IMG/VR virus record: IMGVR_UViG_3300045107_000772
Location: 1 to 48,742 of that record
DNA: 48,742 nt
Source: a virus
Strand: one strand, 5' to 3'
Below are positions 1-48,742 of this stretch, one piece after another. The notes beneath the pieces are model-generated. The model was not told the DNA's origin. It worked only from the letters and a program-made list of their open reading frames with translations, and did not search any database. Within the stretch, counting starts at the first letter, position 1. Each line of letters opens with the position of its first letter. The translations under genes were made by a program, and so were the position numbers.

Positions 1-135
1 CGCGTACCGGGAGGCCATGGCGGCGGCCGGGCTGGCCGGCGAGCCAGGGAGCTCGCACGGTCTGTTACGTGGAGAGAGAGATCGCGAACATCGCGGTTTT
101 GGCAGCGCGCATGCGGGGGGGGGGGGGCTCATTCC
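1..135. repeat. Terminal direct repeat (circular overlap), left copy
   Basis: Bases 1-135 match 48609-48742 at the other end of the window. The only difference seen is in the G run at 115-127 (13 G) versus 48723-48734 (12 G). Such an overlap is expected when a circular or circularly permuted genome is assembled past its start point. It falls inside coding sequence (ParB-like tail, methyltransferase head), so the two ends should be read as one locus. It is too short and too badly placed to look like a functional packaging repeat, but that is inference. Confidence 0.9.
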
Positions 136-926
136 TGGATGAAGCTCCTATCTGGACGGATCTGCGCACCTTCGACGGCCGCGCGTGGCGTGGCGTCGTT
201 CATTGCGTCGCTGGAGGCTATCCCTGCCAACCCTTCTCGATCGCCGGGCGGAAGCGCGGAGCGCGGGACGAGCGGCACCTGTGGCCGGACGTCGCGAGGA
301 TCGTGCGGGAAGCGGAACCGGAGTGGGTGTTTCTCGAAAACGTCGAGCACCACCTTCGTCTGGGATTCCGGGAAGTCGCGCTCGAGCTACGAGACCTGGG
401 CTACCGGTGTGCGGCGGGAGTCTTTAGCGCGGAGGAAGTCGGCGCGCCGCATCTTCGCAAGCGGCTGTTCGCGCTGGCCCACCGCGAGGGCGGAAGACGG
501 CGAGAGGTGCGGAGGCCACCGCGGCGCGCCGGATTCGCTGACGGGGGCGACGCGGCGGTGGCAGACCCCGACGCAGGACCGTTTCCGGAGCCGCGGCGGA
601 AGCCGGAGAACGGAAGAGGGCCTGGACCGGCAGGCTCGAAATTGGCCGACGCCGGCTGCGAACGACGCGAAGACGCCGGGCGGACGGCTGACGGCGCGGC
701 GGGCGACGTGCCTGCAGAGCGTGGCAGTTTTGTCTTTCCGCCGGGGCCAGACGACGCGGCCGGGTGGAAGCGGGCGCTCACGGCCGATCCGGCAATTGAA
801 CCCGCGGTTCGTCGAGGGGCTGATGGGGCTGCCGGCCGGGTGGACCGACTGCGCTCCCTTGGCAACGCAGTGGTTCCACTGGTGGCAGCGCATGCATTCC
901 GAACGCTTCGCCGCGCTCTCGGGTAA
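69..926 (+). CDS. DNA (cytosine-5) methyltransferase, N-terminally truncated
   Basis: Predicted to methylate cytosine at C5 using S-adenosylmethionine, probably protecting phage DNA from host restriction. Visible family motifs: GGYPCQPFS with the catalytic Cys (about residues 49-57), FLENVEHH (motif VI, near residue 89), a motif VIII-like EVGAPHLRKRLFALA, and RVDRLRSLGNAVVPLVAAHAF (motifs IX-X) near the end. The reading frame is open from base 3 and continues back across the circular seam, possibly to an ATG at 48599. The SAM-binding motif I (FxGxG-type), which normally precedes the CYVERE segment found here, is absent. The sequence upstream of CYVERE reads instead as the tail of the ParB-like gene in another frame. 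The protein may therefore be inactive, or the seam may be misassembled. The small terminase follows at 940. Confidence 0.8.
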   Translation: MEREIANIAVLAARMRGGGGSFLDEAPIWTDLRTFDGRAWRGVVHCVAGGYPCQPFSIAGRKRGARDERHLWPDVARIVREAEPEWVFLENVEHHLRLGFREVALELRDLGYRCAAGVFSAEEVGAPHLRKRLFALAHREGGRRREVRRPPRRAGFADGGDAAVADPDAGPFPEPRRKPENGRGPGPAGSKLADAGCERREDAGRTADGAAGDVPAERGSFVFPPGPDDAAGWKRALTADPAIEPAVRRGADGAAGRVDRLRSLGNAVVPLVAAHAFRTLRRALG

Positions 927-939
927 CGCGAATTGACGT

Positions 940-1563
940 GTGGCGAAGGAATGGGAGCGACAGCAGGGCGAATCGAGCCGGGCATTCCGCGCGTTCATGC
1001 ACTACCGGGATCTGGGTCCGGACCGGAGGAGCCTGAACGCGGCGTACGCCGTGGCCCGGGAGACGCAAGAGGAGCTGCGGGCGCCGGGGACCTGGTACGA
1101 GTGGTCGGCGGGGTTCCGGTGGGTGGAGCGGGCGGCGGCGTGGGACGCGTACCTGGACGGGGAGCGCCTGAAGGCGCGGGCGAGGCGGGAACGGCAGCTC
1201 GAGGAGCGGCGGGCGGAGTTCGAGTTCGAGAACCAGGACCGGCTGGAGCGGCGGGTCCAGAAGATGGAAGCGGTTCTCGATAAAGCGGACAGCGCGCCGA
1301 TCACGGACGTGTGGCGCGATGAGGTCCGCGAGGCGCAGGACGGGACGGTCACCAAGTGGAAGACGCGGATCAAGGGGATGAGCTACTCGGGGTACGCGCG
1401 CCTGGTGAAGGAGACGAATGCCACGGCGAAGCAGGCGATCACCGGGGTGCGGGATGCGGAGGCGGGGGGCGGCGAGGCCTCCGGCGGAGGCGCAACGCCG
1501 GCGGCAAGCGGCGGCGAGTTCGTGTGGGTGAAGCCGGACCCGGAGCCCGAGAGTGCGCCGTGA
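940..1563 (+). CDS. Terminase small subunit
   Basis: A 207-residue protein starting at GTG 940, directly upstream of and overlapping the large terminase (stop 1561-1563 versus next start 1553). The N-terminus (WERQQGESSRAFRAF, then YRDLGPDRRSL) resembles phage TerS-like proteins with a small helix-turn-helix. The middle (about residues 80-120) is charged and predicted coiled coil, useful for oligomerisation. The C-terminal 40 residues are Gly/Ala rich and end in an acidic-proline tail. Expected role: recognise the packaging site on phage DNA and recruit the ATPase/nuclease subunit. The call rests on position plus N-terminal resemblance. Confidence 0.75.
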   Translation: MAKEWERQQGESSRAFRAFMHYRDLGPDRRSLNAAYAVARETQEELRAPGTWYEWSAGFRWVERAAAWDAYLDGERLKARARRERQLEERRAEFEFENQDRLERRVQKMEAVLDKADSAPITDVWRDEVREAQDGTVTKWKTRIKGMSYSGYARLVKETNATAKQAITGVRDAEAGGGEASGGGATPAASGGEFVWVKPDPEPESAP

Positions 1564-2881
1564 GATTCGCTACGCGCCCTTCCGGAGCCAACTGCGTTTC
1601 CACGTCAGCGAGGCGCGGATCCGCGGGTTCTCGGGGCCGGTAGGAAGCGGCAAGAGCGCGGCGCTGTGCCATGAAGCGCTGAAGCTGGCGTACCTGAACG
1701 CGGGGCGGCTGGGGCTGATCGGCGCGCCGACGTACCCGATGCTGCGGGACTCGACCCGGGCGGCGTTTCTGGCGACGCTGCACGAGAACGGCGTGCCCCA
1801 CACGTTCCTGAAGGCGGACAACGCGGTCCGGCTGCACGAATGCGGGAGCGAGGTGTTGTTCCGCTCGTTAGAGCAATACGAGCGATTGCGGGGCACGAAC
1901 CTGGCGTGGTTCGGGGTGGACGAGCTGACGTACTGCCGCGAGGAGGCCTGGAGCCGCCTGGAGGCGCGGCTCCGGGATCCGCGGGCGAGGCGGCTGGGCG
2001 GGTTCGCAGTCTGGACACCCAAGGGATTCGACTGGGTGTGGACGCGCTTCATCGGGCCGGAGCGGGTGCCGGGATATGACGCGGTGCTGGCCGCGCCGGG
2101 CGAGAACACGACGCTCGGCGATTATTACGAGCGGCTGAAAGCTTCGTACGACGAACGGTTCTGGAGGCAGGAGTGCCTGGGCGAGTACCTGCCGCAGTTC
2201 GCGGGGCAGGCGTATTACACGTTCGACCGGAAGGCGAACCTGGCGGCGTGCGAGTTCGATCCGCGGTGGCCGTTGTGCTGGAGCCTGGACTTCAACATCG
2301 ACCCGATGTGCGCGGTGATCGCGCAGGTGGCGGATGTGACGCCGCGGGAAGAGGCGCTGCGGGGGAAACGGAAGCGGTTGATCCGGGTGCTGGACGAGAT
2401 CGTGCTGCCGGATTCGCGGACGGTGGAGGCGGGGCGGGAACTGCAGAAGCGGACGGAGCCCTTATATGCCCGGGGACTGACCGCGATTGAGGTGTATGGA
2501 GACGCAAGCGGCGCCGCGCGGCATACGTCGAGTCTCGACAGCGACTGGAGGCTGTTGCGCGAGATGATGCGGAGCGAACACCGGGCGGCGATTCAGTTCC
2601 GGGTGCCGGCGGCGAACCCGAGCGTGCGGGAGCGCGTGACGGCGGTGACGGCGGCGCTGCGATCGGCAAGCGGCGAGCGAGCGCTGGTCATCGATCCGCG
2701 CTGCCGGGAGCTGATCGCCGACCTGGAGCAGGTGGCGTGGAAGCGGGACGCGGCGGGGAACGCGCGCGACGAGCTGGACAAGTCGGACCGGCGGCGCACG
2801 CACATCAGCGACGCGCTGGGCTACCTGGTGTGGGGCGCGGCGCGGATGGCGAGCGGGCCTCGGCCGGAGGTCCTGTTGTGA
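1553..2881 (+). CDS. Terminase large subunit (packaging ATPase/nuclease)
   Basis: The DNA-packaging motor, 442 residues, starting at GTG 1553. Walker A is GPVGSGKS (about residues 28-35). A Walker B-like hydrophobic strand ends in GVDE near residue 122. The C-terminal RNase H-like nuclease half carries the expected acidic residues: LDFNIDP near 245, YGDASG near 317 and HISDALGY near 420. Length is normal for the family. The gene overlaps the small terminase at its start and the next gene at its stop (TGA/ATG at 2879-2883), so translation is probably coupled. It is expected to cut concatemeric phage DNA and translocate it into the prohead through the portal at 4071. Confidence 0.93.
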   Translation: MRREIRYAPFRSQLRFHVSEARIRGFSGPVGSGKSAALCHEALKLAYLNAGRLGLIGAPTYPMLRDSTRAAFLATLHENGVPHTFLKADNAVRLHECGSEVLFRSLEQYERLRGTNLAWFGVDELTYCREEAWSRLEARLRDPRARRLGGFAVWTPKGFDWVWTRFIGPERVPGYDAVLAAPGENTTLGDYYERLKASYDERFWRQECLGEYLPQFAGQAYYTFDRKANLAACEFDPRWPLCWSLDFNIDPMCAVIAQVADVTPREEALRGKRKRLIRVLDEIVLPDSRTVEAGRELQKRTEPLYARGLTAIEVYGDASGAARHTSSLDSDWRLLREMMRSEHRAAIQFRVPAANPSVRERVTAVTAALRSASGERALVIDPRCRELIADLEQVAWKRDAAGNARDELDKSDRRRTHISDALGYLVWGAARMASGPRPEVLL

Positions 2882-3651
2882 TGGGCGCGGCGATGACGCT
2901 GACGGCGGAGGCGCGCCGGGAGGCGAAGTTCGCGGAGATGCGGGCCCGGCTGACGGCGGCCAAGCAGGCGGAGGCGGACCGGAGGCGGGAACGGCGGGAG
3001 CGCGAGGCGTGGGAGAAAGCGGCGCGGGCAGCGGCACAGAAGGCCGCCAAGGAAGGGCGGAAGCGGGATCTGGACATCTTTGGACCGGCCGGGCTTGAAC
3101 CGGCGGTTGAGCCGGGGGTCAGCCTGGCCGGTGCAACCCCGGCCAGGGAGAACCAGAACGCGGCTTTCGACCGGTCCCTGGCTCTGTCGGCCGCCAGACC
3201 GGGCTGCGTGGCGTGCCTGGGGTCGGGCATCGCCCGAAGCCGCACGGGCGAGCTGTCGCAGTGCTTGTGCGTGCTGCGCCACGTGTTTCGGGTGTGCCTG
3301 GCGCAATACCGCGAGTACCAGGCTCGCGAGAAGTTCCTGAGCCGGGCGTGCATGGATTTTTCGCGGTGGCAGAGCCGGCGGTCGCCGAAGCGGTGGACCT
3401 GGGCGCGGCCACGCGAGGAGTTCTGCGCGGACCTGTACCTGATCGCGAAGCGGACGCTGACGGAACTGGAGTGGCGGCTGTTTCAGGCGCACCATCTCGG
3501 CGGGGCGGGGTGGCGGGCCTGCTGCCCGCGGCTGCAGCTCGACCGGGGGCAGTTCTTCCACGCGGTGTACCGGGTGGAGGCGAAACTCGGCCGCGCGTTC
3601 CTGGAAACGAAGCCGTACGGGCTGTACCCGATCGCGCAGTACTTCACTTAG
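2881..3651 (+). CDS. Hypothetical protein with zinc-ribbon-like cysteines and C-terminal HTH-like segment
   Basis: A 256-residue protein of unknown function between terminase and portal. The first ~70 residues are extremely Arg/Ala/Glu rich and probably helical or coiled coil. A cysteine cluster follows in the middle (CVACLGSG, then CLC and a further Cys), suggesting a metal-binding ribbon. The C-terminal third (TELEWRLFQAHHLGG, then a CCPRLQLDRGQFF helix pair and YRVEAKLGRAF) looks like a helix-turn-helix of the sort seen in phage antiterminator or sigma-like regulators. That regulatory reading is inference. Another ATG lies at 2893. No enzyme motif was seen. Confidence 0.6.
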   Translation: MGAAMTLTAEARREAKFAEMRARLTAAKQAEADRRRERREREAWEKAARAAAQKAAKEGRKRDLDIFGPAGLEPAVEPGVSLAGATPARENQNAAFDRSLALSAARPGCVACLGSGIARSRTGELSQCLCVLRHVFRVCLAQYREYQAREKFLSRACMDFSRWQSRRSPKRWTWARPREEFCADLYLIAKRTLTELEWRLFQAHHLGGAGWRACCPRLQLDRGQFFHAVYRVEAKLGRAFLETKPYGLYPIAQYFT

Positions 3652-3663
3652 GTTCCGTGCGGG

Positions 3664-3960
3664 ATGCCGTTGCCATGGACGCCCAACGAGCTCGGGCAGA
3701 TGAGCCTGCCGGGACTGCTGATCGCCGCACTGATCGTTTTATGGCGCGCTTATCAATCGAAGAGCCGGCTGGTCGTGAAGCTGGTGGAGCAGTTGGACGC
3801 GAACACGCACCTGCTGGCGGAGGTGCCGGCGGCGCTGGAGCGGCTGAACGATGCGCTCAGCGAACGGCTGGCGAGGATCGAGCGGCGGCAGGGCCTGACG
3901 GAGAACGAGGTGCTCGACGAGCAGACGCTCAGCGAGGCGCGGCGCGGCCGGCGCAAGTGA
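3664..3960 (+). CDS. Small membrane protein with coiled coil (holin-like candidate)
   Basis: A 98-residue protein starting at ATG 3664. One hydrophobic segment (LPGLLIAALIVLW, about residues 15-27) is followed by a short basic stretch and a long amphipathic or coiled-coil region with heptad leucines (about 33-75). It ends in a basic tail. A single-span, basic-tail layout occurs in some holins and spanin or antiholin partners, but nothing here proves a lysis role, and its place between terminase and portal is not diagnostic. Its stop overlaps the next small gene (GTGA at 3957-3960). Confidence 0.6.
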   Translation: MPLPWTPNELGQMSLPGLLIAALIVLWRAYQSKSRLVVKLVEQLDANTHLLAEVPAALERLNDALSERLARIERRQGLTENEVLDEQTLSEARRGRRK

Positions 3961-4070
3961 AGGAACTGGTGCAGCGCAGCATTCAGCGGAACCGGGCGGC
4001 GGCGGCGATGGCGCGGCTGTGGCTGGACCAGTTGGACCGATTCGCCGGGAGCAATTCGGGGAGCGATTAG
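3957..4070 (+). CDS. Small hypothetical protein (37 aa)
   Basis: A 37-residue basic, Ala-rich, probably helical peptide beginning at GTG 3957, which overlaps the preceding stop as GTGA, and ending at TAG 4068-4070 immediately before the portal GTG at 4071. This perfect packing between two genes, with no spare base on the right, is the main reason for calling it. No motif is recognisable. It could be a head-associated accessory peptide or a translational coupler for the portal gene. Confidence 0.5.
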   Translation: MKELVQRSIQRNRAAAAMARLWLDQLDRFAGSNSGSD

Positions 4071-5522
4071 GTGTCAGACGTCGACCAAAAGCACCCGTCC
4101 TGGAGCGAGCACGCCGAGTTCTGGGAAAGAATAGAACTGCTGCACCGGGGCGGAGAGGCGCTGAAGAAGCAAGCCGCCCAGTTCCTGGTGGCGCGCCCCG
4201 CCGAGGCGCAGAAGGTGTACCAGACGCGGCTGCAGCGCTTCACGTATCAGAACATCCTGGGCACGGTGGTGGGGTGGTACGAGAGCCGGATGTTCCGGGA
4301 CGATCCGCAGATTTTCCTGAAGGACGCGGCGGGCGAACAGTCCACGGATGCGTTCTACCCGCGGTTCCTCGCGGACGCCGATCGGCGCGGCACGTCGCTG
4401 ACGGCGATGGCGCGAGAGTGGTTCCGGCGGTGCCTGCTCGACGGGGCGGTGTACGTGCTGACGGACCTGCTGCCGGGAGCGAGAGATGCGCCCAACCGCT
4501 TCGAGCAGCGGCACACGGGCGGGCTGGATCCGTTCCTAGTGACGTTCAGCGCGAGCCAGGCGATCAACTGGGGTACGGACCGGTACGGAAACCTGGAATG
4601 GATCGTGCTGGCGACGTCGGCCCTGCGCCATGGCTTTCAGAAAAAGGCGGAGACCGTCGACACCTGGTGGTACTTCGACCGGGATGTTTATCGCCGGTAC
4701 GAAGCGCGGCGGGAAGACAACGGCAATGCCGCGGAACCGAGGCTGGTGGATGAGGGAAAGCACGCGCTGACGGGCAAGCGGGTGCCGGTGCGGCGGATAT
4801 CGGTGCCGGCAGGCCTCTGGATCGGCTACCGGATCGCGCCGCAGATCCTCGACCACTTGAACCAGGACAACGCGCTGGGCTGGGCGCTGTTCATGGGGTG
4901 CCTGGCGGTGCCGGTGATCTCGGGGAACTACGCGGAGAACCCGCAGATTTCGGAGGCGGGCTGGATCCTCCTGGAGAAAGGCAGCACGTTCGGGTGGTCG
5001 GAGCCGACGGGCAGCAGCTTCGAGCATGCGGCGCGGCGGGTGGAGCACCTGCGCGAGGAGATCTACCGGCAGGCGTACTTGCAAGCGCAAGGCCGCAGCA
5101 CGCAAGCGACGCCGGCGGCGCAGAGCGGGATCTCGAAAGAGATGGACATGGCGCCGTCGACCGACGTGATGAACGGATTCGGGCGCATCTTCCGGGACGC
5201 TCTGAAGGCGGTGCTGGAGGACGTGGTGAGCGTGCGCGGCGAGGAGCTGGCGGTGGATGTTTCCGGTCTGAGCTTCCCCGAGCGCGAAGTGCTGGCGGAG
5301 ATCGAGGTGGCGAAGGCGGCGCTGGACTTGCAGATCCCGAGCGACACCTACCGGCGGGTGGTGATGAAGACGGCCTACCGGCAGTATGTGAACAACGCGG
5401 ATCCGAACACTTTGAAACAGATCGATGCTGAAATCGAAGCCGCGCCGAGCGCGGCAGAGCAGGCCGCGCAGACGCGGGAGCAGATGAGAAAGGACTTCGC
5501 CGCGGCGCTGGACCGGCGGTAG
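4071..5522 (+). CDS. Portal protein
   Basis: A 483-residue protein starting at GTG 4071, directly after the preceding stop. It forms the dodecameric ring through which DNA enters and leaves the capsid and on which the terminase docks. Support: position between terminase and scaffold/capsid, normal portal length, and portal-like composition (N-terminal WSEHAEFWERIELLHRGGEA, a Trp/Tyr-rich wing region around residues 150-220, and a long helical C-terminal region from about residue 310 with an acidic, Ala/Gln-rich tail). It resembles the DUF4055/SPP1 gp6-like class rather than HK97 gp3. No catalytic residues are expected. Confidence 0.8.
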   Translation: MSDVDQKHPSWSEHAEFWERIELLHRGGEALKKQAAQFLVARPAEAQKVYQTRLQRFTYQNILGTVVGWYESRMFRDDPQIFLKDAAGEQSTDAFYPRFLADADRRGTSLTAMAREWFRRCLLDGAVYVLTDLLPGARDAPNRFEQRHTGGLDPFLVTFSASQAINWGTDRYGNLEWIVLATSALRHGFQKKAETVDTWWYFDRDVYRRYEARREDNGNAAEPRLVDEGKHALTGKRVPVRRISVPAGLWIGYRIAPQILDHLNQDNALGWALFMGCLAVPVISGNYAENPQISEAGWILLEKGSTFGWSEPTGSSFEHAARRVEHLREEIYRQAYLQAQGRSTQATPAAQSGISKEMDMAPSTDVMNGFGRIFRDALKAVLEDVVSVRGEELAVDVSGLSFPEREVLAEIEVAKAALDLQIPSDTYRRVVMKTAYRQYVNNADPNTLKQIDAEIEAAPSAAEQAAQTREQMRKDFAAALDRR

Positions 5523-5534
5523 GGAAAGGGGCAT

Positions 5535-6230
5535 ATGTACAAGTTCTGGTTACGGGGTCCGCTGATGGAGGGGGAGCCCGGCGCGGGCGGCGGCGGGGGC
5601 GGCACGATCGACGCGAAGGCGATCGCGGCGGAGATCAGCAAGGGCCTGGCTGCGTCGCTGGCGACGGCGGTGAGCGAGGCGGTAAAGGCCGCTCTGCCGA
5701 AGGCGGAGCCGCCGGCGGGAGGCGACGGATCCGGTAGCGGCGAAGGCGGAGACCCCAAGAACAAGGGCAAGGAAGGCGACGATCCCCGGTTTGCGCAATT
5801 GGAACGCGACCTGAAGAAGACACGCGACGAACTGGCGAACGAGCGGCTGGAGCGCGAGAAGGCGTCGAAGGCGGCGGAGGAAAGCGAGCGGCATTCGCTG
5901 ATCCGGAGCGCGCTGGGCGGGTACGAGTTCGGGACGGAGAAGGCGCGCGACACCGCTTTCCGGATCTTCCGGGACGAGGTGGTGCGAGGCAAAGACGGGA
6001 AGCTCTACGGCCCGGACGCCGAGACGCCCTTCGGGGATTACATCAAGGGGCAGATGGAGAAGGAGCACGAGTACCTGCTGAGGCCCCGGGACGTGGGCGG
6101 CGCCGGGGCGCAGAACGGCGGCTCGCGCCGGCCGACGGCGTTCGAACTGGAAGACATCAAGCCTGGGATGAGCAAAGAGGTTCGGGAGGCCGCGCGCCAG
6201 GCGATCGCGGCGCACCTCCCCCAGAAGTAG
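5535..6230 (+). CDS. Capsid scaffolding-like protein
   Basis: A 231-residue protein immediately upstream of the major capsid gene. The layout is typical of a scaffold: an Ala/Gly-rich low-complexity N-terminal region (residues ~15-75, with Gly runs), a strongly charged coiled coil (about 80-125, RFAQLERDLKKTRDELANE), and a C-terminal helical part. Scaffolds guide capsid assembly and are then lost or cleaved; no protease was identified here. The assignment rests on position and composition, not a specific motif. Confidence 0.65.
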   Translation: MYKFWLRGPLMEGEPGAGGGGGGTIDAKAIAAEISKGLAASLATAVSEAVKAALPKAEPPAGGDGSGSGEGGDPKNKGKEGDDPRFAQLERDLKKTRDELANERLEREKASKAAEESERHSLIRSALGGYEFGTEKARDTAFRIFRDEVVRGKDGKLYGPDAETPFGDYIKGQMEKEHEYLLRPRDVGGAGAQNGGSRRPTAFELEDIKPGMSKEVREAARQAIAAHLPQK

Positions 6231-6282
6231 GCGACGGCGGTAGGCCGAGGCCGGGAAGACAGAAGAGAGAGAGGACACAAAG

Positions 6283-7197
6283 ATGGCGGCAATTACTTCC
6301 GCGAACGTGGCCAACGCGATCGCGAAGCTGGTGGCGGCGGACTCGCTGCCGGCGTTGATGGCGAACCTGGTGATGGGGAACCTGGTGACGCGCGACTACG
6401 AGTCGACGCTGGCGACGCGGGGCGACACGGTGAACGTGCCGCTGCCTCCGGTGATGGTGGCGAACACGATCGCCGAGGGCAACGCGGTGCAGACGCAGAG
6501 CCCGAACGCGGGGAACGCGCAGATCGTGCTCAACCAGCACATCGAGGCGTCGTTCCAGATTCCGGACGTGACGAAGGTGCTGGCAGTGCCGGACCTGCTG
6601 CAGTTGTACATGCAGCCGGCGATGGTGGCGATCGCCGAGAAGATCGAGCTGGACCTGCTGAACACGTACGCCAGCTTCACGGCCAACACGCCGCTGGGGT
6701 CGGCCGGGACGGCGGTGACCGAGGCGGTGATCGACGCGGCGGAAACGGCGCTGTTCGACGCGAAGGTGCCGGCGAACTCGGAGAAGTACCTGGTGGTGGA
6801 CTCGGGGGCGTATTCGGTGATGCGGCAGTTGGCGCGGTTCAGCGAGTTCCAGACGACGGGCCTGGCGGGGATGCAGAACCCGGTGATTTCGGGCTCGGTG
6901 GCGAAGATCAAGGACTTCTTCGTGTTCCGGTCGCAAGTGGTGCCGAAGACGGGGACGGCGCCGGTGACGGTGCACAACCTGGCGTTCACGAAGACGGCGC
7001 TGGGGCTGGTGATGCGGCGGCTGCCGCAGCCGCTGCCGGGGACAGGCGCGATCGCGGAGTACGCGGAGATGGGGAACTTCGGAATGCGGGTGGTGATGAG
7101 CTACCAGCCGAACACGCTGGCGCAGCAGTTCACGGTGGACGTGCTGTACGGGGTGGGCGCGCTGCGGAACAACCACGCGGTGCAGGTCCGGAGCTAG
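6283..7197 (+). CDS. Major capsid protein (P22 coat-like, HK97 fold)
   Basis: A 304-residue protein starting at ATG 6283 with an AGAGAGAGGA-type purine tract ahead of it. The N-terminus (ITSANVANAIAKLVAADSLP) and following segments (DYESTLATRGDTVNVPLPP; NQHIEASFQIPDVTKVLAV) resemble P22 gp5-like coat proteins, which share the HK97 fold. The C-terminus (GMRVVMSYQPNTLAQQFTVD) fits the same family. It forms the icosahedral shell. The gene follows the scaffold-like protein and is followed by a strong hairpin at 7226-7248, consistent with high, punctuated expression. Confidence 0.82.
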   Translation: MAAITSANVANAIAKLVAADSLPALMANLVMGNLVTRDYESTLATRGDTVNVPLPPVMVANTIAEGNAVQTQSPNAGNAQIVLNQHIEASFQIPDVTKVLAVPDLLQLYMQPAMVAIAEKIELDLLNTYASFTANTPLGSAGTAVTEAVIDAAETALFDAKVPANSEKYLVVDSGAYSVMRQLARFSEFQTTGLAGMQNPVISGSVAKIKDFFVFRSQVVPKTGTAPVTVHNLAFTKTALGLVMRRLPQPLPGTGAIAEYAEMGNFGMRVVMSYQPNTLAQQFTVDVLYGVGALRNNHAVQVRS

Positions 7198-7225
7198 ATC
7201 CGGAGCTAAGGGAAGGAGCCGGGAA

Positions 7226-7248
7226 GGCCGCCGGGTGAGCCGGCGGCC
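7226..7248 (+). terminator. Strong hairpin downstream of capsid gene
   Basis: GGCCGCCGG (7226-7234) pairs perfectly with CCGGCGGCC (7240-7248) around a GTGAG loop. No U tract follows, so it may be an mRNA-stabilising 3' end, a pause site or a Rho-assisted or attenuating element rather than a classical intrinsic terminator. It lies between the capsid stop and the next start at 7267. Confidence 0.5.
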
Positions 7249-7266
7249 GTCCGGAAAGGGACAAGG

Positions 7267-7626
7267 ATGAACGAACCGAGGGTTGACCCCCAGAGCTACC
7301 ACGCCGCGGTCCAGGAGGCGCTGGAACAGATCACCGAGGAATTTCCGTACGTGACGTCGCGCAACCTGCCGGTGCGGCGGATGCGGGGCGGCGTGACGTC
7401 ACAGGTGACGCGGGAAATCGCCGCCCGGCTGATCGTGGACCAGACGCACACGCTGGCCACCGCGGAAGAAGTGGAACGGTACCAGGCGCAAGAGCAAGAG
7501 CAGCGGCAACTGATCGCGGAGACGGAGAGGCGGAACATGCAGAACCGCGTCCTCCTGGCGCCGGGCCTGCAGCCGCAATTCGTGCCGGCGGCGCCGCCGG
7601 AGCCGAAGGCGGGAAAGAAGTCCTAA
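7267..7626 (+). CDS. Hypothetical head-region protein
   Basis: A 119-residue protein just after the major capsid gene, beginning at ATG 7267 with an AAGGGACAAGG purine run upstream. It is mostly helical, with a Gln/Glu-rich coiled stretch (about residues 70-95: VERYQAQEQEQRQLIAETER) and a proline-rich, basic C-terminus. No family was recognised. Its position suggests a decoration, head-closure or assembly accessory protein, but the sequence does not show which. Confidence 0.6.
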   Translation: MNEPRVDPQSYHAAVQEALEQITEEFPYVTSRNLPVRRMRGGVTSQVTREIAARLIVDQTHTLATAEEVERYQAQEQEQRQLIAETERRNMQNRVLLAPGLQPQFVPAAPPEPKAGKKS

Positions 7627-7632
7627 GAGCTT

Positions 7633-7738
7633 GCGCGCGTCCTCCCGCGCGCAGGGTGGAGCCAGCGAGTTCTTCCTCACTGGCTTCACACTCCCCCGGG
7701 GTGAGGCCGGCGTCTTCTCCTGCGCCGGCCGCACCCCG
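7633..7738 (+). promoter_or_regulatory. Cluster of three hairpins in a 127-nt gap
   Basis: Three consecutive inverted repeats fill the gap between 7626 and 7754: GCGCGCG/CGCGCGC (7633-7639 with 7646-7652), GCCAG/CTGGC (7661-7665 with 7680-7684), and a long one in which CGGGGTG plus GCCGGCG (7697-7712) pair with CGCCGGC plus CACCCCG (7723-7738) around a 2x2 internal loop. This looks like an attenuator, processing site or terminator group separating capsid-level expression from the downstream genes. A frame is open through it, so coding use cannot be excluded, but the first good start is ATG 7754. Confidence 0.5.
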
Positions 7739-7753
7739 CACCTCGAGCCAACC

Positions 7754-8692
7754 ATGCTATTCACCGACGACGATCTGCTGACGGCGGAAGCGCTGACGGC
7801 CGTGGATCCTGAAGTGCCGGAAGTCGCGGCGACCGAGGGCATCGCGACCGAGGGCGAGAATTCGATCCTGCGGGCGGCATGGGAGGAGTGCGCGAACACG
7901 CTGCTGGCGAAGATGGAGCAGTTCGGCGGCGGGCTGGACGAAGCGACGACTCCGTTCGGGTTGGGCACGGCGCGGAGCCGGGTGCACCTGACGCAGATCG
8001 TGGCCAGCGATCCGTACCCGCGGAAGCTGAGCGCGCTGCAGCGGTGGATGCTGTACGTGGCGCTGCAGTTGTTCTACCGCGCGGCGACGAACCGCACGGT
8101 GAGCGACCGGTATGAGGCCAAGCGGGAGCGGTTCGAGACGGACGCCGAGCGCCACTGGAAGACTCTGGCGGCGTTCGGGTTGCCGGTGGTGCAGGAGCCG
8201 CTGCCCTGCCCGGGGGCGCTGCACGAGCACAACAGCGGAACGTGGACGGCGGCGAATCTGACGGGCGTGGCAGGCGGCGCGCAGGCGGCGACGACTTACG
8301 AGGTGGCGATCACCTGGGTGGACGGCAGCCGGTACCAGAGCGCGGCGGCGAAGGGGAACGCGGAGAGCGGCCCGAGCCAGACGCTGGCGTTCACGGTGCC
8401 GGTGAACCAACTGCTGCGGGTGGACATCACGAGCCTGGTGGCGCCGACGGCGGCGAACCAGTACCGGTGGTCGATGGCGGACGGCCCGCTGGCGCTGCTG
8501 AATCCGACGGGCTGGAACCTCTACGTGGGACGTCCGGACGAGGGGCTGTGGCTGCAGAACGGCCAGCCGATACCGGCGGGCACGAAGACGTACACGCTGG
8601 CGGGCGCGCCGGGGTTGAGCGGCACGCCGCTCGATCCGGGCCAGAAGCCGGACGCCCGGTATGCTTTTCGGCCGATTTTGCAAAGGGGATAA
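7754..8692 (+). CDS. Hypothetical virion protein with C-terminal beta domain
   Basis: A 312-residue protein. ATG 7754 is chosen because the upstream in-frame extension is the hairpin cluster. The first ~150 residues are helical (ILRAAWEECANTLLAKMEQF; ALQRWMLYVALQLFYRAATN). Residues ~165-300 switch to a Gly/Thr-rich beta-sandwich-like region with features of Ig- or fibronectin-like or carbohydrate-binding modules (TYEVAITWVDGSRYQSAAA; RWSMADGPLALLNPTGWNLY). Lying between capsid and head-completion genes, it may be a connector carrying a displayed domain or a head fibre. No enzymatic motif was found. Confidence 0.6.
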   Translation: MLFTDDDLLTAEALTAVDPEVPEVAATEGIATEGENSILRAAWEECANTLLAKMEQFGGGLDEATTPFGLGTARSRVHLTQIVASDPYPRKLSALQRWMLYVALQLFYRAATNRTVSDRYEAKRERFETDAERHWKTLAAFGLPVVQEPLPCPGALHEHNSGTWTAANLTGVAGGAQAATTYEVAITWVDGSRYQSAAAKGNAESGPSQTLAFTVPVNQLLRVDITSLVAPTAANQYRWSMADGPLALLNPTGWNLYVGRPDEGLWLQNGQPIPAGTKTYTLAGAPGLSGTPLDPGQKPDARYAFRPILQRG

Positions 8693-8697
8693 GCACG

Positions 8698-8934
8698 GTG
8701 GTGGAGCGAATCTGGAGCCGCGGCGACGCGGCGGAACTCCTGAGGGGGCTGGCCTTCCTGGTGGGCTACGTCGGCGAGCTGGGCCCGGAGCTGCGGGGCC
8801 AGGTGGCGGCCGACCTGCGCGCGATCGCGCGGATGGTGGAAGACGAGGAACCCCCGGCGGCAGCGCCGGCGGGCACCGAGTATACGCCGCCGACGGCGAC
8901 GCCGCTGCCGGCGCTGCCCGAGGTGCGGGCGTGA
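8698..8934 (+). CDS. Small hypothetical protein
   Basis: A 78-residue protein from GTG 8698, or the next in-frame GTG 8701, with AAAGGGG upstream as a ribosome-binding site. The first ~50 residues form helices (AAELLRGLAFLVGYVGELGP; AADLRAIARMVEDEE) and the rest is a Pro/Ala/Thr-rich tail. Its stop overlaps the next gene (GTGA at 8931-8934). No family is recognised. Confidence 0.55.
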   Translation: MVERIWSRGDAAELLRGLAFLVGYVGELGPELRGQVAADLRAIARMVEDEEPPAAAPAGTEYTPPTATPLPALPEVRA

Positions 8935-9308
8935 AGGCGGGGACGGAAAAACACCTGGAGCGGCGGTGCCGGTACTGGCAGGCGTTGTTGCGGCTCGAGG
9001 ACTGGGACGTAACGGTGCGGCTGGTGGACGAGCTGCCGGGGCATGCGCTGGGGCGTTGCTGGTGGTTGGACGAGAAGGCGATCGCAACGATTCGGATTCT
9101 GCGGCCGGAGCGCTGCGACCCGGGGCGGATCCCGGCGCAGGACGTGGAGGTAACGCTGGTGCACGAGCTGCTGCACCTGCACTTCGCGGCGTTCACGGCC
9201 GAGAACCACACGCCGCAGGCGACGGCGCAGGAGGTGGCGATCGATCGCTGCGCGCGGGCGTTGGTCGGGCTGGAGCGGGCCCGGAGCCACCGGCGCGCCA
9301 GGTCCTGA
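8931..9308 (+). CDS. Zinc metallopeptidase-like protein (HExxH)
   Basis: A 125-residue protein starting at GTG 8931, overlapping the previous stop by GTGA. It contains VEVTLVHELLHLHF (about residues 65-78), a zincin HExxH motif (HELLH) within a hydrophobic helix, as in SprT-like and small phage-encoded peptidases. A third zinc ligand downstream is not certain: His at NHTPQ and Glu at QEVAIDR are candidates. It might process a virion protein or act on the host envelope during entry. An alternative is a non-catalytic zincin-fold structural protein. Position between head genes favours a virion role. Confidence 0.65.
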   Translation: MKAGTEKHLERRCRYWQALLRLEDWDVTVRLVDELPGHALGRCWWLDEKAIATIRILRPERCDPGRIPAQDVEVTLVHELLHLHFAAFTAENHTPQATAQEVAIDRCARALVGLERARSHRRARS

Positions 9309-9345
9309 CCGGCAAGAAGGCGGCAAGTGGCAATGAAAGAAGTGC

Positions 9346-10560
9346 ATGGCCACCGAAAAGCTGACCGACATCGCGCGCCGGGCGAACCGGACGATCGACT
9401 CCGCGCTTCTGGACTTCGAGGAGGAGCTGCAGGCGCTGGTGCACCGGGCATCGGCGCGGGCGCTGGCGCGGATGCAGCGGAAGCTGGAGGCGGGCGCGGA
9501 GGGGCGGATCGCGGGGACGGCCGCCGACCTGGGGACGCTGCGGCTGGCCGGCCGGATCTTCCAGTCCGAGATGGAGCGGGCGGGCTATCCGGAACTGGTG
9601 GAGGCGTTCGTCGGGAGCTTCGGCCGCTTGTTTCCGTTCTTCGGCGAGACGATCGCGGCCCTGGGTCTGCCGGCGGTGGGTTTCGACCAGGCGGACCGGG
9701 CCGCGTTCGCGGCGCAGCAGGTGAACCTGGCAGAGAGCATCGCGGGCGTGGTGCGGAGCGTGGCGGAGGCGGCGAAGCGACGGGCGTCCTTTGCGGTGGG
9801 CGGGACGCCGGTAGCGGAGTTGGCGGAGCTGCTGGCGGTGGAGTACGGCAAGACGGCGCCGCAGGCGGCCGGGCTGGCGGACACGGCGATCACGGTGTTC
9901 TACCGATCGATTGCGGACCGCGGTTTTCAGAAAGTGGAAGCCGGCAACGGCGCTGCGGTCCGGTACCGGTATTACGGTCCGGATGACGTCCTGACGAGGC
10001 GGTTCTGCGACGATCTGCTGGCGCGGACGGACCGGCGGGGACTGACGCGCGAGGAGATCGACGGGCTGGACAACGGGCAGTTGCCGAACGTGTTTCTGAC
10101 GGGGGGCGGCTACCGGTGCCGGCACACATGGGTGTTGGACACGCGGGAGGCGGAGGGGCCGCAGGCCTGGCCGAGCGAGTTCCCGGACGGGTACGCGGTG
10201 GTGGGCGAGATCGAGGTGCCGCGGGAGGTGTTCGAGGCGTTCGGGGTAGAGCCGCAGGCACGGGCCCTGGCGCTGACCGAAGAGCGCTCGCGGCACATCA
10301 TGTCCGACCGGCACCGAGAGCTGCGGACGCTGGGGAGCTTTGTGCTGGAGGCGGCGCGGCGGCCGGACGAGGTGTACCGGAACAAGAAAGACCCGCAAGT
10401 GGGGATCTTCTTCAAACGGATGTCCAACCAGCGGTGGATGCGCGTGGTGGTTCGGTGGCGGCAGCGGGGCGAGGACGCCGCGTACCGGAGCTCGATCTTG
10501 AGCGCGCGGATTGGCAAGGAGCACGAGCGGGAGGCAGGGCGGAGGGTCTGGGCGAGGTGA
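9346..10560 (+). CDS. Minor head protein with C-terminal PBECR-like nuclease domain
   Basis: A 404-residue protein with ATG at 9346. The N-terminal ~250 residues are helical and resemble phage minor head or head-morphogenesis proteins. The C-terminal ~110 residues (EERSRHIMSDRHRELRTLGS, then RRPDEVYRNKKDP and RWMRVVVRWRQ) match what I know of the PBECR domain (phage-Barnase-EndoU-ColicinE5/D-RelE-like nuclease): a conserved His-Ile, an RHxE-type motif, a P-x-x-VY strand and a final beta strand. Such domains are RNase-like effectors carried on head proteins. Whether it is ejected into the host or merely structural is unknown. The fold assignment is by pattern memory. Confidence 0.65.
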   Translation: MATEKLTDIARRANRTIDSALLDFEEELQALVHRASARALARMQRKLEAGAEGRIAGTAADLGTLRLAGRIFQSEMERAGYPELVEAFVGSFGRLFPFFGETIAALGLPAVGFDQADRAAFAAQQVNLAESIAGVVRSVAEAAKRRASFAVGGTPVAELAELLAVEYGKTAPQAAGLADTAITVFYRSIADRGFQKVEAGNGAAVRYRYYGPDDVLTRRFCDDLLARTDRRGLTREEIDGLDNGQLPNVFLTGGGYRCRHTWVLDTREAEGPQAWPSEFPDGYAVVGEIEVPREVFEAFGVEPQARALALTEERSRHIMSDRHRELRTLGSFVLEAARRPDEVYRNKKDPQVGIFFKRMSNQRWMRVVVRWRQRGEDAAYRSSILSARIGKEHEREAGRRVWAR

Positions 10561-10718
10561 AGCGTCCGGCGGGACTCCCAGTCCCCGCATTCCTTAAACC
10601 CTGGAGGGTGCGTAGAGGGGAGATTCTCTACTTCGGACGCCCGATTCCAGTATGGCAAGCCAAGCAAGTTTACGCACTTCGAGCGGGCGGGACGCCGTGC
10701 GCCACGTGGCCGAGCTGA
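10557..10718 (+). CDS. Small hypothetical protein overlapping the next gene
   Basis: A 53-residue frame opening at GTG 10557, which overlaps the previous stop (GTGA), as is usual in this genome. The middle (RRGEILYFGRPIPVWQAKQ) looks protein-like, and bases 10570-10650 have no other good coding frame. It runs ~67 bases into the gene starting at 10652. It could instead be a decayed N-terminus of that gene in another frame. Confidence 0.4.
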   Translation: MKRPAGLPVPAFLKPWRVRRGEILYFGRPIPVWQAKQVYALRAGGTPCATWPS

Positions 10719-11269
10719 AGGCGGCGTCGACGCCCACCGCGGAGGACGTGATGTTCGCGGTGGAGGAGCACAAGACCGCGGTGCTCGAGCGGACGGCGCG
10801 GGGCGTGGATTTCGAGGAGAAGCCGTTCGAACCGTATGCGGAGAACGGACCCTACTACCTGTACCCGGGCGGGCCCGGACGCGGGAAGTTGAGCGCGGCC
10901 CAGAAGGCGCGGGCGGCGAAGCGCCTGGCGGGCAAGACGGGCGGGGAGACGACGGCGGGCGGCGGGGTCCGGTTCGAGAGCTACGGGGCGGCGAAGCGCG
11001 CGTTCGGGCGGGGGACGGTGGATCTGTTCGGGCTCGGCGGCGCGCCGCACATGCTGCAGGCGGCGGTGATGCGGTTGAAGGGGGCGCTCGAAGGAGTGCT
11101 GGGCGTGTACGGGCGGGAGGCGGACCGGGCCGCGGGACACAACGAGGGGATCCCCGGGCGGCTGCCGCGGCGGCGGTGGCTGGACGCGAGCCGGGCGGAC
11201 GTGCAGCGGTTCGCGGCGACGCTGCTGCGGCGGGTGGAAAGGAGACTGGGTGGCACTCGAACTGTCTAA
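10652..11269 (+). CDS. Head-tail connector / virion morphogenesis-like protein
   Basis: A 205-residue basic protein starting at ATG 10652. Its layout (N-terminal helices, a PYYLYPGGPGRGKLS loop, a Gly/Arg-rich middle, then amphipathic helices ending in VERRLGG) and its place just before a probable tail-terminator gene and the tail tube fit the HK97 gp10/virion-morphogenesis neck group. No specific motif was confirmed. The next gene starts inside its end (GTG 11250). Confidence 0.5.
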   Translation: MASQASLRTSSGRDAVRHVAELKAASTPTAEDVMFAVEEHKTAVLERTARGVDFEEKPFEPYAENGPYYLYPGGPGRGKLSAAQKARAAKRLAGKTGGETTAGGGVRFESYGAAKRAFGRGTVDLFGLGGAPHMLQAAVMRLKGALEGVLGVYGREADRAAGHNEGIPGRLPRRRWLDASRADVQRFAATLLRRVERRLGGTRTV

Positions 11270-11780
11270 GCGGGCGCGGGACGCGGTGCGGGTGCGATTG
11301 GCGCACGCGACGGCGGGCTGGAACGCAACGCACGGGAGCATCGCGACGGCGTACGGCGTGCCGCCGGTGGCGCTCGATTTCGGGGCGGGGTCGAAGAACT
11401 TCATCGAAGGGTTCATAACACCGGCGGAGATGGAAGTCACGTCGGCGTTCAAATACCCGCTGGCTGCGCTGTACGTGGCGGGCAGCCGGCAAACCAACGA
11501 GCAGTCGGGCCTCGTGTGGAGCGGCGAGGTCGCGGTGCGGCTGGAGCTCCACTGGTCGTGGCGGCAGGGCAACGCGCCGCGGGACTTCGAGACGGCGCTG
11601 GACGCGGCCGAGGCGACGCTGGCGCTGGTTTTCGAGGCGCGGAACTGGCCGGAGGCGTACGCGGAGCCGCTGGTGTACGGCGGCGATTTGACGTTTACGC
11701 GCCGGCCACTGCAACTGGCGGCGGAGCATTGGCGGCAGACGCTGAGCGCGGGGATGACGTTCGGCGTGCACACGAACTAG
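11250..11780 (+). CDS. Tail completion / terminator-like protein
   Basis: A 176-residue protein beginning at GTG 11250, overlapping the previous gene by 20 bases, and followed directly by the tail tube gene. It is alpha/beta, with features typical of neck and tail-terminator proteins: VWSGEVAVRLELHWSWRQG and a repeated aromatic pattern. Such proteins cap the tail tube and join it to the head. The call is positional and moderate. Confidence 0.5.
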   Translation: MALELSKRARDAVRVRLAHATAGWNATHGSIATAYGVPPVALDFGAGSKNFIEGFITPAEMEVTSAFKYPLAALYVAGSRQTNEQSGLVWSGEVAVRLELHWSWRQGNAPRDFETALDAAEATLALVFEARNWPEAYAEPLVYGGDLTFTRRPLQLAAEHWRQTLSAGMTFGVHTN

Positions 11781-11792
11781 GAAAGGGACAAC

Positions 11793-13037
11793 ATGGCGAA
11801 CGTATCGCTTTCGAGAAACGAACGGCTGTACCTGCAGAAGCAGGGAACCGATTACGGGACGATCCCGAACGCGGCGGGCGTGGCGACGGTGGCGGTCGCC
11901 AACTACTGCCGGCACCGGAATTTCAACCTGGATCCGCTGGTGGGCATGCTGGCGCGGACGGACAAGACCGGCACGCGGAGCCGGACGCGCGGCGAGCGGG
12001 GGCGGAGCCGCGTGCGGGCCTGGGCGAGCGACATGAGCCTGGCCGGCAGCGGGGTGGCGAACACGCCGCCGCCGTGCGACGCGATCCTGACGGCGCTGAT
12101 GGGCGCGAACGCGACGGTGCTGGCGGGCAGCGGGGCGGTGACGGGCGCCACCAATGCGTCGCCGATCGTGGTGACGCAGGCGGCGCACGGGTTCACGAAC
12201 GGCGACATCGTGCGGGTTAGCGGCGTGCTGGGCAACGTCGCGGCGAACGGGGTGTGGAAGATCGGGGCGGTCACGACCAACACTTACGAGCTGACGGGTT
12301 CGACGGGGAGTGGCGCCTACACCTCGGGCGGGACGGGCAGCCGGGCCGCGGTGCAGTATACGCTGACCGACAACATCCTGGGGTTCTGCGCGTGGCTGTT
12401 CCGGTCGCCGGCGAGCCTGCAGCAACGCTGCGGATTCGGGCTGGTGGTGCAGGAGGCGACATTCAACCTGGGCCAGGATGTCGCGCTGTGGCAGGCCAGC
12501 GGCGCCGGCGTGTGGCCGGTGGATTCCGACACGTTCGCGGCGTCCGATTTGAAGCAGAAGGGCGGGTTGAACGCGTTTCCGGGAGAACCCGCGGGGACGT
12601 TGCCGTCGGACGGCGGGCTGACGGCGGGCTTCACGGGGATGTTCCTGAGCGGCGGCGCGGTGCTGGCGAACATCCGGAGCTGTCCGATCAACGTGCGGAC
12701 CGGGAACGAGCCGGTGACGGAGGAGTTCGGCACCTACTATCCGTCGACGATGGAGGGCGATGAGCGGGTGGTGTCGTGCTCGCCGTCGCTGTTCGACCAG
12801 GACGACGCGGGCACGAAGGCGCTGTACGCGGCGTCGATCGACAAGGCGCCGCTGGATCTGTTCATCGCGATGGGCACGAAGGTGGGCGGGACGTTCTGCT
12901 TCGATTTGCGAGGCGTGCAGATCGACGAGCCGGGCCTGGACGACGGGCAGCGGCGGTTCGTGCGCAATTACCGGAACTGCGTGGCGACGGGCAGCGCGCC
13001 GGGCGCCCTGGACGAGCTGCGGGTGACGGTGATCTAG
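11793..13037 (+). CDS. Major tail (tube) protein with inserted E1-FCCH-like module
   Basis: A 414-residue protein from ATG 11793, with AAAGGGA upstream. Position before the tail chaperone and tape measure and a beta-rich composition support the tube protein. Residues ~115-185 form a recognisable inserted module (TGATNASPIVVTQAAHGF ... GNVAANGVWKIGAVTTNTY ... GSGAYTSGG), a pattern also present in the tail-tip (18762) and TIM-barrel (23045) proteins. It resembles the small beta module named after the ubiquitin-activating enzyme FCCH domain and probably decorates the tail surface. The rest (tube core) lacks motifs I can name. Confidence 0.7.
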   Translation: MANVSLSRNERLYLQKQGTDYGTIPNAAGVATVAVANYCRHRNFNLDPLVGMLARTDKTGTRSRTRGERGRSRVRAWASDMSLAGSGVANTPPPCDAILTALMGANATVLAGSGAVTGATNASPIVVTQAAHGFTNGDIVRVSGVLGNVAANGVWKIGAVTTNTYELTGSTGSGAYTSGGTGSRAAVQYTLTDNILGFCAWLFRSPASLQQRCGFGLVVQEATFNLGQDVALWQASGAGVWPVDSDTFAASDLKQKGGLNAFPGEPAGTLPSDGGLTAGFTGMFLSGGAVLANIRSCPINVRTGNEPVTEEFGTYYPSTMEGDERVVSCSPSLFDQDDAGTKALYAASIDKAPLDLFIAMGTKVGGTFCFDLRGVQIDEPGLDDGQRRFVRNYRNCVATGSAPGALDELRVTVI

Positions 13038-13050
13038 GGAGGGAGGGCGG

Positions 13051-13620
13051 ATGCGGGTATTCGAGAGCAAGGTGACGATCGAGGCGCGCGCGCCGGAGTT
13101 CGCGGGCGTACGCTTCGTGTTGCGGAAGATGACGGAAGGGCGTCGGATCCGGCTGCGGATGCAACTGGCCGCGGCGCAGGCGCGGATCCACGAACTGATG
13201 GACGAGCAGAAGCGCCTGGCGGCGGAGGTCGGCGCGGCGACGGTGGAGGAGGTGCGGGATCCGGAGGCGGCGCGGCAGATCGCGAAGCTGACGCGGGAGA
13301 TGGCGGACCTGGCGGACAACGAGATGACGCCGACGTGGGTGCGCTGGGGCCTGGCGTCGATCGAGGGGCTGGAGATCGACGGCGAGCCGGCGACGGTGGA
13401 GAGCCTGATCGAGAGCGGGCCGCCGGACCTATACCAGGAGGTTGCCGAGGCGGTTCGGAAGGAGGCGGGTTTGACTGCGGAAGAGCAGGGGGAATCCGGG
13501 TCGCCTACCACTTCGCCCGCACCGGGGGATGGGCGAACGAGCAATACGGGTGCGGGACCTGCAAGCGAGAGCGGCTCCACGAGCGAAGGAACTGCCAGCG
13601 ATACTTCCCCGGCGACGTGA
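13051..13620 (+). CDS. Tail assembly chaperone (gpG-like, unshifted product)
   Basis: A 189-residue protein starting at ATG 13051, with GGGAGGG upstream. The first ~140 residues are helical and acidic, as in tail assembly chaperones: LRKMTEGRRIRLRMQLAAAQ, then an acidic segment ending in EGLEIDGEPA. The last ~45 residues in this frame are Ser/Thr/Gly-rich low complexity, the signature of reading beyond the biologically used frame. The slippery site at 13467-13473 lies at the boundary. It is expected to coat the tape measure protein during tail assembly. Confidence 0.75.
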   Translation: MRVFESKVTIEARAPEFAGVRFVLRKMTEGRRIRLRMQLAAAQARIHELMDEQKRLAAEVGAATVEEVRDPEAARQIAKLTREMADLADNEMTPTWVRWGLASIEGLEIDGEPATVESLIESGPPDLYQEVAEAVRKEAGLTAEEQGESGSPTTSPAPGDGRTSNTGAGPASESGSTSEGTASDTSPAT

Positions 13621-13916
13621 AGCCGGACCGGCCGCGGTGGTGGGAGCCGGAATACCGAACCGCGGGCGGGACGGTGTACGGGGTGGAGGGCGTGTCGACG
13701 AGCGAATGTCCGGTGAGCCTGGTGCGGCCGGCGACGCGGGAGCTGGTGCAGATCCTGGGGCGGGCGCGGCGGGCGCGGGAAGCGGCTGGGCCGGCGCTGC
13801 TGGGCCCGGACCTGTCGCGGTGGCCAGCGCGGCTGGCGGACGCGGTGGCGGCGATCGAAGAAGAGCGCATCAAGGTGCATAACGCCGAGGTAGAAGCGGA
13901 AGCGAGCGAGACATGA
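13051..13916 (+). CDS. Tail assembly chaperone, -1 frameshift product (gpGT-like)
   Basis: A -1 slip at GGGTTTG (13467-13473) would join residues 1-141 of the upstream frame to a 147-residue extension ending at TGA 13914-13916, giving about 288 residues. The extension reads as convincing protein: VAYHFARTGGWANEQYGCGT with a CxxC, a later Cys, then WWEPEYRT and a helical C-terminus. The unshifted frame over the same stretch is low complexity. The order chaperone, shifted chaperone, tape measure is the conserved arrangement in siphoviruses. A GTG at 13617 could instead start a shorter separate gene, but that would leave the CxxC segment unused. Confidence 0.75.
13467..13473 (+). promoter_or_regulatory. 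Slippery heptamer for -1 programmed frameshift
   Basis: GGGTTTG sits in the correct zero-frame phase (G GGT TTG), a perfect X XXY YYZ heptamer. It falls inside the tail chaperone gene where the reading frame must change to enter the extension. A G5 run (13488-13492) lies just downstream but is out of the canonical pattern. Confidence 0.72.
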
Positions 13917-16522
13917 CCAAGACGGAAGCGGTAGAGCTGCTGTGGAAGGTCAAGGTGGATGGGGAAGCGCAGCTCGCGTCCATGGAGCGGGCGACGCGCG
14001 GGGCGAACGGCGCGGTGGTGGAGGGCGCGAGCGCGCTGAAGTCCTTCGACGGCGCGGGGCGGACGACGAACCGGACGATCGAGGAGCTGCGCGGGCAGTT
14101 CGCGGCGCTGCGTTCGACGGCCGCGGGGGCCGCGAGCCAGGTGGCCGAGAGCCTGGGTCCGAAGCTGAGCGGGCAGGTGGCCAACACGACAGCGGAGGTG
14201 GGGAAGCTGGACGGCGCGTTCCGGATGGCGCTGCAAACGGATATCGTTCTGCGCTGGGTGGGCGTGGCGTCTTCGATCATCGAAGTCCTGGGCCAAGTCC
14301 GCAACGAGTGGGATCCGGTGATCCGCGCGCAGCGCGAGGCGCTGAAGGTGATCCAGGACCTCCGGCGGGAGTATGCGCAACTCGAGGGGGAGCAGGGCAA
14401 GCTGCTCTTGAACCGGGTGGAGCGTCGCGAGGGCCGGGCGGGGCGGTTGCGGTTCGAGGCGGGGCAGGCGGACGCGGAGGCGGAGCAGTTTATTCCGGCT
14501 GAGATCGGCCGGATCCGCGGCCGGATCGGCCAGGCCGAGGAGCGGATCCGGCGGGGCACGCTGAACGACCTGTGGGGACCGCGGATGACGGCGGACGCGC
14601 GGGCGGCCCAGGAGAGCCTGCGTGGGTTGAACGCACAACTGGACGCCTTGATTCTGAAGCAGCGGGTGGTTCGCGAAACGGCACTAGACCTCCGCGAGGA
14701 AGCCAACGATCTGGACCGCAAGGAGGCCAAGAAAGCGGCGGATTTCCTGCTGCGCGAGCTGGAGCGGGCCGAAGAGGGTGTAAAGGCGCTGGAGCAGCGG
14801 TCCGCGGAAGCGGGGCTGCGGGGCGCACAGCTTTTGAACGTGCAGCGCGCCGCGGCGATCGAGAAGCTGGGGCTGACGGCCGCGCTAGTGGAGCGGGTGA
14901 CGGCGAGCTACGAACGCCTGATCGTGGTGGAGCAGCGATCCGCGATCGAGCGGGCCACCAAGGAGGGGGAAAAGAGCCGAGGCCGGGAGGTGGAGGGGAT
15001 CGCCGAGTTCAACGCGAAGCGGGTGGGGGTGAACGAGCGGGCGTTCCTGAAGGGTCTGAAGGAGGAAATCGCGGAAGGGGAACGGGACACGCGGCGGCTG
15101 ACAGCGGCGCTGGAAATGCTCGACCGGGTGGAGACGGACCGGGTGCAGCGGGCGGCGCGGCGGGCGGTGCGGATCGCGGAGTTGTCGGCGGCGCCGGGCG
15201 GGGAGCTGCGGGCGATCGAGGAGGCGTACGAGACACGGCTGCGGCTGGCGCGGGAGCTGGAGGCGATCGAACTGCGGCGGGCGGACCGGACGGCGGACGC
15301 CGAGGAGAAGCTGAAGGCGATCGCCGAGGCGCGGTATGCGCGGGAGCGGGCGGAGGACGAGGCGCGGACGGACCGGGAAATCAGCTACCTCGAATTCCGG
15401 CGCCGGGGCCTGGAGAAGTACCAGGACGCGGCGGGCCGGGTGTTCGACGCGGCGACGGCGGCGGGGCGCGGGGGCCTGGCGGAGTTCGGCCGCAACCAAC
15501 TGCGGCTATTGGAACGGGGAGTGTTCGTCAACGCGTCGGCGGATATCTTCCAGCGCGGGGGGCAATTGCTGGGAAAGGTGGGCGAGGCCTCGGGGCTGGG
15601 CCGCTACCTGGCGGGTACGATCGCGGATCCGCAGAACGCGAGGCCGGTGGAGCGCAACACGGCTTCGCTCGAGCGGCTGGGCGGGTCCGTGGTGCGGCTC
15701 GACGGGTCCGTACTGCGGCTGGACCGGACGCTGCGCGGGGCAACACTGGGGGTCGCCGGAGGCGACGGGGCTGCGGCGCCGCTGGGGGCGCTGGGCGCGC
15801 TGGACGGGGCGTTGCCGGTGCGCGGGACGGTGGAGGGCGCGGCGCGGATCCTGAACGACCTCGGGGTGCCGACGGGAAAGCTGCAAGGGAAGGCGGATGC
15901 GTTTTTCGCCGGAGCGGCGTCGGTGCTCAACGGGGGGCTGTTCGCGGGGTTCCGAAGCGGGGACTACTCGGTACAGGTGGGGCCCGGGCGAGCGATGACG
16001 GCGTCGTCGCTGGGGCTGACCACGGCCGCGGGGCGGGTGGGCAACCTGGTGGGGAGCGCGGCGGCGCTGGCGGCCGGCGGGGCCGGAGTGGCGGCCGGGA
16101 TCCGGGAAGGCGGGGCGCAGGGCGCGGCGACGGCCGCGATGTCGGCGTTGGGGGTGGCGTCGACGATTCCCGGCCCGCAGCAGCCGTTCGTGGCGGCGGC
16201 GGCGGTGTTTGCCGGAGTGCTTCGGTCGCTGTTCGGGGGACATTCCCCGGAGACGGAAGACGCGCGGGTGTCGCGGTTGCTGGAGGGGCGGCGGTACGCC
16301 GAGCCGCGCGGGGTGGAGCGCTTCATCGACCGCTACGGGCAAGAGCTCGACTACGACCGGCGGGGCATGGTCCGGGTGGTGGAGAAGTACACGATCCAGG
16401 TGCAGGCGCTGGACGCGAAGTCGGTGCTCGAGCGGGCGGACGATATCGCCGACGCCACCAGGCTGGCGGTGCGGCGCGGACACGACCTGGCGGACACGTT
16501 CCGGGGACTGGCGGTGGCATAG
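13913..16522 (+). CDS. Tape measure protein
   Basis: An 869-residue protein, ATG 13913 overlapping the chaperone extension stop (ATGA). It sets tail length and is ejected with DNA. Evidence: position right after the frameshifted chaperone; a long helical, coiled-coil-rich Ala/Arg/Glu composition over residues ~100-530; and a Gly/Ala-rich hydrophobic region around 690-780 (AAALAAGGAGVAAG; FVAAAAVFAGVLRSLFGG) that could insert in the host membrane. The length predicts a tail of roughly 130 nm by the usual ~1.5 angstrom per residue rule, which is an estimate only. Confidence 0.85.
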   Translation: MTKTEAVELLWKVKVDGEAQLASMERATRGANGAVVEGASALKSFDGAGRTTNRTIEELRGQFAALRSTAAGAASQVAESLGPKLSGQVANTTAEVGKLDGAFRMALQTDIVLRWVGVASSIIEVLGQVRNEWDPVIRAQREALKVIQDLRREYAQLEGEQGKLLLNRVERREGRAGRLRFEAGQADAEAEQFIPAEIGRIRGRIGQAEERIRRGTLNDLWGPRMTADARAAQESLRGLNAQLDALILKQRVVRETALDLREEANDLDRKEAKKAADFLLRELERAEEGVKALEQRSAEAGLRGAQLLNVQRAAAIEKLGLTAALVERVTASYERLIVVEQRSAIERATKEGEKSRGREVEGIAEFNAKRVGVNERAFLKGLKEEIAEGERDTRRLTAALEMLDRVETDRVQRAARRAVRIAELSAAPGGELRAIEEAYETRLRLARELEAIELRRADRTADAEEKLKAIAEARYARERAEDEARTDREISYLEFRRRGLEKYQDAAGRVFDAATAAGRGGLAEFGRNQLRLLERGVFVNASADIFQRGGQLLGKVGEASGLGRYLAGTIADPQNARPVERNTASLERLGGSVVRLDGSVLRLDRTLRGATLGVAGGDGAAAPLGALGALDGALPVRGTVEGAARILNDLGVPTGKLQGKADAFFAGAASVLNGGLFAGFRSGDYSVQVGPGRAMTASSLGLTTAAGRVGNLVGSAAALAAGGAGVAAGIREGGAQGAATAAMSALGVASTIPGPQQPFVAAAAVFAGVLRSLFGGHSPETEDARVSRLLEGRRYAEPRGVERFIDRYGQELDYDRRGMVRVVEKYTIQVQALDAKSVLERADDIADATRLAVRRGHDLADTFRGLAVA

Positions 16523-16876
16523 GTGGCCAGCTTTCCGGCGCTGCAGAGCGGCCAGGTGACGATGACGCCGATGGTGCGGGAGCGGCGCTACCGGACCGAG
16601 GTGGTGGAGTTCTGCGACGGCAGCACGCAGCGCTGGGCGGGGCAGGACGGCCTGCAAGCGTTCCAACTAACGTGCCAGAACCTGGACGGGTACGACCTCG
16701 CGAACGTCGTGGAGTTCTTCCGGTCCATGAAGGGGAAGTTCGACACGTGGGACCTGACGATCGAGGGCGTGACGCACCCGAACCTCGCCTTCGATCAAGA
16801 CGAGCTGCCCGCGACGGAAGGCAAGCCGAACCGGCAAAGCCTGGCGCTGCGGGTGATCCAGGTGCGGAAGGCCTGA
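16523..16876 (+). CDS. Distal minor tail protein
   Basis: A 117-residue protein, GTG 16523 directly after the tape measure stop. Motifs: a beta-rich N-terminus, then FFRSMKGKFDTWDL, which resembles the core of small tail proteins and is echoed in the next gene (FDQMKGRYGQFGWLDP). It likely belongs to the distal tail or baseplate ring joining the tape measure end to the tip proteins. Confidence 0.62.
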   Translation: MASFPALQSGQVTMTPMVRERRYRTEVVEFCDGSTQRWAGQDGLQAFQLTCQNLDGYDLANVVEFFRSMKGKFDTWDLTIEGVTHPNLAFDQDELPATEGKPNRQSLALRVIQVRKA

Positions 16877-16877
16877 G

Positions 16878-17666
16878 GTGGCGCTGTTCCCTCCCCTGAA
16901 TTCGAATGGGCTGCTGGTGCAGCGGCCGTATGGCTGGACGCAGGCGTTCCTGACGGCCGCGGAGACGCAGCCGAGCGGCCGGCGGTACGCGAGCGCGCAA
17001 CGCACCGAGCCGCTGCGGCGGTATGCGCTCGCATACGGGCAACTGACGGACGCGGAAGCCGGGGTGCTGGAGGCGTTCTTCGACCAGATGAAGGGGCGGT
17101 ACGGCCAGTTCGGCTGGCTGGATCCGGCGGGGAACCTGGTGCGGTATTCGGAGGACTTCGGGCATGCGAGCTGGGTGAAGCAGGCGGTGACGGCCGGCGC
17201 GGCGGTGGCGGATCCGTTCGGGGGGACGCGGGCGACGGCGCTGACGTTCGCGGGCCTGGGGATCCTGAAGACGGACCTGGAGCCGGCGGGGCTGAACGGT
17301 TACGTGCTGTGCGCGTCGGCGTGGCTGAAGGCGGCGGGGGCGGGCCAGGCGTGCGACATCGGAATCACGGACGACGGGAGCTACCACTACCGGACGGCGC
17401 CGATTCCGCAGGAATGGACGCGGATCTGGTACACGCGGAAGATTACGGGGACGGGCACGGTGACGTGGGCGATGCAATGTCCGGGCGGCGGGCTGCAGAT
17501 TTGCTCGCCGCAGATGACGGCGACGCCAGGCCCGGGTCCGTATGTGCGATCGCCGGCGATGTACGGGTACCGGCCGAAGTGCTTTTTCGGGACGGACACG
17601 CTGGCGGTGCGGGTGCTGGGGCCGAATCAGCGGACGGCGGCGTTCCCGATCGAGGAGTGGGGTTAG
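16878..17666 (+). CDS. Distal tail protein with C-terminal jelly-roll-like domain
   Basis: A 262-residue protein, GTG 16878. The N-terminal ~95 residues share the FFDQMKGRYGQFGWLDP signature with the preceding gene, suggesting paralogy or the DUF2460-like tail group. Residues ~100-250 look like a carbohydrate-binding jelly roll (YVLCASAWLKAAGAGQACDI; TRIWYTRKITGTGTVTW), with a GPNQRTAAFPIEEWG end common in tail receptor modules. It probably contributes to host-surface binding. Its stop overlaps the convergent minus-strand stop (17663-17666). Confidence 0.6.
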   Translation: MALFPPLNSNGLLVQRPYGWTQAFLTAAETQPSGRRYASAQRTEPLRRYALAYGQLTDAEAGVLEAFFDQMKGRYGQFGWLDPAGNLVRYSEDFGHASWVKQAVTAGAAVADPFGGTRATALTFAGLGILKTDLEPAGLNGYVLCASAWLKAAGAGQACDIGITDDGSYHYRTAPIPQEWTRIWYTRKITGTGTVTWAMQCPGGGLQICSPQMTATPGPGPYVRSPAMYGYRPKCFFGTDTLAVRVLGPNQRTAAFPIEEWG

Positions 17667-17910
17667 GCGGGCGGGTTCTTCATGTAGGTATCGATGAAGT
17701 ACCGCACGGCCATTGGAGCCAGGGTCTTAATCGATTCGAGGGAAACCACGCCGACCGCGTCGGTTCCTTGACTAGGCCGCTGTCGATCAGCAGATCCAGG
17801 TGGTCGTCCTGTCGATCTCGTTCCGGCGACCCGCTTGGGGCCAGATCGGGTTGGTCGTCTTCCTCGATCTGGAGCAGCAGTTGGCGGACCAGGTCCATGT
17901 CCCGCTTCAT
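17663..17910 (-). pseudogene. DUF2513-like protein, probably frameshifted
   Basis: The minus-strand start at 17908-17910 opens with MKRDMDLVRQLLLQIEE, the hallmark N-terminus of DUF2513 proteins (small phage/prophage proteins of unknown function), and continues to LLIDSGLVK. In the same frame it then becomes Arg/Pro/Trp-rich and stops at 17680. A neighbouring frame gives a plausible ending (VGVVSLESIKTLAPMAVRYF ...) that stops at 17663-17665, exactly overlapping the stop of the plus-strand gene. The middle of the family (an aromatic, Gly-rich segment) is missing. I read it as a deletion or frameshift remnant; a sequencing indel is the alternative. Confidence 0.5.
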
Positions 17911-17920
17911 GAGGATCACT

Positions 17921-18310
17921 CTAGCGCGAACTTTCGGGGAGGTCGAGTTTGCCGATCGCGCGGAGACGGGCTTCGATGCGGGCGGTGAGTTCGTGGCACT
18001 CGCTGCGTCCAATTAACCCCTGAGCATCCGCCGCGTGCGCGATCCGGTTGCGGGCGTCCCGCAAGACCTTAGCAGGTCGCTTCCCTTCGGCTTTCCAAAG
18101 CAACTCGAAGGCCTGGACGAAGACCAGGCTCCATCCGGCGCGGAGGAGAAAGGAATCCGTGATGAACCCGAAGGGCCGACCGTCCTTCCACGGGGGTTTC
18201 CATGCCATTTCGACCGAGCGGAGCAAGGCACGATTCGCGCGCCACAGTTCGTTGACTTCCTCGAGCGTGAGCTGGGGCTCCGGCGCGCGCTGCTTCTCCG
18301 AGTCGCACAT
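17921..18310 (-). CDS. Hypothetical helical protein
   Basis: A 129-residue minus-strand protein. Visible: an N-terminal LTLEEVNELWRANRALLRSV helix, an aromatic middle (FGFITDSFLLRAGWSLVFVQ) that could be a buried or membrane-associated helix, and a C-terminal RDARNRIAHAADAQG segment resembling HEPN-like or RNA-binding helices. That resemblance is weak, and the R-x4-6-H spacing needs structure comparison. It lies between the DUF2513 remnant and the HNH gene in a minus-strand cassette embedded in tail genes. Confidence 0.5.
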   Translation of the reverse strand: MCDSEKQRAPEPQLTLEEVNELWRANRALLRSVEMAWKPPWKDGRPFGFITDSFLLRAGWSLVFVQAFELLWKAEGKRPAKVLRDARNRIAHAADAQGLIGRSECHELTARIEARLRAIGKLDLPESSR

Positions 18311-18337
18311 ACGTGGATCGGATCGGCAGAACGCGGT

Positions 18338-18706
18338 CTATTCGATACGATCTTTGCGCTTGGCCTGGTCCTTGGTCTGCCACTGCATGTTGGAAGGGTG
18401 GTCGGCGCCGCCGCGTTTGAGCGGCACGACGTGGTCGACGACGTAGCCGGGGCAGCGGCCGGAGGTCCGGCCGGTGGAGGGGCAGGGGTTGCCGCGTTGG
18501 AAGGCGCGGCGCTGGTTGGAACTGCGGGGCGGCCGGACGGCGCGGGGCTTGGCCTTGCGAGGCTTGGCGACGCGCGGCTGGGACACCCGCGGTTGGGACA
18601 GCGAAGACTTCGGCGCGCGGGGCGCGCGAGGGCGGTGCGACTTGCGGGCGGCGAGGTCCGCCGGCAGGAACAGCAAGAGCAACAGCAAGGCGATGGCGAG
18701 CTTCAT
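18338..18706 (-). CDS. HNH endonuclease-like protein with signal peptide
   Basis: A 122-residue minus-strand protein. It begins with a classic Sec signal (MKLAIALLLLLLFLPADLAA), then a basic Pro/Arg/Lys-rich linker, then an HNH core: CPSTGRTSGRCPGYVVDHVV with paired Cys, the catalytic-type DH and PLKRGGADHPSNMQW. Small exported HNH proteins of this type occur in phages and bacteria. Their role is unclear, with DNA degradation outside the cytoplasm or packaging-related nicking among the suggestions. The signal argues against a terminase partner. It is the outermost gene of a possible moron cassette. Confidence 0.75.
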   Translation of the reverse strand: MKLAIALLLLLLFLPADLAARKSHRPRAPRAPKSSLSQPRVSQPRVAKPRKAKPRAVRPPRSSNQRRAFQRGNPCPSTGRTSGRCPGYVVDHVVPLKRGGADHPSNMQWQTKDQAKRKDRIE

Positions 18707-18761
18707 GCCTAATCAGTGCCGATTCTAGCGCGATCCTCTCCAAGAATCTGATGGCCCGAAC

Positions 18762-21700
18762 ATGCCGGTAGGTCTGATCAAAGACGCGAAGGAGCTGGCG
18801 CAGACGTTCCAGCCGCTGCTGCTGGCGAAGGTCACGTTCGCCGACGGCGCGGTGCTGCGGCTGGCGACGCACGGGCTGCGCACGGCGGACGGCAGTTTCC
18901 CGTATGGGGGACACGACTACCTGCCGCGGATCCTGAACCAGGACGTGGCGGCGCTGCAGGCGCTGAGCGAGGGCGGGATCGACGTGACGCCGTCGGTGAC
19001 GCTGGCGCTGAACGACGCGGACAAGTTCCTGTGGACGAACTACGAGATCCCGAAGGGCTTCGCGGGCGCCGAGGTGGAGCTCACGTTCGTGCAGTGGAAC
19101 GTGGGGGCGAACGACTTTTCGAGCAACGAGATCACGAGATTCCTCGGGCGGATCCGCTCCGCGCCGAGCCGGGACGAGACGACGCTCAGCATGACGGCGA
19201 CGTCGCTGCTGGACTTCCAGAAGGGGCAACTGCCGGTGATCCGGATCCAGCGGCGGTGCCCGTGGGTGTTCCCATCGACGGCGGCCGAGCGGCTGGAGGG
19301 GGCCGACAACGAGGATTCCTGGTTCTACGAATGCGGCTACTCGCCGGACCACCCGACGGCGCCGGTGGGAAACTTCGAGAGCGGGAGCACTCCGTACACG
19401 AAGTGCAACTACACGAAGGCCGACTGCGAGGCGCGGGGGATGTACAAGCAGGACTCGGCCGCGCGCCTGACGGGGCGGTTCGGCGGGGTGCAATGGGATC
19501 CGCCGGGGAACTGGCGGTCGCGGCCGTACGGCGGCAAGTACATCGACGGCACGAACACGACGAACGAGGCCAAGTTCGGGCAGCCGGTACCGCTGGTGTA
19601 CGGGACGAGCTGGCTGGCGCCGGTGATCACCAACGTGCAAGGCGACGGCAACACGAGCCGGTTCGAAGCGATCCTGTGCTACGGCGAAGTCGATGACATC
19701 GACAAGGTGGTGGTGAACGACGTCGAGATCCCCGCGGCAACCGATATGCTGCACCAGGCGAAGAAGGTGGAGGATCCGAACTTCGCCTGGTACCTGGTCA
19801 ACCGGGGGAGGCGGCAGGGCAGTCCGAACGCGCTGCCGGGCTGGGACGGAAAGGGGGATCCGTACGGCTCGATGTGCACGATCGCGGTGGTGGGACCGCG
19901 CAAGCTGTTCGAGAGCTCGAGCGCGCCGCGGGTGCAGGCGCTGGTGAAGGGACCGCGGATCCGGCGGTACACGGATCCGGTAGCGCCGGCGTGGCAGAAG
20001 GTGGGCGCGCCGCAGACGTTCCCGTTCACGGGCGGCGGCGGAAACATGAACCTGGCCTGGGTGCTGATGGACACCCTGATCTGGCTGGGGCTGAAGTACG
20101 AGCACTTCGACCTGGCGACCTGGTTCCAGGCGGCGACGTTCTTCGACGGCGCGATCGCGTTCAAGGATCAGACGGGGAACAGCCGGCAGCATCCGCGGTT
20201 CCTGGCGTCCTACGCGATTCCGGACATCCTCGGAGGCGGCGGGTTCGAGAACGGGGCGCAGGTGGTGCGCGGGCTGCGGAACGCGGGGCGGCTGCTGCTG
20301 GTGCCGAACTCGGCCAACGGCGGGAAGCTGATGCTGATCCCGATGTCCACGCTGGCGGAGCAGCAGCCAGCGCCGATCGAGGGATCGAACCACGCGGCCG
20401 CGGTGGCCTCGAAGTCGGCCGCGGGCGGGGCGGCGAACGGGTACGTGGCGTACAAGTTCGACCGCTCGAACATCATGCGCCGGAACAGCCGCTCGACGTT
20501 GCGGATGATCGGGCCCGCGGCGGCGGGCGGCGAGCTGCCGAACCGGGTGACGTTCCGGTTCCAGGACCTGCACAACAACTTCGCTCCGGACGCGATCACG
20601 GTGGTGGACCGGGAGGCGCTGGTGCGTGACGGGAACCAGGAAGTCCCGTGGCAACTGGCGATGAAGGGCGTGAACAACTTCGACCAGGCGAAGCGGGTGA
20701 CGGCCACGGCGCTCGCGGTCCGGAGGCGGGGGAACTGGCGGAATCCGCCGGAGGGCGACGCCGGCGGGAGCTACGCCTGGGAGTTCGAAACGACGTTCAA
20801 GGCGGTGCACCTGTGGATGGGGTGCCTGTGCCTGCTGGACGAGCCGGACTGGGGGATTGCGAACCAACTGGTCCGGGTGATGCGGCTGGCGCCGGCGACG
20901 AACTTCGAGACGTGCCGGGTGACCGTGGAATTCCACTCGGACGAGTGGTACCTGGACAGCTACGGGCAGGAGGACGCGCCCCGCTATTCTTCGACGCGGC
21001 GGAACCGGCTGGCGCGTCCGCCGTATCCGCTGGGCGGGCAGACGGGGACGGGCGGGTATGTGAATCCGGATCCGCTGTACGGGCGGGAGCGCTTCTTTTC
21101 GGTCCTGACGAGCAAAGACGACGAGGGGCGGTGGGGGTTCCGGGTGCGGGCGGTGCCGCCGGTGAACACGTTCCCGTCCTCGATCCGTCCGCCGTTCGTG
21201 CCGCACGAGGGCTCGACGGCGGCGACGGGCGGCCAGTTGGCCGGCGGCAGGGACTGGTACGTGTGGCTGATGGCGATCGACGCGGGCGGGCACGTGTCCG
21301 CGCCTTCCCTGCCCTGCCGGATCGCGGTGCCGAGCGGCACGAGTACGAACACGATCACGGCGCCGGATCTCGACTGGGATGCGGCGACGGCTGAGCACGC
21401 GGTGTTCGTGGGCGAGAGTCCGTACAAGCCCGCGTACGTGGGGACGTTCAGCGGGAAGCCGGCGAGCGTTACGTTTGCCGGGCCGCTGGACCTGAACCTG
21501 GCGTCGAAGCCGCTGCCGGATCCGGAGTTCGACTTCCTGCGCATCAAGCTGAAGCAGGTGCGGAACGCGGGCGTGTTCGCCGCGGAGGTGACGGCGACGC
21601 CCGCGGCCGACAAGATCACCTGCGCCAACGCGTACTGGACCACGAACCAGTGGGCGGGCTACGACTGCAGCCTGCTGGGGGCGGACCTGAACGGGGACCT

Positions 21701-22844
21701 GTGCCCGGGGTGGAGCTTCCGGGTGGTGTCGAACACCGGGGACACGCTGACGCTCGACGTGGCGAACTTCGCGCCGGGGACCAGCGGGTTCAGCTTCGGC
21801 AACGGGGAGCGGTACCTGCTGGTGATGCGCACGAAGCCGTCGGCGGTGACGGCGGACACGATTACGGAGCCGAACTTCGACAATTCCCTGAACGTACAGG
21901 CGCCGGTGTACGTGACGGGCGCGACGAATGCGAGCCCCATCGCGGTGACGGCGCCGGGGCACGGCTATGCGACCGGGAACAAGGTCCGGATCGACTACGT
22001 GACCGGGAACACCGCGGCCAACGGGCTGTGGACGATCACGGTGGTGGACGCGAACACGTTCACGCTCAACGGGTCGGCCGGGAACGGCGCGTACGCGGGC
22101 GGGGGTACGGCGCGGCGGCTGACCGGAGGCCTGGACGCGGACGAAGCCAAGGGAAAGCTGCTGCGGGTGATCGCGGGCAAGGGCCGCGGGCACGTATACA
22201 AGATCAAGAGCAACACGGCGACGTCGATCACGGTGGAAGGCGGGTGGGCGGATGCGCCGGACGCCACGAGCCGCTTCATCACCGAGGAGCCGGAGTGGCT
22301 GAAGGTGGTGGACACGTCTCCGGTGAACGTGACGGCGTGGTCGCCGGCATTCACGCCGGAGTACAACGTGGAGCTGGCGGGGCACAGCCAGAAGGCGCTG
22401 CTGTGCGTGCTGGTTCCGGTGGACGGCGGGGGCAACGAAGCGGTGGAGCAGGCGAGCCCGGTGCGGGACTTCTTCCTGTGGCGGGACCTCGGGGAGCCGG
22501 AGACGGAGTTCCAGAGCCAGGTGAACCTGGTGGTGCAGGGCACGCTGGCGATCGCCAGCGACGTCGCCTCGCGAATCTCGCTGAACCGGAGCACGCCGGC
22601 GGTGAAGGTGAAGGCGGAGGTGAAGCAGGCGCCGACCGGAGCCGGGTTGACGGTGAAGCTGCTGCTGGGCACGGCAGAATGGCTGACCTTGACGATCGCG
22701 GCGGGGGCGACAAGCGCGACGGCGAGCGCGGAGCAGATCGCCTCGGCGCCGGCGATCGCCGCGAACCAGAACATCCGCCTGGATATCACCGCGGTGGGGA
22801 CGACGTTCCCGGGCGCGGACCTGGCCGTGAGTATCTACTTGTGA
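18762..22844 (+). CDS. Tail tip attachment (central fibre/hub) protein
   Basis: A 1360-residue protein from ATG 18762. The N-terminal ~190 residues (MPVGLIKDAKELAQTFQPLL ... ALNDADKFLWTNYE) read as a baseplate-hub-like domain. A cysteine-bearing segment around 200-235 (CPWVF, CGYSPD, CNYTKADC) resembles the metal-binding part of tail-hub proteins. The centre is a large domain as in J/gp-hub proteins. The C-terminal third holds Ig/FN3-like beta modules and an FCCH-like module (about 1050-1121). The role is host recognition and triggering of DNA ejection. Length and position are typical. Confidence 0.72.
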   Translation: MPVGLIKDAKELAQTFQPLLLAKVTFADGAVLRLATHGLRTADGSFPYGGHDYLPRILNQDVAALQALSEGGIDVTPSVTLALNDADKFLWTNYEIPKGFAGAEVELTFVQWNVGANDFSSNEITRFLGRIRSAPSRDETTLSMTATSLLDFQKGQLPVIRIQRRCPWVFPSTAAERLEGADNEDSWFYECGYSPDHPTAPVGNFESGSTPYTKCNYTKADCEARGMYKQDSAARLTGRFGGVQWDPPGNWRSRPYGGKYIDGTNTTNEAKFGQPVPLVYGTSWLAPVITNVQGDGNTSRFEAILCYGEVDDIDKVVVNDVEIPAATDMLHQAKKVEDPNFAWYLVNRGRRQGSPNALPGWDGKGDPYGSMCTIAVVGPRKLFESSSAPRVQALVKGPRIRRYTDPVAPAWQKVGAPQTFPFTGGGGNMNLAWVLMDTLIWLGLKYEHFDLATWFQAATFFDGAIAFKDQTGNSRQHPRFLASYAIPDILGGGGFENGAQVVRGLRNAGRLLLVPNSANGGKLMLIPMSTLAEQQPAPIEGSNHAAAVASKSAAGGAANGYVAYKFDRSNIMRRNSRSTLRMIGPAAAGGELPNRVTFRFQDLHNNFAPDAITVVDREALVRDGNQEVPWQLAMKGVNNFDQAKRVTATALAVRRRGNWRNPPEGDAGGSYAWEFETTFKAVHLWMGCLCLLDEPDWGIANQLVRVMRLAPATNFETCRVTVEFHSDEWYLDSYGQEDAPRYSSTRRNRLARPPYPLGGQTGTGGYVNPDPLYGRERFFSVLTSKDDEGRWGFRVRAVPPVNTFPSSIRPPFVPHEGSTAATGGQLAGGRDWYVWLMAIDAGGHVSAPSLPCRIAVPSGTSTNTITAPDLDWDAATAEHAVFVGESPYKPAYVGTFSGKPASVTFAGPLDLNLASKPLPDPEFDFLRIKLKQVRNAGVFAAEVTATPAADKITCANAYWTTNQWAGYDCSLLGADLNGDLCPGWSFRVVSNTGDTLTLDVANFAPGTSGFSFGNGERYLLVMRTKPSAVTADTITEPNFDNSLNVQAPVYVTGATNASPIAVTAPGHGYATGNKVRIDYVTGNTAANGLWTITVVDANTFTLNGSAGNGAYAGGGTARRLTGGLDADEAKGKLLRVIAGKGRGHVYKIKSNTATSITVEGGWADAPDATSRFITEEPEWLKVVDTSPVNVTAWSPAFTPEYNVELAGHSQKALLCVLVPVDGGGNEAVEQASPVRDFFLWRDLGEPETEFQSQVNLVVQGTLAIASDVASRISLNRSTPAVKVKAEVKQAPTGAGLTVKLLLGTAEWLTLTIAAGATSATASAEQIASAPAIAANQNIRLDITAVGTTFPGADLAVSIYL

Positions 22845-23044
22845 AGAAGCTGACCAGGCGGGCGCTGTTCTTTCTTCCGGGAGCCGCGGTGGCGGGGAAG
22901 ACCAGGCGTCCGCCCGCGGCCGACGAGCAGGCGCTGAACCGGTTTGCGCGCGCGTACAACGAATACGTGGGCGCGCTGCGGGCCGGCCTGCTCGACCTCC
23001 GCCTGTGGAAGAAGCTGGAAGACCTCTGGGAGCGGCTGGAGTAA
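22841..23044 (+). CDS. Small basic tail-region protein (67 aa)
   Basis: A 67-residue protein starting at GTG 22841, overlapping the tail-tip stop (GTGA), with its stop directly adjoining the next start at 23045. It has a basic hydrophobic N-terminus (KKLTRRALFFLPGAAVAG, twin-Arg-containing and signal-like) and a helical C-terminus rich in Leu/Trp/Glu (LLDLRLWKKLEDLWERLE). The tight packing makes it real. Function unknown; a Tat-like or membrane-anchored tail accessory is possible. Confidence 0.6.
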   Translation: MKKLTRRALFFLPGAAVAGKTRRPPAADEQALNRFARAYNEYVGALRAGLLDLRLWKKLEDLWERLE

Positions 23045-26000
23045 GTGGCGGCGGAGACGATCTACAAGCTGCAGCCGGACCGGACGCTGCAGTTGCGGGG
23101 ATTCGACCGCCGCGGCGCGGCGGCGGCGCTGTGCGAGGCGAGCGCCAGCGGGTTCAAGGTGTACGGGGTGTTCCGCGACCAGGCGGACTTCTGCGTCCTG
23201 ATGCTGTGGGACGCGGACAACTTCTTCGAGCACCCTCGCCTGCGGTACCTGCCGGACTTCGACTTCGGCGGGATGGTGTTGACGTTCGACGTCGCGTACG
23301 ACGGGCTGCAGCCGCCCGACTCGCCCAAGTTCAACTGGATCGACTGGGCGACGCTCGACGCCGTGCGGGCGGACGGATCGACGGCCCAGGTGCGGCTGTG
23401 GGATTACGCGACGCTGCAGGCCGGCACGTTCGGCGTGGCCAGCGGCACGATCACCGTCGAGGACAACGGCCTGCAGGCGTACGACCGGGTGACGCTGTGG
23501 CTGCAGAACATAGCGTTCGACTACATCGTGCCGGATCCGGCCACGGGCGTGACGGCGACCGTGGTGGCCGAGGCGCTGCGCGACCAGGTGAACCAGGCGA
23601 ACTGGCCGGCGCTGGGCCCGACGCTGGCGGTGATGGCTTCGACATCGGGAGCGGCGATTACGCTGCGGGCGGCGCGGTGGGGCAAGGTCGACACCGCGGG
23701 CACGGCGGTGAGCTGGCGCTCCGGGGAGAAATTCACGGGGATCGCGGCGGGCTCGACGCTCTACGTGAACGGCACGGCGTACACGGTGGCGAGCGTAGGA
23801 AGCCCGACGGCGCTGACGCTGACGGCGAGCGCCGGCACGCAGACGGACGTGAAGTATCTGGCGGAGCGCGGCGGGTACGACGGCAACTTCGTGACGGTGT
23901 ACGGGCTATGGAAGAACAACAACCTGAAGTTCAGCGCGGGGAGCCTGAAGCTGGCGGGCGGCTCGAGCGGCGTGACCTGGCGCGTGACGATCGACTTCAC
24001 GGCGCGGGGCATCGATGCGTTGCGCCAGGCCTGGCTTACGTTTGCGCCGCGGCTCGCGGACGGCGCCGCGTACGCGGACACGGAGTGGACGGCGACGTTC
24101 ACGAACTGGACGGTGAGCGATCCGAACGGGAAGCGCCCGCTGCAGGTGGCGGGGCCCGGATCCGTAACGGCCGGCAGCCGCGACGCATGGACCAGCTTCA
24201 GTGGTGCTGGGTGGTCGGAAGAGGCGGGTTTTTACTTCCGCGGCTTCGCGCGGCGCTCGAAGACGGAGAACGACACGGCGACGGTGGAGTACCACTGCCA
24301 GCACCCGCACGATCTGTGGGTCGGGACGAGTTTGTATACGGACCGCGGCGAGGCCGGGATCCGGCTGGACGGAGACACGGAGACGAACCTCGACTGCTAC
24401 CTGGCGGCGGAGCCCGCGGTGGTGACGCGCCGGAAGGTCCGGTCGAACGTGAGCGCGGGAAAGCACGTGCTGCAGGTGCGGGTGAAGGGCACGAAGAACG
24501 CGGCGTCGACGGACACCTACGTGTATTTCGATCACGCCGTGGCGGCGAAGCCGGGGGACGCGCCGGATCCGCCGGAGACGTACGCGAACGTGACGGCGGC
24601 GATCGACTACGATACGGACCACACGTACAAGCTGGCTCCAGCCAGGCTGGTTTGGAACCTGGAGCGGCTGGGGCTGCAGGGTCAGGTGAACGAGTACGTC
24701 GGGGTGTTCTGGTGGAATCAGCGGAAGCGCGCGGGGGCGACGTGGAAGACCTGGACCGTTACGTTCGGCGGGACGTGGGCGGACGGGGACGCGGCGTTCG
24801 TGACGATCGGCGGAACAACGCTGGGGAAGAGCGTCTTTCCTGCCGACACCGCGGACACGGTCGCGCAGCACTTCGTGTACTTCATCAATGAGACGTTCGT
24901 CGGGGTGTGGGCGGAGAAGACGGCCGCGGCGGGGGAGCTGAAGGTGCACGTGCGGACGCCGGTGTGGAGCTTCACGAAGAGCACCGCGAAGTCGTCGGCC
25001 GCGGGCACGATCACGGAGAGCGGGGACCTGAGCGCGGGGGTAGAGGGGACCTGGCAGATCGACGAAGGGGCTTCGCACCCGATCAACTTCCCGGCGCGGA
25101 AGTGGCACAGCGACTTGTACGGGATTCTGGCGGGGAAGGGATGGAGCGCGGCGGCGGCGTATTCGATGGAGCTGGTGGATCCGCCGGACGATCCCGCGAG
25201 CGGAAAGGTGTTCGCCGCCCGCTACTACGACGGGACCCGGGTGGAGACGGACGTCGGCTTCGCGGCGCTGAAGAGCACGCACTGCAGCTTCGTCGCGGAC
25301 GTCGCGGAGTTCCAGAAGGCGGTGTACAAGGAGACGGCGAAGCTGATGAGCGACGCCGGGCTGACGCCGTGGCTGCAGTTCGGCGAGTTCGTGTGGTGGT
25401 TCTTTTCGTCGAAGGCGCTGGCCGTGACGGGCCTGAGCGGGACGGAGATCACGACGAGCGCAGCGCACGGCTTCGCGACGGGGGACGTGGCCGCGATCGC
25501 GGGCACGCGCGCGCTGGACGGCACGCGGACGGTGACGGTGACGGCGGCGAACAAGTTCACGGTAAGCGGCAGCGCGGCGGGAAGCTGGACCGGGAGCGGC
25601 CAGGTGCGAGGCGGCTCGATGGGCTTCTACGACGATGACACCAAGGCGGCGGCGCTCGCGCACTTCGGCCGGGCGCTCGCGAAGTTCACGTGCCAGGATC
25701 AGGATCCGGACGCGGTGAACGGGGGCGCGGACGCGAACTGGCTGCGCGGCCGGATCAAGAGCCACATCGACACGATCCGGAACCACGTGCTTGGAACGTA
25801 TGCCGGTGCGAAGTTCGAGCTGTTGTTTCCTTACGACGTGGCGCACCCGGAGGTCTACCACACGCTGGAGTTGCCGTACCCGCAGGGCGGCCGGCTGAAC
25901 CGGCGGGTGAGCCTGCCGGCCGAGTACGAGACGAAGGCGGGGAGCGGCCTGGACCGCCTCAAGATGGAGGCGCTGAGCTGGGGAGCGTTCTACCGGAACG

Positions 26001-26233
26001 GCGCCCGGGCGCTCGAGGCTATCCGTTTTCCGACCGTAGTGGGGAGCTGGGCGAAGGCGGACACCGCGTACCTGCTGCCGTGGTTCAACGGGGGCTGCCC
26101 GTGGCCGGCCGAGTACCTGGCGGCGGTGAACCACGGCGTCCCGCTGATCGTTTTCTGGGCGTTCGACCACGTCTGCCTGTTGGGATGGTCGTTGCCGCTG
26201 CCGAAGAACCGGGCGGCGGCGCGGATGGTGTAA
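23045..26233 (+). CDS. Large tail protein, TIM-barrel/tail-sheath-like
   Basis: A 1062-residue protein from GTG 23045. The N-terminus (YKLQPDRTLQLRGFDRRGAA) and the FDVAYDGLQP and FNWIDWATLDAVRADG segments resemble large tail proteins of the non-contractile sheath/TIM-barrel type. The C-terminal ~350 residues contain barrel-like strands (WHSDLYGILAGKGWSA; LTPWLQFGEFVWWF; AKFELLFPYDVAHPEV; VPLIVFWAFDHVCLLGW) suggestive of a glycoside-hydrolase-like domain. An FCCH-like module interrupts the barrel near residue 794-855. It could degrade surface polysaccharide or surround the tail. The domain identity is from memory. Confidence 0.6.
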   Translation: MAAETIYKLQPDRTLQLRGFDRRGAAAALCEASASGFKVYGVFRDQADFCVLMLWDADNFFEHPRLRYLPDFDFGGMVLTFDVAYDGLQPPDSPKFNWIDWATLDAVRADGSTAQVRLWDYATLQAGTFGVASGTITVEDNGLQAYDRVTLWLQNIAFDYIVPDPATGVTATVVAEALRDQVNQANWPALGPTLAVMASTSGAAITLRAARWGKVDTAGTAVSWRSGEKFTGIAAGSTLYVNGTAYTVASVGSPTALTLTASAGTQTDVKYLAERGGYDGNFVTVYGLWKNNNLKFSAGSLKLAGGSSGVTWRVTIDFTARGIDALRQAWLTFAPRLADGAAYADTEWTATFTNWTVSDPNGKRPLQVAGPGSVTAGSRDAWTSFSGAGWSEEAGFYFRGFARRSKTENDTATVEYHCQHPHDLWVGTSLYTDRGEAGIRLDGDTETNLDCYLAAEPAVVTRRKVRSNVSAGKHVLQVRVKGTKNAASTDTYVYFDHAVAAKPGDAPDPPETYANVTAAIDYDTDHTYKLAPARLVWNLERLGLQGQVNEYVGVFWWNQRKRAGATWKTWTVTFGGTWADGDAAFVTIGGTTLGKSVFPADTADTVAQHFVYFINETFVGVWAEKTAAAGELKVHVRTPVWSFTKSTAKSSAAGTITESGDLSAGVEGTWQIDEGASHPINFPARKWHSDLYGILAGKGWSAAAAYSMELVDPPDDPASGKVFAARYYDGTRVETDVGFAALKSTHCSFVADVAEFQKAVYKETAKLMSDAGLTPWLQFGEFVWWFFSSKALAVTGLSGTEITTSAAHGFATGDVAAIAGTRALDGTRTVTVTAANKFTVSGSAAGSWTGSGQVRGGSMGFYDDDTKAAALAHFGRALAKFTCQDQDPDAVNGGADANWLRGRIKSHIDTIRNHVLGTYAGAKFELLFPYDVAHPEVYHTLELPYPQGGRLNRRVSLPAEYETKAGSGLDRLKMEALSWGAFYRNGARALEAIRFPTVVGSWAKADTAYLLPWFNGGCPWPAEYLAAVNHGVPLIVFWAFDHVCLLGWSLPLPKNRAAARMV

Positions 26234-26236
26234 CAC

Positions 26237-27034
26237 ATGCGACTGCTGCTGATCCTGAGCCTGGGCGCCGCCGCGGCGGGCGCCACGCGAGTGCAAGATA
26301 CGCTGTTCGACGGCCGCGGGCAGCGCGCGAACGGAACCTGCGTGATCGCCTGGCCGAGTTTCGTGACGGCGGGCGGGAAGGCCGTGGCGGGCGGCACGCG
26401 GCAGCAGCGGGTGCGGAACGGGGTGCTGGATGTCGTGTTGGAGCCAACCGTGGGGGCAACGCCGGCGAACGCGGTGTACACGGTGCGCTGCCTGTGGGTG
26501 GATGGACGGCCCGCGGCCGAGGAGTACTGGGCGGTGGTGGACGCGGCCTCGCCGGTGACGGTAGCGGGCGTCCGGGTAGCAGCGCCGCCGGTAGGCGCGC
26601 CGCCCGGGACGTCGATCGGCGTGGGCCAGGTGACCGGGCTGCAGGCGTTGCTGGATGCCCGGGCGTCGAAGGGCGCGAGCTATGCGCCGCTGCGGACGGC
26701 GGTGATCGACGCAAGCGGCAACCTGGCCGGCGCGCCGGGGAATGCGGCGGACTGCGTGAAGGTGGATGGCAGCTCGGGCGCGTGCGGGACGGGCGGGGGC
26801 GGGCCGGCAGGGAACTTCGTGGACGGGGAGACGCCGGCGGGGACGCTGGACGGGGTGAATGTCACGTTCACGCTGGCGCAGATGCCCTCGCCGTACGCGA
26901 GCCTGAAGCTGTACCGGAACGGGATCCGGCTGAAGCTCGGCGCGGACTACACGTTGGCGGGGGCGACGATCACCTTCGTGCCGGCGGCGACACCGCAGGC
27001 GGGCGACCTGCTGCTGGCCGACTACCGCTATTGA
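26237..27034 (+). CDS. Signal-peptide-bearing tail fibre-like protein
   Basis: A 265-residue protein from ATG 26237. It opens with a lipoprotein- or Sec-like signal (MRLLLILSLGAAAAGA), unusual for a virion protein, then an RVQDTLFDGRG beta segment, an Ala/Pro/Gly-rich middle and a C-terminal fibre-type repeat (TPAGTLDGVNVTFTLAQMPS ... LKLYRNGIRLKLGADYTLAG) common in tail fibres. It is the last gene of the tail operon. Its stop overlaps the convergent minus-strand gene (27028-27034). Either a fibre whose first helix mimics a signal, or an exported phage protein. Confidence 0.6.
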   Translation: MRLLLILSLGAAAAGATRVQDTLFDGRGQRANGTCVIAWPSFVTAGGKAVAGGTRQQRVRNGVLDVVLEPTVGATPANAVYTVRCLWVDGRPAAEEYWAVVDAASPVTVAGVRVAAPPVGAPPGTSIGVGQVTGLQALLDARASKGASYAPLRTAVIDASGNLAGAPGNAADCVKVDGSSGACGTGGGGPAGNFVDGETPAGTLDGVNVTFTLAQMPSPYASLKLYRNGIRLKLGADYTLAGATITFVPAATPQAGDLLLADYRY

Positions 27035-27198
27035 GTGCGGCGGGCGCGGAGCTCGGTGAGCAGGCGCTCGACGATGGCCATGTCTTCGACCGTCATAGCG
27101 GGGGCTGGTTCGGCGAGGAGCTCGAGGAAGAGCTCCGCGGCCAGCAGCTCGTGCTCCGGGATGTGGTCGATGAGTTCATGGAGGCGCGCGCGTCTCAT
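27028..27198 (-). CDS. Small acidic helical protein (56 aa)
   Basis: A 56-residue minus-strand gene: ATG at 27196-27198, stop at 27028-27030, with a good GGAGGA ribosome-binding site six bases upstream. It reads RRARLHELIDHIPEHELLAA then LFLELLAEPAPAMTVEDM, two amphipathic helices resembling small antitoxin or regulator tails. It is coupled to the upstream gene by an ATGA overlap and is convergent with the fibre-like gene. Function unknown. Confidence 0.6.
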   Translation of the reverse strand: MRRARLHELIDHIPEHELLAAELFLELLAEPAPAMTVEDMAIVERLLTELRARRTQ

Positions 27199-27368
27199 TC
27201 GGAATCCTCCGGCTTCTGTTGTACCTTTTCGGCAGGGCGGGAAGGAAATGGAATCAGAACGCCCAGCGGGCGGGGTTCGGACTCCGGGATGATGACGACG
27301 GCGTAGCGGCTGGGCCCGACGGAGAAGTAAACGCGTTCGCCGCGCTCGGCGGCGGGGTTGGGTTTCAT
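27195..27368 (-). CDS. Small hypothetical protein (57 aa)
   Basis: A 57-residue minus-strand gene, ATG at 27366-27368, stop TGA at 27195-27197 overlapping the next start. Sequence character: charged N-terminus (NPAAERGERVYFSVGPSRYA), a hydrophobic strand VVIIPE, then Pro/Lys-rich. The ATGA coupling to the 27198 gene suggests a two-gene unit, possibly toxin-antitoxin-like in size and order, though no family is recognised. Confidence 0.55.
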   Translation of the reverse strand: MKPNPAAERGERVYFSVGPSRYAVVIIPESEPRPLGVLIPFPSRPAEKVQQKPEDSE

Positions 27369-27424
27369 AGGTCCAGGATGCGGCGGCCGGGCCCGCGAGG
27401 AAACCGCACGATCGGACTAGCAGG

Positions 27425-27715
27425 TCAGAGGAGGGAGATCCGCGGGAGGCGCGCTTCGGCTGGGTACTCCGTGCGGCAGTGCGGGCAAACGAGCGCTTTC
27501 CAGGAGATCAGCCTCTGGCAGCGGCACGTGCGGCCGACCGCGAAGTACACGATCACGAGGCCGAGAATCGGGAGAAGCGTTCCTCCGATGAACCAAGGGA
27601 ACGGGTTCTTTCCGCGGGAGGCCGCGAGCAGGCCGGTAGCCATGCCAATCACGACCATTCCGGCAAGGATCGTTTCCGGGCGCAGCGCCACGATTACGGC
27701 AAGGATTGTTTCCAT
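27425..27715 (-). CDS. Small membrane protein with cysteine ribbon
   Basis: A 96-residue minus-strand protein. Two or three hydrophobic segments (ETILAGMVVIGMATGLLAAS; FIGGTLLPILGLVIVYFAVG) are followed by a cysteine-rich tail (CRC, then CPHC within WKALVCPHCRTEY) that looks like a zinc ribbon facing the cytoplasm. This resembles small host-like inner-membrane zinc-ribbon proteins. Possible roles include superinfection exclusion, which is speculative. Internal Met codons give alternative starts. Confidence 0.6.
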   Translation of the reverse strand: METILAVIVALRPETILAGMVVIGMATGLLAASRGKNPFPWFIGGTLLPILGLVIVYFAVGRTCRCQRLISWKALVCPHCRTEYPAEARLPRISLL

Positions 27716-27790
27716 GCCCAGGTAGTCCCGCTCGGACAGCAGTTTTCTCCGTCAGATTTTCCCTACCCTGCCGTTTCCGCTTCTCGCGGC

Positions 27791-28066
27791 TCAAAGAAAC
27801 TGCTCGTCGCCAGGCTTGGGCGGCTTCCCGTTCTCGGCCCTCCATCTGGCCCACCGAGCTTGCGCTGCGTTTCGAGAGGCGCCGCTGGCGTCAGGCCGCG
27901 ACTTCGCCGCTTTCCTCGCGCTCTCGGACCGTTGCCGCGGGGAAAGCGTCTCGCTCCTCGCGGTTCCACCCATCCGCGCGATAGCCTGCCGGCGCTCTGG
28001 GCTCAGTTTCTTTGCACGGAGCTTGGCCAGCGCGACGGCTGCAGGATTCTTCTTACCCCGTGCCAC
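27791..28066 (-). CDS. Small basic protein, leaderless start likely
   Basis: A 91-residue minus-strand protein from GTG 28064-28066. It is very basic and helical: ARGKKNPAAVALAKLRAKKL, then an ARMGG motif and ARKAAKSRP, ending in AAQARWARWRAEN. A similar ending occurs in the plus-strand protein at 33045. GTG is preferred over the longer upstream frame because a TATACT box ends seven bases before it and no ribosome-binding site is visible. It may bind DNA or RNA, like histone-H1-type or KGG-rich stress proteins. Confidence 0.6.
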   Translation of the reverse strand: MARGKKNPAAVALAKLRAKKLSPERRQAIARMGGTARSETLSPRQRSESARKAAKSRPDASGASRNAAQARWARWRAENGKPPKPGDEQFL

Positions 28067-28206
28067 GGTAGGTAGTATACCCTGCGGAAGCTCGCTGCAT
28101 TCAATCGCACGTTCGGGGCGACAGATTTGTCTTGACTTATGCAGCGTGCTAGCGCAAGCTAAAACCGTGAACAACGCACGCGGGCGTTAACCGCGAGAGG
28201 TGAGCA
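28067..28206. promoter_or_regulatory. Divergent control region of minus cluster and early operon
   Basis: A 140-base gene-free gap between the minus-strand gene and the rightward early operon. It holds the TATACT promoter leftward and, rightward, a TTGACT (28132-28137) with no convincing -10 at 17 bases; only AAGCTA or GCTAAA nearby. A TGCTAGCGCA near-palindrome follows it (from 28148) and could be an operator. It is the logical site for early promoter control. Confidence 0.4.
28074..28104 (-). promoter_or_regulatory. Minus-strand promoter for the small basic gene
   Basis: On the minus strand TTGAAT (28099-28104) and TATACT (28074-28079) are separated by 19 bases. Transcription would start at or next to GTG 28066, giving a leaderless message. 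TATACT is a strong -10; the -35 and spacing are less ideal. Confidence 0.5.
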
Positions 28207-28602
28207 GTGGACGGAAACATTGCGATCGTGCCCCGTCACCCGGCGAGCATCCGGGCGGCGGCAAGGTTACTGGCCGGAAGGACGGCGCAGGAGTTCGAAG
28301 AGCGGGTGCCGTGGCTTACGGCCGCGGGGGTAGGAAGGGTCCGGGAGGTGCTCGAGGAGGAGTACGCCGGGTGGATCGAGGGCAACGGCGCCTTCTGCCT
28401 GCACTGCGGCTGCCGCCCGGTGGAGTTCGTCGAACAAGCGACGCGGACGGGCGTCGGCATCGGCGGCGCGGAAGAGACGATTCAGGAGAGCGGGTACTGG
28501 TGCCGGCAGTGCGGGGCGTGGGAAGACTCGACGGGCGGTCCGCCGACGATCGAGGAGCTGCTGGGCTGGAGTTTGCGTTTGGTGAGAAAGGAGGCTGCCT
28601 GA
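28207..28602 (+). CDS. Hypothetical protein with four-cysteine zinc ribbon
   Basis: A 131-residue protein, GTG 28207, with GAGAGGTGA upstream. It is the first gene of the rightward early block. Helical N-terminus (HPASIRAAARLLAGRTAQEF), then two CxxC knuckles: CLHCGCRP and, about 40 residues later, CRQCGAW, consistent with a structural zinc site. C-terminal amphipathic helix. No enzyme motif; could be a DNA- or protein-binding early factor. Confidence 0.6.
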   Translation: MDGNIAIVPRHPASIRAAARLLAGRTAQEFEERVPWLTAAGVGRVREVLEEEYAGWIEGNGAFCLHCGCRPVEFVEQATRTGVGIGGAEETIQESGYWCRQCGAWEDSTGGPPTIEELLGWSLRLVRKEAA

Positions 28603-28604
28603 CA

Positions 28605-29231
28605 ATGAGACCGAAGCTGACGCCGGAGATCAACATCAACTACGAGCTGCGCCTGAAGTATCCGACCGGCATGGATGTCGAGGGGCGCTACGGAAACCAG
28701 AAGATGTTCACGGTCATCGATCGGGACGGCTGTGAGCAGGTGCTGTACCTGCCCGTCGAGGTGGGGCGGCAAATCGAGGTCCTGGGGCTGGGACCGGACG
28801 AGCGCTTCGACCTGCAGAAGCGGGAGCGGAAGAACGGGCGGAGCCGCAGCCTGGAATGGGCGATCGCGCGGGTGGATCCGCCGGGGGTTCAACCGCGACA
28901 GACGGCGGCGAGGCCGTCTGCCGCGGACGCCAGGCGCGCCGAAGCAACGTCTGAAGCGCAACAACAGCCTCAGGCTAACACGGGTGCGGTGGTTCCGATC
29001 GGCGCGGGGCGGCGCGGCGTGGAAGGGCCGGTGTCGCCAATGGCCGAGTGTCTGATGGCGGCGATCGACGCCCTGCTGATTGCGCAGGAGTACGGTGCGC
29101 GCCGCGGCTGGGAACTGCCGTTCACGGAGGAAGACGTGCGGGCGACGGCCGCTTCGTTGTTCATCCAGCGCGCGAAGGAGACCGAAGGCGCCGTGCGCGC
29201 GGCGGCGGGAGGTGCGTCATGGCGGCAGTAG
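28605..29231 (+). CDS. Hypothetical early protein (OB-like N-terminus, helical C-terminus)
   Basis: A 208-residue protein from ATG 28605, with GAAAGGAGG upstream. The N-terminal ~90 residues are beta-rich (NYELRLKYPTGMDVEGRYGN; MFTVIDRDGCEQVLYLPVEV), followed by a disordered Gln/Ala/Arg linker and a C-terminal helical part (MAECLMAAIDALLIAQEYGA; TEEDVRATAASLFIQRAKE). The domain order recalls phage proteins found just upstream of Cas4-like nucleases, possibly single-strand DNA-binding; that is inference from context. The next start (29219) lies inside its end. Confidence 0.55.
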   Translation: MRPKLTPEININYELRLKYPTGMDVEGRYGNQKMFTVIDRDGCEQVLYLPVEVGRQIEVLGLGPDERFDLQKRERKNGRSRSLEWAIARVDPPGVQPRQTAARPSAADARRAEATSEAQQQPQANTGAVVPIGAGRRGVEGPVSPMAECLMAAIDALLIAQEYGARRGWELPFTEEDVRATAASLFIQRAKETEGAVRAAAGGASWRQ

Positions 29232-30025
29232 CCGAAATGGTGATCGCGCATCCGGACACCGAGGTGGGGGAGGTTCTCTCCCCCAGCCAGGTCCGGACGT
29301 TCATGGACTGCCAGGCGCGGTGGATGTTCCAGTATCTGTGGAGGCTGCCCGCGCCCAAGAACTCGAATCTGGCTTTGGGCATCGCCGTCCATGAAGCGCT
29401 CGGCGCGAACTTCGCGCAGAAGGTGGAATCGCGGAAGGACTTGCCGGCCGACACCGTCGCCGCCGAGTTCGGGAAGTCCTGGGACCAGGTGCTGAAAGAG
29501 ACCGAGTTCCGGGACGACGAGTCGCCGGGGGATCTGAAGGCGAAGGGCGAGGAGCTGGTCCGGCTGTACATGAGCGAGGGCGCGCCGAAGGTGCAGCCGG
29601 TGGCGACCGAGATCGCGTGCCAGGAATCGGCGCGCATCGGCGGCGTGAAGGTGAACCTGCGGCTCGACGTTCTCGAGGCCGACGGGACGCTGGTGGAGAT
29701 CAAGACGGCCGCGAAGACGCCGAAGGCGATCGAGGGGCCGCACGCGATCCAGCTCGCCGCCCAGGTGCTCTGCACGCCGGGCGCCAGCGGCCGGGTGCGG
29801 GTCGATACGCTCGTGAAGAACAAGACACCGCTGCTGGTCGCTGTGCCGATGGACATGACGCAGCAGGACCTGTTGGCGCCGGAGCGGCTGTATCCGCTGG
29901 CCCAAGCCGGCATGCGGAGCGGGCACTACATGCCGAACCGCACGTCGATGCTCTGCAGCCGCCGGAACTGCGCGTACTGGCGCGTGTGCCAGGACGAGTT
30001 CGGCGGACGGGTGGAGGAGTCCTGA
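29219..30025 (+). CDS. PD-(D/E)XK nuclease, Cas4/AddB-like with Fe-S cysteines
   Basis: A 268-residue nuclease from ATG 29219. The PD-(D/E)XK core is LRLDVLEADGTLVEIKTAAK, with Asp near 149 and E-I-K near 160. A single Cys near residue 30 (MDCQARW) plus the C-terminal cluster CSRRNCAYWRVC (about 245-257) match the 1+3 cysteine arrangement that binds a 4Fe-4S cluster in AddB and Cas4 exonucleases. It starts with SPSQVRTFMDCQARWMFQYL, the family's N-terminal helix. Likely role: processing of DNA ends in recombination or replication. No cas1/cas2 or recombinase partner is nearby, so a CRISPR function is not supported. Confidence 0.85.
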   Translation: MAAVAEMVIAHPDTEVGEVLSPSQVRTFMDCQARWMFQYLWRLPAPKNSNLALGIAVHEALGANFAQKVESRKDLPADTVAAEFGKSWDQVLKETEFRDDESPGDLKAKGEELVRLYMSEGAPKVQPVATEIACQESARIGGVKVNLRLDVLEADGTLVEIKTAAKTPKAIEGPHAIQLAAQVLCTPGASGRVRVDTLVKNKTPLLVAVPMDMTQQDLLAPERLYPLAQAGMRSGHYMPNRTSMLCSRRNCAYWRVCQDEFGGRVEES

Positions 30026-30028
30026 GCC

Positions 30029-30310
30029 ATGACTTTCATCATGCGACTCAAGAGGCTCTGGCACGGGCCCGAACTGCCGGCGCGCGACGCCGCGATAGCC
30101 GCCGAACTCGGGAAGTTGGACCGGCGCTGGAAGGGGGAGCCGGCCTACGACGGACGGCCGGTGTTCGAAGCCACCCTCGGCGCGGCCGACGTCGCCGCGC
30201 TGGCGACGGGCGAAGATCCCGAGGTGTGCATCGCGATCCACGGCGCCCACCTGGTGGCGACTCGCGACGGCGCGGTCAGCTCGTTCACGGTCAGCGGGAG
30301 CTTGCCATGA
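30029..30310 (+). CDS. Hypothetical protein
   Basis: A 93-residue protein from ATG 30029, or the in-frame ATG 30041. N-terminal basic helix (MRLKRLWHGP), then a compact acidic region with VFEATLGAADVAALATGEDP and alternating strands to the end. It overlaps the next start (ATGA at 30307-30310). No family is recognised. Confidence 0.5.
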   Translation: MTFIMRLKRLWHGPELPARDAAIAAELGKLDRRWKGEPAYDGRPVFEATLGAADVAALATGEDPEVCIAIHGAHLVATRDGAVSSFTVSGSLP

Positions 30311-30531
30311 TCCGGCCGGAACGGGGCGGCGAACTCACGCTGCGGGAGCACCAGGTGGCCGAACTCGCGGCGGCGGGAAAGGCCGTGAAAGAGATCGCGG
30401 CCGAGCTCGGGATCAGCTACTTCACCGCCAAGGCCCACCTGCGGGCGATCTACGAGAAGCTGGGGATCCACGACCGGGTCACGCTGGCCATCACGGTGAT
30501 CCGGGCGCGCAGCGTATCGGAGGCGGCGTGA
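30307..30531 (+). CDS. LuxR/GerE-type helix-turn-helix protein
   Basis: A 74-residue protein consisting of little more than a LuxR-type HTH: LTLREHQVAELAAAGKAVKE, then IAAELGISYFTAKAHLRAIY and YEKLGIHDRV. It lacks a receiver or ligand domain, so it should act as a free DNA-binding regulator, perhaps controlling the early operon. Coupled by ATGA to the gene before and GTGA to the gene after. Confidence 0.82.
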   Translation: MIRPERGGELTLREHQVAELAAAGKAVKEIAAELGISYFTAKAHLRAIYEKLGIHDRVTLAITVIRARSVSEAA

Positions 30532-30851
30532 GCTACACCAAGGGGCAGTGGGCTGCCGTGCTGGCGAGGCGCGGCAAAATCGGCATGCCGGAAACGATGG
30601 TTGGGTTCTGGCTGGTGCATCAGGTGCACACCGAGAACCGGCCGCAGCCGGTCATTTGCGAGATCCCGGAGGAGTCCGGGATCTCGCCCGAGGAGCGGCG
30701 GGCGAACGCGCAGCTCATCGCCGCGGCTCCGGATCTGCACGCCGCAGCGATGGACGCGCTGGTGGCGTTGACCGGCGTGGTCTCGGCCGCGGCCATCGAC
30801 GCGCGGAGCAAGCTGCGGGCGGCTTTGGCCCGTACCGAGGTGCCGGAATGA
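30528..30851 (+). CDS. Hypothetical phage protein
   Basis: A 107-residue protein starting at GTG 30528, which overlaps the stop of the HTH gene. The ending NAQLIAAAPDLHAAAMDALV matches a widespread family of small phage proteins of unknown function that begin with TxGxW (here YTKGQWAAV). No catalytic motif. Confidence 0.6.
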   Translation: MSYTKGQWAAVLARRGKIGMPETMVGFWLVHQVHTENRPQPVICEIPEESGISPEERRANAQLIAAAPDLHAAAMDALVALTGVVSAAAIDARSKLRAALARTEVPE

Positions 30852-31066
30852 AGATCACACGAACGATCGTGCGCGAGACGGACTGCCTGGAACGAGGCAA
30901 CCCCGTCATGATTGAGATCGGCCCACGGGAACTGACCCTCCGGCTGAAGGGCCAGCGGCGCCGCTACCGGATGAGCTACAGCGGGATCCTGTGGGCGGCA
31001 GTGCGGATCGAGGCCGAGCAGGCCCAACGCGACAAGCGCCTTTCCTCGCGGTTGCGGAGAAAGTGA
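30848..31066 (+). CDS. Small basic hypothetical protein
   Basis: A 72-residue basic protein, ATG 30848 overlapping the previous stop. Strand-rich centre (MIEIGPRELTLRLKGQRRRY) and a helical Arg/Lys-rich tail. May bind nucleic acid; no named family. Confidence 0.5.
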   Translation: MKITRTIVRETDCLERGNPVMIEIGPRELTLRLKGQRRRYRMSYSGILWAAVRIEAEQAQRDKRLSSRLRRK

Positions 31067-31069
31067 GCG

Positions 31070-31288
31070 ATGTGGCCTACCGGCCGCGATCTGGAGGAGC
31101 GGGTCCGGCTCCTCGAGGCGGCGATCATCGAACACAGCCGGATCCTCTCGGCGCTGTGCGGAGAGGGCTCCGCGGCGCATGCACGGTTCATCGAGCGGGA
31201 AGCCGCCGGCGACCTCGGACCGGAGCTCGGCCGGAAGTCGCCCGGCCAGTCACGGCCGCCGGCGCGATCCCGCAAGACGTCGGGGTAA
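31070..31288 (+). CDS. Small hypothetical protein
   Basis: A 72-residue protein from ATG 31070. The first ~45 residues form a leucine-rich amphipathic helix (RDLEERVRLLEAAIIEHSRI), probably a coiled-coil dimeriser; the tail is Pro/Arg/Ser-rich and disordered. It is the last gene before a terminator at 31322. Confidence 0.5.
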   Translation: MWPTGRDLEERVRLLEAAIIEHSRILSALCGEGSAAHARFIEREAAGDLGPELGRKSPGQSRPPARSRKTSG

Positions 31289-31321
31289 GCTTCGATTTCC
31301 AGATTTTTCCAGGCTTTGACG

Positions 31322-31354
31322 ACCGGGCCTTCGCAAGGGGGCCCGGTTTGGTTT
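31322..31354 (+). terminator. Rho-independent terminator
   Basis: ACCGGGCC (31322-31329) pairs with GGCCCGGT (31340-31347) across a 10-base loop, followed by TTGGTTT. It ends the 28207-31288 gene run ahead of the integrase. Confidence 0.65.
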
Positions 31355-31392
31355 GCGCGGGCAGCATTCGGTAACCGCTCAGAATGCCGTTA

Positions 31393-31455
31393 GGCGGGTG
31401 GCCGGAGCGGCGTCTAAGTGACTGATTCTTCGTTTGGCGAGGGCTCCGAACCGCC
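31393..31455 (+). promoter_or_regulatory. Two-stem inverted repeat upstream of integrase
   Basis: GGCGG (31393-31397) pairs with CCGCC (31451-31455), and CGGAGC (31403-31408) with GCTCCG (31443-31448), forming a long interrupted stem 30 bases before the integrase start. It superficially recalls a tRNA arm but lacks a T-loop consensus and an acceptor. It may be an integrase control element or part of the attachment site. Confidence 0.4.
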
Positions 31456-31488
31456 CAGAATAAGTAAATTGAGCGGTTGGAGGGAGCA

Positions 31489-32184
31489 TTGGGAATCAAC
31501 AACTTACAGGCACTGAGCAGCGAGGACCTGGAACGGCTGGCGGAGAAGATCGCCGAGCGGATGCCGGGGGGAAAGTCGTCGATGGCGCGGCCGGGCCGCG
31601 TTGCACCGGCGTCACCCAGGCGGCGCCGCTCCGCGACGGTGCAATTTCTGACAGCGGAGGAGGCGGCAGCGCTGTTCGCGGCGATCGCGGCGGCGCGGAG
31701 CCCGCGGGATCTGGCGCTGTTCGAAGTGGCATACCACCGCGGCTTGCGGGCGAGCGAGGTGGGGCTGCTCCAGATGGAGCACCTGCGCATTGGCCAGCGT
31801 CGCCTCTATATCACGCGAATTAAGGGCGGCAGGTCGGGAGAATTTCCGCTCAGCGAAAGGGAAATACGCGCGCTCCGCGCATGGTTGAAGCTTCGCGGGC
31901 TGCAGCCGGGCCCGTTGTTCCCATCGCGAAACTCTCGCCCGATCTCACGGCGCCGGCTCGACGAGCTGATGAAGCGCTACGGCGCGGCGGCTCAGTTGCC
32001 GGAAGGAAAGCGGCATTTCCACTGTTTGCGGCACAGTTGCGCGACGGAGCTGGTGGAGAGGAACATCGACATCCTCCTCATCCAAGACCACCTTGGCCAC
32101 GCGGACATCCGAAACACGCAGATCTATGCACGGGTGAGTGATCGGAAGCGACGCCAGGTCGGGGAGCTGCTGCGGAATTGGTGA
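31489..32184 (+). CDS. int: Tyrosine recombinase (integrase), compact
   Basis: A 231-residue recombinase for site-specific integration/excision. The catalytic set is visible: Arg in YHRGLRASEVG (near residue 87), Lys in RIKGGRSGEFPL, HCLRHS (H-x-x-R), HLGH, and the nucleophilic Tyr in NTQIYARVS near the end. The usual N-terminal SAM-like core-binding domain is almost absent, with only ~50 residues before the catalytic domain, so it is closer to minimal XerC/D-like or solo catalytic forms. TTG 31489 is chosen because GGAGGGA sits four bases before it; an in-frame TTG at 31477 lacks that. Confidence 0.85.
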   Translation: MGINNLQALSSEDLERLAEKIAERMPGGKSSMARPGRVAPASPRRRRSATVQFLTAEEAAALFAAIAAARSPRDLALFEVAYHRGLRASEVGLLQMEHLRIGQRRLYITRIKGGRSGEFPLSEREIRALRAWLKLRGLQPGPLFPSRNSRPISRRRLDELMKRYGAAAQLPEGKRHFHCLRHSCATELVERNIDILLIQDHLGHADIRNTQIYARVSDRKRRQVGELLRNW

Positions 32185-32855
32185 GTGCGTTCTCTTTCTC
32201 TTCGTCGCACGAAGATAGTCCGGATGAACGACGCGACTTTTTTGGTCGAATTCCGACGATATTAACGGCACAAGCCAAACAAGCCGTGGACCAAGACGTC
32301 AAGATCCGGCTGCCGAGGAGCGCCACCCGCGCTCAGCAGGGCTATCTGAAGCTCCTGCACGAGGTCGATCGACGCGCCCGCAGCGGCTTCGACTTCCACG
32401 GCTGTTTCTTGCAGCCCGGGGCAATTGTCGATTACCGGGAGCTGCATCCGAGTTCTGATTATCCGGAAACACCAGTGCTGCTCGAATATGCTGGCTGCCC
32501 GCTGCCCGCGGCCGGTTGGCGACGGCACGCCCAGGGAGACGTTTGGATTCTCTGGACTCTCGCCGGGACCGAATGGCGGGAGGTCATGCGGGTGTGTGTG
32601 CCTGGACCAGAGTGGGCGGAGTTGATGCGGGACGCCGCGCGACGGGAGCTTCGGCCCGCGGTTCTATCGCCGGCCGACGTCCGGGCCCGCATTCGGGCGC
32701 TGATCGAGCGCGAGCTCTCTGCCTTGTCCGATGCCGACCAGGGCTTCGTGGCGGCGCTTCTCCATGACGAGTTCGCCGCGCGGATGGCTGTGGGCAGGCA
32801 GGTTCAAGAACTACATACCTACCCACCTTCAGGTCTTCGGGTCTTCAGGAAGTAA
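32181..32855 (+). CDS. Hypothetical protein downstream of integrase
   Basis: A 224-residue protein, GTG 32181 overlapping the integrase stop, so co-translated with it. Features: a low-GC Ser/Phe-rich start, a basic VKIRLPRSATRAQQGYLKLL segment, an aromatic centre (HAQGDVWILWTLAGTEWREV), and a helical C-terminus (DVRARIRALIERELSALSDA). No recognised family. Its coupling to integrase suggests an accessory role in lysogeny (directionality or immunity), which is inference only. Confidence 0.5.
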   Translation: MSAFSFSSSHEDSPDERRDFFGRIPTILTAQAKQAVDQDVKIRLPRSATRAQQGYLKLLHEVDRRARSGFDFHGCFLQPGAIVDYRELHPSSDYPETPVLLEYAGCPLPAAGWRRHAQGDVWILWTLAGTEWREVMRVCVPGPEWAELMRDAARRELRPAVLSPADVRARIRALIERELSALSDADQGFVAALLHDEFAARMAVGRQVQELHTYPPSGLRVFRK

Positions 32856-32882
32856 AGATACGCGGGCCGATGTCCACACCCA

Positions 32883-32957
32883 AGTGTGCCGAGTCGCCAC
32901 ACTCGGGACTGGGAAATGTCCCGGAATTGCCACAGTCCAGGCTGGCGTTTCGCCAGC
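32883..32957. promoter_or_regulatory. Three hairpins in the gap after the integrase pair
   Basis: In the 32856-33044 gap: AGTGTG/CACACT (32883-32888 with 32898-32903), GGGAC/GTCCC (32905-32909 with 32918-32922) and GCTGGCG/CGCCAGC around TTT (32941-32957). They may act as terminators for the integrase unit or as arm/attachment sites. No U tract follows. Confidence 0.4.
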
Positions 32958-33007
32958 GGAGCCGGCGGACGTAGTACCAGATTTCTCCGGGCTACTGCAC
33001 TTTGGGG

Positions 33008-33036
33008 TTGCTTTCTAAGGTCGGCACGTATACGAT
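33008..33036 (+). promoter_or_regulatory. Putative promoter of small basic gene
   Basis: TTGCTT (33008-33013), 17 bases, TACGAT (33031-33036), then GTG at 33045, so the message would start at or near its start codon. Box matches are modest (3/6 and 4/6), but the layout parallels the leaderless promoter at 28074. Confidence 0.4.
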
Positions 33037-33044
33037 ATCCGGCA

Positions 33045-33242
33045 GTGCCCCGCAAGCCGAACCGCGACGAACTCGCCGCGGCCTCGCGCTCGGTGAAGGG
33101 TGGGATCGGCTCAGCGATCCTGTCCGCAGCCGGCGGTCGAGGTCGACGCGATGCCCTGACGGCGGAGGAACTCGCCCGTCAGGCGCGTCACGCGGTTCAA
33201 ATTCGCTGGCGGCGCTACCGCGAAAAGATGGCGAAGACGTAG
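33045..33242 (+). CDS. Small basic protein (65 aa), leaderless candidate
   Basis: A 65-residue protein from GTG 33045: PRKPNRDELAAASRSVKGG, a Gly/Arg turn, then LTAEELARQARHAVQIRWRR. The ending (AVQIRWRRYREKM) resembles that of the minus-strand protein at 27791 (AAQARWARWRAEN), suggesting a shared small DNA- or RNA-binding fold. No ribosome-binding site is visible; a promoter-like -10 lies nine bases upstream. Confidence 0.55.
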   Translation: MPRKPNRDELAAASRSVKGGIGSAILSAAGGRGRRDALTAEELARQARHAVQIRWRRYREKMAKT

Positions 33243-33528
33243 GCGCAACGATGCCCAGCAAGCGCAACGCCGAAGCACGGCAAGTCGTTGACAATAATAT
33301 TCGTTATCGGCAGTACGCTCGCCGACCGAAGGCGAGAAGCGGTAGTGTTTGCAGCGGATTGGCTCAGAGGTGCCCGTTGCGGCACCCGGACCGGAGCGAC
33401 AGGTGCCACCCTATCGCCGCCGGCCGTGCTCGAGCGCCGTTGACCGCCGAGTGTGGTCCCCCTAAGTATCCACAGCCGGTCGCGCGCGCGCAAGCCCGTG
33501 GGGTCCATTCCAAACCCGAGAGGCCAAC
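33243..33528. other. Gene-poor region upstream of replication genes (possible origin)
   Basis: This 286-base stretch has no convincing gene. It holds an AT-rich patch with TTGACA (33288-33293) and AATAATATT, a CGTTATCGGCAGT string (33302-33314) close to CGATATCCGGCAGT at 33033-33046, and a near-perfect DnaA box GTATCCACA (33466-33474; consensus TTATCCACA). Sitting before the replication-type gene at 33708, it is the best origin candidate in the window. Confidence 0.35.
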
Positions 33529-33711
33529 ATGCCGCTGCCGAGTGCGGTTCACAACAGACCCCGACGCTCCAACTTCCGGACCCCGCGTTGGGTTATCTCC
33601 GAATGGCGCCGCCATGAGCGGAACCAGTGGAGGCAGACGCTTCACGCCGTAGTGTTCCGCGACTTTGCCACGGTCGCGCAGCTCCTCGGCGAGCCGGGGA
33701 GCCCTGCATGA
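33529..33711 (+). CDS. Small hypothetical protein (60 aa)
   Basis: A 60-residue protein from ATG 33529, with GAGAGGCC upstream. Basic N-terminus, then RWVISEWRRHERNQWRQTLH and VVFRDFATVAQLLGEPG. The stop overlaps the next start (ATGA at 33708-33711), supporting real, coupled translation with the replication protein. Function unknown. Confidence 0.5.
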   Translation: MPLPSAVHNRPRRSNFRTPRWVISEWRRHERNQWRQTLHAVVFRDFATVAQLLGEPGSPA

Positions 33712-34979
33712 GCGCCGCCGCGATGGCGGTACCCAAGAACTGGGAGAGCTCCGGCTGGACGAAGACCCCGCGCGCCTTCTTCAAGAAGCTCTTCCGGGTG
33801 TTCAGCCAGGTGGAGCTGGGTGTGCTGGGCAACATCCTCGACGACTCCGTCGGCCGGCGCGGCGAGGCCGACTGGGTGGAAGTCCGAGAACCAGAGCTGG
33901 CGCGCCTGGTCAACTGCCACGTCAACAGCGTCGGCGCCGCCCTCGACAAGCTCGAAGCGCTGTCCGCGATCGAGGCGCGGAAGTCGCCGCGCGATAAGCG
34001 GGTGAAACAGTACCGCGTGCTGATCCACAACTGGGCGAAGATCACGGAGCGCGAGGCGCGGAAGCTCGATCGCAAGGGCCCGGGGACCGCGGGCGCCGTC
34101 GAAGTCGAGGCAGCCGAAGTCGACGCAGCCGTCGACGACCGTCCACCGAAGGCCGCTCTGACTGTGATCCAGGCCAAGGTGCCGATGGTGACGTTGCCGG
34201 GCGCGAAACAGCCAGTCCCGCTGGCGGAAGCCTGCCCGCACGGCAGCCAGTGCGAGCTTGTCCAACGGTATGCCAAGGGCGCGGCGAACGCGAGGCGAAG
34301 GCCCTCTGATCCGCCGAGGCTTAACGGCGAGATCACCACAGTGGACTGTGGGGATTCCCGGCCGGCGCTAAACGGCGATTTCCACCGCTTCCAGCGGTTC
34401 GTGGCGCAAGCCCTGACCAAGCGCCTGAATGCCCCGCCCCCCGGCGGGCTGATCGAGGAACTGTACCGGCGGCTGGAACAAGAGCGGGTGCCGTTCGAGA
34501 CGTTCGTCCTCCGGTTCGGGCTGCGCGAGCGGGCCGTGAGGAGCTACGGCTTCCTGCGATGCATCGTCGACGACTGCGTCGCCGCGGTGAACCAGTCCCG
34601 CCAGATGGTGGGCGACGCGAAGCGGACTCCCGCCGCAGTAGTCGAGCGCGTACAGCGCGAAGCCAAGCGCGCGGCCGCGGCCCTGCGAAACCGCGGAGGG
34701 TGCGATGAAGCCGTGAAGCTGCTGGAGGAGACAGTGAAGATCGCCGCGACGCTGGCGTCGGATCCGGAGCGCCTTCAACTGCACCTGATGAACCTGGACG
34801 ATCTGCTGGTGACGGCCGCCGAGGAGAAACTCTCGCAGAGTGAACTGGCGCAAGCGGACGCCGAGGCCACGGCCGACTGGCCGAACCACGCGGTCATGCG
34901 GCAGTTCGCGCGCGAGCGGGCCGTGCGGCTCATGCTGGTCGGCAGCGAGGGCATGGCTTCCGCGGGAGCCGCGAGGTGA
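33708..34979 (+). CDS. Replication initiation-type protein (winged helix)
   Basis: A 423-residue protein from ATG 33708. The first ~120 residues look like a winged-helix domain of phage replication organisers: FFKKLFRVFSQVELGVLGNI, then EPELARLVNCHVNSVGAALD and KLEALSAIEARKSPRDKRVK. A disordered Ala/Val/Asp linker (about 135-165) precedes a helical C-terminal part (FQRFVAQALTKRLNAPPPGG; ERVPFETFVLRFGLRERAVR) that could load helicase or oligomerise. Its position after the AT-rich DnaA-box region supports an origin-binding role. No polymerase or helicase motifs are present. Confidence 0.6.
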   Translation: MSAAAMAVPKNWESSGWTKTPRAFFKKLFRVFSQVELGVLGNILDDSVGRRGEADWVEVREPELARLVNCHVNSVGAALDKLEALSAIEARKSPRDKRVKQYRVLIHNWAKITEREARKLDRKGPGTAGAVEVEAAEVDAAVDDRPPKAALTVIQAKVPMVTLPGAKQPVPLAEACPHGSQCELVQRYAKGAANARRRPSDPPRLNGEITTVDCGDSRPALNGDFHRFQRFVAQALTKRLNAPPPGGLIEELYRRLEQERVPFETFVLRFGLRERAVRSYGFLRCIVDDCVAAVNQSRQMVGDAKRTPAAVVERVQREAKRAAAALRNRGGCDEAVKLLEETVKIAATLASDPERLQLHLMNLDDLLVTAAEEKLSQSELAQADAEATADWPNHAVMRQFARERAVRLMLVGSEGMASAGAAR

Positions 34980-34983
34980 AGCC

Positions 34984-35406
34984 ATGGGCGCATACAACTT
35001 CAAGCCTCGTTTCGCGACGGCGGTGGTGCTCGGCGAGAAGACCCACACGATTCGCGCGTACCGGCGCCACATGGATGTGCCGGGCGACTGCCTCCATCTG
35101 TTCACCGGCATGCGCACGATGCAGTGCCAACGGCTCGGCCGCCACCCGGCGGCGGCGGTCGACGACGTCGTTATCCGGCCGGACGGCATCCTGATCGAAG
35201 GCCGCTGGCTGACGGATGGCGAAACGGACGCTCTGGCGGTGCGGGACGGCTTTCCCAGCGGCTTCGGGGAGATGCTCGAATTCTGGCGCGGGCGGTTGCC
35301 CTTCACTGGATTCATGGCGCACTGGCGCTGGGCGCGTGCCGGAGTCCCCGACCGGATGTACGAGATGGCGCTGGACGTGCGCCGGGCGGGGGTGTTGGCC
35401 GCATGA
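34984..35406 (+). CDS. ASCH-like domain protein
   Basis: A 140-residue protein from ATG 34984, just after the replication gene. It opens YNFKPRFATAVVLGEKTHTI followed by RAYRRH and PGDCLHLFTGMRT, the pattern of phage ASCH/PUA-like proteins (F..G.K..TIR....PGD.L.L..G), then EMLEFWRGRLPFTGF. ASCH proteins are thought to bind RNA or modified nucleotides. The molecular role here is unknown. Confidence 0.75.
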   Translation: MGAYNFKPRFATAVVLGEKTHTIRAYRRHMDVPGDCLHLFTGMRTMQCQRLGRHPAAAVDDVVIRPDGILIEGRWLTDGETDALAVRDGFPSGFGEMLEFWRGRLPFTGFMAHWRWARAGVPDRMYEMALDVRRAGVLAA

Positions 35407-35633
35407 GCCGGATCTACCTCGTGATCACACTCAGCGGGCCGCAGGACGCGCGCGACCTGTACCGCGAACGCGGTCTCACCTGCGCGAGCTGTGGCGCACA
35501 GAATGGCGGCGCGACGGTGTGGGCGCTTCCCGGGTTGTGCGCGGATTGCGCGATGCGGGTTGAATCCGTCACGGCCGCGGCGCCGCGACCGCAGCAGGCG
35601 GCGTTCTTCGATCTATCGAGGCTGCCGGAATGA
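35403..35633 (+). CDS. Small zinc-ribbon protein
   Basis: A 76-residue protein from ATG 35403, overlapping the previous stop. Contains CASCGAQ and, about 20 residues on, CADCAM, a four-cysteine zinc knuckle. The tail AAFFDLSRLPE is typical of short phage ribbon proteins. Role unknown, perhaps nucleic-acid or protein contact. Confidence 0.55.
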   Translation: MSRIYLVITLSGPQDARDLYRERGLTCASCGAQNGGATVWALPGLCADCAMRVESVTAAAPRPQQAAFFDLSRLPE

Positions 35634-35809
35634 GCCGCGCTTCGATTTGCCAACACGAGTTTGCGGGAAACCGCAAAGCCGCGGCCGAGGAATCGGACGT
35701 GGATCCAGACCACAAGGGAGAGTCAGATGGCCAAGTCTGCGAAGTCCGCGAAGGCGGGCAAGTCGAGGAGTTCGAAGTCGATGCCGAAGCCGGCAGCGGC
35801 CAACGGTAA
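35630..35809 (+). CDS. Doubtful small ORF overlapping a basic peptide gene
   Basis: A 59-codon frame with ATG 35630 overlapping the previous stop (ATGA). The product is acidic with no motif, and its second half overlaps the better-supported gene at 35727 in another frame. The ATGA coupling is in its favour; the composition is not. Confidence 0.25.
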   Translation: MSRASICQHEFAGNRKAAAEESDVDPDHKGESDGQVCEVREGGQVEEFEVDAEAGSGQR

Positions 35810-35840
35810 GCCGCCGAAGAGCGGCAAGACCAAGTCCTAA
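35727..35840 (+). CDS. Lys/Ser-rich small basic protein (37 aa)
   Basis: A 37-residue protein, ATG 35727 with AAGGGAGAG upstream. The sequence is a Lys-Ser repeat (AKSAKSAKAGKSRSSKSM ... KSGKTKS), like tiny histone-like or nucleic-acid-condensing peptides. Preferred over the overlapping acidic frame because of the ribosome-binding site and coherent composition. Confidence 0.5.
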   Translation: MAKSAKSAKAGKSRSSKSMPKPAAANGKPPKSGKTKS

Positions 35841-35967
35841 CCAGCGGCGCGTCGGCTGTCAACAGCCACGTCCGGCGTCCCTCGCGCACGGCCGCGGAGA
35901 GCGGGAACGGCGCGGACAAAGGATTCGCTGGCCGGCTGACGCGCTTTTTTGAAAGGAGTTCAAGACC

Positions 35968-36369
35968 ATGCCGAGTGAGTCGAGAACGTGGGAGCTCGCG
36001 GAGGCCTGCCGAATCTTCGCGCGAGAGGTGCCTGCCCACCTGGCAGCGAGAAGAGTGCTGCGGGAGGCCGCGCAAGCCGGCGTGATTCCGTGGCGCGAAG
36101 CCGTGGCCGAGTTGACCGAGGCCGAGGCGGACCGCCTCGGGCAGTGGATCGACGGGGTGATGCGGGTAGAGGCGAGCGGGGATAACATCACCCGCCTTTC
36201 CTTCGAGGTCCATACCTGCATCGACCGGGCGCGCGTGCAGCTTACGCAGCTCGGGCAACCGGCGGAAGCAGTGGTGTGGATCCGGATCGCGCTGGCCGCG
36301 GGCGAGCGCCTGGCGAGCGCCGCGCAGCGCATGGAGCGGGACGCGGTGGCTGCCGTGCCGAGCGCGTGA
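35968..36369 (+). CDS. Hypothetical helical protein
   Basis: A 133-residue protein from ATG 35968, with AAAGGAG upstream, after a 127-base gap that shows only a short GGCTGT/ACAGCC hairpin (35854-35867). All-helical (EACRIFAREVPAHLAARRVL; AVAELTEAEADRLGQWIDGV). No family recognised. Confidence 0.5.
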   Translation: MPSESRTWELAEACRIFAREVPAHLAARRVLREAAQAGVIPWREAVAELTEAEADRLGQWIDGVMRVEASGDNITRLSFEVHTCIDRARVQLTQLGQPAEAVVWIRIALAAGERLASAAQRMERDAVAAVPSA

Positions 36370-36377
36370 GGGGTCCC

Positions 36378-36899
36378 ATGGAACAACAGCACAAGACCGC
36401 CTTGGAGCGCGCGAGGGACATCGCCGAGTACTGGAACACCCACCAGGTGGATTCGCCATGGCTGGTGCGGGCGATTCACACGGCGATCCTCGAAGCCACG
36501 AACAAAGTCACACTCCGGGCGCAAGCGCAGGAGAACGAGCTGAACCAGGCGCACTGCGAGAAGCTGCTGCTGCGCAACGAATGCGCGCGGCTGCGCGACC
36601 TGGCGCAAGAACTGGCGCAGTTCCTCGAGGACGTCTACGGTGAGGCGCCGCCCCATATCCAGCAGTTGGTGGACGCGGTGTTTCCGCCCGATGAGGGGAC
36701 GGCGCGGCAACACGCGGCGCTGCGCGCGAAGGCCGTGACGCCGCCGGAACCGGAAGGCTCCGGGCCGCCGTGCCAGCAATGCGGGGCGCTCCGGGAAATC
36801 GCGAAGAGCATCGACGCCGAGAACCTGCGGCTGCGCGGTTTGCTGCGCGAGGCCGTGTTCTTCCCGCCCGAAGGACCGGCGGGGAAGGACGCAGCATGA
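36378..36899 (+). CDS. Hypothetical coiled-coil protein
   Basis: A 173-residue protein from ATG 36378. N-terminal helix (TALERARDIAEYWNTHQVDS), a long coiled coil (LRAQAQENELNQAHCEKLLL then NECARLRDLAQELAQFLEDV), and a CQQC pair near residue 132. Many phage early operons carry such small coiled-coil proteins; function unknown. ATGA overlap with the next gene. Confidence 0.5.
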   Translation: MEQQHKTALERARDIAEYWNTHQVDSPWLVRAIHTAILEATNKVTLRAQAQENELNQAHCEKLLLRNECARLRDLAQELAQFLEDVYGEAPPHIQQLVDAVFPPDEGTARQHAALRAKAVTPPEPEGSGPPCQQCGALREIAKSIDAENLRLRGLLREAVFFPPEGPAGKDAA

Positions 36900-37198
36900 A
36901 CGGAGTGTGCCGCGAGTGCGGCTGCACCGAGTTCACAGCGTGCATCGACGACGCGGGAAACGCGTGCAGTTGGGCGGCGGCGGACCTGTGCTCGTTTTGC
37001 GCCGCTTTACTTCCGCGCGTACAGCTCTTCACGGAAGGCGACCTGCAGGCGGAGCTCCGCCGGATCGACGCGGAAGTCGCCGCGATCCGCGCCCAGGAAG
37101 GAGGCGGCACTCCGGGCTGGGTGCTGGCGCTGGCCGAAGCCGACTGGGAGGCGGAGCGCTACCTGGTGAGCGGAGGGGTGAGCGGAGGCCCGGCATGA
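36896..37198 (+). CDS. Small cysteine-rich (zinc-binding) phage protein
   Basis: A 100-residue protein from ATG 36896. The N-terminus CRECGCTEFTACIDDAGN, then CSWAAADLCSFC, is a well-known short phage Cys motif (C..CGC.....C....C.W...DLC..C), probably a zinc fold. The C-terminal half is a plain helix. ATGA overlaps on both sides place it in the ATPase operon. Confidence 0.65.
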   Translation: MNGVCRECGCTEFTACIDDAGNACSWAAADLCSFCAALLPRVQLFTEGDLQAELRRIDAEVAAIRAQEGGGTPGWVLALAEADWEAERYLVSGGVSGGPA

Positions 37199-38526
37199 GC
37201 AAGCTGAAGCTCTCCGCGGATCTCGCGTTGCCGCTCGACGCGGTGACGCACACGTTCGCGATTGTCGGCATGCGCGGATCCGGCAAGTCGAACACGGCGG
37301 TGGTGCTGGCGGAGGAGATGCACCGCGCGGGGTTGCATTGGGTGGCGATCGATCCGAAGGGCGACTGGTGGGGCATGCGGTCCAGCGCGGATGGCAAGTC
37401 GCCGGGCCTGCCGATCGTGGTGTTCGGCGGGCGGCACGGCGATCTGCCGCTGGAGCCGACGTCGGGCGTCTTCCTCGCGGAGCTGATCGTCCGGGAGCGG
37501 TTGACGGCCGTAATCGACCTCTCCGAGTTCACGGAGGGAGAGAAGGTGCGGTTCCTCGGCGGCGTGGGCCGCGAGGACGGCTTCGCGATGCGGCTGTACC
37601 GCTCGAAGTCGGAAGAGCAACCGCCCACGCACGTGTTCTTCGAAGAGGCCGACGATGTCTTCCCGCAGAAGGCGCTGCGCGACAAGGCGAAGCTGCTGCA
37701 CGACTGTTCGCGGCTGCTGCTGTGGGGCCGCGCCCGCGGCCTCGGGGGCACGCTGTGCAGCCAGCGCTCGGCGCGCGTGAACAAGGACGCGCTGACGCAG
37801 ACCGACACGCTGTGCGCGATGCGGACCACGGCGCCGCAAGACACGGGGGCGATCCGGGCGTGGGTGGAGCACCACGGGCTGGAGCGGGAGCTGGTGAGTT
37901 CCCTGCCCTCGCTCAAGAACGGCGAAGGCTGGGTGTGGTCTCCGGAGTGGCTGGGCGTGATGCAGCGCGTGCGGTTCCGCCGGCGGGAGACCTTCGACAG
38001 CGGCGCGACGCCGGTGGCGGGCGCCAAGGCGAAGCTGCGGCCGGCAACGGTGGCGGACGTCGACCTGGCGGCGATCCGGGTGCAGATGGCGGAGACGATC
38101 GAACGGGCGAAGGCCGACGATCCCCGCGAATTGCGGAGGCGGATCGCTGAGCTGCAGCGCGAGATGAGCAAGACATCCGCGCCGGCGCCGTCCCTCGACC
38201 CGGCGGTGCTGGCGAAGGCTTTCGAAGACGGGCGCAAGAGCGCCGTGCTGGAGTTTCGCCAGGAACTCGACGTCGCGGTGAGCACCTTGCTGCTGGCCGA
38301 GGGGGAGCTGCAGGGCGCGACCGAACGGTTGGCCGGGCTGCGCACCCGGCTGAGCCTGAAGACGGGAGTTACGGACCGGGAGCGGGATGTCAAATTCAAT
38401 ATACACTCCGGTCCCGACAGCGGGCTTGATTGCAATCAAGCTTCTCAGGATTTACCCCGAGCGAAGGCAACACGGGGGCGATCCGGGCGTGGGTGGAGCA
38501 CCACGGGCTGGAGCGGGAGCTGGTGA
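37195..38526 (+). CDS. HerA/FtsK-like ATPase, truncated by tandem duplication
   Basis: A P-loop ATPase of the DUF87/HerA-like group. Walker A is GMRGSGKS (residues 25-32), the Walker B-like strand is HVFFEEADD (near 146-154), and a WGRARGLGGT sensor-type loop follows. Such hexameric DNA pumps act in end-processing, often with nucleases. From ATG 37195 it runs through copy 1 of a 629-bp repeat; because 629 is not a multiple of three it leaves frame at 38470 and stops at 38526 (443 residues). Removing one copy would restore a ~598-residue protein ending at 39620, whose C-terminus contains winged-helix-like repeats. Confidence 0.75.
   Translation: MSKLKLSADLALPLDAVTHTFAIVGMRGSGKSNTAVVLAEEMHRAGLHWVAIDPKGDWWGMRSSADGKSPGLPIVVFGGRHGDLPLEPTSGVFLAELIVRERLTAVIDLSEFTEGEKVRFLGGVGREDGFAMRLYRSKSEEQPPTHVFFEEADDVFPQKALRDKAKLLHDCSRLLLWGRARGLGGTLCSQRSARVNKDALTQTDTLCAMRTTAPQDTGAIRAWVEHHGLERELVSSLPSLKNGEGWVWSPEWLGVMQRVRFRRRETFDSGATPVAGAKAKLRPATVADVDLAAIRVQMAETIERAKADDPRELRRRIAELQREMSKTSAPAPSLDPAVLAKAFEDGRKSAVLEFRQELDVAVSTLLLAEGELQGATERLAGLRTRLSLKTGVTDRERDVKFNIHSGPDSGLDCNQASQDLPRAKATRGRSGRGWSTTGWSGSW
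37841..38469. repeat. 629-bp perfect tandem duplication, copy 1
   Basis: Begins ACACGGGGGC and ends GCGAAGGCA. By eye it is identical to copy 2 at 38470-39098. It lies inside the ATPase gene. Confidence 0.93.
38424..38441. repeat. 18-bp perfect palindrome inside the duplicated unit
   Basis: GCTTGATTGCAATCAAGC is its own reverse complement. It recurs at 39053-39070 because it lies within the tandem repeat, about 28 bases before each copy's right end. Possible protein-binding site or rearrangement hot spot. Confidence 0.6.
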
Positions 38527-39620
38527 GTTCCCTGCCCTCGCTCAAGAACGGCGAAGGCTGGGTGTGGTCTCCGGAGTGGCTGGGCGTGATGCAGCGCGTG
38601 CGGTTCCGCCGGCGGGAGACCTTCGACAGCGGCGCGACGCCGGTGGCGGGCGCCAAGGCGAAGCTGCGGCCGGCAACGGTGGCGGACGTCGACCTGGCGG
38701 CGATCCGGGTGCAGATGGCGGAGACGATCGAACGGGCGAAGGCCGACGATCCCCGCGAATTGCGGAGGCGGATCGCTGAGCTGCAGCGCGAGATGAGCAA
38801 GACATCCGCGCCGGCGCCGTCCCTCGACCCGGCGGTGCTGGCGAAGGCTTTCGAAGACGGGCGCAAGAGCGCCGTGCTGGAGTTTCGCCAGGAACTCGAC
38901 GTCGCGGTGAGCACCTTGCTGCTGGCCGAGGGGGAGCTGCAGGGCGCGACCGAACGGTTGGCCGGGCTGCGCACCCGGCTGAGCCTGAAGACGGGAGTTA
39001 CGGACCGGGAGCGGGATGTCAAATTCAATATACACTCCGGTCCCGACAGCGGGCTTGATTGCAATCAAGCTTCTCAGGATTTACCCCGAGCGAAGGCAGT
39101 AGCGCCAGGCCGGAAGGGTGAGCAGTCCCTTCCGGCCGCGGGGGGGCCGACAACGATGGAGCGGCGGATGCTGACGGCACTGGCGCAGCATCCGGAAGGC
39201 CTGACGAAGGCGCAGATCCGTTTGCATGCGGACTATGCCGACTCGGGTCCGGTGTCTCGGGCGTTCGCGCGGCTCAGCGCGCAGGGCTGGGCCGGAACGG
39301 ACGGACAGAAGCTGCGAATCACGGAGGTGGGGCGGCGGGCGCTGGGCGGTTTCGATCCGCTGCCGACGGGGCTCCGGCTGCAGCGGTATCTGCTGGGCCC
39401 GGAGAGCAAGCTCTCCGGCATGGAGCGGGCGCTGCTCGGGGCGGTGACGGGTGCGTATCCGGAGGCGATCGCGAAGGGCGCGGCGCGGCAGCAGGCCGGG
39501 TACGCGGATTCGGGTCCGGTGTCGCGCGCGTTTGCGCGGTTGGTGCGGTATGGCTACGTGGCGCAGGACGGGGCGTCGCGGCTGCGGGCGTCGGAGCGGC
39601 TGTTCGGAGGGGGAGTCTGA
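38430..39620 (+). pseudogene. C-terminal fragment of the ATPase (second copy plus unique tail)
   Basis: An open frame that re-enters the ATPase frame through copy 2 and continues into its unique end. After the charged region it carries two related winged-helix-like units: MERRMLTALAQHPEGLTKAQ with YADSGPVSRAFARL, and MERALLGAVTGAYPEAIAKG with YADSGPVSRAFARLVRYGYV. No Walker A is present, so alone it cannot be an ATPase. Whether it is translated separately is unknown; the first Met codons lie inside the duplication. It is best read as the 3' part of the split gene. Confidence 0.7.
38470..39098. repeat. 629-bp perfect tandem duplication, copy 2
   Basis: Immediately follows copy 1 head-to-tail with no spacer. 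The unit length (629 = 3 x 209 + 2) shifts the reading frame at the junction. Confidence 0.93.
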
Positions 39621-40099
39621 TGCCCTGCGAGGTTCATTCGTATCCGGACATCTTCGGCGGCGCGCAGATCATCATGTGCGGCGACGGGTGCGGCGACGTC
39701 GAGGCCGAGCCGTGCGCCTTCTGTGGGGCGGAGGCGCCGTACCTTTGCGATTGGCCGGTGACGCGGTTCGAAAGCGTGATCGCGCACGACGTCCGGATCG
39801 GTGACGTGATCCGCGACTCCGCACGGGGAGAGACGGCGATCGAGATGCGGGTGTTCGACATCCACGCCGTGAACAGCCTCCTCTACTTCCGAGTCGAGTT
39901 ACTTCGCGTTCCGAAAGGCGCCCGGGCGCAAGCGAAACGCTACCTGGACCTCGGCCACCTTCGACACGCGGGCGCGATCGTCCCGACAGCGAAGCGCGGC
40001 ACATGCGACCAGTCATGCTGCGAGGCGCATGCGCGTGAGATCGGCGAGGACCGGCACTACTGCCGGGAGCACTGGCAGGCCTGGCAGGAGGTCTCGTGA
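39620..40099 (+). CDS. Hypothetical protein with cysteine clusters
   Basis: A 159-residue protein from ATG 39620 (TGATG overlap with the gene before). Cys/His groups: CGDGCGDVEAEPCAFCGAEA near residues 19-38 and CDQSCCEAHAREIG near 129 with a following YCREHW. The middle is beta-rich (ETAIEMRVFDIHAVNSLLYF). Probably a multi-zinc protein; function unknown. Confidence 0.55.
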   Translation: MPCEVHSYPDIFGGAQIIMCGDGCGDVEAEPCAFCGAEAPYLCDWPVTRFESVIAHDVRIGDVIRDSARGETAIEMRVFDIHAVNSLLYFRVELLRVPKGARAQAKRYLDLGHLRHAGAIVPTAKRGTCDQSCCEAHAREIGEDRHYCREHWQAWQEVS

Positions 40100-40797
40100 T
40101 GGCGAAGTCTTGCAATTGCGGCGCGCCGATTTCCCTGCCCCACGCGCGGTTCTGCGATGGCTGCCGCGCGCGGCGGCGCCGGAAACCGGCGAAGTATGTG
40201 CCGACGCCGCAGATCGACGCGCTGATCCGCGAGACCTGGCAGGGCAAGGCCTGGGGACTGAAGGCGGCGCGCATCGTGGCGGCGAGAGTGGGGTGGCCGC
40301 ACTGGATCGTCAAGAAGCGGGCGGTCGCGCTGGGCGTGGTGCGGCAGAGGAAGAAGGAGCCCGCATGGTCCGCGACGGAGATCTCCGTGCTCGAGCGGTT
40401 CGCGTGGATGAGCCCCCAGCGGCTGGCGATGAAGCTGAGCAGCGCAACGGGAATTCCGCGCAGCGCCACCGCGGTGGTGCTGAAGCGGAAACGGATGCGG
40501 CTGCTGGCGAATGCGGACTGGTATTCGGCGCATCAACTGGCGGAGCTGCTCGGCATCGAAGGGCACAAGGTTTCGAAGTGGATCAAGGCCGGGTGGCTGA
40601 ACGCGGATCCACGCGGCACGAACCGCACGGAGCGGCAAGGCGGCGACGAATGGCTGATCCAGCGGCCGGCCCTGCGGCGATTTCTGCTGGCGCATCCGGA
40701 CGAGGTCGATCTGGCCAAGGTGGAGTGCGCGGGCAGCCGACTATGGTTCCTCGACATCCTGACGGACGGCCGCATCGGCGAACGGAGCGCCGCGTAA
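40099..40797 (+). CDS. Zinc-ribbon and HTH DNA-binding protein
   Basis: A 232-residue protein, ATG 40099. The N-terminal ribbon CNCGAPISLPHARFCDGCRA is followed by a basic patch. Residues ~35-130 carry two helix-turn-helix-like units (RIVAARVGWPHWIVKKRAVA; WSATEISVLERFAWMSPQRL). A MerR/excisionase-like HTH follows (WYSAHQLAELLGIEGHKVSK, then WIKAGWL). Likely a transcriptional or recombination-directionality regulator. Followed by a TAATG overlap. Confidence 0.6.
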   Translation: MAKSCNCGAPISLPHARFCDGCRARRRRKPAKYVPTPQIDALIRETWQGKAWGLKAARIVAARVGWPHWIVKKRAVALGVVRQRKKEPAWSATEISVLERFAWMSPQRLAMKLSSATGIPRSATAVVLKRKRMRLLANADWYSAHQLAELLGIEGHKVSKWIKAGWLNADPRGTNRTERQGGDEWLIQRPALRRFLLAHPDEVDLAKVECAGSRLWFLDILTDGRIGERSAA

Positions 40798-41369
40798 TGG
40801 GGACCGCCGAGCGTTTCCAGGCGATTCAGACCGCGGCGGCGCAGCGGCCCCACGGCACGCGCGCGCGGTACGTGGCCGGGCCGTGCCGGTGTCTCCTCTG
40901 CCGCGCGGCGAACAGCAGGTACCAGAGCGAGCGCGACCGGGCCAGGCGCGAGCACGGCGATCGCCGCGACCTGGTGGATGCCGGCGCGGCGCGGCGGCAC
41001 ATTGTCGCGCTGGGACGGCGCGGCGTGGGCTACAAGTCCGTCGCGGACGCGGCGTCGGTGGCGCGGACGATCGCTGCCGGGATCCGGTCGGGGCGGCGGC
41101 GGCGGATCCGTCGCGATACCGAGGCGCGGATCCTGGCGGTGACGGCGGAAGCTTACGCGGCTGGCGCGCGGGTGCCTGCAGGGCCGACGTGGAGGCTGCT
41201 GGACGCACTGCTCGACCGGGGCTACACGCGGGGGCAGATCGCGCTGTGGCTGGGTTGCAAGACACCCGCGTTGCAGATCAAGCGGGGCGGCAAGATCCTC
41301 GCGGCGACGGCGGCGCGGGTGCGGAAGGTGTACGGGGCGATCGAAGCCGGCCGCTTGAGGAGGACCTGA
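40797..41369 (+). CDS. HTH DNA-binding phage protein
   Basis: A 190-residue very basic protein from ATG 40797. An N-terminal CRCLLCRAANSRYQ motif is followed by repeated HTH-like segments: LGRRGVGYKSVADAASVART, RRDTEARILAVTAEAYAAGA, then LLDRGYTRGQIALWLGCKTP. The last part matches a common small DNA-binding family in high-GC phages. Possible role: regulation or genome organisation. Confidence 0.65.
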   Translation: MGTAERFQAIQTAAAQRPHGTRARYVAGPCRCLLCRAANSRYQSERDRARREHGDRRDLVDAGAARRHIVALGRRGVGYKSVADAASVARTIAAGIRSGRRRRIRRDTEARILAVTAEAYAAGARVPAGPTWRLLDALLDRGYTRGQIALWLGCKTPALQIKRGGKILAATAARVRKVYGAIEAGRLRRT

Positions 41370-41420
41370 TGGGCGAGGTTCGTGTCGGTGCGGCGCGCGG
41401 CGGATCGGGAGGGGGAGTCT

Positions 41421-41649
41421 TTGGTCAAAGGCCGTTGCGGGAACGGCTCCAATTCGGCAACAAAGCGCACCTGGCCGGCGCACACGCAACGGCCAGCCGG
41501 TCAAGCGGTACACGTGCTGGTGCCTCAAGTTCGTGGAGCACGCCCCGTGCCATCCGCATTACCGGCGTCCGGGCGGGCAATGGGCGCACTTCGATTGCGT
41601 CGAGGAGTTGCGCAGGGAGTTCGAGGATTTGCAAGCGAGGTTCTCGTGA
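41421..41649 (+). pseudogene. Frameshifted Cys/His protein fragment
   Basis: TTG 41421 with GGAGGGGGAG just upstream opens VKGRCGNGSNSATKRTWPAH. About 25 codons on, the protein-like frame shifts by +1 to a segment GQPVKRYTCWCLKFVEHAPC followed by HPHYRR and WAHFDCVEELRREFEDLQA, ending at TGA 41647-41649. The cysteine/His-rich second half looks like a zinc domain but has no good start of its own. A frameshift mutation or sequencing indel in between is the simplest reading. Confidence 0.4.
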
Positions 41650-41698
41650 TGGTGAACATACGCGTGCCTTCGACGCAGATCCGCTTGAGGAGGTTGCG

Positions 41699-41998
41699 AT
41701 GGGCGAGAACGTAATGGGCGAAAAGCAGGCGCGGGCGTATTGGTTCCGCGCGCGGCGGCTGGGGAGGGGGCGGCTGCCGGACAGTCCGTGGCGGTTCGCG
41801 CAGGTGTTCGCGGCAACGAAGCGGGAGGCGGAGAAGGGCGCGCGGCAGGTGTTGCGGACCGGGCTCAGCAAGTATTCGCCGCTGTGGGGCGGCGCGTGGG
41901 AGTTCGAGTGGATCGAGAAGCCGGACCGCAAGCTGCTGCCCGCGGCGGTGCCTTTGCCGGTGGCGGACGCGACGCTGTTCGTGGAGGCGGCGCTGTGA
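41699..41998 (+). CDS. Hypothetical protein (99 aa)
   Basis: A 99-residue protein, ATG 41699 with GAGGAGG eight bases upstream. Aromatic and basic centre (AYWFRARRLGRGRLPDSPWR; GLSKYSPLWGGAWEFEWIEK), strand-rich. No family is recognised. Its start region (CCGCTTGAGGAGG, then ATGGGCGAG) repeats that at 41351-41377, as if a start cassette were duplicated. Confidence 0.55.
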   Translation: MGENVMGEKQARAYWFRARRLGRGRLPDSPWRFAQVFAATKREAEKGARQVLRTGLSKYSPLWGGAWEFEWIEKPDRKLLPAAVPLPVADATLFVEAAL

Positions 41999-42126
41999 CG
42001 ATCCTTTCGGTGCTGGCCGTTGCGGTGTTCATGGTGGCGCTGTCTGTCGGCTGGCTGCCTCCCCGTGCCGTTTGGCTCCTCGTCGTCGTCGCCTTCTTTG
42101 CGGTTTACCCACGGGGGAGAGCGTGA
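41995..42126 (+). CDS. Small membrane protein (43 aa)
   Basis: A 43-residue hydrophobic peptide from GTG 41995 (GTGA overlap): TILSVLAVAVFMVALSVGWL, then VWLLVVVAFFAVYPRG, giving two short membrane segments. Could be a small phage inner-membrane protein; holin activity is possible but unproven. Confidence 0.55.
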   Translation: MTILSVLAVAVFMVALSVGWLPPRAVWLLVVVAFFAVYPRGRA

Positions 42127-42183
42127 TGGTCATGGCGATCTCCACCAACGGTGGCCGAGCAACACCTGCACAGGAGGCAACGC

Positions 42184-42663
42184 ATGCCCATCCGGCCTGA
42201 GTGGAGGCACTTCTATCGAGGGCCAGCGTGGCGCGCGATCCGCGCGCGGATCCTCGCCCGGGCGGGCGACTGCTGTGAGCGGTGCGCAGCGCCGGACCGC
42301 ACCACGGTGCTCCGCTTATACGGCTGGTGGACACCCAGCGGCCTGGAGGCGACGGTCGCACAGCAGGGTGGCTGCATCAACGGGACGGACCTGATCGTGT
42401 TGCCGTGGAGGCACGCGGGCCAAGCTGCCACAGAGGCTTGCTTCCCATCCGTGAAGTATGAAGGCCGCTGGGTCCGGATTGTGTTGACGGTCGCGCACCT
42501 GAACCACGATCCGCGCGACAACCGGGACGAGAACCTGCAGGCGCTGTGCCAGTGGTGCCACTTGCATCACGATGTCCGGTTTCACCATGCGAATGCGCGG
42601 CGGACGCGAGCGCGCAAGAGCGGGCAGCACTGGTTCGACGGGATGGAGGCCACCACGGCATGA
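42184..42663 (+). CDS. HNH endonuclease-like protein
   Basis: A 159-residue protein, ATG 42184 with AGGAGGCAACGC upstream. N-terminal WRHFYRGPAWRAIRARILAR, a paired-Cys CCERCAAP, then the HNH-like core VAHLNHDPRDNRDENLQALC with QWCHLHHDVRFHHANARRT, giving zinc cysteines and catalytic His/Asn. Possibly a homing or anti-competitor nuclease; small HNH proteins also assist terminases, but this one is far from the terminase genes. Confidence 0.75.
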   Translation: MPIRPEWRHFYRGPAWRAIRARILARAGDCCERCAAPDRTTVLRLYGWWTPSGLEATVAQQGGCINGTDLIVLPWRHAGQAATEACFPSVKYEGRWVRIVLTVAHLNHDPRDNRDENLQALCQWCHLHHDVRFHHANARRTRARKSGQHWFDGMEATTA

Positions 42664-42980
42664 GGGCGTTTTTCGAATTCTGCTGGCCGCTGTTGGCCGC
42701 CGCGCTGGCCAGCCTGGTGACGAACTTCGGGTGGCGGGCCGCGGCGTACCAGCGGCGCGGGATCGGGTTCCTCCTGCTGGCGGCCGGGAACCTGTTCTGG
42801 GTGTCGGCGTTCCTGGCTTTTCCCCGCACCAACTTCACGATTCCGTTTTTCGCCATCGGCAGCGCGGCCGGCACCGTGCTCGCGATGGCAATCCACGTGG
42901 CGCGGCTGAGCGGGCGCTGGCCGTATCTGGCGATCACGTGGGCGAGCGCTCCAGCGCTGCCGAAGAAAGGAGGTGAGTAG
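42660..42980 (+). CDS. Membrane protein, three predicted spans
   Basis: A 106-residue protein, ATG 42660 overlapping the HNH stop. Hydrophobic segments: FFEFCWPLLAAALASLVTNF, GIGFLLLAAGNLFWVSAFLA and FAIGSAAGTVLAMAIHVARL. Short polar loops and a basic tail. Candidate for a holin or superinfection-exclusion role; neither is shown. Confidence 0.55.
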   Translation: MRAFFEFCWPLLAAALASLVTNFGWRAAAYQRRGIGFLLLAAGNLFWVSAFLAFPRTNFTIPFFAIGSAAGTVLAMAIHVARLSGRWPYLAITWASAPALPKKGGE

Positions 42981-42981
42981 T

Positions 42982-43068
42982 ATGGGTGAACCGATCATCA
43001 TCTTTCCGCCGCCGCCGTGCGCAGCGGACCAATCCTGTTTTGGCTGCCACTCGTTCGTGCCGTGCTGA
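42982..43068 (+). CDS. 28-aa cysteine-rich mini-protein
   Basis: A 28-residue peptide, ATG 42982 to TGA 43066-43068. It has a textbook Shine-Dalgarno, AAAGGAGGTGA, ending eight bases upstream, stronger than at most genes here. Sequence: short hydrophobic start, four prolines, then C-x5-C-x2-C-x5-C. The four Cys spacing suggests metal binding or disulphides. Too short for standard gene callers; the ribosome-binding site is the best argument. Confidence 0.5.
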   Translation: MGEPIIIFPPPPCAADQSCFGCHSFVPC

Positions 43069-43083
43069 CGGAGGCCTCCGCGA

Positions 43084-43296
43084 ATGAGACGACGCGCTAG
43101 TATGGCGTTGGGACTAGCAGCCGCAGTGCTGCTAGTCCTTCTCGGGCTGTTTCAACTCGAGCGCAAGAACCCCAACGGCTGCCGCGCAAGCTGCCCGAAC
43201 GCAGCCTGCCGCAATGGCCGGGAGAAATGCCGGTGTCCCAAGCTGGCCAACAACAAGGGCGCCCAAGGCGCAAAACCGAGAGGACAAAACCGATGA
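43084..43296 (+). CDS. Small signal-anchored cysteine-rich protein
   Basis: A 70-residue protein from ATG 43084. A basic start plus one hydrophobic helix (ASMALGLAAAVLLVLLGLFQ) followed by CRASCPNAACRNGREKCRC, a five-cysteine tail outside or inside the membrane. Overlaps the next start (ATGA). Together with the 28-aa peptide just upstream it forms a run of tiny Cys-rich proteins. Confidence 0.55.
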   Translation: MRRRASMALGLAAAVLLVLLGLFQLERKNPNGCRASCPNAACRNGREKCRCPKLANNKGAQGAKPRGQNR

Positions 43297-43964
43297 AAGC
43301 ACTTCTGGCATTGCTACTGGCGGCAGCGAGCGTGTCCGCCCAGCGAACCTACAAGGAAAACCTCGGCAACAACATCTCCGAGCTGCAGGTGCCGGTGAGC
43401 CGGCACGGATTGCAATCGACGTCGATCGGCGTCCGGGCGTACGACGGCCTAGGAAAGGAAGTTCCGGCCACCCAGTTCACGTATGCGACGGACGCGAACA
43501 AGACGGTGACGGTGCGGTTCACGCCGGCGGTGAGCGGCGGCTCCGTGCTGCTGATCCAGGGCTTCGAGGGCCCGGACACGACGGCGGCGACGGACATGGA
43601 GGTGACCGCGAAGGCGCACGGGAACTCCGCGGTGAAGAACGAGATCTGGATGTGCGCCGCGTGCACGGCAGCCAACTATGCGAAGCGGGCGGCGAACGGC
43701 CGGACGTACGTGATGGTGAGCGCGGTGCGGTATCTGCACTACGCGGCCGACGGAGACTACACGGTGCGGGTGTTCTTCGAAGGCAATAAGGTGGTGTTCG
43801 GACTGACGGCGGCCGGGGGAGTGCGCAACTCCTGCTTCGGCGGGCCGTGCGAGATCCGGTACGGCGTGACGGCGTTTCCGGAGGGGGCGGTGAAGCTGGG
43901 CGAGTCGACGTTCGAGTCCGGCCACGGATTCCGCACGGTGCTCGACCATCGTCCGTGGCGGTGA
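43293..43964 (+). CDS. Secreted beta-rich protein
   Basis: A 223-residue protein from ATG 43293 with a clear signal peptide (MKALLALLLAAASVSAQ). The mature part is strand-rich (ISELQVPVSRHGLQSTSIGV; KTVTVRFTPAVSGGSVLLIQ), with two Cys pairs (CAAC; CFGGPC), like periplasmic or surface beta-sandwich proteins of Acidobacteria-type hosts. Possibly alters the host surface during lysogeny; that is inference. Confidence 0.6.
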   Translation: MKALLALLLAAASVSAQRTYKENLGNNISELQVPVSRHGLQSTSIGVRAYDGLGKEVPATQFTYATDANKTVTVRFTPAVSGGSVLLIQGFEGPDTTAATDMEVTAKAHGNSAVKNEIWMCAACTAANYAKRAANGRTYVMVSAVRYLHYAADGDYTVRVFFEGNKVVFGLTAAGGVRNSCFGGPCEIRYGVTAFPEGAVKLGESTFESGHGFRTVLDHRPWR

Positions 43965-44596
43965 AGGAACCGAAGCCCAGCGCGACGCCGGCACGGCCCC
44001 TGGTGAAAGCCGCGGCGGCGGACCTGGAGTTGGCCGTGCAGCAGATCCAGGAGCGGGGGGAGGTCGGGGTCTACCGGTCGAACGGCGCCGGCGGGCTGCT
44101 GGACGTCCCCCAGTTCGCGCGCCTGGTGCGGGGGCAGATGTGGGGTCTCGACGGGGTTTGGAAGGGCGGAGATGACGCGGCGCGGCGCATGGCGGTGGCG
44201 CAGCTCATCCTGCTGGGCGCGGAGCTGGAGCAGGCGCGGAGGCGCACAGAAGCGGCGGCGACGCCGCAAGGGAGGCGGAGCTTGAAAATCGTTTCATTCG
44301 GAAAGTTGACCGTGGCCACGCCGGGGACGCCGGTGCAGGTGACGTCCACGCCGACGCCGGTGGTGGCGATGGTGTTTAGCAGCGTGGCCGGAGCGGGCAA
44401 GGTCTACGTGGGACTGGCGAACATCGTGGGAGCGACGGGCGCGGGCGTATTGGGAGAAGTGCTGCAGCCGGCGGCGGGTCCATCCGACCGGCTGCGGATC
44501 GACGCGGAGGAGGGCAACCAACTGGACGCGGCGAGCTTCTACCTGGACGCGGCGGCCGGAGGAGCTACGGTGTACGCGTTCGGCCTGCAACAGTGA
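43961..44596 (+). CDS. Hypothetical two-part protein (possible internal second start)
   Basis: A 211-residue frame from GTG 43961 (GTGA overlap). Residues 1-105 are helical (AAAADLELAVQQIQERGEVG; AVAQLILLGAELEQARRRTE). From about residue 108 it changes to a strand-rich protein (KIVSFGKLTVATPGTPVQVT; GKVYVGLANIVGATGAGVLG) resembling small independent phage proteins that start with MKxVSFGK. An internal TTG at 44282 preceded by GGAGGCGGAGC could start that part separately, so this may be two proteins from one frame. Confidence 0.5.
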   Translation: MKEPKPSATPARPLVKAAAADLELAVQQIQERGEVGVYRSNGAGGLLDVPQFARLVRGQMWGLDGVWKGGDDAARRMAVAQLILLGAELEQARRRTEAAATPQGRRSLKIVSFGKLTVATPGTPVQVTSTPTPVVAMVFSSVAGAGKVYVGLANIVGATGAGVLGEVLQPAAGPSDRLRIDAEEGNQLDAASFYLDAAAGGATVYAFGLQQ

Positions 44597-45032
44597 AGGG
44601 CCGGCGCTTCCGGGTGTCGAACTCCTCGTGGAGCAGCGCGCGGATGGTCCGAATTGAAATGCCGAACCTGGCGGCGAGGATTTCTTCGGAATCCCCTACG
44701 CAATAGAGGCAGTATATGCACTGCACCGCGGAATGGACCTCGCCTGCCAGGAGTTCGGTCCCGCAGGTCGCGCAAGGGCCGGTGACGGGCCGCTGCGGCG
44801 CGCGGGCGAGCGCCGCGCCTTCGAACCCCAGCAAATAGTCGGGCGAGACCTGGAACCGGTCGCAGACCTTCAGCAGGGTGCAGACCATCAGGTCGCGCGC
44901 CTGGCCGCTCTCCAGTGCCGTTAGGGTACTCACACAGACGCCGATTTCTTCGGCGAGGGCGCGCTGCGAGAGGCGGTGGATCTCGCGGAGGCGAACCAGC
45001 CGCCGGGGCATCACCTGTTTCAGGGCCAACAT
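44565..45032 (-). CDS. XRE-type repressor with zinc ribbon and second HTH
   Basis: A 155-residue minus-strand regulator, ATG 45030-45032 with GGGAGAAG upstream; GTG 45074 would extend it. The N-terminal XRE helix-turn-helix is LVRLREIHRLSQRALAEEIG with VCVSTLTALESGQ. A linker leads to paired cysteines (CATCGTE; CIYCLYC), a zinc ribbon, then a second HTH-like unit (SEEILAARFGISIRTIRALL). Divergent from the sigma factor gene at 45146, it is the best candidate for a lysogeny repressor or late-switch regulator. The double-HTH layout is unusual. Confidence 0.75.
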   Translation of the reverse strand: MLALKQVMPRRLVRLREIHRLSQRALAEEIGVCVSTLTALESGQARDLMVCTLLKVCDRFQVSPDYLLGFEGAALARAPQRPVTGPCATCGTELLAGEVHSAVQCIYCLYCVGDSEEILAARFGISIRTIRALLHEEFDTRKRRPFTVAGRTRTP

Positions 45033-45145
45033 AGCCGGCTTCTCCCGGAGAACAGCGTTCTGGTCTAGCCCCACAGTGTCCAGTTGACTCTATGATTCCT
45101 CTTTTCGCATGTGATTTTCAAACTTAAGTCCGCGAATTTGGAAGC
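45033..45145. promoter_or_regulatory. Divergent switch region between repressor and sigma factor
   Basis: This 113-base, locally AT-rich gap separates two divergent regulator genes. It contains TTGACT (45084-45089), a TATGAT nearby, and the perfect palindrome ACTTAAGT (45122-45129), any of which could belong to promoters or an operator. No consensus promoter with correct spacing was found in either direction. Confidence 0.4.
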
Positions 45146-45625
45146 ATGGACCCAGCGGAGGTTGAGCAGTACGCAGGGATCGTGCGATCCATGGCGCGGG
45201 GACTGGCCCATCAATTCCGGGCGCCCGCGGAGGATCTGGAGCAAGAGGGCTTCGCCGCTTTGATGGCGGTCATGCAGAAGCTGCGGCCGGAGACGGCGGG
45301 AGCGTACATCCGGATGCGGGTGCGGGGAGCGATGCTGGACAGCCTGGCGCGGGAGCGCCGGCACCGGCACGAGGAGCTGGCGGAGGAGGCGGGGCGGTCG
45401 GCGGCGCCGGATCCGGAGGCGGCGGCCGAGGCGGCGGAGCGCCGGGAACGGCTGGCGCGGGCGGTGGCGGAGCTTCCGGAGCGGCAGCGCGCGGTGGTGG
45501 AGCTGCGGCTGGGGCAAGAGCTGCCGCAGAGCCAGGTGGGGCGGGCGTTGGGGATCGCGCAGCCGGCGGTGTCGCAGCTCGAGAGCCGGGCGGTCCGGCG
45601 GCTGCGGGAGGCGCTGGCGGGGTGA
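45146..45625 (+). CDS. Sigma-70 family RNA polymerase sigma factor
   Basis: A 159-residue sigma factor. Region 2 signals: DLEQEGFAALMAVMQKLRPE and YIRMRVRGAMLDSLARERR. Region 4: LPERQRAVVELRLGQELPQS, then QVGRALGIAQPAVSQLESRA with VRRLR, a standard -35-reading helix-turn-helix. Region 1.1 and a full region 3 are missing, so it is an alternative sigma of FliA/SigF- or ECF-like size. Likely redirects host RNA polymerase to phage late promoters. It stands divergent from the XRE regulator and upstream of the late region. Confidence 0.85.
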   Translation: MDPAEVEQYAGIVRSMARGLAHQFRAPAEDLEQEGFAALMAVMQKLRPETAGAYIRMRVRGAMLDSLARERRHRHEELAEEAGRSAAPDPEAAAEAAERRERLARAVAELPERQRAVVELRLGQELPQSQVGRALGIAQPAVSQLESRAVRRLREALAG

Positions 45626-45663
45626 GTCGTGATGGAACCGGATCGCCGCCCCGATAGGAAGGC

Positions 45664-46068
45664 GTGGAAGGCAAGACACGGGCTTGCGGCGGACGGATGC
45701 AGGAAGCGGTGGACGAGTTCGGCGCGCTGTACCTGCAGCTCGGGCCGCTGAAGAAACGGCACGAGCAGCTCCGGGAGGAGATCCTCGGCTGGGTGGAGAA
45801 GGAACCCGCGGACGCCGAGGTCACTTTCGCCGGCAAGACGCACGTTGTGACGGTTTCGGCGCGCGCCAGCGAACGCCTGGTGCTGGTGAAGAAGCTCTAC
45901 AAGTTGATCGGCCTCAAGCGGCTGCTGGAGATCTGCCAGGTGACGCTGAAGAAGGTCGACGATCTGCCGCAGGAGGAGTGGAAGCAGGTGGTCGAGCTGC
46001 GCAAGCACGAGGGGCCGCGGCAGGTGACGGCGACGCCACGGTTCGTCCCGGAGGCCAAGGCGAAGTGA
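45664..46068 (+). CDS. Hypothetical helical protein
   Basis: A 134-residue protein from GTG 45664, or the in-frame ATG 45697. Contains GALYLQLGPLKKRHEQLREE (coiled coil) then ASERLVLVKKLYKLIGLKRL. Somewhat like phage Gam-type nuclease-binding helices, but that resemblance is weak. GTGA overlap with the next gene. Confidence 0.5.
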   Translation: MEGKTRACGGRMQEAVDEFGALYLQLGPLKKRHEQLREEILGWVEKEPADAEVTFAGKTHVVTVSARASERLVLVKKLYKLIGLKRLLEICQVTLKKVDDLPQEEWKQVVELRKHEGPRQVTATPRFVPEAKAK

Positions 46069-46544
46069 CGTGGGATCTGGTTGCATCCCGCGCCTACCCC
46101 GGGCACTGGCACGTGGAGGCGGTGCTGCCGGATGGAGCGGTGGCGGTGGCGGTGTTCTCGGGACCGGACGCAGAGCAGTGGGCACGGGCGTATCTGGCCT
46201 GGAAGAAAGAGGAGGGTGCGATGGAAGTTCTGAACGCATTGGGATTCTTGCTCGAAGACCGGGTGCGGACCGGCGACAACCGGGCGGCCGAAGAGGCCGG
46301 GGAGCACCTGGTGCGCGTACGCGCGCTGGCAAAGTCGCTGGAGCGGCTGCCTCCGTTGGCGCCGGCGGAGCCCGGCGCGCCCGGAATCGTGGGCATGCTC
46401 GGCGGCGGCGGACAGCCGGCGGACCTGGCCTACGAGGAGCACCTGACGAAGCTGCGGCAGCGAGAGATGGAGATGGCGATCCGCGAGATGGAGCGCCAGA
46501 AGGCGCAGGCCGATGACGGCGCGGGAAGCAAAGCCGACGGGTAA
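46065..46544 (+). CDS. Hypothetical protein
   Basis: A 159-residue protein from GTG 46065. The first ~50 residues are strands (VASRAYPGHWHVEAVLPDGA), the rest long acidic helices ending in a coiled coil (LTKLRQREMEMAIREMERQK). An in-frame ATG at 46221 could start the helical half alone. Precedes the structured leader region. Confidence 0.5.
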   Translation: MTWDLVASRAYPGHWHVEAVLPDGAVAVAVFSGPDAEQWARAYLAWKKEEGAMEVLNALGFLLEDRVRTGDNRAAEEAGEHLVRVRALAKSLERLPPLAPAEPGAPGIVGMLGGGGQPADLAYEEHLTKLRQREMEMAIREMERQKAQADDGAGSKADG

Positions 46545-46562
46545 GCAGGTTTTCCATATAAA
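46534..46562 (+). promoter_or_regulatory. Putative promoter of the structured leader
   Basis: TATAAA (46557-46562) in an AT-rich pocket, with CCGACG (46534-46539) 17 bases upstream. The -10 is good, the -35 weak (3/6). Transcription would begin at the first hairpin (46569). A phage sigma factor could use a different -35. Confidence 0.5.
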
Positions 46563-46568
46563 AAACTC

Positions 46569-46750
46569 GCCGCCCCGTTAAGAGTTCGGGGAGCGGCGGG
46601 TACACTCGTACAGAATTGCGCCACGGTCCGTTCCGTGGCGGCCCAGTCCGAGGAAAGGGCCGGACGCGCTCGAAGGGCGTCCTAAAACCGCCACCTGGCG
46701 GCGCGGCGAGGCCGCGAATCCGACTCCCGGTTACCCGAGACAGTAGAGGT
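46569..46750 (+). ncRNA. Hairpin-dense structured RNA / leader candidate
   Basis: About 180 bases with no plausible protein and at least eight inverted repeats: GCCGC-CCCG/CGGG-GA-GCGGC (46569-46597), GTAC/GTAC (46600-46611), CGCCACGG/CCGTGGCG (46619-46640), GCCC/GGGC (46641-46660), GGACGC/GCGTCC (46662-46682), CCGCC/GGCGG (46688-46701), CGCGGC/GCCGCG (46702-46716), and CTC-GG/CC-GAG (46724-46739). Stems adjoin almost end to end, as in ribosomal leaders, riboswitches or cis-acting antitermination RNAs. It ends where the ribosome-binding site of the next gene begins (46746). Not a match to any RNA I can name with confidence. Confidence 0.6.
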
Positions 46751-46755
46751 GCATC

Positions 46756-47100
46756 TTGCCGGAGCCCGAGGTCTACGCCGAGCGCTTGGAGGTGCTGGGC
46801 GCGGAAGGCGAACACGTGCGCTGGGTGGACGAAGAGCAGGCGCGAGACCTGGTGAAGCGCGGGGTGGCCGCGGTGCGCCGCACCAAGCGCCGGATCCGGG
46901 CGCTGCAACTGGTGCCTGCCGCCGCGCGGATTGACGAGGCCGGCGGGCGGCGGGACCTGAAGAACCGCGGGCTGCAGGCGGGCGCCGCGCATGCATGCGA
47001 AACGCAGAAGAACCCGCGCGGGGTGTGGACGATCGAGAAGCTGCCGGCTTCGACCCGGGACATATTTCTGGCGGTGGTCGAGGATTGCCGGGCGGCATGA
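46756..47100 (+). CDS. Hypothetical protein downstream of the structured leader
   Basis: A 114-residue protein, TTG 46756 with AGAGGTG just ahead, so its translation depends on the folded leader. Basic, helical N-terminal half (VYAERLEVLGAEGEHVRWVD; DLVKRGVAAVRRTKRRIRAL) and a strand-rich end (GVWTIEKLPASTRDIFLAVV). Overlaps the sigma-like gene (ATGA). Could be a regulator; no family is recognised. Confidence 0.5.
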   Translation: MPEPEVYAERLEVLGAEGEHVRWVDEEQARDLVKRGVAAVRRTKRRIRALQLVPAAARIDEAGGRRDLKNRGLQAGAAHACETQKNPRGVWTIEKLPASTRDIFLAVVEDCRAA

Positions 47101-47369
47101 GGGATTTCGCCGCGCCCGGCCCCAGTCCCCTGGACCAGGCCGCGGCGGCCGAGGCCAAGCGGTTGGTGCGCAGCGCGGTGGCGGGCCTGCCGGAACGGCA
47201 GCGGCTGGTGGTGCTGCTGGTGTACCGCGAAGAACGCAGCTTTACGGCGATCGCGGCGGACTGGCACGTGTCGGTGGCGGCCGTGTGCCAGGCGCATACC
47301 CGGGCCCTGCGCCGCCTGCGGGCGGCCATGATCGCGGCCGGGGTAGCTCAGCTCAACGAGGTGCTATGA
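47097..47369 (+). CDS. Sigma region-4-like HTH protein
   Basis: A 90-residue protein from ATG 47097. Contains AAAEAKRLVRSAVAGLPERQ and RLVVLLVYREERSFTAIAAD, then WHVSVAAVCQAHTRALRRLR, the fold of sigma-70 region 4 without region 2. Without a -10-binding domain it cannot be a full sigma factor; it might be an activator, an anti-sigma-type appropriator or an antitermination factor. Located right after the structured leader and coupled to the genes around it (ATGA overlaps). Confidence 0.8.
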   Translation: MRDFAAPGPSPLDQAAAAEAKRLVRSAVAGLPERQRLVVLLVYREERSFTAIAADWHVSVAAVCQAHTRALRRLRAAMIAAGVAQLNEVL

Positions 47370-48010
47370 AGAACGAACGGAATCTGAAGAAGACGTTGCT
47401 GGGGTGCGCCCTGGCGGTGCTGCTCGCGATCTTCGCGGCCGGCTACGCGTGGGGGGAAGACGAAAGCGGGCCGCAGAAGGCCTTCAACGCCGCGTACTGG
47501 GCGGCGAAGGCGCCCGCGGTGCGCGGGCTGAGCGCGCTGCGCGGTGAAGCCCGGCAGCTCAAGGCTCGGGAACTGGCGGAGACGTACGCGATCGACGCGG
47601 CGATCGATGCCTGGGGGATGGACCCGTACTGGACGATGCGGCTCCGGAAGGAGTACGGCTACACGTGGGTGCCGAGCGCGCTGCAGCCGCCGGTGTCGAT
47701 CGCGCCGGGCCTGGCGGTGCCCGGGATCACGCCGTACGATCCGAAGACGCCGCCGCCGGGATCGATCCGGGTGTCGCTGGACGCCGCCGACTTTCCGCCG
47801 TACGACCCGCCGCCGGCGCCGGCGCCGCCCGCTACCGGATACCAGCCGGCGTCGCCAGCGACGTATGAGCAGTTGCCCGGGATCTGGATCACGCCCGGCG
47901 GCGACAACTGGCCGGCGGGCGCGGAGATCTTGCGCCCGGACGGCACGCGCCTGGTGAAGATCAAGCGCGGGACGGGCTGGCGCACGTTCGAGTACTGGCA
48001 GGTGAAGTGA
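47366..48010 (+). CDS. Signal-bearing, proline-rich protein
   Basis: A 214-residue protein from ATG 47366. A basic start and one hydrophobic helix (LLGCALAVLLAIFAAGYAWG) act as a signal anchor or lipoprotein-type signal (Cys at residue 14). The mature part is a helical region, then a proline-rich linker (PAPAPPATGYQP), and a C-terminal strand domain (WPAGAEILRPDGTRLVKIKR). Possibly a spanin- or tail-related envelope protein. Lysis role not shown. Confidence 0.5.
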   Translation: MKNERNLKKTLLGCALAVLLAIFAAGYAWGEDESGPQKAFNAAYWAAKAPAVRGLSALRGEARQLKARELAETYAIDAAIDAWGMDPYWTMRLRKEYGYTWVPSALQPPVSIAPGLAVPGITPYDPKTPPPGSIRVSLDAADFPPYDPPPAPAPPATGYQPASPATYEQLPGIWITPGGDNWPAGAEILRPDGTRLVKIKRGTGWRTFEYWQVK

Positions 48011-48225
48011 TGAAGAGACTCTTTGGTTCGATCTTCGGTTCGATTGGACGGGCCCTCAGCTCGCCGACGGCGACGGCGATCGGCAGCGCGGCGGTGAATG
48101 CTGCGATCCAGGCGGCGTCGGACAGCACGATGGACCCGAAGCAGATCGCGGCCGCGGCGTTGGCCGGGGCGCTGATCGGCGTGGCGAATCATCTGCGGCA
48201 GCCGCCGAGGCCGGCGGCGAAGTAA
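48010..48225 (+). CDS. Small amphipathic/hydrophobic protein
   Basis: A 71-residue protein from ATG 48010 (TGATG overlap). Begins FGSIFGSIGRALSSPTATAI, then AAAALAGALIGVANHLRQPP, with two short hydrophobic helices. Size, helix layout and basic tail are compatible with a holin-like or membrane-active peptide; nothing more specific can be said. Confidence 0.5.
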   Translation: MKRLFGSIFGSIGRALSSPTATAIGSAAVNAAIQAASDSTMDPKQIAAAALAGALIGVANHLRQPPRPAAK

Positions 48226-48231
48226 GGGCGC

Positions 48232-48742
48232 ATGGCGCACCTCCTCGAACAACTGTACGAGCTCGTCCCCGTCGCCAGTCTGCGCTGGCACCCGGCGAAT
48301 CCCCGGAAAGGGGATCTGCCAGCGATCGGCGCGAGCATCCGGGCGAACGGGTTCTACGGCGCGGTGGTCGCGCAGCGCGGGACCCGGTACGTCCTGGCCG
48401 GGAACCACCGGTGGGAGGCGGCGAAGCGCGAGGGCCTGGAGCTGATTCCGGTGATCTGGCTGGACGTCGACGAGGCAACGGCTCTCCGGATCCTGGCGGC
48501 GGACAACCGGACGAACGACCTGGCCGGGTACGATGAAGCCGCGTTGGCGGAACTGCTGCGGCAGATCCAGGCGGACGGAGAGCTGGCGGGATCCGGCTAT
48601 GACGAAGCCGCGTACCGGGAGGCCATGGCGGCGGCCGGGCTGGCCGGCGAGCCAGGGAGCTCGCACGGTCTGTTACGTGGAGAGAGAGATCGCGAACATC
48701 GCGGTTTTGGCAGCGCGCATGCGGGGGGGGGGGGCTCATTCC
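48232..48742 (+). CDS. ParB/Srx-like nuclease-domain protein (cut by window seam)
   Basis: A ParB-like N-terminal domain protein, ATG 48232, running off the end. Landmarks: VPVASLRWHPANPRKGDLPA, IGASIRANGFYGAVV, then AGNHRWEAAKREGLELIPVI, the GxxRxxAA-type box, and AADNRTNDLAG. Phage ParB-like proteins sit beside DNA methyltransferases and are thought to act in DNA modification or protection, with possible nicking or NTPase activity. The same frame re-enters the window at base 2: with 13 G it stops at 140-142, with 12 G it would fuse in frame to the methyltransferase. The usual C-terminus is not seen. Confidence 0.8.
   Translation, partial: MAHLLEQLYELVPVASLRWHPANPRKGDLPAIGASIRANGFYGAVVAQRGTRYVLAGNHRWEAAKREGLELIPVIWLDVDEATALRILAADNRTNDLAGYDEAALAELLRQIQADGELAGSGYDEAAYREAMAAAGLAGEPGSSHGLLRGERDREHRGFGSAHAGGGGSF
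48609..48742. repeat. Terminal direct repeat (circular overlap), right copy
   Basis: Identical to bases 1-135 except for one fewer G (12, at 48723-48734). It confirms a circular map but makes the reading frame at the ParB/methyltransferase join uncertain. Confidence 0.9.

Follow-up and report, generated by a model that had tools for sequence, protein, structure and literature searches.

At the entry to the late genes of an acidobacterial phage lies a stretch without genes; does it hold a structured RNA, and if so, what could that RNA do there? The window analyzed here is the whole 48,742-nucleotide sequence, a phage record (IMG/VR IMGVR_UViG_3300045107_000772, positions 1 to 48,742; G000). 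An earlier note, made from the window's letters, had described eight adjoining stems at 46534-46756, between two sigma-like genes, and had proposed a cis-acting element controlling the entry into late transcription.

Genome context and homologues of the locus

No gene is found in 46545-46755, the interval that separates a gene with its end at 46544 from the TTG-started gene at 46756, and 46534-46756 folds strongly (MFE -101.3 kcal/mol, z = -3.2), as the earlier note had held. Pfam and family assignments bear out the neighbors that it named, which include a sigma-70 factor, a region-4 protein, ParB-N, and the terminase:

45146-45625, plus strand: upstream sigma-70-like gene with regions 2 and 4 (Pfam Sigma70_r4 1e-14, Sigma70_r2 3e-9)
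46756-47097, plus strand: first gene of the late operon, 114 aa, with a PLMP/IF3-N-like N-terminal fold and a C-terminal H..ET..NP.GVWT motif
47097-47369, plus strand: second gene of the late operon, a sigma region-4-only protein (Pfam Sigma70_r4 1.5e-11)
48232: ParB-N, by family assignment in the window
1553: terminase, by family assignment in the window

The ends of the window repeat each other over about 140 bases (1-140 and 48600-48742), with one G difference in a poly-G tract; IMG/VR calls the record linear, yet it is probably a complete circle. On such a map, the leader RNA lies upstream of the terminase and head genes (1-27 kb). For the poly-G tract, which falls in the parB-methyltransferase region, a sequencing slip and a phase-variable run are both possible. 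Elsewhere in the window, a skipping-rope RNA (RF02924, 52 bits, E 1.3e-9) lies on the minus strand at 10561-10641, antisense to the late genes and between two ORFs.

Homologues of the locus were collected with the large terminase as bait, which yielded 160 related loci, the genome loci being mostly from Bryobacterales and other Acidobacteria. A blastn search with the RNA region identified L082, L003, L002, L004, and L083; pattern and model searches added L167 and L008, a profile of the first downstream gene added L005, and a protein-alignment search added L185, L193, L189, L188, L192, and L199, the last being nearly identical to L004 and located in a Bryobacteraceae genome. The resulting set comprises 14 distinct RNA members, the window and 13 related loci, from phages and prophages that are mostly acidobacterial. 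Pattern matches in L163, L164, L166, L168, L170, and L180-L183 were judged to be chance, since the neighboring elements are absent there.

The module appears to be sparsely distributed in the collections searched. The R1 search of 396 Acidobacteriota genomes matched only in the genome of L082; the first gene is absent from nearly all of the 399 genomes of that genome's class and from 295 of the 296 genomes in the phylum of L083's host bin, and it has no match among 50,697 phage records. Similarly, single-sequence searches of IMG/VR with the first gene and with gene 45664 returned no close relatives. L083 (SCTG01000197.1) is a Nitrospirae-binned contig that carries a module otherwise seen with acidobacterial loci, reflecting either a prophage host or a binning error.

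Across members, the usual gene order is sigma factor, 45664-like gene, promoter, RNA, first gene, sigma-region-4 protein, (ParB/methyltransferase), terminases, and portal, and the unit of promoter, RNA, and first gene accompanies at least two different terminase lineages. Homologues of the sigma gene at 45146 lie upstream of the RNA in most members, and in L008 a LuxR/response-regulator-like gene (1285-2052) occupies that position.

Leader RNA and its promoter

The conserved elements of the locus, all on the plus strand, are the following:

46578-46606: promoter, GTTAAGA-N17-TACACT, with hexamers and spacer conserved among members (-35 TTAAGA at 46578-46583, 17-bp spacer, -10 TACACT at 46601-46606)
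46611-46619: predicted transcript start with conserved (C)AGAATTGC, the predicted +1 being at about 46613
46613-46735: conserved structured leader RNA of 123 nt, from 14 homologues and covariation
46620-46639: hairpin P2, GCCACGG / CCGTGGC, variable in sequence and always paired
46640-46661: hairpin P3, GGCCC / GGGCC, with conserved loop AGTCCGAGGAAA; covariation
46648-46654: strand 1 of the probable pseudoknot, in the P3 loop, CCG-(A)-GGA, almost invariant and complementary to 46725-46730
46662-46682: hairpin P4, GGACGC / GCGTCC, with loop GCTCGAAGG; covariation
46688-46701: optional hairpin P5, CCGCC ACCT GGCGG, from the member alignment
46702-46716: optional, variable hairpin P6, CGCGGC GAG GCCGCG, from the members' paired sequences
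46725-46730: strand 2 of the probable pseudoknot, TCCCGG within GAATCCGACTCCCGGTTACC, a conserved 3' segment; near-invariant across the 12 members aligned

A structured RNA is thus retained from the earlier description, with other bounds and another count: in the window we find five hairpins (P2-P6) and a probable pseudoknot within 46613-46735, rather than eight stems over 46534-46756. Among members, the RNA measures 91-150 nt and has three to five hairpins. Its lengths vary modulo 3 and its stop codons are placed differently, so no protein reading frame is conserved through it; together with the compensatory changes in the stems, this goes against both refuting conditions that the earlier note had set, stems without compensation or a conserved reading frame.

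The case for structure is carried by covariation, because folding energies are modest relative to shuffles and are weak evidence at 69% GC. The transcript 46613-46735 has z = -2.4, and values across members range from -0.4 to -3.1, with L185, L189, and L193 (-0.4 to -0.8) no better than shuffles. In an alignment of P3 and P4 from 11 sequences, the covariation score is 0.325 versus 0.132 in shuffles, and none of 500 shuffles reaches it; when the pairing partner is shifted by 1-3 columns, 29-43% of the cells are paired, down from 91%. Misalignment of L008, L185, and L193 in P4 makes this a conservative count.

Individual helices follow the same pattern. P2 is fully paired with differing sequences in 13 members; in L192 its arms, scored with a one-base register error, pair over 12 bp by eye. 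Pair 4 of P3 is GC in six sequences, CG in three, and UA in one, and the loop motif CCG-N-GG is present in all members except L189 and L192. In P4, four of the six pairs show changes on both sides; the helix is paired in 13 members, with none assigned in L005. P5 reads CCGTC/GACGG in L082 and GCAACC/GGTTGC in L167, and P6 is paired with differing sequences in L002, L003, L004, L083, and L167; both are missing from L008, L185, L193, and L189. Judged from these alignments, the leader RNA is real, and P2, P3, and P4 covary. In L188 (about 640-720), the start of the leader including P2 is nearly duplicated in tandem, GGGATGGAA..CGCGCTCCTGACCGGAGCGG occurring twice.

The pairing of the P3 loop with the 3' segment is a probable pseudoknot, and only probable because both strands hardly vary. 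In L189 the strands are CGUGG/CCACG, with bases changed and pairing kept, and L083, which has lost the bulged N of the P3 loop, forms the pseudoknot helix in its MFE structure. A closing helix P1 (AAUUG/CGGUU) was dropped, being partly broken in L083 and L167 and competing with the pseudoknot.

In agreement with the earlier note, which could name no known RNA class, the covariance models of Rfam 15, at the gathering cut-off and up to E = 10, gave only chance matches for the RNA region, the best being snoZ206 (E 0.76), mostly upstream of the RNA. Comparisons by eye with HDV, twister, and RNase P gave no match.

The promoter is found at the same place in nearly every member. Their alignments show a TTAAG-like -35, a 17-bp spacer, a TANACT/TANAAT -10, 6-7 nt, and then an RNA starting with GAAUUG or similar; the spacer is 17 bp in 12 of the 14 members, 18 in L192, and unclear in L188. 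With one mismatch allowed at most, TTAAG-N18-TANACT has a single match in the window, where 0.07 would be expected. The element has the -35 and -10 hexamers and the 16-18 bp spacer of a sigma-70-type promoter, and it matches 8 of the 12 consensus positions in the window and 7-9 in other members (4 of 12 in L188). Given this conserved pattern, the first hairpin once predicted, at 46565-46601, is promoter DNA: it spans the -35 and the spacer, lies outside the transcript, and is not conserved. Likewise, the TATAAA at about 46557, formerly taken as the promoter box, lies upstream of the -35 and is not the -10. A palindrome over the promoter (46568-46598, minus strand) reads as a minus-strand intrinsic terminator (CGCCGCTCCCC...GGGGCGGCG AGTTTTTT) and is conserved in the closest relative only.

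In the window, the predicted RNA start lies 6 nt past the -10 TACACT. CAGAAT at 46611-46616 can be read as a -10-like NANNAT element, and in 10 of the 14 members a NANNAT falls within -2..0 of the predicted +1. Elements of this class cause sigma-dependent pausing before the action of Q and put (PMC6606751, PMC9378689); here conservation of the motif at the RNA level is an equally good account.

The downstream protein and possible roles of the leader

At its 3' side, the RNA is tied to one gene family. The first-gene family lies downstream of the RNA in 14 of 14 members, and the association holds in both directions: L167, found by RNA pattern alone, carries the gene (1/1), and the six close homologues found by protein only (L185, L188, L189, L192, L193, and L199) all carry the RNA. 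The earlier note had offered the sigma-like proteins as partners of the RNA; its tightest partner is instead the gene at 46756-47097, and in L008 the upstream sigma gene is replaced. The sigma-70-like gene 45146 is a candidate reader of the leader promoter. More distant first-gene homologues (L202-L204 in Bryobacteraceae genomes, and L197) have other leaders that also look rich in hairpins; loops there seem complementary to segments farther on, and a wider class of leader-protein pairs is possible.

AlphaFold models (9 and 18 sequences) predict with confidence, at the N-terminus of the first-gene protein, a unit of four strands and one helix. In Foldseek searches against the PDB, two models have the PLMP domains of IsrB and IscB as top matches (E 0.014-0.015), with IF3 lower; PLMP has been described as IF3-N-like (PMC9581776). 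Profile-profile comparison with hhalign puts the match to 11 IscB N-termini at 69-77% probability; seven control families and reversed profiles do not exceed 0.5%. HMMER found no match for the protein, which has no sequence match to IscB in the PDB, no Pfam domain, and no RuvC or HNH within its 114 aa; a search for RRXRR (PF14239) in Bryobacteraceae gave no match and, since its controls gave none either, is uninformative. Nor is the small fold peculiar to this family: other short phage proteins match it. This weak to moderate likeness to PLMP/IF3-N, a resemblance of modeled folds and not membership, suggests contact with RNA or the ribosome.

What role could such a pair play? The reading that we tentatively place first, while giving it somewhat less than an even chance, is a cis-acting leader of the late operon that probably acts on RNA polymerase together with the downstream protein. 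RNA polymerase would start at the promoter at 46578-46606, probably directed by a phage-encoded sigma factor; the first 123 nt would fold into the P2-P6 hairpins, with the P3 loop pairing onto the 3' segment as the probable pseudoknot. By analogy of anatomy with HK022 putL or lambda nutL, the RNA would most likely act in cis on the polymerase, allowing read-through of pauses and terminators in the late operon of about 29 kb. The small basic protein of the first gene would most likely be the cognate RNA-binding factor, in the way that N serves nut, a role suggested by its co-occurrence with the RNA and its PLMP/IF3-N-like fold. The functions of promoter, RNA, and protein given here are ones that we infer.

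Antitermination is the leading idea owing to four features: the lambda PL-nutL-N layout, the placement of putL, the NANNAT element, and strong intrinsic terminators inside two operons. These terminators lie in L005 at 5827-5862 (a 14-bp stem and T6, with the parB start about 20 nt further on) and in L185 at 4339-4360, directly after the first gene. On the plus strand of the window, from 46735 to the late genes, no strong intrinsic terminator was found, and the density of such terminators is not raised in RNA-bearing sequences (8 in 189 kb versus 93 in 1,592 kb of RNA-less relatives).

The main rival, a possibility we consider clearly less likely, is translational or autogenous control, in which the first-gene product (or the ribosome) would bind the RNA and set translation of the first gene, late transcription being unaffected. 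It owes its rank to a start codon that keeps a fixed distance from the RNA and in most cases has no Shine-Dalgarno: the usual or ancestral start lies 13-15 nt past the RNA end in most members, and a Shine-Dalgarno is missing at the first-gene start in six of nine. The strict pairing of the RNA with one gene family and the resemblance of the fold to a domain of a ribosome-binding factor also fit. However, under a crude choice of starts, Shine-Dalgarno sequences are uncommon elsewhere in these phages too, and no alternative fold that sequesters the start was found. Moreover, in the window, L082, and L004, the start has shifted 7 nt downstream and has a GAGG motif (in the window and L082 it is a TTG after GAGG), yet the RNA is unchanged. 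The structure does not end at the ribosome-binding site, as had been supposed; the conserved unit stops at 46735, leaving about 13 nt to the position of the ancestral start.

Two further readings appear improbable, the second slightly more so. A separate trans-acting small RNA, for instance 6S-like or base-pairing, that merely precedes the operon would account for a promoter placed exactly at the 5' end and for the compact fold with conserved loops, but no terminator follows 46735, and the same gene always lies on the same strand within about 15-21 nt. A small-molecule riboswitch for the late genes would likewise suit the conserved loops, the pseudoknot, and the placement before a start codon, but an aptamer core would seldom vary or lose parts as the P4 loop, P5, and P6 do (L008, L185, and L192), no expression platform is seen, and the linked gene encodes a phage protein rather than one of metabolism. 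Least credible of all is a nuclease-less OMEGA relative, in which an omegaRNA-like scaffold and a PLMP-only protein would form an RNP switch for the late genes and link omegaRNA/PLMP ancestry to a phage regulator of transcription or translation: the fold and profile matches and the position of the RNA 5' of the ORF, as in HEARO, speak for it, whereas the missing RuvC and HNH domains, an RNA far below the ~300 nt of IsrB omegaRNA (PMC9581776) with no room for a 5' guide, the lack of a covariance-model match to HEARO (up to E = 10) or of a sequence match to IscB in the PDB, and the other short phage proteins that share the fold speak against it.

Comparison with known systems

We return to the preferred reading, a cis-acting leader of the late operon, to compare it with known systems. 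HK022 put sites are about 70 nt long with two stem-loops, serve early operons, and need no protein factor; putL lies just downstream of its promoter (PMC9378689). Our leader shares with putL a structured RNA at the 5' end of the transcript, promoter-proximal on a long operon, and a -10-like element near the start. It differs in its 91-150 nt, its three to five hairpins and probable pseudoknot in place of two stem-loops, its position before late genes, and its tie to one downstream gene. The earlier proposal of a cis element at late entry in the style of put therefore stands as regards a conserved structured leader and its placement, and fails in sequence, size, and hairpin number.

The lambda PL-nutL-N arrangement has the same order of promoter, RNA site, gene for a small basic protein, and operon; however, a multi-hairpin RNA stands here in place of the short boxA/boxB site of nut, and a folded beta-alpha domain in place of the disordered peptide N. 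With the pR'-Q systems of lambda and 21, the locus shares a late-operon promoter and a -10-like element in the first transcribed bases, but Q binds promoter DNA, its leader has not been described as a conserved multi-hairpin RNA, and no Q homologue was found here. HEARO/omegaRNA with IscB/IsrB likewise places a pseudoknotted RNA 5' of an ORF with an N-terminal PLMP domain, where the present pair has a probable pseudoknot and a fold that resembles PLMP; it differs in having nuclease domains, a guide, and a larger RNA.

Set beside these systems, the leader is a previously uncatalogued structured RNA with a tightly linked protein family and, as far as sequence comparison reaches, a new and conserved 5' leader at the late operon of an acidobacterial phage group. 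It adds to the record an RNA family absent from Rfam, with clear covariation, from uncultivated acidobacterial phages, and, with the protein family that co-occurs at every site, it provides a pair of RNA and protein that can be tested where the late operon begins. The PLMP/IF3-N-like link could inform the origin of the RNA-binding part of IscB-type proteins. If the leader acts as an antiterminator, it would represent an RNA antitermination element outside the known lambdoid set of nut and put.
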